A DNA stretch of 64,000 nucleotides from Linum tenue (Eukaryota > Streptophyta > Magnoliopsida > Malpighiales > Linaceae), in assembly GCA_946122785.1 (NCBI GenBank), contig CAMGYJ010000009.1, positions 25,889,633 to 25,953,632 of the forward strand, written 5' to 3'. Shown piece by piece: positions 1 through 64,000 of this stretch. The notes under the pieces were generated by a model that saw nothing but the letters and a program-made list of their open reading frames with translations, did not search any database and had not been told where the DNA came from. The translations under genes were made by a program, and so were the position numbers. Position 1 is the stretch's first letter, and each line of letters opens with the position of its first letter.

Positions 1-120
1 CACATCGCTCTTGAGGTACAGCTTCAGATGGTGGCCATACACATGACGGGTGTGACCACCAGCACTTGTCAACTTGACCTGGCCATCCGGCAGGATGCAA
101 GCGAGTGAATACTCGGATGG
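1..120 (-). other. In-frame continuation past the gag-pro stop
   Basis: After the TAG at 123-121 the same frame stays open to the window edge (40 codons), including the stretch GHTRHVYGHHLKLYLKSDV. This vaguely resembles the basic tail of integrases of this group (a VNG.RLK.Y-like end). If so, the RT and integrase core are missing between protease and this tail; otherwise it is an unrecognised linker. The homology is weak. Confidence 0.3.
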
Positions 121-2709
121 CTAGGGCGGTCGTGGCTCAGGAGGCGGGACAAACTTATAGTGGTCTTCGGATTTCTTTTGAGCAAGCTTAGCTACCTGCA
201 GTTTCGGCCGCCACTCCTCCTTAATCCGCTCTTTTGGTAACTGAGAAAGCGGTGGCGGTGGAGGAGGAGGGGGTGCAAAGTCCTGCAAAACGGGAGACAC
301 AGAAGGATACACGACAGCCTCGTGTAACTGGTGAGATAAAGCATGCACAGGGGAGATAACATTCATATTATTAGCAATGGAAAATATTATCTGCTCCTCG
401 CCATCTCTCAAAGTCAGGGTCCCATCATGCACATTTATGAGAGGCTTGGCGTTGGCTAGGAAAGGCCTACCTAGAATAAAGGGCACTTCTGCGTCTTCAT
501 TGATATCCAAGACAACAAAATCCACAGGATAAAAGAAGCTTCCAACCTTAACCAGGAGGTCTTCCACTATGCCCCTAGGATGAACTACAGATCGGTCAGC
601 TAATTGAATACTCATCCTAGTTGCACTGGGTTCACCTAGGCCTAGTTTCTTGAACAATTTATATGGTATAACATTGATACTAGTGCCTAAATCCGCGAAG
701 GACCTCTCTACATGCAAATTCCCAATAGAGCACCGGATAGTAAAACTACCTGGGTCCTTCCGCTTCTGCGGGAGCTTGTTCTGCAAGATGGTCGAACACT
801 CCTTACTGAGCTCCACAATGGCCAACTCGTTCAGCTTTTGCTTTTTAGAGAGAAGATCCTTCAGGAACTTCGCATACTTAAGCATTTGAGATAGTGCCTC
901 CAGGAAGGGCACTTGAACATTCAGCTTCCTAAGCATGGACATGAAGTTCCCGAACTCTGCCTCTAGCCGGTCTTTGTGCAACCGAGTAGGGAAGGGAAGT
1001 TGAGGGACATACTCCTTCACCACTGGTTGTGGCTTAGGAGCAGGCACCTCAACCTTCTTCCCCATTTCTTTTTCAACAGCTGGAAATGTCGAAGAAGGTC
1101 TCTCTTCTGCTTGTCTGGCCAGGATAGGTGGGTCTGCAGTCACTTTGCCGCTCCTTGTAGTGATAGCATTACAGTGGGAATTCGGGTCCTTCGAATTAGG
1201 AATGGTATGGCCCGGCAAGGTACCCGGAGCCCTCTGTCCCACTGCTTGAGCCACACTTCCCAACTGGGTTTGGATATCTTGGAAAACAGCCTGTGTGTTC
1301 CTCTGGCCAGCTTCAAGAGCCAGGAATTTACTCGAGGCCTTTTCCATGAACTGCTCGATAGTGTTGAATTTATGAGCACTGGAACTGGCAAGGGAACCCA
1401 CCAAGTCCCGCAATTCAGCTATCGGATCATTCTTCACTGGGGTTGCAGGGGTTGCACCTGGCTGCTAGAAAGGTCGCGGCTGTGGTTGAGCAGCATGCCC
1501 CTGCAAGGGCTGGTAGAGAGACTGCTGCTGTTGCTGGGATTGCCCCTGCCTGGGCTTATATGGCGATCTCTGTAAGCCTGGAGGTCCCTAGGAGACTGGT
1601 GGCTTAGGATTATTTCCACTCTAGGAGAAGTTGGGATGCTGGCGCCACCTATCGTTATACGTGTTGCTGTAGGGGGCCATTGCGCCTAACATTGTTGATG
1701 AAGTTCACCTGCTCCTGGGGTGTAGTCGACTCCCCCATAGCTTGATAGTCTTCCACAGTATGATGGGTGCTCTCACACCACTGGCAATGCATCTCCTGCA
1801 GCTCTCTTGTCCCTGGGACCATCCCAGAATGATCAATGGCCGAGACTAGCTTTGAGACAACATGCACCAACTCAGATGACTCGGTGGCTAAAGTATGCAC
1901 ACCCCGACCTGGTGCTCGTCTCAATCTCCTAGCAGTTCCCCAATCATATCCCTGCTCTGCCATCTCTTCAAAGAGTCGATTCACCTGCGGCGGGGTCTTG
2001 GTCAGCATGTTCCCGCCGTAGACCGAGTCAATCACTGCCTGTCTACTGAGAAGATGGCGTGGTAGAAGGTGCCCACCTTGAAGGCGCCATTGAACCCATG
2101 ATTGGGACACTTCAGGAAAAGACTGGTGTATCTTTCCCAAGCATCCCGAATGGTTTCATCTTTCTCCTGGGGAAAGTGGGTGATCTGCTTCTGCAGGTCC
2201 GCCGTCTTCGACGGAGGATGATAGCGAGTGAGGAACTTGTCCGCTAGGTTGGCGAACGTGGTGATCGATCTTGGAGGCCGAATGTCCAGCCACTCCTTGG
2301 CTTGCCCCTCCAGAGTGAATGGGAAGTACCTCAGCTGGATGGCATCGGTTGGGACCCCATTTATCTTGGTGCCATCAATGAGCTCGTGGAATCGCGGCAG
2401 ATGCAATCTGGGGCACTCCCCCTCTTTGCCACAGAATACCACCGAGCCGCGCAGCATGGTGATGACAAAGGTGCTCACCTCTAAGTTATTGGCTGGACCT
2501 TGAGGGTGCTGAATGGGCGACCTCATGTTCGCGGCTCTGGCGGTCGAGTAATTTCCCATGGTGTGCTCATCCGTGACAACCACATCGTTGTTTTGAGGCT
2601 CACCCATGCCTTCCTCCTGGTTGATCTGCAGTTGTGCTAGAGCCTCCTTAGCAGCCAGTCGCGCCTTTAGAGCTCGCTTGAAGTTCCTACAGGCTACAGG
2701 TCTGTTCAA
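121..2709 (-). pseudogene. gag-protease region of Tat/Athila-type retrotransposon
   Basis: The capsid-like gag domain (retrotrans_gag type) is encoded at 2709-2032 and includes EGQAKEWLDIRP and WERYTSLFLKCPNHGF. Gag continues in another frame (about 2045-1655) with a defective zinc knuckle whose last cysteine is replaced by Tyr (CQWC, HH, EDY). After another frame change and TAG codons near 1620, 1590 and 1465, a 438-codon open stretch (1437-121) holds the CNAITTRSGK motif and a retropepsin-like domain. There the active site reads DLGTS rather than the usual DLGAS or DTGA, followed by VPFILGRPFL. Family knowledge: gag packages the RNA and the protease matures it. The shifts and stops make an intact polyprotein impossible. 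Confidence 0.85.
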
Positions 2710-2873
2710 GCTCTTGGTCTAATGGCAACAAGTCTCATGAATGGCTACGGGTCATACACTACCTGCACACAGAATGCAAACACAACCCGTGAAGGCACAA
2801 AGGTGGAAGAGAGAGAACGCAGTAAAGACAAAGCTAGAGTAACAAATTTTCACGTTTCCACAATAACCTAGAG

Positions 2874-2891
2874 TCCCCGGCAACAGCGCCA
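2874..2891 (-). other. Primer binding site (tRNA-Asp type)
   Basis: On the minus strand TGGCGCTGTTGCCGGGGA, 5 bp inside the LTR end. It differs at one base (T for C) from the PBS of the two plus-strand elements at 8287 and 11790. It fixes the minus-strand direction of the element. Confidence 0.85.
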
Positions 2892-3095
2892 AAACTTGAC
2901 ACGCTAAAAACAACACCAAATTGCGACCAAGTGTAATCGCAGTCCGGAAATGCAGTATAGTGTCAAGTTCTATTTATCAACCCGGGGTCTAGATCTATTG
3001 CCTACTCCGTGATTATCTACTATCTAGCAGACTAAGTTAACTGAATATGATTTTAAGCAAAAGCACTAAGAAAGCAGGAAATGGTTCGAAGTTCT

Positions 3096-5365
3096 TGTAA
3101 CATCCCGACATTTTGGTTAAGGTTCGACTATAATAAGTGAATGGTTTGGATCGTCTGTTACATACACACAAATCAAATCAAACCGGATCAAATCAAATGC
3201 ATCAAGACCCAACTAATAATTTGGCCCGGGTTAAGATCGGATGGGCCACATTCAAGTGACTTCCTTTTAATTGTAAAAAATGGACGAATGACCCGAGTAA
3301 AAGAAGGTGAGTGGAAGACGGTTATGGTGGTAAATGAATAGAATGCACACTCATTCATATATTACATAAATACGTAATTGAATTGGTGGAGTGACTAGGG
3401 AGGAGGGCGATCCGCATCCTCCTTACGTTAAGGTTGGAAAAAGAATATCGATGGTCTTTCCCCACATAGAATACGGCAGGGGGACTGGGGAGAGAGACAA
3501 GGGGAGCAATGCAAAGGGAGTAGGACGAACAGAATTGTTGGACTAATCATCCCTCAGTGAAGGAGAAGAAAGCCTGAGATGAGAAGTGATGGTCGGGGTC
3601 ATCCCCGGTTGAGTGGCGACGGCGATGGCTCATGGACTCCGACGACGGGTTCCATGGACGATCAAGCAAGGAGCCCGCATATATCCTTGACGTCGGATCC
3701 TTAAAGAGTCAGTGAAAGAGGAATCGACGAGATGGGTCCAACGAGAACCCGACTGTAGTGCGATTGGAAGGCACATACGTGAGCTGGTTATGGGCTGCCT
3801 TCAAGAAACTACGACTGAGTCGTCGATCTGGCCGGTTGAGGTACTAATTAGGTACGTAAGTTCTATTTACTTGGTCGAAGCATTCATACAGAGTAGCATC
3901 GTAAAAAGGAATTAGCCTCCAAATGGATTAGGACAGTCGGATTATATACGACTGTTGGGACATGGCCGGAAACTTGGATGTTTGGTTTATTGTGCGGTTT
4001 ACCGGTAAAGCAAGAATATAGGTATATATGTATACTAAACGTGCATGGAATTGCAGTAATCATTAGTTTAGTGGGCTTATGTGTCGGTTTCAAGAATGGA
4101 AGTGGATACAAGGAAGGAAAATGGCTATTGGAATTTTACCGGTTCTAGAAAAAAATAGCTCACCCCATTAGGAAGGGGAGTGTTTAACGTGGGTGTTGGG
4201 TGTGGAAACCACACTTAGTAAAACTTGGTTTATAAATAACGCACGCAATGACATGTGCAATTTCAGTTAAGTGCTACGTGCGAGGAGGAGGAGGAGGAGG
4301 AGGAGGAGCAAGCGTACTTAACATCTTGATACAAGGCCCATATAAGTAGTGGGATATTTCAAGTCGACCGAACTGAGTAATAGAGGTGAGTGTAAAGGGG
4401 GTAAAATCTCCGTCGAGGTCTTTTTAATTTATGCTTTTCGTTTCAAGCTAAGTTATTATTTAGTTAATTTGTGAGTAAGCGCGATTATGTGTGTGAGGCA
4501 TCCCACCGCCTACTTAAGGTGGAGGCACGCGTTGTGCTATGTATGTGAATGTGTGTGGATGATGGTAATTGAACCCCCGGGCGGTTGGGCCACTACTTGA
4601 CGCGGTAGATGGTCGGGTCACTACTGGACGGCGATACGTAACGCAGTAGTTGACCGGGCATGGACTGGACGGCGATACGTAACGCAGTACCATTGCCTTG
4701 AGGATAGGGACACCGGACGGCGATAAGTAACGCGGTGGTCCCTAGTATGTGTGTGTATAAGTTAAGATAGAAGTAGAGAACTTCTATAAGCTGTTAAGGA
4801 CTAAAGTAATGAGGATGAAAGCGAGAACGACTTTTGTCTAAGCCAGGAACCCGAATAACGTGTTTTAGTAAGGATGATTATTTAAGAGCAGGAAGCGAGA
4901 ACGGCTTTCATGCTAGGAAGGCTTTCCCCTAATAATGTGTTTAGCAAGGAGATTTCTAAGGGCAAAGACCTTAGGAAGTAACGACGAGACTGACCCCTTC
5001 TCACTCACCAGGTTGAGGAAGGGTTAGCAAAGGTGGATCCCGAGAAAAGGCAGTGTGAGGCGAGCTACTGCACCAGCATGGACGAGACCTCAAGGAACTC
5101 AACCAGGAGTTAGAGCTAGAGTTAGTTTAATTATTTTGTTTATGGTTATGAGTATATGTACTGGAGATTCAAGGTTCAAGATTCTGGGTTAAGTTGTTTT
5201 AAGTGTTTGAGATTGAGATTTTACCCAAGTGTTGGGGCTTTTTTATTTAAAATTAATAAATAAAGTCAGTTTGTTTATTTTAAAATGTGGTTTGGGTTGC
5301 TCCGGAGTAACCGGTTTTTGGGTTTGAGTGGTGGTTTGATTTTCGAAAAAGGTCGGGACGTTACA
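3096..5365. mobile_element. Solo LTR, probable Ty3/gypsy, in an older LTR
   Basis: A 2,270-bp block begins TGTAACATCCCGAC and ends GTCGGGACGTTACA (inverted ends, TG...CA) and is flanked by the 5-bp duplication GTTCT (3091-3095, 5366-5370). It interrupts the surrounding LTR cleanly. There is no coding capacity, PBS or second LTR, so it is a solo LTR. Such ends and great length are common in Tekay/Del-type chromoviruses; that lineage is inference. A repeated phrase around GGCGATACGTAACGCAGTA occurs at 4620-4740, and a (GAG)n microsatellite at 4282-4308. Confidence 0.8.
4282..4308 (+). repeat. (GAG)n microsatellite
   Basis: Nine GAG-type triplets in a row inside the solo LTR. Confidence 0.9.
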
Positions 5366-5821
5366 GTTCTAAAGCAGGGGAAGAGTCACTCGGGAATGAG
5401 TCCCCCTAGCTCCTTAGTTAGTTCAAAGTTGTAATTACCTTTGGTTTATTTACTGTTGATTAAACTAGGGAAGATCCGACAGTAGCTTGGAATCTCTTAA
5501 GATGACCAAGCCCTCTCAGACAGACTACCCGGCAGACGACTAGTCTTCAACGGGATAGAACGCTGAGGCAATTAACACAGAACTCTACTACTGGAATTGG
5601 ATTCCAGTACAAAGCAGTGAATCGACTAACTCTCGTATAATCGATTCACTACTGCCGATTGAAGAAGCTCTAACAACCTAATCAGATTCTATCTATCTCA
5701 ACAAAACACTTCAATCGATTATAATCAAGCAGTATCACGATCCAAACGTCATTACAATCGATATCCCTAACACATGGAACTAGGGTTCTTCATACCCAAG
5801 TGAGAGGGGGTTCTACTCCAT

Positions 5822-5849
5822 AGAGAGAGAGAGAGAGTGAGAGAGAGGG
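5822..5849 (+). repeat. (GA)n microsatellite in LTR
   Basis: Imperfect GA repeat inside the minus-strand LTR. The plus-strand relatives have a similar GAGAGAGAG stretch after GAACCCTA (near 7468 and 10948), so it belongs to the LTR. Confidence 0.8.
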
Positions 5850-6511
5850 AAACAGAATACAAAGCAGCCATACTCATCATGATGGGAAGAATCTACTTTG
5901 GGATGATAATCTTCATTCCAAGGATGAAATCAAAGTTTGATTGATGAAACCCATCTCCAAAATCACCTCTATGGTGTGTTCTTCGCACTTTCTCTCTCTA
6001 GGAATCTGTTTCTAGCTCTGAAAATCAATTCCCCTTCAAAAGACCCGAAATTGGGTTAAAACCCAGAATTCCCCGACTGCACGGCCGTGTAGAATTTCCA
6101 GCTGCCCGTGTGGAGGTATAAAACGCCGCGTTTCACTTATGTGCCTTAATGCACGCTACACGGCCAGAACCGCACGGCCGTGTAAAATCTCGGCCTGCCG
6201 GTGTGAGCTCTCTGGGATTTCCACATGGCCAGTGTGGTTTGCCCGCGCAAAGGGGTTCCACACGGCCACATCACACGACCGTGTGGTTTTTAGGTTTGGC
6301 CGTGTTGTTTCCCAGCTTTCTGTCAATTGTTCCAACTTCGTCCAATCGACCCCGAACTCGTGCCTGAACCTTCCTTCCTTCACGTACTAGGACCTGAAAT
6401 ATCACAAACACGAACAACCTAGCGTGAAATCGGCCTAAAATGCTACAGATGAGACTCAAACGGTAGAGGAATGGTGGACAAAAACATGTGTATATATCAA
6501 GTCATCATCAC

Positions 6512-6898
6512 CTCTCATTCTCCCTAGAACAAAAGATTATTGCTGCCCTTTTGATGCTTCCAAATGGATGCTTAGCCGACTCCCTAAATGAGACCTTGGA
6601 TATGGGCGAGACCACCATACTGTAGTGCGTTCGTAAATTTTGTAATGTCATCATCTGCATCTACGGCCCTAAGTACGTACGAGCACAAAATGTGGAGGAT
6701 CTTTGTCGCCTTCTTTATCATAGCGAGCGACATGGCTTCCCGAGTATGATCGGCTCAATCGACTATTTGCACTAGCAGTTGAAAAATTGTCCAATGGCAT
6801 GGTAAGGCTAATATACTGGATATAAGGGGAAACCAACCATTTTCCTCGCAACTGTATCATTATACGACACATGGATTTGGCATGCCTTCTTCGGAAAT
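6512..6898 (+). pseudogene. PIF/Harbinger transposase fragment
   Basis: About 129 codons in one frame match the DDE domain of plant Harbinger (ALP1-like) nucleases. In order: SLEQKIIAALLMLPNG, ETLDMGETTIL, FCNVIICIYGPKYVRA, a block ending GFPSMIGSIDYLH, NCPMAW, then KPTIFLATVSLYDTWIWHAFFG. The Asp of GSID is the first catalytic acid of the family. In-frame stops occur near 6612, 6773, 6804 and 6810, and both ends are cut by retrotransposon LTRs. It cannot be functional. It fills the gap between two head-to-head LTRs. Confidence 0.85.
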
Positions 6899-8280
6899 TG
6901 ATGACTCGGTATTTGCACATGTTTTCCCCTTTGTTTCTTGATTGTTTCAGCTTGAATTATCGTTTCTTTGGCCTATTTTATGCTAGTTTGTGTTCCTTTG
7001 TCACATTTCAGGTCCTAGCACATAAAGTGAAGCATAGGCGCAAGTTTCAAGTCAATCAGAGATCAATTGACGATTCGGGAGAAGAAACTCGGGTATGACC
7101 TGAAGAAGAATGGATTTATACCTCACTTTATGGACAAAGAATCATGCAAACTTGTCATTAAAATAAATAGGACGAGACTACGAGCGTCTGGGATCAAACG
7201 GCGACTGATTCGGAGTCCAGACGAGGGAGAAACGAAGCATTAAACAGAGGCTGAGCAAGCCACACGGGCACAACCCACACGGCCGTGCAAGGGGCACTTT
7301 TGCCCGTGTGGAATTCACCGAGCCTTCACATGGGCAGCTGGGAAAGCCACACGGCCGTGTGCCCTGGCCGTGTGAGTCGGGAATTGATGTTTAAAACCCG
7401 ATTTTCAGCAAAAGGAAGGGGGGAGAGCTGGGTTTTGGATCCCAAACACCCAAGGGACGAACCCTAGAGAGAGAGCGGCTTGGGAACATTCTTGGAGCTA
7501 TTTTGGAGGATTTCTTCACCGTTGGAGCACGAGAATCAAGCTTGGAGATGGAGATTGAAGATCTAGATCAGATTTCTGCAGTCTCTCTCTTCTCTATGGA
7601 GTAACTTCTCTTCACTTAGGTTTTGAGGAACCCTAGTTCCATGTGTTAGGATCTTTCTTGTATGAAGTTTTGGATGCTATATTGTTTGATTATAATCGAT
7701 TGAGGCATGATTTATTGAGTCAATTGAATCTTGATCAAATTCTCTTGATTTCTGCTTTAACCTATGATAGATAGAATCCGATTAGGTTAAGAGAGCTTCC
7801 TTGATTGATAGTGGTGAATTGGTTGTGCGAGAGTCAATCAATTTACTGCTTTGTACTGGAATTCATTCCAGTAGTGGAGATCTGTGTGAATCGCCTTAGC
7901 AGTCTATCCCGGTGAAGGCTAGTCGCCTACCGGGTATTCTGTCTGAGAGGGCTTGGTCAGCTTAAGAGATTCCAAGCTAATTTAGGATCTTCCGCAGTTT
8001 AATCAACAGTAGATCAACCAAAGGTAATAGCAACTTGGACCTAATTGAGGAGCTAGGGGGAATCATACCTAAGTGAGTTCCCAACTTGTAATTGGTAGAG
8101 TAGTCAGTAGAGTAGTTTATCAATCAATCCTTAATCTAGTTTGCTAGATAATGAACTGAAGCTGAGTAACAGTAACTCTAGAGACCCGTGGATTCGATAT
8201 TTATTACTTGTGCCACTATACTGCAGTCCCTTTCATTAGTTACACTTGGCCATTGTTAGGTGTTGTGTTTTAGCGTGTAA
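6899..8280 (+). repeat. 5' LTR of element A
   Basis: Starts TGATGACTCGGTATTTGCAC, similar to the start of the minus-strand LTR, and runs to TTTTAGCGTG just before the PBS. It shares GGTCCTAG, CACGGCCGTG (7279 and 7352), the GGGTTTTGGATCCCAAACAC block and the terminal TACACTTGGCCATTGTTAGG with LTR B. Confidence 0.75.
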
Positions 8281-8286
8281 AGTTTT

Positions 8287-8304
8287 TGGCGCCGTTGCCG
8301 GGGA
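8287..8304 (+). other. Primer binding site of element A
   Basis: TGGCGCCGTTGCCGGGGA, complementary to the 3' end of plant tRNA-Asp, 6-7 bp after the LTR end. Confidence 0.9.
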
Positions 8305-8416
8305 CTTTCTAGATTATTAGGAAAGGCAGAAGTTTGTTACTTTAGCGTTTTTCTTTTCTTTTCCACCCTTGCTTTTCACTTGGGTGTTTTTGTTTTTGTT
8401 GGTGCAGAGCTGAATC

Positions 8417-9607
8417 ATGGATCCTCATGGCTTCTCCAACCATTGGGGGTATCCACCACCATCCGAATGGTATTACCCCGAGACCCCCTGGAGCAATCAA
8501 GGAGGAGAAGACTATGGATTCGAGTTCCAGTACCAACCCCCTTACTACGGAGAACAATCAGACCCCTGGGCATATCAAGAACAACCTCATTACCAAGAAA
8601 ACTTTCTCCCACAATCAGAAGGGCTATCGGAGCTGGAGTTACCCATGGCGGCCTTCACGGGCCATTCTGCAGAGCCATGCTACACTCCACAACCAGATCC
8701 AAACTATGAATTGAGGCTTCTCATTGAGCAGTTTGCTCGAGACAGTGAGAGATCATGGTCCAAGATGGATCTTTGTACCCAGGCCTATCGTGTAACAGAG
8801 GAGATCCTCCTGAGCATTAAGAAGAGCGTCGATGATCTTGAGAGATCTTATGCACAACCTGCTCCAGATCACCCTTCTGCTACCATACTAGAAGAGGAGG
8901 AGGAAGAAGAAGGCTACAAGGACATTGTGGAGCACACTGAAGTTGTCACGGAGAGCTCCCGTGATGATCATGATCAGGAATGTCCTATCGTAGCCGACCA
9001 CACCTTCCCACATCCCAAACTGAGCTTTGAAGAGGCGGGCATGAGTGAGGAGATGCAAGAAGATCTCATGAAAGAAATTGCTTGGAAACTTGCTCTCCAA
9101 TCTATGCTAGAAGAAGAAGAGCGAGAAAGGGTGCAGAAAGAAGTTGTGGAGGATGAAGAAAATGAAGCAGAAGGAGTTCTTGATCATTTCCCAGGGGTGA
9201 TACCACGTGAAGAAGGAAGGGAGGTTGAAGAAGCACTTGGCGTCCAGGCCGAGGACGAAGTTGAGGTAGAAGATGCTTGCACTAGCCATGAGTTACATGT
9301 GATATCTCCACCAAACTTCGAGGAACTGCTTAGCAAGGACCCATTTGCAATGTCTCTTTGCCAGACCAAGGCCACGTCGACATTGGTCCCTCTTGGTGGA
9401 CGCGATGGTGGTCAATCGATGTCGTCATATCTGGTTTGGGGCAATGAGACGAGAGAAGAGAAGAAGAGGTCTCGAGGGTGGAGACTTCATCTGCATCAAG
9501 TGCACGAGCTTCCATCACCAGTCATACCACATGCTCGTGACTTGCGAATCCACCTCACTGACGAGAACCTCAACTTCAAGGAGGTTCTAGCATGGACCGA
9601 AACTTAG
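8417..9607 (+). CDS. Open reading frame of non-autonomous element A (396 aa)
   Basis: An uninterrupted 396-codon frame 112 bp after the PBS, where gag would start. The N-terminus is rich in Trp, Tyr, Pro and Gln (PPSEWYYPETPW). Residues about 95-150 look like a charged helix (NYELRLLIEQFARDSERSW). Long Glu-rich tracts follow (about 157-285), then a Lys/Arg-rich end. I recognise no gag, protease or polymerase domain. A gag-derived structural protein is possible by position only. Element B encodes about 70% of the same protein with a frameshifting deletion. Whether it is translated is unknown. Confidence 0.6.
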   Translation: MDPHGFSNHWGYPPPSEWYYPETPWSNQGGEDYGFEFQYQPPYYGEQSDPWAYQEQPHYQENFLPQSEGLSELELPMAAFTGHSAEPCYTPQPDPNYELRLLIEQFARDSERSWSKMDLCTQAYRVTEEILLSIKKSVDDLERSYAQPAPDHPSATILEEEEEEEGYKDIVEHTEVVTESSRDDHDQECPIVADHTFPHPKLSFEEAGMSEEMQEDLMKEIAWKLALQSMLEEEERERVQKEVVEDEENEAEGVLDHFPGVIPREEGREVEEALGVQAEDEVEVEDACTSHELHVISPPNFEELLSKDPFAMSLCQTKATSTLVPLGGRDGGQSMSSYLVWGNETREEKKRSRGWRLHLHQVHELPSPVIPHARDLRIHLTDENLNFKEVLAWTET

Positions 9608-10390
9608 GAGCCATCGTCCGGCTCACGACGTGAAAGAAGCGCTTGTTGGGAGGCAACCCAACCAGTCGGTTTGCATTTCTTTCTCTATTTCTCCTCGGTT
9701 GATTCAGTTTTATTATTTGATTTTAGAGTCAATAACTCAACCTTTGTGAGATTTTGTGTGGTGTTTGTGTTCTGATTACTCTCTCTTCCTGGAATGCACC
9801 GCCTGACCCGTACATCATCATTCACCCTTGATCTGGTAACTTCGTTCTACCCTCCTTATCTTTCCTCCATTGAGAACAATGTCGTGCTTAAGTGTGGGGG
9901 GTGTTCGATTATGTATGCGGGTGAATGTTTGGCTGTTTGTGTGCTTGGAGCCTAGTCCATTGTCCAAATTTCGATTTGAGGGCTCCAAGTACGTGTTTCC
10001 ATGCAAATTGCCTGCTCAGTATGCTTTGAATTGACAGACTCTATAGTAATGTGCAACCTGGGGAGGTAGTGTAGCACTATGGAGGATGTTGAAGTATAAG
10101 ATTTTTCCTATCTAGCTCTCTGCTGTGTCAGTTGATTTTGTGAATTAGTGGAGCTAAGACCGTTGAATTCATGTGGTAATGTGGACTCTGTTTGAATTGT
10201 GTTATGACTCGTGTATCGAACAGGGTGCTCATGTGAGAAATGAAAAGCAGTTGGTCCTCCATGTCGAAATCATTGAAATCTTAAACATGGGGTAAGCCCA
10301 ACGTGTGTGGCACCGTTCATTGCACAAAATCGGGTTTTGGAAGAGATTTTAGTAATCCTTAGTGGGGTACTCCTACAAGGTGAAGCTAAG
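9608..10390 (+). other. 3' non-coding part of element A
   Basis: It follows the stop codon. It includes AGAAGCGCTTGTTGGGAGGC at about 9635, present unchanged in element B near 12659; I recall similar sequence near the pol 3' end of Athila/Tat elements. A purine tract GCTTAAGTGTGGGGGG lies near 9887, also in B at about 12910. The last 200 bp diverge from B and stop at the LTR of B. Confidence 0.6.
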
Positions 10391-11783
10391 TGATAGACCG
10401 TTAGTTACACATGTTTTTACCCCTGCTCTTACTCCGTTTGAGGTATTGATTCTCGTGTTTTAGGCCGATTTCACGCTAGGTTGTGCTTGTTTATGATATT
10501 TCAGGTCCTAGTACGTGAATGGAGGCTTGGGAGCGAGTTTGAGGTCGATTGGACGAGGATCAGACGCATGGCGAGGTTCTGAGGAAGTCGCACGGGCACA
10601 CCCACAACCCGCACGGCCGTGCAAGTGACCAGTTTGGCCGTGCGGGATTGTGCGTGGCCACGCACGGCCGTGCAAGTGACCAGCCTGGCCGTGCGGGATT
10701 GTGCGTGGGCACGCACGGGCACAAGTGAAATCCGCATGGCCGTGCAAGGTGCAATCCTGGCCGTGCGAGTTGGTTGAGGTTCGACTTATTGATACGCCGC
10801 GTTTTGGAGTGCACGGCCAGAATGGTGATGTGCACGGCCGTGCACCCTGGCCGTGCGAGTCGGGAATTGCTGTTTAAAACCCGATTTTCAGCCAAAGGAA
10901 GGGAGAGAGCTGGGTTTTGGATCCCAAACACCCAAGGGACGAACCCTAGAGAGAGAGAGCGACTTGGGAACATTCTTGGAGCTATTTCGGAGGATTTCTT
11001 CGCCATTGGAGCTCGGGAATCAAGCCCGGACTTGAAGACTGATCATCTGAAGATTCTTACTGCAGTCTCTCTCTTCTCTATGGAGTAACTTCCCTTCACT
11101 TAGGTTTTGAGGAACCCTAGCTATGTTTGTTTGATTGGATGATTGTATGAGTACTCTGACTTGATAATCTTGAGTTCATATTCAATCTATGCATGTTTTC
11201 ACGATTCAATTCTGCTTTAGTCGAGATTATTGATTCTGCTTTGATCCTATGAGAGCGAATACCTGATTAGGTCAATAGAGCACCATAGATTGATAGTAGT
11301 GGATCGATTGCTTTAGTCGAGGGTTGATTCACTGCTTTGTATCGATTGAGAACCTCATTCGATAGAGGGAGTCTAGTTCAGAACGCCTTGATCGATTGTT
11401 CTAGAGAAGGATACGTCCCTCTAGGCAATTGACTCAAGAGGGCCTTGTTCCTTTAGTCGAGACTCAAGGTCTAGTCAAGGATTCTCCGCATTGTGAATGA
11501 AGTGAAACAAGTTAGAAATCATCGATCGTTAATCTGGCTAGTGGCTAGGGGGAATCATACCTAAGTGAGTTCCCAACCTGTAATTAGATTAACTTTAACT
11601 GTAGTTTGCTAGAGTAGTTTTAGTTCTTTCATCTTGATCTGTTTTGCTAGATAATGAACTGAAGCTGAGTAATAGTAACTCTAGAAACCCGTGGATTCGA
11701 TATTTATTACTTGAGCCACAATACTGCAGTCCCTTTCATTGGTTACACTTGGCCATTGTTAGGAGTTGTGTTTTAGCGAGTCA
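10391..11783 (+). repeat. 5' LTR of element B
   Basis: 1,393 bp from TGATAGACCGTTAGTTAC to TTTAGCGAGTCA. The start matches the 3' LTR at 13858. The 10600-10870 part contains repeated CACGGCCGTG and half-sites GGCCGTGCGGGATTGTGCGT. The open frames there are translations of this repeat, not genes. Confidence 0.9.
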
Positions 11784-11789
11784 AGTTTT

Positions 11790-11807
11790 TGGCGCCGTTG
11801 CCGGGGA
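11790..11807 (+). other. Primer binding site of element B
   Basis: TGGCGCCGTTGCCGGGGA, identical to that of element A, 6 bp after the LTR. Confidence 0.9.
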
Positions 11808-11919
11808 CTTTCTAGAGTATTAGGAAAGGCAGAAGTTTGTTACTTTAACGGTTTTCTTTTCTTTTCCACCCTTGCTTTTCACTTGGGTGTTTTTGTTTTT
11901 GTTGGTGCAGATCTGAATC

Positions 11920-12631
11920 ATGGATCCTCATGGCTTCTCCAATCATTGGGGGTATCCACCACCATCCGAGTGGTATTACCCCGAGACACCCTGGAGCAAT
12001 CAAGGAGGAGAAGACTATGGATTCGGGTTCCAGTACCAACCCCCTTACTACGGAGTACAATCTGACCCCTGGGCATATCAAGAACAATTTCATGAAAGAA
12101 ATTGCTTGGCAACTTGCTCTCCAATCCGTGCTAGAAGAAGAAGAGCAAGAAAGGGTGCAGAAAGAGGTTGTGGAGGATGACGAAAGCGAAGCAGGAGGAA
12201 TTCTTGATCATTTCCCAGGGGTGATACCACATGAAGAAGAAAGGGAGGTTGAAGAAGCAATTGGCTTCCAAGCTGAGGACGGAGTTGAGGTGGAAGAGGC
12301 TTGCACCGGCCATGAGTTACTTGTGATATCCCCACCAAACTTCGAGGAATTGCTCAGCAAGGACCCATTTGCAGTGTCTCTTTGCCAGACCAAGGCCACA
12401 TCGACATCGGTCCCTCTTGGTGGACGCGATGGTGGTCAATCGATGTTGTCATATCTGGTTTGGGGCAATGAGACGAGAGAAGAGAAGAAGAGGTCTCGAG
12501 GGTGGAGACTTCATCTGCATCAAGTGCACGAGCCTTCATCACCTGCCGCACCACATGCTCGTGACTGGAGAGTCCACCTCATCGACGAGAACCTCAACTT
12601 CAAGGAGGTTTTGGGGTGGACCGAAACTTAG
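11920..12631 (+). pseudogene. Broken copy of the element A reading frame
   Basis: It begins like the element A protein (MDPHGFSNHWGYPPPSEW). After about 56 codons it lacks 479 bp present in A (A coordinates about 8587-9066). Because 479 is not a multiple of three, the downstream half, from EIAWQLALQSVLEEEE to EVLGWTET, is read in a different frame. The two halves are otherwise highly similar to A. The broken frame implies the protein is dispensable in cis. Confidence 0.8.
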
Positions 12632-13857
12632 GAGCCATCGTCCGGCTCACGACGTGAAAGAAGCGCTTGTTGGGAGGCAACCCAACCAGTCGGTTTGCAT
12701 TTCTTTCTCTATTTCTCCTCGGTCGAGTCAGTTTTGTTATTTGATTTTAGAGTCAATAACTCCACCTTTGTGAGATTTTGTGTGGTGTTTGTGTTCTGAT
12801 TACTCTCTCTTCCTGGAATGCACCGCCTGCCCCGTCCATCATCATTCACCCTTGATCTGGTAACTTCGTTCTACCCTCCTTATCTTTCCTCCATTGAGGA
12901 CAATGTCGTGCTTAAGTGTGGGGGAATGTTCGATTATGTATGCGGGTGAGTGTTTAGTTGTTTGTGTGCTTGGAGCCTAGTCCACTGTCCAAATTTTAAA
13001 TTTGAGGGCTCCAAGTACGTGTTCCTTGCAATTACCTGCTCAGTATGCTTTGAATTGACAGTCTCTGTAGTGATTTGCAACCTAGGGAGGTAGTGTAGCG
13101 CTATGGAGGATGTTGATGCATTTAAGACGTCTCATTTCTTCTTCATATTGTGTTGGTTGATTGAGTGAATTAGTGATCTTAGGACTCTTGAATTGTGTGG
13201 TGTTGTGGACTCTCTGCCTGTCATGGACTCTTGTATCATGTTTTGAAAATAACAGGTGCTCGAAAATGTGCTTTAAAATAACGTCTCCCGTGCGAATAGG
13301 ACGAAAGTGTGTAAGGGGAGACGGGAATCCGTTCCCAATTTCCACCTACTACCTCCAGCCCCCTTACATGTCTTTCCCCCGCACGAGGCTCGAGACAACT
13401 GCTCCTGGCATGGCCGGTAAGAGCCGGGCTCCCGCAAAACCTTTGCTAGGTGGGAGCCCCCGTTTTCTGCAAAAACGGGTTGGAACCCTTGAAAAAAAAG
13501 AGAAAAACAGAAAAACAAGAAAAAAGAAGAAAGGAAAGGGGTTCCAACCATCTTCAAGAAGGAAATCGAGCACCTTGAAAAATGTGAGTCCATGATCTTT
13601 CATTTTTTAGAGTCTCTTCATCCACGATTCATTTGTCCTCTGTTCGCTATTTGCCATGATGCTGACTCGAGACTAGTACTCTCGCCGAAGAAGCTATGAG
13701 ATGACTTGTGCGTCGGTTGACCTCGTAAGCTGCTAAATGATCTAGGAAGTCCTCTACCTACGATCGAGGTTGTTTGTTGCTATAGAGGTCTGGAGAGTTG
13801 CATTGGTTTGAGTAAGGTTTGCTTGGGGACAAGCAAACGGTTAAGTGTGGGGGAGTT
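12632..13857 (+). other. 3' non-coding region and polypurine tract of B
   Basis: Homologous to element A to about 13230, then B-specific. The polypurine tract AAGTGTGGGGGAGTT (13843-13857) abuts the 3' LTR and would prime plus-strand synthesis. A-rich sequence at 13490-13540 explains the Lys-rich frame there; I see no gene. Confidence 0.75.
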
Positions 13858-14362
13858 TGATAGACCGTTAGTTACAAATGTTTTTACCCCTGCTCTTACT
13901 CCGTTTGAGGTATTGGTTCTCGTGTTTTAGGCCGATTTCACGCTAGGTTGTGCTTGTTTATGATATTTCAGGTCCTAGTACGTGAATGGAGGCTTGGGAT
14001 CGAGTTTGAGGTCGATTGGACGAGGATCGGACGCATGGCGAGGTTCTGAGGAAGTCGCACGGGCACACCCACAACCCGCACGGCCGTGCAAGTGACCAGT
14101 TTGGCCGTGCGGGATTGTGCGTGGGCACGCACGGGATTGTGCGTGGCCACGCACGGGATTGTGCGTGGCCACGCACGGCCGTGCAAGTGACCAGCTTGGC
14201 CGTGCGGGATTGTGCGTGGGCACGCACGGGCACAAGTGAAATCCGCACGGCCGTGCAAGGTGCAATCCTGGCCGTGCGAGTTGGTTGAGGTTCGACTTAT
14301 TGATACGACGCGTTTTGGAGTGCACGGCCAGAATGGTGATGTGCACGGCCGTGCACCCTGGC
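13858..14362 (+). repeat. Truncated 3' LTR of element B
   Basis: It matches the first part of the LTR at 10391 nearly base for base. The copy number of the GGCCGTGCGGGATTGTGCGT / CACGGCCGTG repeat differs (one extra tract at 14120-14180). It breaks off at 14362. Confidence 0.85.
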
Positions 14363-14556
14363 TAACAACCTCCGGGATCACATTTCCACTCCTCAAAAGA
14401 ATAGCGTTGCAACTGGCATTTTGATCTTTGGGGTTAGCAATCGTTTGAGAGGGTAGGGCTCCTCCATGAATTGCTCAATCTTCTCGAACTTTTGAAAACT
14501 TTTACTAAAAAAGGTGGTGACTAGGTTTTCAGGATTTGCAAACTTTTTGGGTTGTT
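14363..14556 (-). pseudogene. gag fragment of a Tat/Athila-type element
   Basis: Minus-strand translation gives FANPENLVTTFFSKSF and KFEKIEQFMEE, then in a shifted frame NPKDQNASCNAILLRSGN. The corresponding gag part of the leftmost element reads FNTIEQFMEK, NSKDPNSHCNAITTRSGK. It is therefore a roughly 65-codon gag piece with one frameshift, cut on the left by element B and on the right by the MULE. Confidence 0.75.
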
Positions 14557-14559
14557 GTT

Positions 14560-15125
14560 CATAGGTCGACCTCAGAACCATCACAGGTCGACCTCGGCTA
14601 AATGAAAACGAGCATAAAATGGCCCAAATGATGGTACCAATTGAGTGCAAAACAGATCCGGTCGACCTCATAATCTGAAGAGGTCGACCAGTGGTAGTTT
14701 CGCACAATTTGAAATACAATGAGACAATAACTCGCACTTTTGCCTTCATAGGTCGACCTCAAAACCATCATAGGTCGACCTCGGCTAAATTAAAATGAGC
14801 ATAAAATGGCCCAAATGATGGTACCAATTGAGTGCAAAACAGATCCGGTCGACCTCATAATCTGAAGAGGTCGACCAGTGGTAGTTTCGCACAATTTGAA
14901 ATACAATGAGACAATAACTCGCACTTTTGCCTTCATAGGTCGACCTCAGAACCATCATAGGTCGACCTCGGCTAAATTAAAACGAGCATAAAATGGCCGA
15001 AATGATGGTACCAATTGAGTGCAAAACTTCACAGGTCGACCTCATAATCTAAAGAGGTCGACCTCAGTCTATAAAACACGGCCAGAAATAATAGAAAGAC
15101 ATCACAGGTCGACCTCAGAACCATC
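14560..15125 (+). repeat. About 187-bp tandem units with paired GGTCGACC
   Basis: Units start near 14564, 14751 and 14938, each with four GGTCGACC sites around ACGAGCATAAAATGGCC and GGTACCAATTGAGTGC. Degenerate continuations run to about 15410. It lies downstream of the transposase stop. Confidence 0.85.
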
Positions 15126-15948
15126 ATAGGTCGACCTCAGTCCATAAAACAGAAAGCAAAAGCGGAATGAAAGCTTGATGCGGTCGACCACGAATATGAG
15201 AAGGTCGACCGCACCTAGCGTACAGAAGGAAAAATCCCTCTTTTTCAAGCTACAGATCTACAAAAAACGGCCAGAAATCATAGAAAGACATCACAGGTCG
15301 ACCTCAAAATCATCATAGGTCGACCTCAGTCCATAAAACAGAAAGGAAACTAGATTACAAGTCAGTTGCGGTCGACCACGATGATGAACAGGTCGACCGC
15401 TTCTGACGAACAGAAGCAAAAACCCCTCTTTTCCATCTTTAGATTTTTTGAAAACAAAAGGAAGAAGACAAGAATCAACCCAAATGAAAAAGAAGAGTGA
15501 AAAGCATTACCTTGTTCTTCTTCTAAGTGATGAGGATGAAGGTTTTCAAGAGTTTTTGGAAAATGGTGTTTTTGGAAATGGGAGAAGAAGATGAAGAAGG
15601 GAAAGGAGAGGAAGAATGAGTGGATGTGGGGGGGATAGGGTTCTGATTGTGGTGTAGAATGAGTGGGGGAGGGTTTCTTAAATAGAGGATGAAGGGAGGT
15701 TTGGGTGGGTGGTCTGGTCAGGTCAACTGGTTTGGTCGGCCGTATTAAATGCGCGGTCGACCGCGCTAAAGTGTTCGGTCGACCGCCTTTGGTCCGGTCA
15801 ACCGGAACTTTTATGAGGTCGACCGTTTATGACTTTATTTCAACCCACAATCAATTAACTCATACATTAGTAAGATAATTCGAAGATAATACAATGCAAT
15901 CACAGTTATTAAAAAATAAAACAACTCCTAAAAAAAAATAGAAGAAAT

Positions 15949-18135
15949 TTAAGATCCTTTTTTGGGACTTTGTTTCGGGCACTTGGGCCGAAAATGACCA
16001 TATTTCCCACATTTCGAACACTTTCTCAAACCTTTGCCCGATGCAGTTCGTGCTGACTTGAATGTCCCCTTGGTCTTCCCAATTTTTGGATCTTTCACAC
16101 TTCGAAGGGGTGCTGGAGGGTTTGCCGGTGTGGTGTTGTCTTCTCTCTCCTTCGCGAACTCAATTGCCCATTGAGTAAGGTCGTCCAACGTCTTAGAGAC
16201 ATGATTAAAAGCAGATTCACTACCACACGCGATGTCACATAAACGCTTACACTTTAGAGCCAATCCTCCATGTCTTATCAGTCGACCAACTCTCTCTCCC
16301 ACATCACCTCCAGCTCCAGGATGACGATTTAGTGTCTTCGCATTTTGGGTCCATCGAAGCTTGAACCAAGTCGAGGGTAGTGCGGTGTATCCCATATTTT
16401 TTATTACTGTAAGCATGTGTCTGCATGGAAACCCCTTAGATTCAAATAATGCACACTCGCATTTGAGATCTTGAGTGGACGTAGTAAATGTTAACCGCCT
16501 TATCCGATCTGGGTTCATGTAGTTCTTCAGTATGAATGTCTCTGTCCCATCTGATTCATTTCTTCTCTCCGCTAATACATAAGAAGCTTCATTCTCTAGT
16601 TCAGTCTTGAAGATAGCAAATGTACGATGAGTGTAGATACTTTCAGCTTGCATTTCCCAAGTGCGCAGGGCATGCTTGCAGACCAACCTCGTGTGCCTAG
16701 AAGAATAATCATCCTGCGTCTCCGTGAAACGCATCCCCTCCAGTGCTTCATCAATGCCCTGAACAAAACGTTGCAAGCTGTATTGAGTTCCCACGTACCC
16801 ATTTATCCAATGGTTACATGACTCACATCGCGAGGTTGATTGGAGTCCACCGAAATAAATATCCTTCAAGTATGCCTCTGCCCACAGTAATTTGTCAGCG
16901 TACAAATCCTGCAACCACTTATTTGCAGACAAGCCATGCTGACTAATCAAAAGCTCCCAACGCCTCTCAAACTCCTCAATCGATATTCGTGCTTTCGCCA
17001 AGTAAGTGAATGCGCTAACGAACTCCTTATTATGAACGGCTGTTGTCGCATTTGTCTCAATATGCCAAATACAAAGACGGTGAGGCACTCCAACCAGAAC
17101 AGTAGCAATGGCACCACGCATAGACTTGTCTCCGTCTGTGATCACTGAAGTGGGCATCTTAGAGTTCATACACTCCAGAAAAGTATTCAACAACCAAACA
17201 TAGTTGGGGATTGTCTCGTTATCCAACTGGGCAAAACCATATATGATGTTACGGTGGTGGTGATTTACACCAACCATCATAACAAATGGTCGATTGTACC
17301 TGTTGCGCTTGTAGCATGCATCGAACGCCAAGACATCCCCAAAAAAATGGTAATCTGCTCTAGATGTGGAGTCCGACCAGAAGAGATTGCCTAATTCACC
17401 TTCATCGTTGGTTGTGTACTTGAAGAAGCTGCCCGCATCAGAGCTATGTTTACTTTGTAAGTAACCCAATGTTCGGTTAACATCTCCTATTAGATCGTCG
17501 TCAACTGTTCGGGATTGCTGAACAGCATTGTCCAAATCCTTTGGAGTGTACCCCAGATTCTCATATCCTCCAACTTTATTCTTCATGAACTGAACAATGT
17601 TGCGTTGTTTTATTCCTGACTGTCGCATCCCTATCGCATGAGCCTTGTCTCCTTCACTCACATTTCGATGAGACCGAAGGAATTGAGTTTCTTCTTCATT
17701 GCAGCAACGATGTGAGTGCTTCCTCTCAAACTTAGAAACAACCCACATTTTCTTATTCCGATCAAATCGTACAGTATACGATGCCTTGCAAGAATGTCTT
17801 GTCATCTTACGATGTTGCCGAATCCGACCTTCTTTATCTATATGCATCTTATCTCTAGTCCCCTCTCTCGAACATACCATTGTCCTCCCAATTGCTACTC
17901 CTCGACGACTCCTCCGAAGATCTCTACGTCGAACGCTAAATCCTTTCGCTTTAGCATAGGAATCGTAAAATTTCTCTGCATCTTCTAATGTTTGGAACTC
18001 CATGGAAGGAATTTGTTGTTCATATTCAGTAGCTTCTTCATCATCCATAAATTCTTCTTCTGCACCCTCGGTTTCATAATCATCTCCAAAGACTTCATCA
18101 TCATCTCTATCGTCTGTATCATCTCTGTTATCCAT
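15949..18135 (-). CDS. MULE transposase, FAR1-related (728 aa)
   Basis: An uninterrupted 728-codon frame. Acidic N-terminus (1-45); FAR1-type zinc-finger DNA-binding domain (about 45-145; C88, C116, H140, H142); MULE DDE core with candidate acids D272 (AFDACY), D334 (VITDGDKS) and E438 (SRCESCN); CIWH at 355-358; SWIM zinc finger (C559, C561, C571, H573); C-terminal CCHC knuckle (C706, C709, H714, C719). The set is complete and full length for FAR1/FRS and Jittery-like transposases. A domesticated FRS factor is possible, but the surrounding tandem repeats and adjacent Ulp1 gene favour a mobile element. A 105-bp triplicate starts 6 bp upstream of the ATG. Confidence 0.92.
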   Translation of the reverse strand: MDNRDDTDDRDDDEVFGDDYETEGAEEEFMDDEEATEYEQQIPSMEFQTLEDAEKFYDSYAKAKGFSVRRRDLRRSRRGVAIGRTMVCSREGTRDKMHIDKEGRIRQHRKMTRHSCKASYTVRFDRNKKMWVVSKFERKHSHRCCNEEETQFLRSHRNVSEGDKAHAIGMRQSGIKQRNIVQFMKNKVGGYENLGYTPKDLDNAVQQSRTVDDDLIGDVNRTLGYLQSKHSSDAGSFFKYTTNDEGELGNLFWSDSTSRADYHFFGDVLAFDACYKRNRYNRPFVMMVGVNHHHRNIIYGFAQLDNETIPNYVWLLNTFLECMNSKMPTSVITDGDKSMRGAIATVLVGVPHRLCIWHIETNATTAVHNKEFVSAFTYLAKARISIEEFERRWELLISQHGLSANKWLQDLYADKLLWAEAYLKDIYFGGLQSTSRCESCNHWINGYVGTQYSLQRFVQGIDEALEGMRFTETQDDYSSRHTRLVCKHALRTWEMQAESIYTHRTFAIFKTELENEASYVLAERRNESDGTETFILKNYMNPDRIRRLTFTTSTQDLKCECALFESKGFPCRHMLTVIKNMGYTALPSTWFKLRWTQNAKTLNRHPGAGGDVGERVGRLIRHGGLALKCKRLCDIACGSESAFNHVSKTLDDLTQWAIEFAKEREDNTTPANPPAPLRSVKDPKIGKTKGTFKSARTASGKGLRKCSKCGKYGHFRPKCPKQSPKKGS

Positions 18136-18140
18136 CCTGC

Positions 18141-18455
18141 AACGATCGGAATACGAACTTTATGTCAAAACATACACAATTAGCTCTCGTCAGGTCGACC
18201 TGAATGAACTGGACGGTCGACCTTATTAATAAATAACAAACATGAAACGATCGGAATACGAACTTAATGTCAAAACATACACAATTAGCTCTCGTCAGGT
18301 CGACCTCAATGAACAGGACGGTCGACCTTATTACTAAATAACAAACATGCAACGATCGGAATACGAACTTAATGTCAAAACATACCCAATTAGCTCTCGT
18401 CAGGTCGACCTCAATGAATAGGACGGTCGACCTTATTACTAAATAACAAACATAA
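18141..18455 (+). repeat. 105-bp tandem triplicate next to the transposase start
   Basis: AACGATCGGAATACGAACTT recurs at 18141, 18246 and 18351, exact 105-bp spacing, each unit with one pair of GGTCGACC sites. It lies just upstream of the transposase ATG and so is probably its promoter or 5' leader. Confidence 0.9.
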
Positions 18456-19190
18456 GGTCGACCTAATTTACTGAAAGGTCGACCTAATCGAAAACTACGA
18501 AAGAACGGTCGACCGGATGGTGCTTGTGGTCGACCGGATGGTGGGAAAAATTTAGCCACATAGAACCATTAACAAGCATATACGAAGCATACCTTAGCAA
18601 CGAGGTCGACCACTTATTGGTACGGTCTACCGGAATAAAAATAAACCGCCACCACACCCGATCACAATAAGCGCGATGAGATTATAACTTCACTCCAACA
18701 AATTGTAAGATTTCGTGGTACGATTAATGTCTGAAGACTCCCATCTATTTATAGATAATTTAGACGAATTCCTTATCCAATTGGTTCAAGATATATAAAA
18801 TCATAATTCGACAAGGACAAGTACACAAAATCCTAATTGTACAAGGACAGGAATCATCACGGTCGACCGCTTTGCACAAATGGTCGACCGTCTTGGGTAA
18901 ATATGAAACAGGTCGACCTCTTTACAAAAATGGTCGACCGTTGTTTTTAAATGTGAAACAGGTCGACCTCTTTACAGAAATGGTCGACCAATGATTATAA
19001 ATGTGAGCACAGGTCGACCTCTTGACAAGAATGGTCGACCGTACTTTTATTAAGGCCAAACAGACGAGTATCCATACTTATTTTACATGGTTTTTGACTT
19101 TCCTACAGTATCATAGGTCGACCTTAAGCTTCACGAGGTCGACCTGTGCTCTGCCTTTGGGTATGCCCGCTTTGAGTATGTGGTCGACCA
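18190..19190. promoter_or_regulatory. Intergenic GGTCGACC cluster
   Basis: About 22 exact copies between the transposase start and the 3' end of the protease gene. Measured pairs: 18861/18882, 18911/18932, 18961/18982, 19012/19033, 19116/19137, each 21 bp start to start. One degenerate site (GGTCTACC) lies near 18623. The two helical turns suggest binding of a dimer pair on one DNA face; that is inference. Confidence 0.7.
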
Positions 19191-19345
19191 CTTGTTCTAG
19201 ACGATTGAAATCGTAAATTCAGTCACATACATAATTGTATAACAAATCTAATAAACGATAAACATTCAAAATCCAAAATGAAACGATCTCGCAAATACAA
19301 AATAAATGTATGGTCCAAATAATGCAACATTGTAACTTAACGACT

Positions 19346-21433
19346 TCATTTCTTTGCTTTTTTCTTGGAACTCTGTCTCTCTTTGCCTCGTTCCATGCAT
19401 TCATCTACTACTGCCTTGAAAAGATTTTCTCGTGCACGGTTTTCAAAATGTGTAGCCAGATACCATAGAATCTCCTTTCGAGCCGGTAATTTGTGTTCTT
19501 CTCCTATCTGCATTATGCCATGTAAGATTTCGTTACAACTAAAAAAAGTGTATATTATACTAGTTATTTGTTTGACGATATACTCACCACTCTATCAAGA
19601 TCCTTGGATCCATAGCGCATCCACTGCATGACGTGCACACCACACTCAGTACTATTCCTTTGTCGTTGAACTGGTAGCTCATCAAAATTGAAATCTCCAA
19701 AATTTGGTACTACTACATTGCTCGTGCGCTCTGGTTTCAAAATATCATCCAAAGTGGACAACTACACACAAATAACGAATATTTTAAACTTCTAGCATAC
19801 TACGTAACGCTTAGTAGTCAGAAAATTATAGGAAACACTTACCAATTTCTTGCATAGTTCTGATTTACGCCTACGATTCGCCTCAATAGTTGAAGGTAGA
19901 CTGTCAAGCAAAAATGCAGTTTTTTGCTGGACATTGACGAGATACAGAAACCAATGACGTGCTTCATCTTCAAGAACTGGCATAAATATCTAGCAACGAA
20001 ACACTCACTATATGTTATAAACAGCGAATACAAACAAATGCACTTTCGAAATTTAATGATATAGGGACATTGACTAGACTAACCTTCTGGCATGCACTGA
20101 CATTCGGCATAAAGTCCACGCCATCATTCATCAACTTGTTACGAATTTGTCTGGTCTTCATGTTAGCGCGTACCATTTTCTGCACCATGTTTTAGTTGAG
20201 ATGAATTGACATGGTACAATATAAATAACTAGGTTATGACAAATAATTTGACATTACGGCTCTTACCGAAAACATATTTGGAAAATACCACACATTTGGC
20301 TCTTTCACATCATGTTTTTCAGACATTGTTAGTGCCCTTGCACACAAATCCACTACCTACCATCCAACAATAAAACACAAAATCATCGTAAATCGTAACA
20401 TAAATAGTGCACAATTCATACGAAAGTCGTAGTAGTATAGTACTTACTGATGAGCAAACCCAGCTTTTCTCGCTAATGACCGAACTCAAATAATGTCGTT
20501 GCAGGTTTTCAGAAAAAAAGTCCACAATCATCAAACTGCAAAAATCAAGATAACAGAAATGTCAATTGTTTTTTTGCAACGTACAGGTCGACCTGTACAC
20601 AGTCAAGGTCGACCTTATTGGACACACGGTCGACCTTATTGGACAACCGGTCGACCACACGTACTAGAAAAACGTCTTACTTGTCCCAATTCTTGTCCCC
20701 AACCTTCTCTTTAGTAACAACATAATACAAGTCTTCAACTGGATTTTGAAGATTTTTGGTGAATCCTTCTAGACCCTCCACTTTCATGACCTACAAATCA
20801 TAGTTAAAATTAAAGTAACATATGAACACAAACACACATTATAGATGAAAATGTAACGTAAACTTACCCCGTGCTTTTCGAAAGGACTCTTAGATTCATC
20901 TTCATCGCTATCATCACTAAATAATCCCTTTCTTACAAATTGATCCTTCTGTGGAGTGGTGTAGGAGTCACTTTCATATCGCGGTCTCTTGTAATTAGGA
21001 GAGGAACCCTTGCGGCCATTCTTTGTTTCACTCTGTCAAACATATAAACAAAATAGATTAGCACTAATGATAGTAATACTAATATCTTCAATCACATATG
21101 AATATACTTGGATACCTTTAAAATGTGCTCTTTCAATAAATCGTCTATGCTCTGGTAGCAATTTTCAGAGTCATCATGGTCTTCCTCCTCTTTACCAAAG
21201 TCAAATTTCTTTCCTTTACCATTTGTTCCGCCATTCTCCATTCGTTCTGCACTTATATCTTTGATAGCACCTTCTAGCCTCTCAAACCCGTCATGCATCA
21301 TCCCAGTCATATCTGTCAGTCGAACTGACAAATGCTCGACTTGTGTTTGACACACCACCAGCTTCTCTTGTGTGGCTTTCAACAATTTCATGATTTCACC
21401 CAAATCTTGATGCAGTTTCTCATCATGCGTCAT
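19346..21433 (-). CDS. Ulp1-type cysteine protease of the MULE, nine exons
   Basis: My model joins 21433-21116, 21032-20868, 20790-20681, 20535-20448, 20356-20267, 20179-20084, 19989-19843, 19761-19588 and 19507-19346. All introns are GT-AG and all junctions keep frame, giving 449 aa ending KKKAKK. Residues 1-60 look like a coiled coil, then an acidic linker; the C48 peptidase domain fills the C-terminal half. Catalytic candidates: H301 (ARHWFLYL), D318 (LLDSLP), Q372 and C378 (QRQRNSTECG). Ulp1 enzymes process SUMO-like proteins; Ulp1-like genes are known in plant MULEs such as Arabidopsis Kaonashi. Intron 3 holds four GGTCGACC sites at 20-23-bp steps. A further 5' exon is possible because a splice-acceptor-like TTTAG precedes the ATG. 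Confidence 0.85.
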
Positions 21434-21510
21434 CGTCTAAACAATTTAAAGAAAAATTAAAATCATAATTCAAGTACAAATTTCTATAATTGACCAAAAA
21501 ACAAAGACGT

Positions 21511-22421
21511 GGTCGACCTGACAAAGTATTAGGTCGACCTGTAAGACAAATAGTGACTACCACAACTCGTCAGGTCGACCTCGGTTATTCCTAGGTCGAC
21601 CTATCCAGCAGGAAAATAACAATTACAAACAAATAGTAAGTTCAAAATTAAACCGAAAAAAGGACAGGTCGACCAGATATCTGGCGCGGTCGACCTTTTC
21701 AAGCACAACATAGTCATACAAACAAAGCCAAAGTCGACATTCAGGTTGAATAACCAAAAAAACATATACGGTCGACCTTGAAACTCATTAGGTCGACCGA
21801 TTGGGTTACCTCGCAAGTACAGAAGTCCAAGTGTTGTGGCCTAAATTCAAATACGAAGAATTGTCTCGTCAGGTCGACCTGGTTGACGTCGCGGTCGACC
21901 GAATTGGATTCTGCACCCAACAATATATCAAGTTAGCCGGTGGAAATCACGCATTAAAAAAGAAGACGGCGAATGCTACATTAGGTCGACCTCACCTTAG
22001 ACCTGGTCGACCTCTTCCAACACGTACAACAGCAACCGCGAACTAGGTTATTCACAAAGGCTCTAAGTCGGAAAAAAACCTAATTCAGACTTGGTGGCGT
22101 TGAAGGGGACTCATATTCGTATTTATAGAGATTTAGGACGTGAATGGGTCAACCCAATTCGTTTCCTTGTCCAATTGTGGAACCTTTCTGGTGTTGGAAT
22201 CCATATCCAATACGGATACGGTCTGAAGGCGGTCGACCTCTTCACAATGCGGTCGACCTATTAGGTGCACAAGGGTCGGCCTATGCGATATTTGGGTCGA
22301 CCTGTCATTCTGTTAGACCACTAAAACGGTCGACCGCATTTTGTAAGAGGTCACCGCCTTCAGGAACCCAACATACATGAATTAGCCCATTCGGTCGACC
22401 GCAAGTTGTATTCGGTCGACC
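21511..22421. promoter_or_regulatory. GGTCGACC pairs in the protease 5' flank
   Basis: About 18 exact sites, mostly in pairs: 21511/21532, 21573/21594, 21667/21688, 22231/22251, 22393/22414. Near 22271 and 22349 one partner is mutated (GGTCGGCC, GGTCACC), still about 21 bp from its mate. This is where the protease promoter should be. Confidence 0.7.
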
Positions 22422-22439
22422 GAAAAGTCCATGTCACGG

Positions 22440-23516
22440 TGACATGCATGTCACCGTAGCAAAATCCAAAAGCTAATTATACTTGAACAACAAAAGTTGA
22501 ATGATCACCATCTCCTAGTACTCCGCTCTCCTCTTCGAACCTAAAAATGTGGCGGGTTTCCATCCGGCTCCCTCGCAACCTGTTGCTCCAATCACCCCTC
22601 TCATTCGACAAAAACCCTGCCTCATTCGACAAAAAACCCCTGCCTCCACCACTGCTCTGAGTCAAAACTTCCATGGTCGATTTTAGAGGAGCCCTAAATC
22701 CGTCTCCAAATCCGTCTCTCTTCTGCCCTTCACCCATCGATTGATCACTTGAGCTTGCCCCGATGTTGGGTCGGCGGGCTAGGGCAATTTGGAGGGTCGG
22801 GTCGGCGGGATCGAGCAATTTGGAGGGGAATCAAATCTAGCAGGGGAACAAGGTTGCATCGTCGGTGTTTGGAATGGACTGGAGATAGAGGAGAGTCTCA
22901 TGGCATCGCCGGTCGTTGTTCGCGATCCCTAGTCATCGTTTGAGTCCCTATCGATCATCGTCCCTCTCTCCTCTCCCATCTTTCGGCCACCGAAGTTGTT
23001 CCACTGGTTGTATGAGAATCGGAGCTTCATCGTCTTCCAGATGGAGAGGGTTGAGGAAGCGAGGTCGCAGGAAGAGCAGCTTGTCGTGGGGGAAGGCGAC
23101 GACCGGCGGCGAGATATCGTTGCCATAGATGCTGATTTGAGGAAGGGATTTGAAGGCGGCGACGACGATGCTTAGAATTGAGGGCGGGGTAGGGTGGGGA
23201 GCGGGTTGAAGGTGACGATGGGTAGAAAGTGATTTTATTTTTATTTTTTAATTATTTTGCATTTTAATTTGATTTTGAATTAAAAATATATGTGGTATGA
23301 TGTGGCATCTACGTGGATGCCACGTTTCCTTCCATGTCAGCAAAAGTCAACATCTCTTTGACCACCGTCAGGTCAACCGTTAGAGATAACGGTCAACGAA
23401 ATCGCCAGGATACAAATGGCACAAAGTATCATAGTTCATGATAGAACTGGAATATTGAAAAGAATAGGACACAAGTGGCATTTCTTTGATAGTTCGGGTG
23501 TTGTAGTGGTATTAGC
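22440..23516. other. GC-rich unrecognised segment, possibly a small MULE or Pack-type insert
   Basis: Starts after a 26-bp palindromic stretch (TCACGGTGACATGCATGTCA). GC-rich, exon-like DNA runs from 22500 to 23200, then AT-rich DNA. The far end reads, on the minus strand, GGGCTAATACCACTACAACA, typical of MULE-like terminal repeats; the left end has only a faint counterpart (AGCTAATTATACTTGAACAA at 22471). A minus-strand 113-codon frame (22818-22477) contains SSDQSMGEGQKRDGFGDG; I do not recognise it. Confidence 0.35.
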
Positions 23517-23897
23517 CCTTATTTTTTAAATATAGTGACCAACTTACAATTTAATCGAAAATAAAGTTTATAAGAAGGGATATTACAAACCTAACGGGAG
23601 AAAACTTAAATGTAGAAGTTAATTAAAAAATAATGCAATCTCTATATTTTCCATCTCCCACCTCGTGTTAATTGGAAGAAGGAAATAACGGAAATTTCTC
23701 CGTTCCGTCCCCTGCTCCTTCCAATTTTGGTTACCAGTTAATTATTTAAAAGATTTATTTTCATCCAATCAGTAGGTGCCACATGGGCTGGCAGCTAGGG
23801 GCGGCAACACAGGTTGCTCCCAAATGACGTCATGTGATGTTCGAAGAAAGAGCAAAGTCAACTTCAAATGTGTTGGCTTGAAACGTGAAATGGAAAT
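23517..23897. other. Unassigned AT-rich sequence
   Basis: No gene recognised. A 32-bp stretch near 23850-23882 (CAAAGTCAACTTCAAATGTG and the next 12 bases) recurs inverted with few changes at about 62850-62882, upstream of the acyltransferase gene. Confidence 0.5.
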
Positions 23898-24446
23898 TGT
23901 TGGACCGGTAAATATGACATGGCCCAACTCGAACAATAACGGTAATCCACAAACACATATGCGCCCAAGTCCACAGAACACCACAAAGATCCAATGAAAG
24001 CCCAATGAAGGGTGACTGGACCTATAAATATACTCTTAGGTCTTCCAACCACAAACACATATGCGCCCAAGTCCACAGAACACCACAAAGATCCAATGAA
24101 AGCCCAATGAAGGGTGACTGGACCTATAAATATACTCTTAGGTCTTCCAACCACAAACACATATGCGCCCAAGTCCACAGAACACCACAAAGATCCAATG
24201 AAAGCCCAATGAAGGGTGACTGGACCTATAAATATACTCTTAGGTCTTCCAAGTAAGGGATCTCTTCTTCTTTCTCCTTTACTCATTTTGACATATCACT
24301 TATCTCTCTACAATCTCTCTCTACCTAAGATCTCCTAATTTCTCTATCATTGTACTAATGTTGATCGTCAGAGTGTAGATAATGGGGATGGGGGTCATCC
24401 CCGCCCTTTCACAGATCGGAAGCTTTCTTGTTTCTTGGTTGAAACA
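23898..24446 (+). repeat. 5' LTR with triplicated promoter
   Basis: From TGTTGGACCGG to TTGGTTGAAACA, 549 bp including a 102-bp tandem triplicate. Confidence 0.7.
23949..24254 (+). repeat. 102-bp tandem repeat x3, each with a TATA box
   Basis: ACAAACACATATGCGCCCAA starts at 23949, 24051 and 24153. Each unit ends with ACCTATAAATATACTCTTAG, a good plant TATA box. The units are nearly identical, so the amplification is recent. Open frames across it are repeat translations. Confidence 0.9.
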
Positions 24447-24448
24447 AT

Positions 24449-24467
24449 TGGCGCGCCAGGAAGGGGA
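24449..24467 (+). other. Putative primer binding site
   Basis: TGGCGCGCCAGGAAGGGGA directly after the LTR end; PBS-like in position and in its TGG start. I have not matched it to a particular tRNA. Confidence 0.55.
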
Positions 24468-24787
24468 GAAAATGAAGGATCGTCCATAAGAAAATATCGA
24501 TGGTTTCGTGAGAAGAAAAAATCAGATATGTCCATCATCATTTCCTCTTCACAAACCCATTCTTTTTGTTTTTGGGGAGAACTCGTTATTATAAAGACAC
24601 CAAGATCTTTTCATTTTGGTTAGGGGGGGCCATTAAATTAATGGAGCTTCTTCTTATGTGATGGATTTCATATCATTCTCTCCACCTCCAGTTCGTCCTC
24701 ACCAAACACCATCGCCGCTCGGCTCCAAGCAGCAACAGATGAATCCGCAACCACATCTCCTAGTCGCCCTACATTCCCTGCCAGGCC

Positions 24788-25030
24788 CACTACGGGAATA
24801 TGGACCTCTTGCAACACTTGGATTGCAACACTATTTGAAAGTGTTGCGTTAAACATATAACGACAACTCTTTTATTTGGCGTTGCGTATTGGATAGTTTA
24901 CGCAACTCAATTTAATTATATGTTGCATTTATTTTCTTATACGCAACAGATATATCAAAAGAAACATTATGAGTTGCCTAAATGTATAGTTTATCCAACA
25001 CTTCCCAAATTGTGTTGCAAAACATCAATT
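24788..25030 (+). repeat. Left terminal and subterminal repeats of the CACTA
   Basis: About 28-bp terminal inverted repeat, then repeated GTTGCGTT, TTGCGTATTGG, ACGCAACTC and GTTGCAAAAC motifs on both strands. In CACTA elements such motifs bind the TNPA protein. Confidence 0.75.
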
Positions 25031-26301
25031 TTATACTGCTAAACGTAAATTAATAATTTTAATGAAAAGCAACTCAAAGGGTAGTACGAATACTGTAAAG
25101 AAAAAGAGAAAGTAAAACATCAAAAAATAAAACTAAACTTCACCAAAATTGAAGAGTACCGTACTCTCGTTACTTCTCTTCCCGTAATTCCCCGCGTGTT
25201 CATCAGGTGCAGAATCCACAACCTGTAGCAGAGCTCCGTCCAGTAGCAGAGATCAGTGAGCATTGGTTGTCAAATCTTGCTTTTCCCGACGCCGACGACA
25301 CTAATTTCATTCACCGCCCCACCATCAAGCATCCTCATCGATCTTTCCTGGGTCTCAAATTTACATTGATTCTCGCGTGACGCTACTGTCGGAAAGCTCA
25401 CCGCAGCTGGGATTGAGGGACCAGCAGTGCTTAGAGGCAAAACCCAACGTCAAAGAGCTGCAGCCATCGAATAAATCCCAAGCAGCAAATTTTGAGCATC
25501 AGAGCAGTTAATAGATCATAGAATTTGAAGGTATTTCCAGCTCAAAATAGGAGTTGAAGGCAACTCTGACTCAGAAATCGATTACCGACTATATTGATTT
25601 GAGTACAGTTATATTAGTCGAGGTTTGCAGCAGCTGTCGTTATCTGAGTCGCACCATCATCGCAGGTTTGTTATTTCTTCTCTTTGTTCTTTTACATTGA
25701 GAATTAGAGAGGCAAAATCAAGATAGTCATTGCCAATATCCTTCAAAAGTAAGCTTAGTTCACGAATGGCATCCGGTTTGTGTGATTCGGATTCCCGTAA
25801 CCTTTGAAGTGCCGGAATTGCTAGTAGGTTTTAGAAGGTTGACAGTGCTTATATTGTTTTTTTAGTTCAATCAGTACTCTAGAATCTCCTAATGATCAAT
25901 TACTTCTAAAGCTTGTCTTCCGGTCAACTCTAGTTAACCTCAATTGAGAATTTCATATGCATGTTTGGTGGAATATGCCATGACATGATTGAAAGATAAA
26001 CTGAATGTGTGTCTCTACTTGCATGATTTAGTGGCCTAATTTACCTTTCCTTTAAACCTATCACATAACCAGAGCTGGTCTCTTGATCCGGTTTACCTTA
26101 GAAGATTGGTTTTACTTTAACTCCAACTTGACTTGGAAGGAATAACATAATGGTTTTTACCTCCAGCAGAGATGATGATAATGTCTCTATTAACATAGTC
26201 TATTGAATTATCATTTCTTATACTTATGTGGTTACTCTACTTGTGTCCACCTTAGCAAAACCCTTCATTCAACTTTTACTCATGTGTTACTGGTTCTTGC
26301 A
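25031..26301 (+). other. Presumed leader exon and intron of the TNP2 remnant
   Basis: No coding homology. A splice-donor-like CGCAGGTTTGTTATTT near 25663 and an acceptor TTCTTGCAG at about 26302 suggest a leader exon and an intron. Confidence 0.35.
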
Positions 26302-27246
26302 GTGAGTATGATCAATCTGTAATAAAAAAATGCAAGAGCAGGAAGTGGACAAGAGAGAAAAGTCAAGCACATGATATAGTACAGTGGCTTGAGTCTCGCG
26401 TTAAATATGATAAACATGCTTCTAATATGATCAAACACATAGATTCTGGTCCGAATTATATTGCTCAAAGCTTCTCGGGATACCTTATCAATGGTTACAG
26501 GTTTCATACTTTGGGGCATGAGAAGAACTTGCAGACGCAAAGTAGTGGGGTAACATTGACAGCAATGACATCAAGTTATGCGAGTTCCAAGGATAAAAAT
26601 CCTGTGCTAGCTAATGTCACTTACTATGGGGCTATGAAGAGATAATTCAGCTGGATTATTATTCCCATTTCAAGGTTGTCTTGTTCAAGTGCAGGTGGTA
26701 TGATTGGGAAAAGAATGATTATGGGCTCATACGGGTCAATTTTAGAAGATTAAAGTACCAAAATGGCCCCTTTGTCATGGCAGACCAGGTAAATCAAGGA
26801 TTTTATGTGCAAGATCCAGTGCAACAGGATTGGCATTATTTTATGGAGACCCTTCCTCGAGACTTATTTGACATGAAAGTCCATAGCTTAGTAGGTGAGT
26901 TTGTTTCTAGTTCTGCCTCATCTAGAGTCAGAAACTTAGAACCCACTATGCCAATTGATAATACGGAGGAGCTACAGTGGGCACGGGATGACATTGAAGG
27001 AATATTTGTTGAAATTCCAGAAGAGACAAATGCAGAGCGACAGATCCAGAGGAGGTCTACGATGTGGAAGATGATCATGCTCCAAATTCAGCTAAAGCGA
27101 CAGCTGATGGCGACATTCACTCAAGTGAAACTACAATGCCAGATGTTGAAGAGGAATACACAAGTGAATCTGAAACTGAAGGTGATGAAGATGAAACCTC
27201 AAGTGAAACTGGAACGATCGATGATTTCTATGAATACTCTGGCTAG
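26302..27246 (+). pseudogene. TNP2 transposase C-terminal remnant (DUF4216 region)
   Basis: After the acceptor the frame reads EYDQSVIKKC, WLESRV, then FSGYLINGYRFHTLG, SKDKNPVLANVTYYG, and in a shifted frame YYSHFKVVLFKCRWYDW, FVMADQVNQGFYVQDP, PRDLFDM. This is the DUF4216 domain at the C-terminus of CACTA TNP2 proteins. A one-base frameshift lies near 26637 and another near 27055, after which an acidic tail ends at 27246. The catalytic Transposase_21 part is absent. Confidence 0.8.
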
Positions 27247-27403
27247 CTTGGTGTTGCTTGGGGTCACTTACCAAATTGGTGTACGCTTTAGTTCTAAAAC
27301 TTGTAGGGTGTTGGCTATCATTCTTTTGAATCCCAAAAACAGCCTGTTGTATTTATGCTCTGGGTTATAGCTTTAACTTTTGTTATGATATATACTTGTT
27401 ATC

Positions 27404-27560
27404 TATTAAGTCAACTATACAGGTTGTTTGAATGTGATTTATGATGAATTCTCTCGAGCATGGAGTTTTCTATTAAGTCAACTATACAGGTACTGGATCA
27501 AGGCTAGGACCTTTATATAGGTAGTTTTGTTACGATGAATTCCCTCGAGCATGGAGTTCA
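27404..27560 (+). repeat. Local direct duplications
   Basis: ATTAAGTCAACTATACAGGT occurs at about 27405 and 27472; GATGAATTCYCTCGAGCATG at about 27442 and 27535. They mark the junction between the convergent TNP2 remnant and the minus-strand gene. Confidence 0.75.
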
Positions 27561-29340
27561 TAGCATTGGAAAGTCGGAGTGCTTGTAATTCCTCTCACTG
27601 TTTCGGGTAATGCATAGCTCAAGCTGGTTAATGCACTGCTGCTTTGGCCGCGAACTTGAACCTTCTCCTTCTTCCACAATTGTTCTTTGCAACCCATCAA
27701 CCCGAGCCTAATATGATAAAGGCGAAAAACAACATATATACCCTAATGATTTTGAATCTTACAAGATACCTGTGCTTGCGGTAAGAAATCAGAAAAGAAT
27801 ACACATTCTTACTCTTGTAATTTCGTCCATATCATCTCCTTGCTTGGCCTTGCGAGTTCGGAAATACATTTCCAAAGCAGTTGGTTCTTCATTATTTCCC
27901 TTCAATTTATTCTGCATTACAATAGGTGGTTGTCTTATTCAAATCGCAGTGATATTTTTTTTGTTCTATGGCTCATCAGACTTATTGTAATTTACCAGCT
28001 TCTCTAGTTGTTTTGCAAAACTTTCCGAACCAGATTTGTGGTGATCCTCTTGGATCATACGATGCTGACTGTTTCTGTCACTTTCTTCCTTTAAATTTCG
28101 GAAAACAAAGAAAGTTAGGTTTAGGAAAATATGGCAAACGAATTTTCGGCAGAAGTTTACCTGCACTTCTGGTTTGTTCCAGTGATCGAGAAGATCTTCC
28201 ATTACACCCAAGGGAATTGTTTTTGGCCTATTGGCCAATTTCTCCCTTCTTGTCTTATACTTGTTCATTTTTGTCTTTGTCCTACTCTTATGTCCCTTCC
28301 ACGCATTGCGTACAGTATCCAAAACCCACTTCTTACACATACTTGACACAACATACTTGGCCTACAAACAATGAAACTTATCATAATTAAAAAATGAATT
28401 AGTATTCAATTTCCAAACTCGAAGAGGATTAGCATCATACGTTCACATAGTTCCAAATATCCTCTTTGTTCTCCTTCGGAACATCCTTCCACAAAAAATG
28501 ATTTAAAGGAGCAAACTTGTTGTTTCTCGCCAATGTACCCAGAAAGCTACTAAACTTGAAATCATCGCCAATCGGTTGACCGAACTCATTAACAGTGATA
28601 GTGTCACGCTCTTCCATCTCACGAACATGAATTGCCATACAACTTGTAGGACCTCTGGTTCGCTTTTGAACTACATCAACAAATAATTGTGTATAACACA
28701 TTCATGACTTATGAAAATAATTGCATAAGCCGAGTAAAAGTTGTGATTTAACTAAATGAAATGAAATTGATCTTGAAAAGATGTGTACCATTAGTCTCTG
28801 CTGAATTATCATCTTCTGGTTCAGACCCAAATTCATCTTCTTCTATGATAGGCTCTTCATCACTTGGCTCGTAGCCAACATCTTCTCCGCTATAGGGATA
28901 TTCTTCTTCCATATCAATCCTTGAAGAGTGCGTGTTTCTGATATGTACTTGCTCAACAATTTCCTTCCGGCGATGTAGTGATTGATGCCCATTTGGATAT
29001 GATGTTCTTTTGCTTTGGGATAAAGAATCTCGAGGGGCTTTAAAGTGAGTATCTTTCTAGGAACAGGCGGAGAAGATGATGAATTCTGATGTGCAGTAGA
29101 TACCTTCTTTGAGTGTCCAACCATGTGTTTGGAGATACGAATTGTATTTTCTGCAGATTTCTTATGGTGCATAAATGACTTTCCATTTTCGTGATCCCTT
29201 AATTGGCCTTGTTTGTTTTTTTTTGGATTTGATCCAACCATTGTAAAGTGGTCTTTAGATAGTTCAGAACTCTTCCTTGATGGGTTCTGGTTCTTCTTAC
29301 TTTTATTCCGCTCGTTACTCAATAGATTTGATATAATCAT
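27559..29340 (-). pseudogene. Transposase_24 (TNPA-like) gene, minus strand
   Basis: Exon 1 starts at 29340 and is Lys/Ser-rich; a frameshift near 28970 separates it from an acidic stretch (MEEEYPYSGEDVGYEP). Exon 2 (about 28679-28441) carries KRTRGPTSCMAIHVRE and GQPIGDDFKFSSFLGTLARN; exon 3 (about 28363-28169) CKKWVLDTVRNAWKGHKSR; further exons the LEMYFRTRKAKQGDDMDE block (about 27914-27813) and an end at 27559. These are marks of PF03004-type CACTA accessory proteins, thought to bind subterminal repeats. Because of the frameshift I treat it as a likely pseudogene. Confidence 0.75.
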
Positions 29341-29805
29341 ACTTTATGCTGAAAAGCAACAACACACATATAAAAATATAAGATACGAAACCTATATTTG
29401 ATTGCTAATAAGATAAGATACTAATAGCAACCAAAAATCCATGATTGATCAATGCTGATGGCTGAGAACGAGTGTACATGATAAACGAAAGGAAAAACAG
29501 AGCAGGGAACAGACCACTTGAAGCTGAAAGTAACTATTTCGAATCAATGATGATGCATACCTGTTTTGTGCAGACCGAACTTAAGAGAGCGGCAAACGAT
29601 CTTCAACAATTGGGGTTTCACAAGAAGGAAGGCCTCTATTTATAGTTCTGATTCCCCAAAGTTTTGGCGGCAACCACTGCCGCTCTTTTATTATTTGGGT
29701 TCATCCTTTGCAGCCTTTTTATTACTAATTTCTTATAGGGCACCTTCAACTTCCAATTGAGAGTAGTAATTGTTTTTTTCGTATATATATATATATATAT
29801 ATATA

Positions 29806-30203
29806 TGGCAAAGGCTAGTGTACGCCCGGGCGTACCTTAGTCTACCGTACGCCCGTTGAGTTTTGCTATTTAGACAATGAATTAATCGGAGTTTTTGGCA
29901 TGATACTATACCCTAACCTCTAATGGATAAACCCCAGTCCCTAATTTTCTAACCCAACTCATGAGATTCATTTAATCTTAAAAAGTAAATCAACAATAAT
30001 TTTGACAAATCAAGACCGTTGATTTTCATTTCAAGATTAAATGAATATTATATTTTGGATTAGTGAATTAGGGACTGGAGTTTATCCATTAGAGGTTAGG
30101 GTATAGTATCATGCCAAAAACTCCGGTTAATTCATTGTCTAAATAGCAAAACTCAACGGGCGTACGGTAGACTAAGGTACGCCCGGGCGTACGATAGCCT
30201 GAA

Positions 30204-30206
<3 letters not shown>
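29806..30206. mobile_element. Foldback MITE 1 in a TA microsatellite
   Basis: 401 bp with long inverted arms of about 150-170 bp; the left arm has GTACGCCCGGGCGTACCTTA and the right arm its near-exact inverse. The ends are TGGCAAAGGCTA and, inverted, TGGTTCAGGCTA. (TA)n flanks both sides. No coding capacity. Confidence 0.85.
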
Positions 30207-30234
<28 letters not shown>

Positions 30235-30237
<3 letters not shown>

Positions 30238-30641
30238 GGAGTTCTACGGTACCTAGGGTGAAATCCGGGGTACCGCATACCTTGAGTAAGAAAACGCTAT
30301 CCAGAACTTGAATTTTGCTGATCTTTGGGACATGATACTATACTCTAACCCTTAAAGATCAAAATCTAGGTCTTAATTTTCTAAATCTTATACCCCAAGA
30401 TCAATTTAATTAGAAACAATAATCGACGGTTATGATTCACCCAAATATAGGCAAAAAAATAAATGCACATCTTAGGGTTTATAGTTTATGATTTAGATAA
30501 TTAGGACCTAGGGTTCACTCATTAAGGGTTAGGGTATAGTATCATGCCAAAAAATCCTGCTAATTTGATGTCTAGATAGCGTTTTCATACTCAAGGTATG
30601 CGGTACCCCGGATTTCACCCGGGGTACCGTAGAAGGCACCA
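30235..30641. mobile_element. Foldback MITE 2 in the same TA microsatellite
   Basis: 407 bp, ends TGGGGAGTTCTACGGTACC and, inverted, TGGTGCCTTCTACGGTACC, with long inverted arms. The interior shares CATGATACTATAC and CTAACC motifs with MITE 1, so the two are related. Flanked by (TA)n on both sides. Confidence 0.85.
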
Positions 30642-31993
30642 TATATATATATAATAGTTTAATCAAATGCTAAGTTTGATAAATTGTTGACTATGTATAT
30701 GATAACTGGTGATGGCAATGCGGCGGGCGGGTGGATAGGTGTGGAAACTAACGAGTGTCCAAGTTGGGCACTTCAACCCTAAACCCATCTCACCGATCGA
30801 TAAGTGCTAACACTTGAAAGTCTTCTCCCTTTTGTAACTGGAATGGCAGTCTAGTTAACATGATAATATGCTCCTTATTCATAATATGTAATATGATAAT
30901 ATGCTCCTTATTGCCACTATATATAGTTAGCTAGGTACTAATCAAACCATTGTTCCTAACGAGAGTATCCTGTAGTAGGGCTAAAAACCAAAACATAAAA
31001 CTAGAAGTGTACAAGCACATACATCGTTGAATCGAGAGTGTTGCACCTCCAAGTCCCCAAGTCCAGCGCTTCACCCCTTAACCCATCTCACTGACCGGCC
31101 AGTGCGAACACTTGAAAGTCTTCTCCCTTTCCGTAACTGGAACGTAATGTCTGTGCAGTTAACATTTGAAACCTCCAATTTCATAATCCGTAATATGAGA
31201 ATATGCTCCTTCTTGCCACTAAATTTTGGACTCTATGCTATATTTGACTTAGCAGTATGATAGTATATGAATAATTTATTATCTATTACATACAAAGTGT
31301 TAAGGATCACTTTTAAACTACTAATAGTATGTGAATGAAAGTTTTGAACACATCTAACACATACTTATATTGGTGATAGACTATTATTGGACGAGTTTTT
31401 TTTATTTAACTAGCTAAGTACTAAGAATATTTGATTGATCATCGTGACTTGTGACGTTAAGAACAAGCACCGATGTTAATCATTATAATCTTTGTTTTTT
31501 AAAATATTATTATTATAATATGAGAAAAGTAAATTAAAGGAACATTTAGAAGAAATAGTAACAATGGTAAAATGTCTAATTAAGAAGGATATATAATGGT
31601 ATGACAGGTTTATATAAGGAGAGAAAATATAATTATGCTAAATAACAAGATTTGCTCCCGTCTACTTTTTCCTTCATACCTTAATTATCTAATTAAACCT
31701 TAATCTATCTTTGTGACAGATAATATCTACCGGAATATAATATTAGAAAGGAAAGAGCAATATCCTTCCTGCCTTCAACCGTTATTGATTTCCTACGCAG
31801 AATCATAAACAAACCCTTCTTTGTTCAGAGGCTTTCGTACTCTTCTCTTTTCCAGCCGCTCTAAACCTTCACCAAGAGCACCTTTTGAGTGTGTTCTATT
31901 TTTCGTTTTTTCTACATCAATACACTGATATCAACTTGCGCCTCTCCTATTGTATGATTCGAAGTTTCCCTTTGTTTTCTGTGTTTGCTAGCA
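30642..31993 (+). other. Non-coding CACTA interior with diverged direct repeat
   Basis: About 30742-30925 and 31035-31222 are diverged direct copies sharing CACTTGAAAGTCTTCTCCCT, AACCCATCTCAC and ATATGCTCCTT. The rest is AT-rich. The last 250 bp are probably the promoter and leader of the gene starting at 31994. No gene seen. Confidence 0.55.
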
Positions 31994-32160
31994 ATGAACA
32001 GTGGTTGTGCCACTTACACAAGAAGAAGGAAGAGACAGCTAGACTCTGATTATGATACAGAAGAGACACGCTCGCAAACTCCTGAGACTGGATACGATTC
32101 GGATGAAACACAAATGGATGTAGAGAATATGCGAGAAGGCTTGTCATTTGTACCGTCCTC

Positions 32161-32521
32161 TGTGAAATCCTTTAATCAGAGAGTATTGTAAGGAAACCCG
32201 CAGGTTTCTCTGTGGCTCAAGGCCTTGTATTTATATGAACTCTCAACTCCTTCTTCAAGAAGGGAAGAAGAGTTTTAACCCAGCCACAGCTGTACAACGG
32301 TAATAAACGAAAATACAAACTATCCACTAATCCTATCTAGACACGTGTAGCTGCACAGTAAAAATGGAAACGGCAAACAACACTAATTGAGACGGCATCG
32401 TTTCTTCCAGCACTTCACTTGCTTCCGGGTGAGAACGACGTCGCGCCAAGAACTCCTTAGTGTTGCTTCATCGATGTGGTAATAGATTCCTCTGTCTAGA
32501 TCACATTCAGCTACTTCAATA
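32161..32521 (-). repeat. 3' LTR of the minus-strand copia
   Basis: 361 bp. In minus orientation it begins TATTGAAGTAGC (TA rather than the usual TG) and ends GGATTTCACA. Confidence 0.9.
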
Positions 32522-35500
32522 CCCTCCCTCAAGTTGATGCATACAAGTTTTGTATACTCAGCTTGGAAAGCAAAAAACTGTAATCTGAACCTGCTAAGTC
32601 CCTTGGTGAAAAGATCTGCAATTTGGTTCTCAGTATCCAAGTGACTCAATCCAATAAGCTTCGATTGGAGGAACTATCTAACCACATGACAGTCGATCTC
32701 AATATGTTTGGTTCTCTCATGGAAAACCGGATATTCAGCGATATATATTGCAGATCGACTGTCACAGAAAAGGTTCACAGGTTTCTGATGATCAATGCCA
32801 AGTTCCTGTAGCAACCTTTTCACCCAAACTACTTCACATGTCAACTGAGCAAGAGCCCTATAAAAAGCTTCTGAAGATGATCTGGACACTGTCCCTTGTT
32901 TCTTTGATTTCCAAATGATCAGTGAGGGACCAAGGGTGATTCAGTATCGAGTTGTGGACCTTCTTGTGTCAGGACACGAGGCCCATTCAGAGTCACTATA
33001 CCCTTTGAGGGTCAAATAAGATGATGCAGAATAGAATAACTCTTGACCTGGAGCATTCTTCAAGTACTTCAGAATTCTATAAGCCAATTGTAGATGAGTG
33101 GAGGTTGGAACTGCTTGATATTGGCACAGTTGTTGTACTGCAAAAGTGATCTCAAGTCTGGTAATTGTTAAGTAATGAAGTCTCCCTACTATCCTTCTGT
33201 AAAGTCCAGGATCATCTGCAGATACCCTTGTTTTCATGTCAATAGGAGTAACAGCAGGTTTAGAATCAGCAAATCCTGTGTCTGATAAAAGGTCTGTGCA
33301 ATATTTCTTCTGGCAGATGTGTATTCCCTCCCTAGATCTGGCCATTTCTAAACCAAGAAAGTAATGGAGATGGTCAAGATCCCTAAGCTTGAACTGACTG
33401 CTATGATGATCCTTTAGGTCTTTCATACTCTGAATATCATCACCTGCAATGATGATATCATCTACCTACACTAGTAGAATGGATGAACCAGATGATGAAT
33501 GATGAATGAACAGGGAATAATCACTGTGTGACTGTGTATAGCCAAAAGAGATGAGAACTGAGGTAAGTTTGGCAAACCACTGCCTAGAAGCTTGTTTAAG
33601 GCCATAGAGGGATTTTCTGAGTTTGCAAATATAACCTTCCTTAACCATACCAGGAGGAAGCTCCATGTAAACTTCCTCTTCCAATTCTCCATTAAGAAAA
33701 GCATTAATGACATCAAGTTGGTACATAGTCCACTGTTTTGCAGCTGCTACTGCTAATAGAGTCTTTACGGAATTGAGTTTTGCAACTGGTGAGTAGGTAT
33801 CAAGAAAGTCAATACCATATATTTGAGTAAATCCCTTAGCTACCAATCTAGCCTTGTGTCTCTCAAGTGATCCATCAGATAAAAACTTTATAGCATACAC
33901 CCATCTGTTCCCAATAACTCTCTTATTAAGAGGTCTAGGCACAATATCCCAAGTTCTGTTAGCATCTTGTGCTGTCAGTTCCACATTCATAGCTCTTCTC
34001 TAATGTTCCTCCCTAACTGCTTCTTCAAAGGATGAAGGAATAGATGCAGAATCAACTGCCATCACATATTTCCTGTAACTAGGAGATAACTGATCATATG
34101 ACAAACAAGCAACCATTGGATAAATTGATTTTGCGTGTGTGGTTCCTAAATTGAGCACCTAATCATTGTATTTGACAGGTTTGGAAATGTTTCTGGTTGG
34201 CTTTCTGACAACAATTGGGAGAGATGTTGGTTGAGGTGAAATTGGTATTGGAGAAGGAGAATGTGCTTGAGGAGAAGGATGCAAAGGTGAGTGGGAATTT
34301 GAATTGGGAGAAGATGGAGGAGAAGGGGTTTGAATTGGATCAGAATTGAAAGTGGTTGTTGGTATAGTAGGTGGTGTGGAAAGAGGGTCTGGAGGAAAGG
34401 GAAATGATGGAACAGGCTGCATTGGGGGTGAAGATTCAATTGAATAAATTGATTGAACCGATATAGGGGAAGTAGATAAGCAAGGAATGATATTCTCATG
34501 GAATACTACATCTCTGGAAATAATAACCTTCTGTTCCTTCAAATCCAGAAGTTTATACCCTTTAATTCCAGAAGGAAATCCTAGGAAGACACATTGTCTA
34601 GCTCTAGGTAGGAATTTGGTTCTATTGTGTCCTGAGGTACTAGCATAACACAAACAACCAAAGACTTTTAAGAAAGTAAGGTCTGGTGGAGTGCCATAAC
34701 AAAATTTCATAAGGAGTTTTGTTGTTTATGGCAATGGAAGAAATTCTGTTTATGAGATACACAGCATGTAAAACAAAGTCAGACCAGAACTTTAGTGGAA
34801 GGCCTGATTGGAATTTTAAAGCCCTAGCAACATTAAGAATATGTTGATGCTTGCGTTCAACTCTAGCATTCTGTTGTGGTGTTTCCACACAGGATATTTG
34901 ATGGATTATACCATGAAGGGAATAAAATTTAGGTATATGTAATTCTGCTCCTTGGTCTGATCTAACCATCTTAACTTTCCTACCAAACTGTGTATGAATC
35001 ATAACACAGAAGTCTTGTAAAAGTTTCCTAGCTTCACTTTTTGAATTTCATTAGATATGTCAAAACACATCTAGATCTGTCATCCACAATAGTAAGAAAG
35101 TAGTGAAAGCCATTGTAATTGGAAATAGCCAAAGGGCCCCAAATATCAACATGAATGAGATCAAATATCTCTTTTGAAATGGACTGGCTTAAAGGAAAAG
35201 GAAGACGTTTCTGTTTAGACATATGACAAACATCACAATGATGTAAGGTTTCTGTTTCTATGCTAGGGATAGATTTCTTCAGCTCCTTAGCTCTAACATC
35301 AGAGGGGTGCCCCAAACGCCAATGCCAGACATCAAAGGATTGAGGTGTGAGATTGTGTGTCTTGAGGGAATTAACATGTATGGATTGGTCTTCTGAAGTG
35401 GGAATGAGTTGGTATAATCCTCTATTCTCTTGGGCAAAACCAATCATCTTCTTGGTTAGAAGATCCTGGATAGAACAAATGGTTGATTTAAAAACAAGTG

Positions 35501-36935
35501 AGATGGGCAAGAACTTTGTGAGTTTACTAACAGAAACAAGGTTAAAGGAAAAGGTTGGGACATACAACACATCATGAATGACAAGATGTGGGGACAAACG
35601 TATGCTACCAGAATGAGTTGCAGGTGTTTTAGAACCATTTGGTAAAGTAACTGAAACATTCATAATGGGTTTGTGTTTGATGAAGCTAGAGATAGAACAT
35701 GTCACATGATCTGTTGCACCAGTATCTAAGAACCACACATCAAGCAATTCCAATGGATGTTGCTGTAAATATGAGGTAAGTGTGTATTTACCTGCATAGT
35801 TGGGATTCACTGACATGTGCTAGCTTACAGAATTCACAACTGGTTGCTGTGATTGATTCCCATTCTGATTAGTTCCAGGTGAAACAGGAGAAGTAGGAGA
35901 TCCAGGAGACCCAAACTGTGACAAAATCCTCTATAGTCTACTGACATCATCATTAGACAGCCTTAAGTTAGTAAATCCATCCATGTTCTCTGTCGTAGAT
36001 CTAGTCTTTGGCTTAGGCAGAATACCTCCCCCAACATTATCCATGCTTTGAACTTGTCATGCAAATGGAGAAGGAGACCCATACTCCTTGTTCTTCCTTT
36101 TAAGTTTGTAATAATCAGCAGTAACATGATTGTCCTTCTTACAGTATCTGCAGAAAAGAGTTCCCTGTCCTCCTCTAGAATTCTCCTTCCCCTTTGCCTG
36201 ATTTGCAGCAAGTAAAGCCACAGAATCGACTTGTGATTCTTGACTAGGTCGAGTCACCTGTCTCTCATGTTGTATGTCATAATGGAAAGAAGTTTCCATG
36301 GTAGGCATTGGATGCATCATGAGGAGATTTGTCTTAACTCCTCCATAAGATTCATTCAGACCAGTTATGAATCTAGTAACGAACTCATTCTCCCTATATT
36401 CTGGATAGTAGTCTATGTGATGCAAAGTATAGTTCTATTCATATGGTCTCCACAAACACAAGCTGGAATAGGCAGAAATTGAACTAACTCTTCCCAGTGT
36501 CCTTTCAGCTCATAATAGAATTGGTTTACAGACTTGTTACCTTGTTTTAGGGTATACACTGCAGTCTGCAAGTCACTGATACGGATGTTATCAGCTTGTC
36601 CATAACGCTGCCTCAAATCATCCCAGAGTAGCTTCGCATTGTCCTGAGATGAGACACTGTTGACCAGAGAAGGATCCAGTGACCCAAGGATCAGAAAGTA
36701 GACTGCAGTGTTGCTCTGCTCCCAAGCTTGATAGCTTTCATGAGTTGGATCTGGAACTGGGATAGTGCCATTTATAAAATCCAGCTTTTTCTTGCTCTTC
36801 AAAGCGACTCTCATAGTTAGCCGTACCTGTGAGCTTGATTGGGAAGTTCAGCGCCTCATTAGGGTTGACATAGTAGGGATTGGTGACAGTAGTCACCACT
36901 GTAGTACTAGTAGAGCTAGTAGCTATTGTCGACAT
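32383..36935 (-). pseudogene. Copia gag-pol polyprotein remnant
   Basis: Order on the minus strand: gag (36935-36425) with a zinc knuckle lacking its last Cys (CRYC, H, ADYY; near 36140); protease (DTGATDHVTC, about 35735); GAG-pre-integrase and integrase (WHWRLGHPSD, CDVC, HVDIWGPL, then VRSDQGAE and RVERKHQH); RT (33990-33466); connection and RNase H (33426-32383, CDSRSAIYIAEYPVFHERTKH). Several frameshifts and stops separate these. The polymerase motif that should be YVDD has a stop codon in place of Tyr (near 33470), so RT cannot be made. Confidence 0.9.
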
Positions 36936-37059
36936 TGTTGGAAGCAGGAAGTAGAATCAAGTGGTAAGGTGGGTGAAGAAGAAGAAGAAGAAGAAGAAGA
37001 AGAATGCGGGCAATGTAGGTAATGAAAACCCTAGACGCCTGAACCAGACTCTGATACCA

Positions 37060-37420
37060 TGTGAAATCCTTTAATCAGAAAGTATTGTAAGGAAACCCGC
37101 AGGTTTCTCTGTGGCTCAAGGCCTTGTATTTATATGAACTCTCAACTCCTTCTTCAAGAAGGGAAGAAGAGTTTTAACCCAGTCACAGCTGTACAACGGT
37201 AATAAACGAAAATACAAACTATCCACTAATCCTATCTAGACACGTGTAGCTGTACAGTAAAAATGGAAAGGGCAAACAACGATAATTGAGACGACATCGT
37301 TTCTTCCAGCTCTTCACTTGCTTCCGGGTGAGAACGACGTCGCGCTAAGGACTCCTTAGTGTTGCTTCATCGATGTGGTAATAGGTTCCTCTGTCCAGAT
37401 CACATTCAGCTACTTCAATA
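37060..37420 (-). repeat. 5' LTR of the minus-strand copia
   Basis: 361 bp, same ends as its partner. The PBS is directly adjacent at 37047-37059. A (GAA)n run lies in the leader (36977-37001). Confidence 0.9.
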
Positions 37421-39539
37421 TCCTCTGAAATTGATTCCGAGCCTCCAAAAGGTACCCTGTATTTTGTTAGTTTTTTGGCCAACGACACCGTATTTGCTCC
37501 TCCAGCCTAGCCAGCACATGAATCGCCTAAAGAAAATATAATGGAAAACAGAGTTGTTGTTGTTCTGTTTGCTCCAAAATAATTAGAGCTTCATTAACTC
37601 AACTCAACAACGTTAGTATCCTATCCAGTTTAGAATTTTTGCCCGAGCATTATTAATCATCTTTAATAGTTATTTTGGTGAGATTTGGCTCTAGGTGAAC
37701 TTTGGCGAGCTCTGAGAGATTTGTATCCTCCTCTTGCATATACCTATGTTCTGTTCTTGAAAACTATCTAAGTATCCTAGCCAGAGACATTGACTAATTC
37801 TTTTGATTGAATATCATGACTCTTTTAAAATTAGCATTTAAAAATACTTTTGCTGTTTGGTTTGTTTTCTTTTTTGGGTCAACAGGAGTGGGCATTATAC
37901 ATAATTGGTTTGTTATAATCTTCTATTTGGTTTATTTGTTGTTCATTATTGTTTACTTTCTTCGTAATTAAGATAATTGTTTGTTTGGTACAAATTTTGA
38001 CTTCGTTTTTACATTTTCATATTTATTATTTCAGTAAAGAATAAGAGGGGGGTCACAACTTGCAATAAAGTTGTGCTGGCCACTAAAGATGGGGATAAGC
38101 TACAGGTTTATTTTCCCAAAACAGGGACAGAAGTTGTAGGTAAGAATGCTCGACAACTAGTTAATTTTTGTTGGGTGGTTGTGAGAAAACATGTTAAGTT
38201 GAGCAGTAAGAGTTAGGATGACGTGGAGGAAGCAATTCACAATAAACTGTGCTCTTTAGTGGAGGTACGATCTTTTTACATTTTTCTTTCTTTGGTTAAT
38301 ATATTAGTTGCACATGTAAAATATTTTTTAGTGTGTAATATTATTGGGCTAATTTGTCTACAGGATAAATTCAAGAGCAATTGCAGTGAGAAGCTTAGAT
38401 ATTTTATATCGAAGAAATTCAAAAAGGCATATTCAACCATGCGTTACAACATGCACAAAAAATTCAAGGGATAGATGAAAGTCAAAGGGAGAGTAACGTT
38501 CCCGAAGGCGTTAATAGTGCAGACTGGAAAGATGTTGTTGCTGAATGGAAATCCGAACCATTTAAAGTAAGTACACGTCTTAGAATGAATTATATAGTCT
38601 TGTTGTGTATTTTTTTCTTTAGTACATTTATTTATATTAGTATTCATTAATATTAACCTTTGACTTTGACATAAAAAAGTGACATAAATAAAAAGAATAA
38701 ATCCCAAGTGAAATTGAAGAACGCTTTTGGTTCAAGATCTCATGATGAAGTTGAATTCTATATGGTAATGAATCTATATATTTTTACTTAATATTTAGTT
38801 TTATTTTGAACCTTATACCACATTTTTTGTTTTATTAACATTCTTTAAGCTAAATGATGACATTGAAATTGTAGATAGATCCACAAACTGGGATTGAGAA
38901 GTCTGCCGACGAAGTTTGGCGTGCTCAGCATATGAAAAAGAATGATGAAGGAGAGATGGTGTGGTGTGATGAGACATCAAAAGCATTTATGTAAGTAACC
39001 TTTCTTTATAGTTTTCTTCGATGTTTTGTATTTACATTCATTTCATTTTGAAATACTAAAATTGGAATTAAATTTTTTGTTTTTACAGGAAAAAATAAAA
39101 GAGATCATTAACTTTGGAACTTTGTTGTCTAACAAAGAGATAATACTACAAGCCAAAGGCAAGTCCTCATCTCGACGTGCTAAGAGACCAAAAACCGTTT
39201 TAGTCAGGGAAGAAGTTAGAGCTGGAATAATAAAGGAGATCCACCAAGAGTTAAAACAACAGTTCGATGCACAATTAGAAGAAGCAAATAAGAAATGGGA
39301 ACAGAAGATTGCTGACCTCCAAGCGCGACACGAGGAAGACATGAGACAATTATTGCGAAATGAAGTCTATGAACTTAATGTTCGATAAACCACAACCTCA
39401 TTAGTTTCTTGTTTATGGTTTTGATTGTTTAGAAATACTATTTCAAGTTGTTACTAGCAAAATTGTAGTTTGACGCTATTTTCCTATTATCTAGTGAATT
39501 CGGTATTATTATTTTAATGATCGTTTTTCTCTATTTGAA

Positions 39540-40400
39540 AATTATTTTTAGAGACAAGCACCCAAAATTTTTGTCACAATATGTGCTCATGTGCGACGCA
39601 GGTTAATCTCACGTTTGGTATATCTGTGTCGGAAATCTTTGTCACAAAAAGAGACTAATATGATAATTTTGTTGTGATAGAATGAAATTATTCATGACAA
39701 GTTAATTTATCACCAATGCTTCACTTTTGTGATCGACATAATTGTCATAATAGATACATCTGGTGATAAAAAGTTGGTCACTAATGAATGCAATCTACAA
39801 TGTCTATGCTGACAACCATTGTCACTAAAACAAACAAATGCAAAAATTTCATTGTCACAAAAGAAAAACATTTGTGATAAGTCAATTTATCACCAATGTT
39901 GTATTAAGTGAGGATCATAATTGTCACCAAAGCTAGGTTTTTGTGATGAAATACGGGTCACCAATAATTACTATCGTGAATAAATCGTCTTGCTTATGTT
40001 GCTTCCGTGATGAAAATATTGTCACAAAATGATTCTATTGCGACAATCATATAGTCACATAAATACATGATGAGTGACAACCAAAAATTCGTCACATAAA
40101 GGGTGGCATACGTGACAATAAAAATCTCATAAATTATAACTTCAGTGACAACAAAACCCTACCCTACAAAATACAATGAATGTCAGAAAGTGTATTAGTG
40201 ACAAAACTATGGTCACTTATGACAATTATTTGTGACAATTAAAGACGTCATCGTTGGTATTTTTGTGTCGCCAACAACTCGTCTCTATTGACGACGAGAT
40301 TGTCACTCAAATCTTAGCATTTGTGACAAACAAAATTGTCACAAATGGATTAATCATTTGTGACGAACTCGACTCGTCACAAATAAAAATTAAACGTTGC
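39540..40400 (+). repeat. TGTCAC/GTGACA subterminal repeat field
   Basis: Dozens of short motifs TTTGTCACAA, TTGTGACAA and GTGATGAAA on both strands, such as TTGTCACAAAATGATTCTAT. Subterminal arrays of this kind occur in other CACTA families. It follows the plus-strand TNPA-like gene and differs from the GTTGC type at the extreme ends. Confidence 0.7.
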
Positions 40401-40670
40401 GAAAAATTCGTAAAAAGCGTTGGCTATGTTCTCAGAATGTGTTGCAAAATTTTGGAAATGTGTTGCCTAAAGTAGTGTTGCGTAAAACGTAAAGATAAGC
40501 AACACTTTTTTATTTTGGTTGCCAAAAATGGAAAAAAAGGTTGCGTATTCCTTTTGCAACCCCCACTATACGCAACTCTTGTAAAAGTGTGGCGTTAGGA
40601 TGTTGCAACTCTTTTAAGGCTTTATGCAACACATTTTTTTGGGTTGCAAGAGGCCATTTTTCCTGTAGTG
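40401..40670 (+). repeat. Right terminal and subterminal repeats of the CACTA
   Basis: GTTGC/GCAAC motifs (GTGTTGCAAAATTTTGG, ACGCAACTCTTGTAAAAG), ending TTTTTCCTGTAGTG. Matches the left-end type. Confidence 0.8.
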
Positions 40671-40673
40671 GCC

Positions 40674-42440
40674 AAAATCATCTCATCATATATCTTCATC
40701 TCGTCCTCGCCACAATAACACCAAGTCACTGCCATAACTAGTAACCACCATTCCATCGGCATTGATGTTCCTGTAACCAAACTCACTGCCGATGGGACAC
40801 GAAGGGCGCTTCTCATCGTCGTTTGACACCGCCAAGAGTGGAAATCCAAGAGCTAAGCATTCGGTCTTCCTAAAAAAATTTATTATTTGGCGGAGACAAT
40901 GAACAGATTTGAAAAAAAAACCAGATCCAAGCAAGATATGCGATCAGAGGTTTCTGTGGAGGGGTTTATGTTTTGCTTGTTCGATCTACAAAAAGGAGAG
41001 GCCTCACCAAACCCGTGCAGAAGAGGAAAGGCAGGGGGTGAGAAACCCTGTTGGCGGCAGCGGAAGTCGGTCCAAACGACGACCATACATCTTTTCGCAG
41101 GAAGGAAGAAGGAAGGTGACATGGGAGAAACGAGGGCTTCTTCAAGGTATTCTGGTCGGATCTGGAAAATAAGTTGTGAAAGAAAAAAAAGAAGAAGAAG
41201 AAGAGTCGCGTCCTGGTTGTCCTCGGTTGAATCCCGTTCTAAGTAAACGACGACAACAAAGAAGAAAACCTCTCAGATTCAGGAAAAATGACTGGTCGGA
41301 GGCGAGAGCGGCGCCGGAACTCCGGAGATAAAGAGATGAAACCCTAGCATCGACATCCAAAAAGAATTCAAGAGAGTCTGAACGCCCAAAATGGATACAA
41401 AAGAAGACTTTACCCTAGTTCCAAATGAAGAGTGCATATTAAGAAAGAAGGCCATGATGTAGTTTAAGGCGCCAGAGAAAGGAAGAGCTGGGCGCCTCTA
41501 TTTACAAAATTGAGAACGAAAAAAATGGAGACGCGCTAGCGGCCAATTGAAGTCATAAGATTTGGCGCGAACATGGAGAGAGTAAGAGTTGGGCGCCTCA
41601 AAAGAGTAAGAAAGAAGTGATACTAGGCGATGGGCGCCTAGTCAGGAACCTTTCGACGGACATGATGGTGAAAACGCATCATGGTGTGCCTGCGTCTATC
41701 GTCGAAATTCAAAGTTCTTGGCCTAAGAGTAGAAAATATAATAGATGTTCATCGTGTCAAGTTTCAATTTATCTACCCGACATCCGGTGTGCGCTCAATA
41801 CTGAAAAGAAGAGTGCTTGGTTCATTAGCACTAGTAGGAGAATGGAGGAGAGGCGTTATCAATGGATTGAATAAGAGCATAGTAGACATAATAAGGAAGC
41901 AAGGTGTGTTGTGCTGTGAGAGAGCTCAAGTGGCGAGCAAGGAATGAAAGCTCTTGTCCCAATGAAATTGAGGCAAAAATTCCAACCCAAATCTACTCAA
42001 AGTGTGCGCCTGGACCACCCCAACCACAATGAGCCTGGGCACCTATGAGGCCCAATCCGAGTTGATCGTGCGCCTCCAAGTTTCATTGTGGTGAATTCCA
42101 TAGTTAGAAGTGATGTGGGCCACTAGCCCAACTCGGACGCCAAGTGGTCAAAATTAAACTGCATAAACTTTGAGAGATGAGTTCCGAAACCGGAACCAAG
42201 CCGCCAACAGCAAGCGCCTTCATCAAATTGATTGCAATTTTTTATTTGAACCAAAATGCCACAAGCTCTTATCATTCACGACAAGCTTTAACATGGATTT
42301 CAGTTCAGACTTCAGACACTCAATCAAGCTAAGGTACTTCACTCTTTTCATAAATTTGATTTTTATCTCCACATGCACCCAAACTATATCGAATTGGTTA
42401 GGATTACTTTTTCGCGCCCACAGAATTAAAGCATCCTTCA
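40674..42440 (+). other. Internal region of the non-autonomous LTR element
   Basis: No retroviral domains. Both strands have short open frames; a minus-strand one at 40934-40686 (GSEFGYRNINADGMVVTSYG) looks protein-like but I cannot name it. GGGCGCCT recurs at 41500, 41592 and 41633. It could carry a captured gene fragment. Confidence 0.4.
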
Positions 42441-42790
42441 TTTGAAATATTCTCCGCGCCAGAATCTAGCGCCCATGGTTCGAATACTCTCCGTGCCCCA
42501 ATCTAGCACCCTTAGTTTGAATACTATCCGCGCCCGAATCTAGCGCCTTTGGTTTGAAATACTCTCCGCGCCCATGGTTCGAATACTCTCCGCGCCCCAA
42601 TCTAGCACCCTTGGTTTGAATACTCTCCGCGCCCGAATCTAGCGCATTTGGTTTGAAATATTCTCCGCGCCTGAATCTAACGCCCTTGGTTCTAGTACTA
42701 CCAGCGCCCAAATGTAGTGCTTTTGGTTTGAGATACAGTCTGCACCTAAAATTTAGCGCCCTTGGTTCCGAATACTCTCTATGTCCGAAA
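42441..42790 (+). repeat. About 37-bp minisatellite
   Basis: Roughly nine imperfect copies of a unit containing CTCCGCGCCCGAATCTAGCG and CCTTGGTTTGAATA. The 81-codon minus-strand frame across it is a repeat translation. Confidence 0.85.
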
Positions 42791-43094
42791 TTATAGGGCT
42801 CGGTATATAATAATTTCTCTATGAAGTCTTAGAGCGCCTGTAATACACGTAAGATCTCAAAGTGAGGCATGAAGCGTCCACAACACCAAAGTCATTCAAA
42901 AAATGATGGAGAGTAGTCGCATACCATTAATTTCAAAGGAAACTTTGTGATGCACATGGAGAGCGCCGATGAAGCATTTCCAATGTTAAGCTAATTATTT
43001 TTTATCACTAGTCCAGTTAACTTCCCCACTATTGCACGAGTCAACTTTTAATGCACTCTTTGTGCCCCTTTCTATTATTATTGGGAGACAATGT

Positions 43095-43888
43095 TATGAG
43101 TCATATTATTATACATTACACCTTCTCTATACAGTTATGCTTCAAGTTATTTAGCTAGTATGATGTTGGGGAGTGGGGACATGAGTTAATTGAATTCGTA
43201 AACATCACACCCGAAATTGAGCCTGTAGGAAATTTGACAAGCTGAAGATTTCTGGTTAGAAACGAGTATACTAATGAGTGCCTAATTGGGGAAAATTTGA
43301 GGGGACAACTTGCATCTCCAAAATATGTACCGAAAGTAAATGTCTTCACTTGGGCACCACAAATGCATCAAATATTTTGTTACAACTTGAGTTATATTCT
43401 TAATTATACTATGGGTCAAATTATTATGCATCCCGATAGCTTTCTCTTTTGAACTTATATATTGTTGGATGACTTAAGTTAATTGAGCTGGGTGACAAGT
43501 GGGGGAACTTTAGTTAGCCGTCCAGTGCACCACTGGGCGCCTAATTGGGGGACAATTGGGAATAACACGTGAATGCACTTTCAGAATTTTTCTAAGTAAA
43601 ACAAATCTTCAATTACGTGCCGAAAATTTCATAGTCTTGTTAGAAATCAGATGTGTAACAAGTAGTTTTTTCTCATTGTTTAAGTTATATCAGTAGCCAT
43701 GTTATGAGTCACATTATGTTACGTTGTTCTTCCTCTACATAGTTCTTGCTCCGAGTTCTTAAGCTATTATGATCACGAGGGACATGGATCAGCTAGTCGG
43801 GGGACAAGAAGCACAATGCAAAAGATGTGATAGGAAGAATTTTAGTTAGGCATTCAGTATACTGCTGAATACCTAACTGGGGGACAAT
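43095..43888 (+). repeat. About 300-bp diverged tandem repeats with reiterated polypurine tracts
   Basis: Three diverged units start near 43095 (GAGTCATATTATTATAC), 43410 (GGGTCAAATTATTATGC) and 43705 (GAGTCACATTATGTTAC). Each contains a GGGGGACA- or GGGGACA-type purine tract; the last (AACTGGGGGACAAT, 43875-43888) abuts the 3' LTR and is the likely functional tract. Tandem repeats in the 3' untranslated region are known in Tat-lineage elements. Confidence 0.65.
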
Positions 43889-43998
43889 TGTTGGACCGCT
43901 AAATATGACATGGCCAAACTCGAACAACAACGGTAATCCACAAGCACATATGGGCCCAAGTCCACAAAACACCACAAAGACCCAATGAAAGCCCAATG
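43889..43998 (+). repeat. Truncated 3' LTR
   Basis: 110 bp matching the start of the LTR at 23898 with about 10 differences, then unrelated sequence. Confidence 0.75.
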
Positions 43999-44247
43999 GG
44001 TCATACAATCTTTTTAGGCTTCTTTTTGCCTCAATCTTTGTATTAAGTTTATTGAAAATTATTGGTCTTTGGACTAGAGTTTAGCCTACAAAGGGGCATG
44101 GTGGGCGTTGTCGTTGTTAATTTCACAGATACAAATGGAATAAAATCGGAAGATCGGTATTTAAGTTGCAGAGTGAATATAGGGATTTGTTAAAGAGTTA
44201 TAGAATGTGAACGTATTTGTAGAGTTTGTTAATGGTGATTATAGTTG

Positions 44248-44377
44248 TTTCATGGAGTATGAAGAGTATCTTCGCAATCATACAAGAATTCGTAATCGCT
44301 CTACAAATAATCACCTTCAATCAGATTTGATAGAAGAGATATGGGCTCGTTTTGGAGATGAGGAAAATGATGTTTAA
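44248..44377 (+). pseudogene. Harbinger transposase C-terminus
   Basis: Forty-two codons reading EYEEYLRNHTRIRNRSTNNH then LQSDLIEEIWARFGDEEND and a stop. Family members end in the same way (LQ.DLVEHIW..FG). It does not overlap the fragment at 6512-6898, so a shared origin cannot be tested. Confidence 0.75.
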
Positions 44378-44817
44378 TTTACATTTATGTCTTTATATTG
44401 TTCCATTTAAAATTTTAGATCTAAGTTTTTTTACTTTATTTATGTGTCCTATTTGAATATTGTGCTAGTTCATCGTATTTTATTTTGATTGTATGAATAA
44501 TTATTGAGTACTAGATTCTTTCTATTCCATCCTCAAGATCAAAATGTATTCATAAATTAGTAATAAAAATTTTATGAATTAATTGTATATGTTTCATCTA
44601 AATTAAAAAAGTAGAATAGTATTATTTTATTTACTTGCAATGTGGATAAAAAGGTATTTAAAATTTTTTTCTTAATGCATTAAAAAAATTTAGGCCTCAT
44701 ATGCAATTGCAATTTAATTGTACCAATGTAGGTATAATGAAAGTAAAGTGAGTTGGCTTGCAAAAATGGTGTTGTGTCAAAAAAATCACAAATGCAATTG
44801 CACCAATGGAGATGCTC
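44248..44817 (+). mobile_element. 3' end of a PIF/Harbinger element
   Basis: The C-terminal tail of a Harbinger transposase (44248-44377) is followed by AT-rich DNA and the terminal sequence CCAATGGAGATGCTC (44803-44817). Inverted, this is GAGCATCTCCATTGG, the classic Tourist/Harbinger end. TTA follows, matching the TWA target of the family. The 5' half is missing. Confidence 0.7.
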
Positions 44818-45012
44818 TTAGTGAGAAAGATACGACAACTGAAGGCGCGGGTTTCACCGGAATTGCCGGGGGATGTTTCGATCGCTGAAATCTAAGCTAT
44901 ACCTGGGAAGAGTTTTGACTTCCGCCAATGCAGAAGAAGATGCTGCCTAAACGGGGTGAAACGGCGGGAAGAGGTTGTCCCTGCCGCCATCGAATTGATC
45001 AATATAGCGAGG

Positions 45013-45660
45013 CAGTGACGGATTTAGAAATTTTATTAAGGGTATTCAATGATAAATTTATAAAATAAAATAAAATAAAAATCATAAAGTACACAAATTT
45101 ATCAATTTTCACAGCAAACAATGACGTATTTTCATATTCAAATATGTTTCTAAAATACTTTATCATTTTTCTAGGATTCGCCTATTTTAATGACCATAAT
45201 CAATCAATCATTCACAATTTATCTTACACGAATTATGAAGATCGTTCTTGATTGATTTCATCTTTGAAAATATCTTTTCAATCATTACAATTGCAACAAC
45301 TAAATCCTACACTAATTTCGAAGCAAGCATGTTAAAAATATTTTTTTCAAGTCTGCACCATTCACCTATCTAGGTTATCGATTCTTCAAAGTCTCATACA
45401 TACCCTTGACTGATTTATAAATTAATTTATGTTCTAGAAATGAAAATAGTAATAATTAGTATGTACATTTCCTTTGTATTTTGATATGGTTGTACCTTAC
45501 CTAAAACATTCATTTAAAAATTGTAAGAGTTGTCAAATGGTATATATAGGGTTTAAATACAACCACTGCCAATATAAATTTTAACGTGGTAATTTGGTCC
45601 CAAATTCATAGTTAAGGTTTGTCAATTGACAACCCTCAATTATGAATGGGTCCGCCCCTG
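45013..45660. mobile_element. Possible hAT-like MITE
   Basis: Ends CAGTGACGGATTTAG and, inverted, CAGGGGCGGACCCAT, resembling hAT termini. AT-rich interior, no coding. No matching 8-bp duplication is seen, so the boundaries are tentative. Confidence 0.45.
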
Positions 45661-46293
45661 AATATAGGGATAATGGTGATAACGGTTGGTAAACAATCAT
45701 TTTACACAATGGTATGTTCATACCATTATGGTACACTTTCATACCATGCGGTATAATAGTCATACCATGCATTACCGCCATGATATAGATTGGTAATATA
45801 AATCTCAATTTCTTTGTTTCAAAATATCAAAGTGAATATGATTTTGAAAAGCACAGTTAATCTAATTTATCTGTAAAAAAAATACAACTGAAAGAGAAAT
45901 AACCCGCTGAAATTTATAGAAAACAAAACTTCAAATCTTTCATAAAAAGATTTCTTGCTGGTTACGTGTGGTTATATATCTTTAAACAATAACACCTTAT
46001 TCAGTCAAATTATTGGCTGCGGTCTTTATTTCCCATCTGGGTACATTAATTAATATAACTTCCAAGGTCTTGATTAGGAATTCCCAATTGCACAAGCGTT
46101 CAAATCTAAACCTAGACTCCAAGAGATAGTTGTCTTATGTTGTCAAGGAATATGATAATTATTTAATTGATTTCTAGTTCCCTACGTAGCTTCTCATTCT
46201 CCATTGGGCAATCTATGACTATATGTCAACTTTTTTTAACTTTTGTTGGTTACCTCATCATTTTAATTTTAATTGTGGTTTTGTGCTTTAATT
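45661..46293. other. Unassigned AT-rich sequence
   Basis: No gene seen. A cluster of CATACCAT/ATGGTATG repeats lies at 45710-45785. Confidence 0.5.
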
Positions 46294-46399
46294 TAGATAG
46301 TACTAGAGAAGGCATTGGGTGGTGATGGGGTCGTCATACCTGCGAGTGCAATGCTCGCAGATAGAGATGTAATGCTCTCTGCATTCAGCTTGGTGAACA
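46294..46399 (+). other. Exon-like open segment, unidentified
   Basis: A GC-richer island after an acceptor-like TTTAATTTAG. It encodes LEKALGGDGVVIPASAML then ADRDVMLSAFSLVN and ends at a donor-like AG/GTTAAT. It reads like a conserved enzyme exon but I cannot name the protein. It may be a relic of a host gene or a captured exon. Confidence 0.3.
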
Positions 46400-46428
46400 G
46401 GTTAATTACATGCTCTATAAAGCAGCAC

Positions 46429-46709
46429 CAGCGGCGAATCCAGAACACAGTAGAGCACTGGGCCGCATTTTATTAGAAAATTCGATATCGTGAAAAAAAC
46501 CTTTGGGGCAAGAATTTCTAGGATAAATTTAGAGTAGTGAATTGAATATGTTCATCTGAATCATTTTTTCTAATTATACACAATCATATTATAAAATAAC
46601 ACTGGGCTGAATGACTAAAACCGACAAATTTATAAGAATTATTCTAACTCCGGATCCAGAAGAGGGCTGGGCCGGGGCCCAGGGTGGCCACCCCCTAGAT
46701 CCGCCAATG
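46429..46709. mobile_element. hAT-type MITE with 8-bp duplication
   Basis: 281 bp with ends CAGCGGCGAATCCAG and, inverted, CATTGGCGGATCTAG. It is flanked by exact AGCAGCAC duplications (46421-46428, 46710-46717). Non-coding. A related fragment starts at 47977. Confidence 0.85.
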
Positions 46710-46822
46710 AGCAGCACTATAATCATGATTCATTAACATCTGGAGTTCTTCTATGGCTGTGACAGTAGAATTGAATCTTTCTTGCAAGTTTCTCAGCATT
46801 TTCAACTAGGATAAATCTAGAG

Positions 46823-47114
46823 TGTCATGAACCAGTTGATCCCAATAATTCGAGTTGTTGGGAGAGGTTCTATAATGGATCTTATACCATTCACTATCAC
46901 ACCCCCTCAAACGAAAGCCAGTCAACCCATAAGGGCTTTCGTTTGCACATGTCCTGAACACGAATACATGTGCTTCACAAATGGGGTCACCGGGATTCGA
47001 ACGCAAGACCTCTCGGCCACAACAGGCTATGATACCATGTCAAGAACCAGTTGATCCCAATAACTCGAGTTGTTGGGAGAGGTTCTATAATGGATCTTAT
47101 ACCATTCACTAACA
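46823..47114 (-). mobile_element. TRIM (miniature LTR retrotransposon)
   Basis: 292 bp. Two 77-bp LTRs (46823-46899, 47038-47114) differ at a handful of bases. On the minus strand a PBS TGGTATCATAGC (47037-47026) follows the first LTR and a purine tract GTTTGAGGGGGTG precedes the second. The 5-bp duplication TAGAG flanks the element (46818-46822, 47115-47119). The 138-bp interior is non-coding but has A-box- and B-box-like RNA polymerase III motifs (TGGCCGAGAGGT, GTTCGAATCC). Confidence 0.9.
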
Positions 47115-47690
47115 TAGAGATGACAAAAATATCTGTAATTGTGGATATCCGTCCGAATCCGACTTAATCGGGTAGGATAAAACCCGAACCCGAAAGACTT
47201 TAATGAGTATGGGTAAAACCTGAACCCGAATATTGCGGATAGGTGGGCATGGTTTTGGCACTATCCATTCCAACCCAAACCCGGCCGATTATACACATAC
47301 ACATGTATTTTATCTAGAAAACCATTATTTTTCTCGAACATATATTTTATTTAGCATATAAATATAACATTTTTATGTGTTGTTTTAATTAATTTTGTAC
47401 ATTCTAGTGAATAATTGTCGTGCTTTTCCTCTTATATGATGTGAGAATAGTACGTGTGAATATTAACATATTTGTTGGAGTTATAATGAGAATTTTTTAC
47501 CCATGGATATCCGTGGATACCCGAAACCCGAACGGGTATGGGCATGGTTTAATTTTCTACCCATTTCTATAGTGGGTATGAGTATGTATGGGTGAAATCC
47601 GAATTACTTTGAATAGGGTAATAGATATGCACTATCCGCGCCCAACCTAACCTGTTTGATAGGGTAATTATCCTTAGCTTAGTCATCCAC
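47115..47690. repeat. Repeat rich in ACCCGAACCC
   Basis: Begins TAGAGATGACAAAAATATC and contains many ACCCGAACCCG / CGGGTATGGG strings, like the ends of the hAT element at 57789. Probably a diverged relative; the right end is unclear. Confidence 0.4.
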
Positions 47691-48324
47691 TGTAGGTGAA
47701 ACTATCCTAAACAAATCCTTTACTTCTTGATTTTCCTACACCCTTTACTTATTGCTTTTTACGGCTTCCTTTACTTTCCGCGCGGAGGCCATTTGAAATA
47801 CGACCCTGGACACTCATTAAGGCTAATTACTTCTTGTGACATACTACAATCGCCAAAGCACAAAGAGAAAATAGCTGCTTTGGAAAAGTTGGAAACTCTA
47901 TGCTTTGTGGTGTGAACTAACTGAAACTGATGATGCATTTCACTTTAAATATATGTGTAGACTAGGTAATTGGCCTCAGCGGCGGATCGATCAGAACATA
48001 GCAAAACACTAAGTCGTATTTCATTAGAAAAATAAGTGTTGTAAAAAAATATAATAACCATAAGTCACTTTAAATCATAATTTTTTGAACGTAAAATTTT
48101 AGCCTCCATCATCCAATTTTCTGGACGTGACACCGACTAAATCTTTGACTAGTTTCCCGGATTCTGTTCACCATATAATAGTGCGACTTGCTTTGCTACT
48201 GAGTCGTGTTTTTTGGTTGGGGGGTGGTCAATAGTTTCTTTCTTTGTTTCACTCTGCTCCTCTAGTTTTTTCTTGGTTCTCCAGTCGTCTGCGTGCAGTT
48301 GCGCAGAGGAAGCGGGGTTGAAAA
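47691..48324. other. Unassigned sequence with a MITE fragment
   Basis: From 47977, CAGCGGCGGATCGATCAGAA and the following 100 bp resemble the MITE at 46429, without a recognisable far end. A 62-codon frame at 47727-47915 is not recognised. Confidence 0.45.
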
Positions 48325-48620
48325 TGTTAGCCGAGCTGGGTTTGGGGGTCTCTGATTGGTGTCTCGGCCCATTTAATTACCCATTTATGTATATGTGCTA
48401 AGCCCATGCCCATGCAAACTTGTACGTAGAGAGAGCTAAGGTTTGCTTGCTAGGGTTTTCGGCATATATATATTGATGTGTAACCGAGTGTGTTGATTAA
48501 GCTGAATAAGAGATCCGTCTTCCCCGTGGACTAGTCGGTATTGCGATCTGCAATGCTGGAAACCACGTAAATCTGTTCTTGTTTCGCTCTTATTGTTTCT
48601 AAGCTCAAGGTAATCTAACA
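48325..48620 (+). repeat. 5' LTR of the plus-strand copia
   Basis: TGTTAGCCGAGC to TAATCTAACA. Differs from the 3' copy near 48426, 48437, 48555 and 48567. Confidence 0.95.
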
Positions 48621-48641
48621 TGGTATCAGAGCCTTTCGAAG

Positions 48642-51600
48642 ATGGATAGTGAGAAGATGACCCTACGTCTCAATCACAAGAACTACACACTGTGGGAATT
48701 TCAATTCCGTGTCTTCATCGAAGGACAGGGATTGCTCGGAATTCTCAATGGAACTATCAAGCCATCGACGGCGCCGGCTATGGAACAGGAGGTTGCCCGC
48801 TGGGGGCAACAGGATGCTCGGATCCGGTCTTGGATCCTTGGTTCAGTCGAGCCTACAATTGCGCTAGGCCTCAGGATGCATACTACAGCACATGGAATGT
48901 GGTCGCACTTAGCGTCCACCTATTCCTCCGTGAATACGGCTCGTCAATTTGAAGTGGAGATGGCTCTCGGTCGATTAGAGCAAGGAAGCCAGGATATCAC
49001 CACATATTTTAGTGCTGCCCAGGAGCTTTGGATTGAACAGGACCTGCTGACCGCCTCGCTCCGTTCCAAGGAAGCCTCTGCCGAGGTTCTCGAAGAGCGC
49101 CAACGCACTCGCCTATGCCAATTCCTCATGAAGCTGCGTCCAAAATTTGAAACGGTCCGCTCCACTTTGCTGAATCGCGATGACCTGAAATTTGAGGGTG
49201 TTCTCGGCCTCTTGGTGCGCGAGGAAACCCGGCTTCGTACTCAGGCGCAATTGGACGTTCGTCCGGGTGAAGGCGAAACGGTATTCGCAGCTGCTGCGGA
49301 TCCCTCGCAAGCTTTGGTAGCTGCTGTCCAACGACCCCAATTCCAACGCCGGGTCGCCACGAACGATGTTGAATGTCACCATTGTCACGAGAAGGGCCAC
49401 TATCAGAAACATTGCCGCCGAAAAAACTTTTGCGTTTACTGTAAACGCGCAGGGCATATCGTTTTGGATTGCCGTTCAGCTCAACGCGCTGCTGCTCGGG
49501 CGACAACGGCGGGAACATCCACTGACCGCCATGCTTATGCTGTTGCATCTTCTTCGGATGGTCCTGGCACCAAGACATCGGGCGCTGCGGTGAATGCTAC
49601 TGCCGCGATGAATGTTGCTGCGGTCGAGCAGGTAGTCAACGCCGCTCTTCAACGCTCGCTGCCCGGTGCGATCAGCAGCGCCTTTGCTGCCCTTCAGGTT
49701 ACAGGTATGACTCCTCCCTGGATTCTCGATTCCGGATGTTTTAATCACATGACCAACGATGCTAGCAAATTGTGTGATAAATCTCCAGTTTCGGATATGA
49801 TCCTACGGGTTGCTAATGGGCAACGTTTGAAAGTTCATGGCATTGGTCAGATTAAATCTCCTAAGCTTACTCTACCAAATACGTTACATGTCCCTGATTT
49901 AGTGCCTAATCTTGTTTCTGTTGGACAACTGACCGAGCAAGGCTGCTCTGTTTCATTTGGACCTTCAGGTTGTGTTATCCAGGACCTGAAGACGGGGAGG
50001 CAGATCGGGCGAGGGAGTAAACAGGGACGTGTTTTTCACCTTGAGGAGCTCACGAGTCGATCGGAGATTTTGCCACCAATTAGTTGCCCTCCTGTCAGTA
50101 GTCCTTCGGTTAGGGTTGTCAGTAGTCATGGTTCTTTGGTGTCTAGTGTTTCAAATTCTTTGAGTCGATCAATAACAGCTTTGGGAGCTATGGCATGCTC
50201 GTTTAGGCCATCCCAATTCGGCCCGTCTTATGTTTATGTTCAAACAACAATTGCTGGGTTTTAATAAAAGTGGCATTTCCTCTTCCCATGAGTGCACAAG
50301 TTGTGTTGAAGCAAAACTCAAGAGCATTTCGTTCCCTCCTAGTAAAACCTTGATTACTGAGCCGTTTCATATTATCCATACAGACCTTTGGGGACCTTCT
50401 CCCACGGTTTCACGCTCTGGTTTTCGCTATTTTGCATTGTTTGTCGATCATGCGACTCGTTTTACTTGGGTTTATTTCCTCCGACTCAAGTCCGATTTGC
50501 TTTCAGTTGCCACCGAGTTTTTAAAAATGATCCGCACCCAGTTTGATAGGCCAGTTAAGATTGTGCGGTCTGATCCTGGTGGGGAATTTAGCTCTCATCC
50601 CCTCCGTGATCTCTATCGATCACTCGGGACTGTATGTCAGAAGTCATGTCCCGGTACTTCCCAGCAAAATGGCCTAGTTGAACGGAAGAACAGGCATGTT
50701 GTTGAACTTACCCGTGCTCTCCTGCTTGATTCTCATGTTCCTCCTGAATTCTGGCCGGAAGCAGTTGCTACTGCGGTCCGTCTCATCAACTATCAAGTTA
50801 CACCTGTTCTTGACAACAAAAGCCCTTATTTCCCCCTTTTTTGAAACGTCCCGAGTATCGTTGTCTTCGTGTATTTGGGTGCACCTGTTTTGTTTTGACT
50901 CCTAAGCGTGAACGAAATAAGCTGTCGTCCAAAGCTGCTCGTTGCATGTTCCTAGGCTATAGTGATGTCTACAAAGGCTACCTATGTTTTGACCCCGTCC
51001 TAGAGAGAATTCGTATAAGCTGTAACGTTGTCTTCTTTGAATCCATGTCTTTCTATTCCAAATCCCAGCCATCCTCACTTTCCTTCCTTTCCCAGCTACC
51101 TACCCTTCCTACGTTTGATGAAGATGATGTTGCTGCTGATGAAGAGTTCCCTCCGCCCGATGACCTCGATCTGCTTCTCTCCCCACCGGCGTCTCCCTCG
51201 GCCAGTTCGCCTGGCCCCTCGGCCAGTTCTCCAGATCACTCGGCCACCTCTCCTGGCTCCTCGGCCAGCTCGCCTGGCCCCTCGGCCAGCTCGTCCAGCC
51301 GCTCGTCCAGCAGCTCATCCAGAACTTCATTGCCGAGTGATTCGCCTGCCAGCGCCAGCTCCTCTGGCCTCGAGTCTCCACCTGGTCCGTCGAGCTCCCA
51401 CGAGGCATCACCGCCTCCTGCTCCTGTTCTTCGGCGCTCCTCACGTCGTAATTTGGGTCAACTTCCCGTACGCTTTAATGACTATCAAGCTTATGGAGTT
51501 GCTGCCATTGCAATTCCTACACGTTATAAACAGGCACATGGCGATCCAAATTGGGACAATGCTATGAAGGTTGAGATGGATGCCCTTCATGCGAATCGTA

Positions 51601-53060
51601 CGTGGACCATGGTGGACCGGCCTCCTCCACCAGTTCCGGTTGTCGGCAGTCGATGCGTGTACAATATCAAGGTACATCCTGATGGAACCATTGAGCGATT
51701 TAAAGCCAGGGTCGTTGCTCAAGGTTACACTCAAGAACAGGGCGTGGATTATGACGAGACGTTTGCTCCGGTAGCAAAGATGACTACAGTTTGTACACTT
51801 CTGGCTGTCGCGGCTGTGCGGAATTGGCCTCTTTATCAACTCGACGTGAAGAATGCTTTTTTGCACGGTGATCTCAAGGAGGTGGTTTATATGGAACCGC
51901 CACCAGGCTATACTCTGGGTGCTCCGGGGCAGGTTTGTCTTCTTCATCGGTCTCTGTATGGTTTGAAGCAGGCCCCTCGGGCATGGTTTGACAAGTTTCA
52001 GGCTACCATTCTTCAGCTGGGATTTTAGCAAAGCCTGAATGACCCTTCTCTCTTCACTCGTGTGACATCCACTGGTATTGTTGCCCTTCTGTTATACGTT
52101 GATGATATGGTTGTCACAGGGGATGATGCGGCTGGTATCCAGTTGCTCAAGGATGGTCTTAGTGCTGCTTTTGATCTTAAGGATTTGGGTACTCTTGATT
52201 ACTTTCTCGGCCTTGAAGTAGTGCGCAGTTCTCGTGGAATTCTCTTGACACAGAGCAAGTATATCACCGACTTGTTAGAGGATCATCAATTCTCTGACTG
52301 TACCCCTGTTCGGTCGCCAATGGAGCTGAACTTAAAGCTTCGTCGTGACTCTGGTGCTCCACTGACGGATGGCTTGACGTACAGGAGCATTGTGGGCAGT
52401 TTAATCTACCTAGCTGCGACTCGTCCTGATATCTCATATGTTGTGCAGGTTGTTAGTCAGTTTATGACGCAACCTCACCTTGATCATCTCTCGGCCGTGC
52501 ATCGGATCCTTCGGTACCTCCAGGGCACGAAGGATGTTGGGTTGTTTTTCCCCTCGACTGGATCATTGTCCTTGCAGGCGTTCTCCGATTCAGACTTTGC
52601 AGGGTGTAGTGACACTCGCCGGTCTACCTCTGGGTGGTGTGTTCTTTTTGGCGACTCTTTCATTTCCTGGAGGTGTAAAAAGCAGGATCGCGTAGTGAAA
52701 TCTTCAACGGAAGCCGAGTATCGCGCAATGTCTGATGTTGCTTCCGTGGTTGCCTGGTTGGTTCGTTTACTGGCGGATTTTGGAGTTCATTGTCCGCCCC
52801 CTGTTGATCTCTTCGTGGACAACACGAGTGCAATTCAGATTGCACTCAATCCGGTGCTTCATGATCGCACTAAGCATATCGAGCTTCACATTCACTATGT
52901 TCGTGATCAGGTTCGTGATGGGTCTCTTCGGTTACACTATGTCAGTTCTGAAGATCAGATTGATGATATTCTCACTAAGGCCCTCCCTATCAGTCGTCAT
53001 TGGTTCTTGGGTGGCAAATTGATGCTTCGTGACCGGCATCAATTTGGTGGAGGCTGTTAG
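48642..53060 (+). pseudogene. Copia gag-pol polyprotein, lightly damaged
   Basis: It starts at ATG 48642, 9 bp after the PBS. Gag has two intact zinc knuckles (CHHCHEKGHYQKHC and CVYCKRAGHIVLDC, 49376-49475), then protease (LDSGCFNHM, about 49726). A frameshift near 50188 precedes the integrase zinc region (WHARLGHP, CTSC) and core (TDLWGP, VRSDPGGEF with Pro where Asn is usual, GLVERKNRH). A second frameshift lies in the T-run at 50835-50842. A Ser/Ala/Pro-rich linker (51180-51400) separates integrase from RT. A single TAG (52026-52028) interrupts RT before an intact LLYVDDM. RNase H ends the frame at 53060. Three lesions inactivate it. Confidence 0.92.
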
Positions 53061-53350
53061 CCGAGCTGGGTTTGGGGGTCTCTGATTGGTGTCTCGGCCC
53101 ATTTAATTACCCATTTATGTATATGTGCTAAGCCCATGCCCATGCAAACTTGTACGAAGAGAGAGCTAGGGTTTGCTTGCTAGGGTTTTCGGCATATATA
53201 TATTGATGTGTAACCGAGTGTGTTGATTAAGCTGAATAAGAGATCCGTCTTCCCCGTGGACTAGTCGGTATTGCGATCTGCAATACTGGAAACCATGTAA
53301 ATCTGTTCTTGTTTCGCTCTTATTGTTTCTAAGCTCAAGGTAATCTAACA
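53055..53350 (+). repeat. 3' LTR of the plus-strand copia
   Basis: 296 bp, same ends as the 5' copy; the 5-bp duplication GAAAA follows. Confidence 0.95.
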
Positions 53351-53475
53351 GAAAATGACTCCCCCAATTCCATTACATGGCCTTCTTTTTCCTTCTTTTT
53401 ATTTGAGCAAATGGATAATACTTTATTTTTCTTCCAAACTGGTTCTTGTCCATTCGTTTTTCTATTATGCTCCAC

Positions 53476-53603
53476 GGAAAAAATCACAGAATACTCTAAT
53501 TATTAAAAAAAAATCACTAAATACAGTACTTATAAAATTATTTCCCAAACTACAGCAGTTTCAACATCATTGTCGAAGACCAAAACAGTGATTAGAATCA
53601 CCG
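53476..53603 (+). repeat. Left terminal inverted repeat of the MULE
   Basis: About 128 bp, inverse of the right end with scattered mismatches. ATCACCG/CGGTGAT motifs follow to 54030. Confidence 0.85.
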
Positions 53604-54250
53604 TTTTTGTCCAAAACGGTGATTGCATCACCGCTTTTGACAAAAATAGTGATGCTATCACCGTTTTGGAAAAAACAGTGAATCAATCCCCGCGTTAGTT
53701 AAAGATGGGATAGTCTGATCGTTAATAAGGGAAATTGTGAAGCCCCCCTGACCATTGATGTAAAAGACGGTGAAGTGGCGCAGATCGCTGACGTGGACGC
53801 GCGCGGGCACTTCACCGTTAGAGATAAAAGCGGTGATAGCCCCGCCCGCCACGTCATCGATCCTTGTCGTCTGCGCCCTTCACAGCTGCCGTCCGATGCG
53901 GTGAGGCGCGGATTGTGGTTTTTCTCCACGATCCGACGCCTCACATGTCGCCACGCCAGCAATCCGAGCCATCACCGCTTTCCTCCAACGCGGTGAGTTC
54001 ACTGCTTTTAAGGAACGCGGTGATTGGTGCCCTGAAATTTCCAGCTCCCCTTCCCCCTATAAATACCACTCCCCCCCCCCCTCTCATTTCAAACCACACC
54101 ACCATTTTATACTTTTTTCTCCCTCCGTTACTTCACTCTAGTTCCGTTCTAAGTATACTCTGTGGTTGCGGCTAAGTCCGATCTTCCGCATCTGAAAGAA
54201 TTACTAGAGTTTTTGTTTTGTCGATAGTCTCTCTAGCTTTTCGGCAAAAA

Positions 54251-57086
54251 ATGGACAAAGAGGCTCTGAGAGTACGTAAATTTATTTTATTCTTTTGTGA
54301 TTTTTTTAAATGGGAGCTGAAATATAAATTGATTTGATTTCATATTTTTTTATAGATGGGTGCTGAGATATACGACCCTCGATTGTATATCGATCCTGGT
54401 CCAAAGGATAAAAGGTATTTAACCGGGCAAGATCAACATCGCTCCCGTGCAATTTGGAACAATAATCCGTTAGACACTAAAATTATTTCATTAGTTTTAA
54501 AGTTTTTATTTTGCTTTCTATTGACTGACAACATTGTGTTTTTTTGTTTAGTAGGAATCACTTATTCCCATCAGTCATCGAGGGACATGTCGATTGCACC
54601 GTTGGCATGCTCGACTGGAGCCCTATCTATAGAGGACGGGATTGCACATGCTGAGGCACTTCATGAGGCTTGATATTGACAACGATCTACTGACGGCAAT
54701 GGCAGAGCAATGGCGCCCCGAGCTGCATACCTTCCACTTTCCCGAGGGTGAAATGACGATCACCCTCAAAGATGTTGCCATCCTTACCGGGCTCCCGATC
54801 ACCGGAGATGCCATCATCAACAACTCGAGAAAACCGGAAGATGGTTGGGGGCCGTTGATTCAAGAGCGTTTGGGGTTCAACATGCCGACCACCACGCCCG
54901 TCGAAGGGGTTGGGCATCCACCACTGAATGCGGGGCAAGTATCGATCCCATGGCTTGTTGAACACATCCAGTTGGAGGTTAATATAGGCCCGGACACTCC
55001 TGAAGATCAGGTGGAGCGGTATGCACGTGTCTACCTAATTGGCTTGGTTGTTGGGTTTCTGTTCCCCGACAAGGCAAACCGGTGGATACAAGGCATGTGG
55101 TCCCCTATGCTCCTCGGTGATTGGGACGAGATCGGGAAAAAAAGTTGGGGGTCGGCCGTCTTGGCTGGGATCTACCGAGAGTTTTGTACTTGCTCGAGGT
55201 TGGGAGTGAAACAAACTGGTGGGGCGATGTTCATACTCCAGCTCTGGGCATGGGAGCATCTTCCGTTTTTTGCACCTTGAGACCAACGAGAATTCTGGTT
55301 GCCAGTTAATGAGCTACGATTTGTAGAAAATCCTCCATATGGCTTCAAGTAAGTTAAATTTATTTTAGATATGCAATGGTAGTATTTTAGTGAATTTAGA
55401 TCTATTCCAAGTAAGCGAATTTAGATTCATTTTAAGTCTGCAATTATAGTATTTTAGTGAACTTAGATATCTTCCAAGTAAGCGAATTTAGATTCATTTT
55501 AAGTCTGCAATTATAGTATTCTAGTGAATTTAGACATCTTCCAAGTAAACAAATTTAGATTTATTCTAACCAAATTGTATTTAGCGAATTTAGATTATTG
55601 CCAAGTAAGGAATTTTAGTTCAATTTAGATGCTTCCATACAATCATACTTAACAAGTAAACATCTATGCTTTAAAATTTGCTTATATACGTACTTTTGCT
55701 TAATTAGGTGGATCGGAGCAAATACAAACGACCACCAGCCCGAGCACTCTTTACTGTTTTATCGTGCTGAATTTGATAAGCCTTGGTGGAACCGGGTAAA
55801 AATATAAAATTTCATCATTTTCAATTTTTTAGGTGGAGTGGATATAATTTGTACTAATTCCATGAACTATAATGATTGTAGGCGGTATGGGATCCATATC
55901 CAAATGAAGTGGTTGAGTTGCATCGTCTTAGACATCCCGAGGATGAAGAGACATGGTTGTGCAAGGTGCCCTTAATCTGCTGGCAGATGGTGGAATGGCA
56001 CCTGCCCGATCGATCTTTGAGTTAATATCGATTGGAGCAACCAATTCCAGCATCCCCGCCTCAAGGGTTCAGGGAGCTCCACGCCATTGACCTACACTAC
56101 ACCAAAAAGGATTGGGTCCGCAAGCATGAATTCTACATCAACATATGGGAGAATAGAGATCACTGGGTGGTCCAAGGGGTGTCGGAGACGAGGCCAATGG
56201 GGTACCACGATGGGTACATGCGGTGGTATCGGAAATTCACGCTAAGATGGGTGTCAAAGCAAGGTGCTGTTTGGGGCGCAGTGGTAAGTGAATTCCATTT
56301 TTCCCTCTTTGTCTTAATTTATTGAAGTATGATTACATGCCTATATTAGCTAGAATGTTAATTAACATTATTAGATTTAATGTTAGTTAATTTTGTACAA
56401 CAATTTATTTGGTTGACGGTTTGGAACATGCCAAGCAAACTGTCGAGAGTGCACCCACCATGGATGAGCGGAAGACATCTTTTTTGGTGAGGCTTTTCAA
56501 CAACCTGCTCTCTTGTACCCGAGAGCAAAGGAGGGATGTCGTATTATACCCTCCAATGCCTGCTCCGGCCCAACCTTCATTTCGTGATGATGAGAGGATC
56601 GTGCCCCCACAAGAGCCCCCACGGAGGAGCAGAAGAAGGGTGAGAGCCAACATTGAAGAGCTTCGTCCGTCTCAACAAACTTAACTTCCTAAACCATGGC
56701 CACATTGTGAGTGGGCAACTAGTACTGAGGGCACTGGAGGGTCGTCAAGCTATGCCCCGACTCAGGAACATGACATGTTCCCCCAAGGCATCCCTCACTT
56801 CTACCATCAGCAACAAACTCCGATGTATGAGACCCCGCAACAACAACATACATCATCGACTTTCTACCACACTTCGGGTTCATCTCAGCCACCTCCACCA
56901 CCACCACCACCTGACTACACTCCGATGGGTGCTCGGGTTAAGAGGAATCCGCGAGCAGTTTTCTAGCGGGCTCGTGAAGAAGGAGGAGGTAGAGAAGCCG
57001 GAAGAAGGGGTCAAGGAGGTCGTGGAGGAAGAGGAAGAGGAAGAGAAGGGGAAGTGGAAGTGGAAGGAAATGAAGACAACCAGTGA
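54251..57086 (+). pseudogene. Plant mobile domain (PMD) protein gene
   Basis: Exon 1 is 54251-54271, exon 2 starts 54356 (MGAEIYDPRLYIDPGPKDKR). The main exon (about 54552-55350) carries the PMD: LDIDNDLLTAMAEQWRPE, HTFHFPEGEMTITLKDVAIL, LGDWDEIGKKSWGSAVLAGI and LQLWAWEHLPFF. Later exons (about 55711, 55882, 56410) give VWDPYPNEVVELHR, HDGYMRWYRKFT, a proline run and a Gly/Arg-rich tail ending at 57086. PMD proteins (MAIN/MAIL1 relatives) act in transposon silencing in Arabidopsis and also occur inside transposons. In-frame stops at 55278, 56023, 56682 and 56964 and a frameshift near 54650 make it a pseudogene. Confidence 0.82.
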
Positions 57087-57290
57087 ACTATCTTGTCGTC
57101 TTAATTTGGTTTAGTCTTGTGTTATTTTCCATGAACTATCTATGTCGTCTTAATTTGGTTTGGTCTTGTGTTGTCATCCATGAACTATCTATGTCGTCTT
57201 AATTTAGTTTGATCTTGTGTTGTCATCCATGAACTATCTATGTCGTCTTAATTTAGTTTGATCTTGTGTTGTCATCCATGAACTATCTAT
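57087..57290 (+). repeat. 49-bp tandem repeat between convergent genes
   Basis: ATGAACTATCTATGTCGTCT starts near 57131, 57180 and 57229, with partial copies on both sides; exact 49-bp period. It overlaps the 3' end of the transposase frame. Confidence 0.9.
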
Positions 57291-57788
57291 GCCATGAAAT
57301 ATATGATGTGCTATTGAATGACCAACACACTCCCTCCCTATAGCGAGCTCCTGTCTCTTCACAAACCACTCGTTTACCTTCCAGTATGTCATCTCCACTA
57401 GGACAGATACAGACATTGCCCTGATGCTCTTGTAGACTCCATTTATGCTCTCGCCATGGTTGGTAGTTGCAATGTCGAATCTAGCCCCGTTGTCCATGTG
57501 AAATGTCCACATGTGCAGATCTTGACAATCTGCCCATATTGCTCCCGCCCGGTGTATCTGACGGATCGTCTTCATCTTCTGCTCGTACTTTTTTGGTTGA
57601 TGTGAAACCGCTTCAAGACAGGAGAATAAATAATTAAGGCATAAGAAATTTCATTTGAACAATAAACCATGAACAAGCACTGAATTACATTACTACCTGC
57701 ACTCCACAATTGATCTCTTATGTCTTTCTTCTTGCCAAATTTGTGTTGGAAATTGGCAAGGAAGGGACGAATACACCAGCGCCATGTC

Positions 57789-59440
57789 TAGGGATGGCAA
57801 TGGGTCGGGTTGGGGCGGGTTTTGCCAAACCCGAACCCAAACCCATGGGTTTGTCCGTCAAAAAAACCCGGGGTAAAACCCGCTGGGTTTGAAAAACTCA
57901 AACCCAACCCAACACGCTGGGTATCCGCGGGTTGATGGGTAACCGCGGGTTTTTTTGGTAAATATTTATAAAATAATAATTAACTAGAAACTATCAAAAT
58001 CTCAAGCATAAATCTCACCCGCTTTGTATTGATCTGAATACTAACTTTAAAGGTTGAGCGTGGCCTTATTCTACATTCTTTGCCTTGATGCTATTAGGAA
58101 AAGGGAATCAACATGATTTTTGTACTAAGTGGGAATGGTACACATGCTGGGGCGAACGCCATACACGAAGAGGTTTATAAGCTTACATCTTATTGATTTC
58201 CTGTACTACTATATCTTTTTGTCTGTTTTAGTTGAGTGCTGGTTATATGGCTTACGAGCTAGTTCAACCTAGCTTCTCCTTTCTGAATCCTCTTATAGAA
58301 GGATACTCTTGAGGAACTGTTATGCCATAATGGTACCTGGGATCGAGCATAAAAGGTTGGCCAATAGATATCTAGTCTAAGTACCGGGAACAGACTTTTT
58401 CCAGAATTGCTAGAAAATGTAATTGAATTTAAGATGTAAACTAGTCCATCTGAACTATATGTATTGGTTCTGATTTTCCTATGACATTATATTCTCAGGC
58501 AGACTTAAACTCAGAACATTGATGTAATTGTAATAGGTGTCTGATATTAGAAGTGGTCATCTTAGAACTGCAATTTGGTACTTCTAGCTTTCTTCATTTT
58601 ACAAGCTCCAGCGTATTATTCCCAGGCAGATCAGAACATTGAAGTAATCTTAATAGGTGCCTGTTACTAAAATTGATAGCATGGCATTTCGGTATTTCTT
58701 ACTTTCTTCCTGGTACAAGCTCCAAAGTATTATAATTTATAACTTCTAAATTCCTGTTTTCAGTGCCGTAAAAGAAAGCTGCAGGTAGCTGTAGTTGGGG
58801 TACCAAAGACCATAGATAATGACATTTTATTGATGGATAAAACTTTCGGTTTCGATACTGCTGTAGAAGAAGCACAAAGAGCAATAAATTCTGCTTACCT
58901 TTGCAGAAGTGCTCTCGCGGAGCAGAAGACCAAGGAGAGGGCGGCGGGGGTGGAGTCGGAGGCGCGCGCCGAGGAGCAGGGAGAGGGCGTCGTGACTGAA
59001 GTCTGAAATCGGGAGAGGAGTCGGAGGCGCGGCCGCGTAGCAGAGGAGAAAGGAGAGTTCGCCGGGACGGAATCGGTAGTGGAGTCGTAGGCGCGGCGGC
59101 CGCGTAGGAGAGTTCGCCGTGCCAGACTGGAGACTGGACTCTGGTAGGGATGACTGGAGATCGCGATTTGCGAAAGGAGAGGGGCGGCAGCAGTCTTTGG
59201 GAGAAAGGAGAGGGGCGGCCGAGTATGGTCTTGGTCGATTAGGGATTTAGGTTTTGTCACTTGCGTGTCCGGGTATCCACGGGTCGGGTTCCCCAAACCC
59301 GAACCCGCCCCAACCCGCCCAAGCAGCCACCGGGTTTAAACCCGAACCCGACCCGAACCCGGTCAACACGGATTTTACCCGGTTTGACCGGGTTGGGTCG
59401 GGTCGGGTACCTGCGGGTACGGGTTTCACTGCCATCCCTA
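57789..59440. mobile_element. hAT-type element carrying captured host exons
   Basis: 1,652 bp with ends TAGGGATGGCAATGGGT and, inverted, TAGGGATGGCAGTGAAAC, followed by GGGTTCGGGTTTGGG-type strings. Exact 8-bp duplications GCCATGTC flank it (57781-57788, 59441-59448). There is no transposase. The interior holds two phosphofructokinase exons with their intron, then a GC-rich segment (58900-59240) that I cannot name. Confidence 0.92.
58098..58898 (+). pseudogene. Captured phosphofructokinase gene fragment
   Basis: The first exon (58098-58172, after TTAG and before GT) encodes EKGINMIFVLSGNGTHAGAN then AIHEE. The second (58764-58898, after TTTTCAG) encodes [20 protein letters not shown] then [19 protein letters not shown]. 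Plant ATP-dependent phosphofructokinases have GGNGTHAGA and PKTIDNDI in this order, the nucleotide-binding and catalytic segments. The reading phase is kept across the intron. A Ser replaces the first Gly of GGNGT. Only about 70 codons were captured, so no enzyme can result. Confidence 0.88.
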
Positions 59441-61884
59441 GCCATGTCCATCCCCATTCGTCGGGAAAACCACCGACGGCGTGTTTAATCCAGGCATGTC
59501 GATCCGATATAATTGTAATACCCATTCTTTCTGTGACGTGGGCGTGTAGCTGGTCAAAGAACCATGCCCAACTTAAGTTGTTCTCCCCTTCAACTAATGC
59601 AAATGCTAAGGGGAAAATACTTAAATTTCCATCAACCCCAGTGGCAATGAGAAGAGTTTCTTTATACTTCCCAGTAAGGAAAGTTCCATCAACCTATTAA
59701 AATTAATAATTAGTTAGTAAAAATTGAACTTAGTAAAGTAATGAACTAGTACAATAGCTTGAGTCCGTAATATACCTGAATCACTGACATGCAGAAGGGA
59801 AACCCGTCAATGCATGGCTTGAATGTCCAGAACAGACGATGAAACATCAACTCGTTCTGTACTCGAACTTGATCTTCAGTTTGTACGTTGTTGTACCACG
59901 GGACGAAAACCATCCCAGGGTTGGACTCCTCCATTGCGGACATTAGTCTATGGAGTAAAGCATACGAGTCCTCCCAATCACCGTAGACCTCAGCCATGGC
60001 CTTCTGCTTCCCATGTCACGCCTTCTTATACCTTATGGTGTAGGAATGCAGATCCTTCACCTCTGCCAAGATAGCTTTTATCTTGATATCTGGTTGTGCC
60101 TCGATTAGGTGCTTAATGGTTCTTGCCACTTTTTTTGCTTTAAGTTGCCGGTGATCCTGTGAAAGTATGGTTGAAGAGCATATGTGGTTGTTCTCTACTG
60201 TCCGCATGACCAAGACGCCCTTTCTCTTCATATATGCAGCCCGAAGTTGCCACATACAACCCTCTCCAGCATTCTTACAAATGACATGCAGTTGTTTGGT
60301 GTCAGAATATTTTACCTTCCATTCGAAGTTACGCCGCATGGCTTCTTCGCTAAAAGCATCTTGCACATCAGCTTTCGAAGTGAACGCCATACCCACTTAC
60401 AAATTAGCAATCGAATTATACACAGGCATGGGCTGAAAGTCAGGGGCATCATTCTAACCATATAAAAATTGATCAGGAACCTCTTTGTAGTAAGGCGTTG
60501 GAACGCCACCTCTCTGTCATCGATATCGTTGATATCGTCCGTATCTTCCTCCTCACTGACTGATCTCAAATCTTCCTCACTTTCATCATCACTGGAGGCG
60601 AATGGATAGCTCGGCTCAGGATGGTCATCGTTACCAGCATAACAAACATCGTCTTCTTGGTCATGCGAAGTACGCCGAGATCGAAGGGTGTTCTCAATGT
60701 CAGCCCACTCTGGACCCCAAGCAGGCCATTAATCACCGTCGGGCTGAACGATATCGACGGCAGTCTCAGCATGTTGTGGGTATTCTTCCCACCCAACACC
60801 TCCTTCAGAACTACCTCCTCCGTAGTTGCTTGAAGTACCACCCCAGCCATACCCTCCTGCAGAAGTACCTCCTCCGTAGTTACTTGAACTACCACCCCAG
60901 CCATACCCTCCTGCAAAACCATCATCACAAGAATACTGGTGAGAATGAGTTTCACCGACCGGCTCGGTCTCGACATACACCTCTGCAAGCCGCACCCCGT
61001 TATCAGATAGGAACTGTATCATCATGTTCACCGCGTCATCATCATTTATGACAACTTTTTCGTACATGATTCCGTCAGCACTCATGTTTGGATACCGATA
61101 AGTAATTTGACCAACTCTCCTTTGCCCACCAGTACAAGTCCTTTCTGCACAAATGTCATGGAGTTCTTGCCACGAGAATCTCGACTCAATTTTTAGCATA
61201 GTGGATTCGCCATTTTCATAGTCGATCCCAATGTTCGAGTTTGTCACCCGACCATTCCACCGAATAATAAGCCGAAACTTCTTAAATTTACCCATGTCTG
61301 CAATTTATAATAATTAAGTATAGTATATAATTAGTACATTATGGATACAAAAACAATATCATCCAAACCCATAAACAAACGCAACTAATTCATCTATCAT
61401 GAGAAAACTAAACAAATTCATCTAAATTCATAACTAACTAACTAATTAACTAACATCTATCATATCATAATTAATCTAAATATCTCATAACATATTTGTC
61501 AATAACCGCAATTCACTACATACAGACAAATAATTACTAATACATCAACATGTAAACAATACATAATTATAACATACCGAATTCCGATGAGTTTCTTGAG
61601 CAGTAAACCAACTCCAAACCAGCTGAGAAAACGACCAAAAAACCACTAATTTTTGTAATACTTTGATGTAAGGCAGCAGGAGGGACGTGGGGGTCAGTTT
61701 TATAAGGAAAAATGTCAGCTAATCACCGCAGTGGACAATTGCGGTGAACACATTACCGCTTTTGTACAAAACGGTGATAGCTAGGTCACTGTGACCTAAT
61801 TTTCCACCTACCAGGGCTCTAAAACGTGGTCAAATATTACCATTTTGCACAACAGCCGTGAGGCAATCAGCGTTTTGGACGGCA

Positions 61885-62014
61885 GCGGTGATACCTTCCC
61901 CGTTGTTGTCAAAAGCGGTGATCTCTTCCCCGTTGTTGTCGAAAGCGGTGATACCTTCCCCGTTGTTTTCGAAAGCGGTGATACCTTCCCCGTTTTAGAC
62001 TAAAGCGGTGATTA
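61885..62014 (+). repeat. 30-bp tandem repeat with GCGGTGAT
   Basis: GCGGTGATACCTTCCCCGTT recurs at 61885, 61915, 61945, 61975 and (partly) 62005, exact 30-bp period, directly inside the right terminal repeat. Confidence 0.9.
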
Positions 62015-62131
62015 TTATCACTGTCGAAGAATAAGACAGTGATGTTGAAACTGCTGTCTTTGAGAAAGAAGTTTATAAGTACTGTATTTAGGGACGTTCT
62101 TTTAATAAATTGAGTATTCTGTGATTTTTCC
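62006..62131 (-). repeat. Right terminal inverted repeat of the MULE
   Basis: About 126 bp, inverse of 53476-53603. Confidence 0.85.
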
Positions 62132-63187
62132 CCTATTCCACATTGTGTTAAGAGAAAGATAGAGATGACGAGAAAAGAGAGCTGCTTTCTTTACTTAAAG
62201 TCAAACCCATTCTTTCTAGACGTAACTACTCTTAATTACGGTAATTAATAGATAGAGATTTTTCTTGATTCCTTGTTGGATTTGAAAATAAAGGTTTTTT
62301 ATGTGAGAAATGAGATTTTTGAGTTGTGAAAATCTTTGGATTTATGATGGATTAGTTGTATTTTCTATTTAAAGATAACATTGTTTGTTTAGTTAATTTT
62401 GATCTTAAATTTCAAGGTTTTTGTACCATGGCTCACAAATCCTTGCCTTCCATGACCAAATACCATATACAATGTGGTATTGACAAATACGTGAGGTTCA
62501 CAAATTTGGAACTAGAAAAGACCAAATCTGTGAGCCTCACGGATTTGTATACCTCAACAAACAGTGACTTTTTGGCAAATATAAAATGCTTGAAATTTGA
62601 TTGTCAAATACATAACAAAAATCCTACAAACAAACAATGCCTTACTTTTGAGACTTGGCGGTAAATTTGGTGCCTTTATGATTGTAGGTGGGGGTAGTGA
62701 GCAATAACGGTAAAAAAAAATGGGAAGGGAAGTCATCTTCTTCTTGCTCTATTAGACGTGTAATAATAATTTCACCATGGAAAGTAGCTTAGCCGTGTAA
62801 CCACTGACCATGGTGGAGGTGGAGCCGTAGTAGTTCAACCGCAGTCTTCAAGCCAACACTTTTGAAGTTGACTTTGCTATTTTGGTCGACCATTGCCAGA
62901 CCATTTATCCTTAATTGGTTTATTGCATATGGTCCAGTTGTTTTGATTCCTAATGAAATAAATAAAATTTCCATTTCAAGTTGACTTTTCTATTTCGCCA
63001 GACATCACCAGACGCCATTTGGTTTATTATATATGTTATATATATTACCCGTTGCTTTGATTTATAAGGAAATGAATTAAGTTCAAATGTTTGACTGGGC
63101 CATAGCCAGGCACTTGCCCTTTATATACTAATAACTAATTATATTTTACGTTGGTGGAGAACTTAAAACCAATCCCAAACCTTGGGC
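62132..63187. other. Upstream region of the acyltransferase gene
   Basis: No gene recognised. A 102-codon plus-strand frame at 62356-62664 has no family features I know. AAGTTGACTTTGCTATTT (about 62862) recurs as AAGTTGACTTTTCTATTT (about 62977), so this region has short internal duplications. The first is also an inverted match to 23850-23882. Confidence 0.5.
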
Positions 63188-63194
63188 TATAAAT
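63188..63194 (+). promoter_or_regulatory. TATA box of the acyltransferase gene
   Basis: TATAAAT, 79 bp before the chosen ATG; leaves room for a short leader of about 45 bp. Confidence 0.65.
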
Positions 63195-63266
63195 AACAGC
63201 AACCAAAAGGACTTCGCTTCTGCAGTGCCCGATTCCATCAAAACAGACCCAAACCAATTGAAACCA

Positions 63267-63716
63267 ATGGCCGCACCATCTTCCACCCTGGTGTTCAAGG
63301 TCCACAGGCGCGAACCGGAGCTGGTCCGACCGGCCAAACCGACCCCATACGAGGTCAAGCTCCTCTCCGACATTGACGACCAGCAAGGGCTCCGATTCCA
63401 CATCCCTGTGGTTCAGTTCTACAAGCACGCGCCTTCCATTCGTGGGAAGGACGACCCCGTGGCAGTGATCCGGCGGGCGTTGTCAGAGACACTTGTGCCT
63501 TACTATCCGTTCGCCGGTCGCCTGAGGGAAGGGCCCAACCGGAAGCTCATGGTGGAGTGCACCGCCGAAGGCGTGCTGTTCGTCGAGGCCGACGCCGATG
63601 TCCGGCTGACGGAGTTCGGGGACCAGCTTCAGCCACCGTTTGCTTGCATGAAAGAGCTTCTATTCGACGTCCCCGGCTCTAACGCCGTCCTTCATTCCCC
63701 TCTCCTACTTATTCAG
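63267..63716 (+). CDS. BAHD acyltransferase, exon 1 (benzoyltransferase-like)
   Basis: 150 codons in phase 0, from [20 protein letters not shown] to HSPLLLIQ, then a GT splice donor (63717). Characteristic N-terminal blocks of the benzyl-alcohol/methanol O-benzoyltransferase (HSR201-like) clade are present: [42 protein letters not shown]. These cytosolic enzymes move an acyl group from CoA to an alcohol, often making scent or defence esters. The catalytic HXXXD and DFGWG motifs lie in later exons outside the window, so the substrate cannot be judged. I chose the ATG at 63267 over 63225 because family members start MAxxSSLxF; the upstream one would add 14 atypical residues. No damage seen. Confidence 0.93.
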
Positions 63717-64000
63717 GTTCATCATTATTAAAAGCCTTACAAACATGAAACATCCATGCGTCATGCGTCTGAGTGTACATACATATATATATATATATAT
63801 ATATGTGTGTGTTATAATTTTAGCAAAATATTATTGTCACAATTTCTGTTGATTACCCATATATAAATATTTGGTATAGGGTCAATGTCCTGCGACTAGT
63901 TTTGGTAGGTTGATTTAATTGGGGTCAGATTTAGAGGGCGAGAATAAATGGTTTTTTTTTTATCTTCTTTGTAAAATCATAGTATAGGGTGACAACCGGT
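63717..64000 (+). other. Start of acyltransferase intron 1
   Basis: AT-rich, with a (TA)n/(TG)n microsatellite at about 63780-63812. The acceptor is beyond the window. Confidence 0.8.

What the first reader, a model, noticed from the sequence alone, without database searches (positions are those of the whole stretch)
14560..22430. A MULE whose non-coding DNA carries about 65 GGTCGACC palindromes in helically phased pairs
Seen: roughly 65 exact copies of an 8-bp palindrome in 7.9 kb (chance expectation well below one), none in exons, present in flanks, intergenic DNA and one intron. Most come in pairs with starts 20-22 bp apart, commonly exactly 21, while the sequence between partners varies; several decayed sites keep the 21-bp position. 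Uniform spacing with variable filler suggests selection for protein binding on one DNA face, not mere repeat spread. Established analogy: Arabidopsis VANDAL MULEs carry short motifs throughout their non-coding DNA, bound by their own VANC anti-silencing protein. Inference: the transposase, the Ulp1 protein or a lost partner reads this palindrome, either as a transposition signal or as an anti-silencing address.
Basis: partly seen in the sequence, partly recalled or inferred. Interest (0 to 1): 0.9.

Follow-up and report, generated by a model that had tools for sequence, protein, structure and literature searches.

The report
Jumping gene covered in paired palindromes
A recently active plant transposon carries dozens of copies of one 8-letter palindrome, set in pairs two DNA turns apart in its non-coding DNA but not in its protein-coding parts, which looks like a built-in landing pattern for one of its own proteins and a second, separate example of a self-labelling strategy known from Arabidopsis VANDAL transposons.

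Summary
The window copy has 67 exact GGTCGACC in 14558-22430 (0.05 expected); 62 of 67 have a partner 20-22 bp away; none lies in 3,537 bp of coding sequence. The 32 pairs form 20 filler clusters no more alike than shuffled sequence, so they are not one amplified repeat. The window copy has lost its left end. A full copy elsewhere is 10.84 kb, with 99 sites, terminal repeats and three genes: Ulp1-type protease, FAR1/MULE transposase, and a third gene (Pfam Transposase_32) missing from the window. Genome-wide there are 8,392 pairs at 21 bp and 2,770 at 22 bp (reversed-motif control 0 and 0). Sites change less than nearby non-coding DNA (1/375 versus 89/3,040 bp; 0.8% versus 3.0% in 62 copies). 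Short gene-less elements keep the same termini and phased sites. Best reading: a selected address read on one face of the helix by an element-encoded protein, most likely for anti-silencing as with VANDAL/VANC, perhaps also for transposition. Binding and methylation are untested. By its domains the element resembles Jittery-type, not VANDAL, MULEs.

The parts
14558..22467 (-). Left-truncated three-gene MULE; the break lies inside a 187-bp tandem repeat and the left end with the third gene's coding exon is missing
   Evidence: aligns to the full copy C2:1206324-1217164, which continues roughly 2-3 kb beyond the break (the repeats make the exact match point ambiguous)
14564..15398 (.). 10 pairs of GGTCGACC at 21-22 bp, in the first intron of the third gene
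   Evidence: intron inferred from the GT donor at 15510 here and the AG acceptor before the ATG in the full copy
15511..15684 (-). Promoter (TATTTAA at 15684) and 5' UTR exon of the third gene, left without its coding exon
   Evidence: TATA-like word; splice donor read by eye; inference
15734..15824 (.). Exact sites 15755, 15777, 15817 plus one-mismatch GGTCGGCC 15734 and GGTCAACC 15796, upstream of the third promoter
15949..18135 (-). Transposase CDS: FAR1 domain, MULE domain, SWIM, CCHC knuckle (the knuckle is below its Pfam cut-off)
   Evidence: open frame in window and full copy
18193..18611 (.). 11 exact sites (5 pairs, one single) between the transposase TATA box and its ATG
18746..18753 (-). 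TATAAATA, presumed transposase promoter
18861..19189 (.). 11 exact sites (5 pairs, one single) between the protease stop codon and the transposase TATA box
19346..21433 (-). Ulp1-type protease gene, 9 exons, 449 aa
   Evidence: Hand-made gene model, Peptidase_C48 E=1.3e-13, same splice sites in the full copy; no transcript seen
20586..20656 (.). Four sites in a 21-bp ladder inside intron 3 of the protease gene
21511..22012 (.). Six pairs at 21 bp between the protease TATA box and its ATG (5' UTR and probable 5' UTR intron)
22120..22127 (-). TATAAATA, presumed protease promoter
22231..22421 (.). Six exact sites and one one-mismatch site (GGTCGGCC 22274) upstream of the protease promoter, next to the terminal repeat
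22422..22467 (-). Right terminal inverted repeat, itself containing a 22-bp palindrome (ACGGTGACATGCATGTCACCGT)
   Evidence: same terminus in the full copy and in gene-less copies
22468..22476 (.). Expected right half of the 9-bp target-site duplication (AAAAGCTAA); the left half is lost
   Evidence: Inference from 9-bp duplications flanking L128-L131

Best explanation
GGTCGACC is a sequence-specific binding site used by this MULE family, and the working unit is a pair of sites 20-22 bp apart, so that two palindromes lie on the same face of the helix two turns apart (two dimers side by side, or one tetramer). SHOWN: the sites are far above chance, absent from the coding sequence examined, paired at 20-22 bp with fillers of separate origin, slower to change than their surroundings, and kept by short gene-less derivatives next to the terminal repeats. 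INFERRED: binding spread over the promoters, 5' UTRs, introns and subterminal DNA keeps the element open and unmethylated, as VANC does for VANDALs, and the sites beside the terminal repeats may also help assemble the transposition complex. Each site has a CpG at its centre, so binding could be sensitive to, or protect against, CG methylation.
For: Excess and pairing. 20 unrelated filler clusters, all at 20-22 bp. Genome counts 8,392 at 21 bp, 2,770 at 22 bp, 14,114 at 10-40 bp; reversed-motif control 0, 0 and 22. In 29 further loci around the third gene, 584 of 584 neighbour distances under 29 bp are 20, 21 or 22, and 0 of 1,230 sites lie in the third gene's CDS. Full copy: 99 sites, 92 with a partner at 20-22 bp, 0 in 4,875 bp CDS. 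Substitutions window versus full copy, gaps set aside: 1/375 bp in sites, 89/3,040 in other non-coding DNA, 28/3,537 in CDS (Fisher P 3e-4). 62-copy 3' flank: deviation 0.80% in 88 site columns versus 3.03% in 273 others; 0 versus 21 columns with more than 10% deviation (P 0.002). One pair stands at 20, 21 or 22 bp in 59 of 62 copies (50, 2 and 7); in the other 3 the stretch is deleted. 34 non-redundant gaps between pairs also cluster near multiples of the helical turn (R 0.47 at 10.5 bp; P 0.003 against random gaps of 26-93 bp). Coding sequences under purifying selection: third gene pN/pS 0.33, transposase 0.29.
Against: No binding, methylation or transposition was measured. The copies are young and related, so the substitution tests are not independent of ancestry; sites were defined by being present in a copy or in the consensus, which favours low change, and gaps were not counted as changes. 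Non-site CpG columns in the 62-copy set are also fairly conserved (1.8%, 18 columns), so the CpG contrast there is weak (site CpG 1.2%). Some pairs were multiplied by tandem duplication. The helical test also shows a second rise near 12.5 bp (R 0.41). The protease shows no excess of silent change between window and full copy (dN 0.0079, dS 0.0057). The reader protein is a guess between three: Transposase_32 is described only as a putative plant transposon protein and the third-gene protein has no informative PDB relative (two weak hits, E 0.064 and 0.56). VANC domains were not found. Genome counts at 20 bp and below 20 bp were not obtained.
Confidence: 0.55

Rival explanations
1. Transposition signal only: the sites are subterminal transposase-binding repeats, as recalled for TnpA of En/Spm, and the internal ones are excess copies spread by duplication.
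For: Five short elements (L127-L131, about 0.46-1.1 kb, too short for the genes) keep sites right behind both terminal repeats; four of them have exact 9-bp target duplications. The FAR1 domain is a DNA-binding domain by its Pfam description, and GACC half-sites resemble the W-box of WRKY proteins (recalled); PMC2528002 puts the FAR1 zinc motif in the WRKY-GCM1 family.
Against: Sites also fill introns and promoters far from the ends, with fillers of separate origin, and are conserved over the right part of the element, 15440-22468.
Confidence: 0.22
2. Promoter operator: the sites are activator or autorepressor sites that set expression of the three genes through an element or host factor.
For: Each of the three TATA-like boxes has sites upstream and downstream.
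Against: Short elements without the genes keep the sites; sites also stand in a mid-gene intron (20586-20656) and behind the last gene (11 sites in the 3' flank consensus).
Confidence: 0.1
3. RNA or single-strand hairpins: two palindromes 21 bp apart can pair as an 8-bp stem with a 13-base loop.
For: The geometry allows it; many sites are in probable transcripts.
Against: In the five pairs of the 3' flank across 62 copies, 32 cases have one mutated partner and 3 have both; none of the 3 is compensatory. Hairpins need neither a self-palindromic site nor a fixed 20-22 bp spacing, nor phasing between pairs.
Confidence: 0.03
4. Repeat spread without function: the motif rides on minisatellites and is homogenised by gene conversion.
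For: Clear tandem arrays of 187, 189, 105 and 50 bp carry pairs; array copy number varies between elements; the 21-bp ladders of the short elements share related fillers.
Against: 20 unrelated filler clusters, absence from the CDS examined, and lower change in the sites than in other non-coding DNA of the same stretches.
Confidence: 0.07

Closest known systems
VANDAL MULEs and their VANC anti-silencing proteins (Arabidopsis; PMC5735166, PMC10398659, passages read)
   Same: Short motif in introns, intergenic and terminal non-coding DNA; tandem repeats of changing number; three genes (VANA, VANB, VANC); sequence specific to the family
   Different: VANC21 motif is YAGTATTAY and VANC6 motif AGTTGTCC/AGTTGTAC, not palindromic, and not described as paired in the passages shown (the word 'palindrom' is absent from PMC5735166); VANC is drawn with DUF1985 and DUF287, not found here; VANDAL terminal repeats are called degenerate or lacking, though PMC6446971 says that some members of the clade have them; the transposase here has a FAR1 domain
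Kaonashi (KI) MULEs and other ULP1-carrying MULEs (passages in PMC13317346, PMC2528002)
   Same: Ulp1 gene beside a MULE transposase; PMC2528002 reports ULP in Jittery-like families of grapevine and melon; KI elements have three genes
   Different: No phased palindromes and no Transposase_32 gene mentioned in the passages read
Jittery-group MULEs (group 36 in PMC6446971, passages with table)
   Same: FAR1 at the N-terminus, SWIM or CCHC at the C-terminus, terminal repeats in some
   Different: Listed with one ORF; this element has three genes and 10.8 kb
Hvu_Abermu of barley (PMC9168764, section 13 and passages)
   Same: A MULE with three ORFs, 9-bp target duplications and GGG...CCC ends; high copy number
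   Different: 8.2 kb, MURA-like transposase in a clade distant from Jittery; ORF2 and ORFR of unknown function; no motif array described in the parts read
En/Spm CACTA elements with TnpA (recalled; a search gave no paper)
   Same: Many short subterminal sites bound by an element protein that also counters methylation (recalled)
   Different: Different superfamily; sites subterminal only and not palindromic pairs (recalled)
Athila retrotransposon extra ORF with Transposase_32 (PMC11728184, passages)
   Same: Same Pfam family PF20167; nuclear localisation predicted there
   Different: A Gypsy retrotransposon; no motif array described in the passages read

Membership tests
Mutator-like element (MULE) | MULE transposase domain | tested here: met
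   PF10551 E=1.4e-22, 80.4 bits against cut-off 27.6
Mutator-like element (MULE) | Terminal inverted repeats and 9-bp target duplication | tested here: met
   Shared termini in window, full copy and short copies; exact 9-bp duplications in L128, L129, L130, L131, read by eye. Not exact for the full copy (TAAAATTTT versus AATATTTTC) and none seen for L127; left end lost in the window
Jittery/FAR1-type MULE | FAR1 domain N-terminal, SWIM or CCHC C-terminal | tested here: met
   PF03101 E=2.5e-16, PF04434 E=6.4e-6; PF00098 16.8 bits, below its cut-off 20.8
Jittery/FAR1-type MULE | Placement in the Jittery clade of a transposase tree | not tested
   No reference transposases were at hand; the protein database was switched off
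VANDAL | VANC protein with DUF1985 and/or DUF287 (PMC6446971 lists DUFs in half the members only) | tested here: not met
   Third gene: only Transposase_32 up to E=10; protease: only Peptidase_C48 and a sub-threshold hit up to E=1
VANDAL | Absent or degenerate terminal inverted repeats | tested here: inconclusive
   96-bp inverted match at 79% between the ends of the full copy, so not degenerate; but some VANDAL-clade members have terminal repeats (PMC6446971), so the feature does not decide
VANDAL | Placement in the VANDAL clade of a transposase tree | not tested
   No tree; the FAR1 domain is listed for the Jittery group and not for the VANDAL group in PMC6446971
VANDAL-like anti-silencing system (works like) | Family-specific short motif in non-coding DNA only | tested here: met
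   0 of 67, 0 of 99 and 0 of 1,230 sites in the coding sequences examined
VANDAL-like anti-silencing system (works like) | An element protein binds the motif and removes DNA methylation | not testable with these tools
   Needs EMSA, ChIP or DAP-seq and bisulfite data
KI-MULE / ULP1-MULE | Ulp1 protease domain gene in the element | tested here: met
   PF02902 51.8 bits against cut-off 20.7

The most novel reading that the evidence does not exclude
A FAR1-type MULE lineage evolved, independently of VANDALs, its own sequence-specific anti-silencing system with a stricter grammar: methylation-sensitive palindromes (CpG at the centre) set in two-turn pairs and read by a Transposase_32 protein, which would give that Pfam family, also carried by an Athila retrotransposon, its first function as a TE-encoded DNA reader.
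Probability: 0.3. Interest if true: 0.9.

Novelty: new variant of a known kind. Interest (0 to 1): 0.76.

Why it matters
If right, sequence-specific anti-silencing would not be confined to VANDALs but a strategy that arose in another MULE lineage with a different protein and a readable spacing rule. The paired palindrome makes the question directly testable: one motif, three candidate proteins, many copies to compare. It could also give a function to Transposase_32, and supply a compact DNA address for opening chromatin in plants. Ten searches of the held paper library listed no paper that I recognised as describing such an element; only passages of a few were read, and the library lacks most subscription papers.

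Tried and rejected
Coding repeat: rejected. Pair spacings of 20, 21 and 22 mix frames, and sites avoid the CDS. One search printed 23 of these 120 loci (the viral one and those with more than six sites): G+C 0.40-0.76, several with strict 21-bp ladders that suggest heptad coding repeats (not checked by translation). I do not count them as relatives.

Terminal repeats within the window: none found, explained by the lost left end.

Viral contigs: no relative of the transposase (which finds close relatives only).

FAR1-domain model: AlphaFold2 without alignment, mean pLDDT 68; Foldseek against the PDB gave nothing at E<=0.001. Inconclusive, not used.

Motif text search: 584 papers hold GGTCGACC, the 40 listed being mostly unrelated work, probably primers or constructs (listing only).

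Not obtained: genome counts for 20-bp and 10-19-bp spacing and the terminal-repeat pattern count (server busy); copies of the protease gene; more diverged families.
Full report
WHAT IS THERE. The window holds 67 exact GGTCGACC between 14564 and 22421 and one elsewhere. A dinucleotide model of the window predicts 0.05 in that stretch. 62 of 67 have an exact partner 20-22 bp away, and three of the five others have a one-mismatch partner at 20-21 bp. None lies in the coding exons of my gene models: 3,537 of 7,911 bp are coding (counted to 22468, one base past the end). The 32 pairs form 20 filler clusters; by cluster, 15 are spaced 21 bp, 4 are 22 and 1 is 20, and the fillers of different clusters are no more alike than shuffled ones (39.7% versus 39.1%, sd 0.6). 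Just outside the outer ends of the representative pairs the base is A or C in 38 of 40.

THE ELEMENT. On the minus strand, from right to left: terminal repeat, Ulp1-type protease gene (9 exons, 449 aa, Peptidase_C48), transposase (FAR1, MULE and SWIM domains, with a sub-threshold CCHC knuckle), then a promoter, 5' UTR exon and splice donor with no coding exon behind it (inference). The left end is cut at 14558 inside a 187-bp tandem repeat. The same genome holds a full copy, C2:1206324-1217164 by its termini, 10.84 kb, 96-97% identical outside the repeats, with 99 sites, 92 of them partnered at 20-22 bp, none in 4,875 bp of CDS (which counted C2:1206325-1217172). There the missing exon is present: a 418-aa protein with one Pfam match, Transposase_32, E=3e-22. 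Its upstream intron holds 40 of the 99 sites (positions).

COPIES. The third-gene protein gave 100 scored matches (of 2,536 first-look candidates), 75 without internal stops. The transposase gave 61 scored matches (of 3,955), 49 without stops. Both lists are capped. In 52 of the 61 a listed third-gene match lies downstream on the same strand, 1.2-3.2 kb away; the window copy is one of the nine without. Third gene pN/pS is 0.33 (27 stop-free of 30 copies) and transposase 0.29 (9 stop-free of 10 loci plus the full copy), so these two proteins were kept functional until recently. For the window-C2 pair alone the protease shows no such excess (dN 0.0079, dS 0.0057), too few changes to judge. Short elements of about 0.46-1.1 kb (L127-L131) share the terminal repeats; four of them (L128-L131) show exact 9-bp duplications, read by eye. 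The full copy's flanks do not match exactly (TAAAATTTT versus AATATTTTC). No site was found in 2 kb stretches on either side of the full copy's locus (L135, L136).

GENOME-WIDE SPACING. Exact pairs: 8,392 at 21 bp, 2,770 at 22 bp, 14,114 at any start distance from 10 to 40 bp. The tool's control, the motif read backwards, gave 0, 0 and 22; that control word lacks a CpG, so it should if anything be commoner. The counts at 20 bp and below 20 bp could not be got. In 29 third-gene loci all 584 neighbour distances under 29 bp are 20 (58), 21 (154) or 22 (372), and 0 of 1,230 sites are in the third gene's CDS. The gaps between pairs also favour whole helical turns (34 non-redundant gaps of 80, from the window, the full copy and L127-L134; R 0.47 at 10.5 bp; P 0.003 against random gaps of 26-93 bp), with a weaker second rise near 12.5 bp.

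SELECTION. Window versus full copy over 15440-22468, gaps set aside: 1 change in 375 site bases, 89 in 3,040 other non-coding bases, 28 in 3,537 coding bases (Fisher P 3e-4). The left part of the window copy, with the repeat arrays, was not in this comparison. 45 of 47 window sites and 44 of 48 C2 sites are matched; of the six unmatched, one is a substitution (GGTTGACC) and five are gaps. In the third-gene 3' flank of 62 copies (30 best, and 32 that I chose from the other 70), 631 of 682 site instances are intact, 41 are changed and 10 gapped; deviation is 0.80% in site columns and 3.03% in others between the first and last site. One pair stands at 20 bp in 50 copies, 21 in 2 and 22 in 7, and is deleted in 3. 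12 of the 41 changed sites are CpG transitions at the centre (GGTCAACC or GGTTGACC), which fits methylation of silenced copies. No compensatory change was seen in pairs (32 with one mutated partner, 3 with both, 0 compensatory), against hairpins. Limits: shared ancestry, sites defined by presence, and non-site CpG columns also fairly conserved (1.8%, 18 columns).

MECHANISM. Shown: a selected, paired, non-coding DNA motif carried by an active-looking family and its short derivatives. Inferred: two dimers or a tetramer bind one face of the helix. The third gene is my first choice because such a spread address needs a dedicated reader, it is kept under selection, and its C-terminus holds a repeated segment (GMYEYMGQMNAQMT/GMYDYMGQMNAQMS), much as VANC proteins have arrayed peptide motifs in variable regions (PMC5735166, passages). 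The transposase is second: FAR1-type zinc motifs are put in the WRKY-GCM1 family (PMC2528002, passages), and the W-box TTGACC (recalled) shares the GACC half-site. The Ulp1 protein is third: in Kaonashi elements a VANC-type gene carries the Ulp1 domain (PMC13317346, passages). Anti-silencing is preferred to a pure transposition signal because the sites surround internal promoters and introns and are conserved there.

COMPARISON. VANDAL/VANC is the closest working model: motif in introns, intergenic and terminal non-coding DNA, tandem repeats that change quickly, and methylation loss directed by VANC (PMC5735166 and PMC10398659, passages). Membership is not supported: no DUF1985 or DUF287 was found and the transposase has a FAR1 domain; its clear terminal repeats do not decide, since some VANDAL-clade members have them (PMC6446971). 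By domains the element fits the Jittery group (PMC6446971, passages with table), listed there with one ORF; Ulp1 genes in Jittery-like MULEs are known (PMC2528002), and a three-ORF MULE of another clade is known in barley (PMC9168764, section 13 and passages). Transposase_32 is reported in an Athila extra ORF (PMC11728184, passages). No tree was built. What seems new, as far as ten searches of the held library show, is the paired, helically spaced palindrome array and the three-gene FAR1 element with Transposase_32. I file it as a new variant of a known kind.

Noticed in passing
14363-14557: Stretch left of the break reads, in two frames on the minus strand, like a Gypsy gag-pol junction (LPSQTIANPK...NAILLRSG; likeness recalled, not searched). 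The break looks like a rearrangement rather than a clean insertion of the element.
   Followed up: no
10610-10745 and 14077-14360: Another palindrome-rich tandem array (GCACGGCCGTGC and GTGGCCAC units, 51- and 22-bp periods) in a segment duplicated 3.5 kb apart (10391-10851 and 13858-14362, 90% identical).
   Followed up: partly
22436-22457: The terminal repeat itself contains a perfect 22-bp palindrome (ACGGTGACATGCATGTCACCGT), with close forms in the short copies.
   Followed up: partly
L127:1219-2316: The 1.1-kb element looks like a long foldback (inner halves appear to be inverted copies, by eye), with a 21-bp ladder of sites at one end and one pair at the other.
   Followed up: no
23947-24252: Three identical copies of a 102-bp tandem repeat; 23892-24007 matches 43882-43998 at 93%.
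   Followed up: no
L004, L053, L061, L087: Bacterial contigs with 9-12 GGTCGACC in strict 21-bp ladders, probably heptad coding repeats.
   Followed up: no
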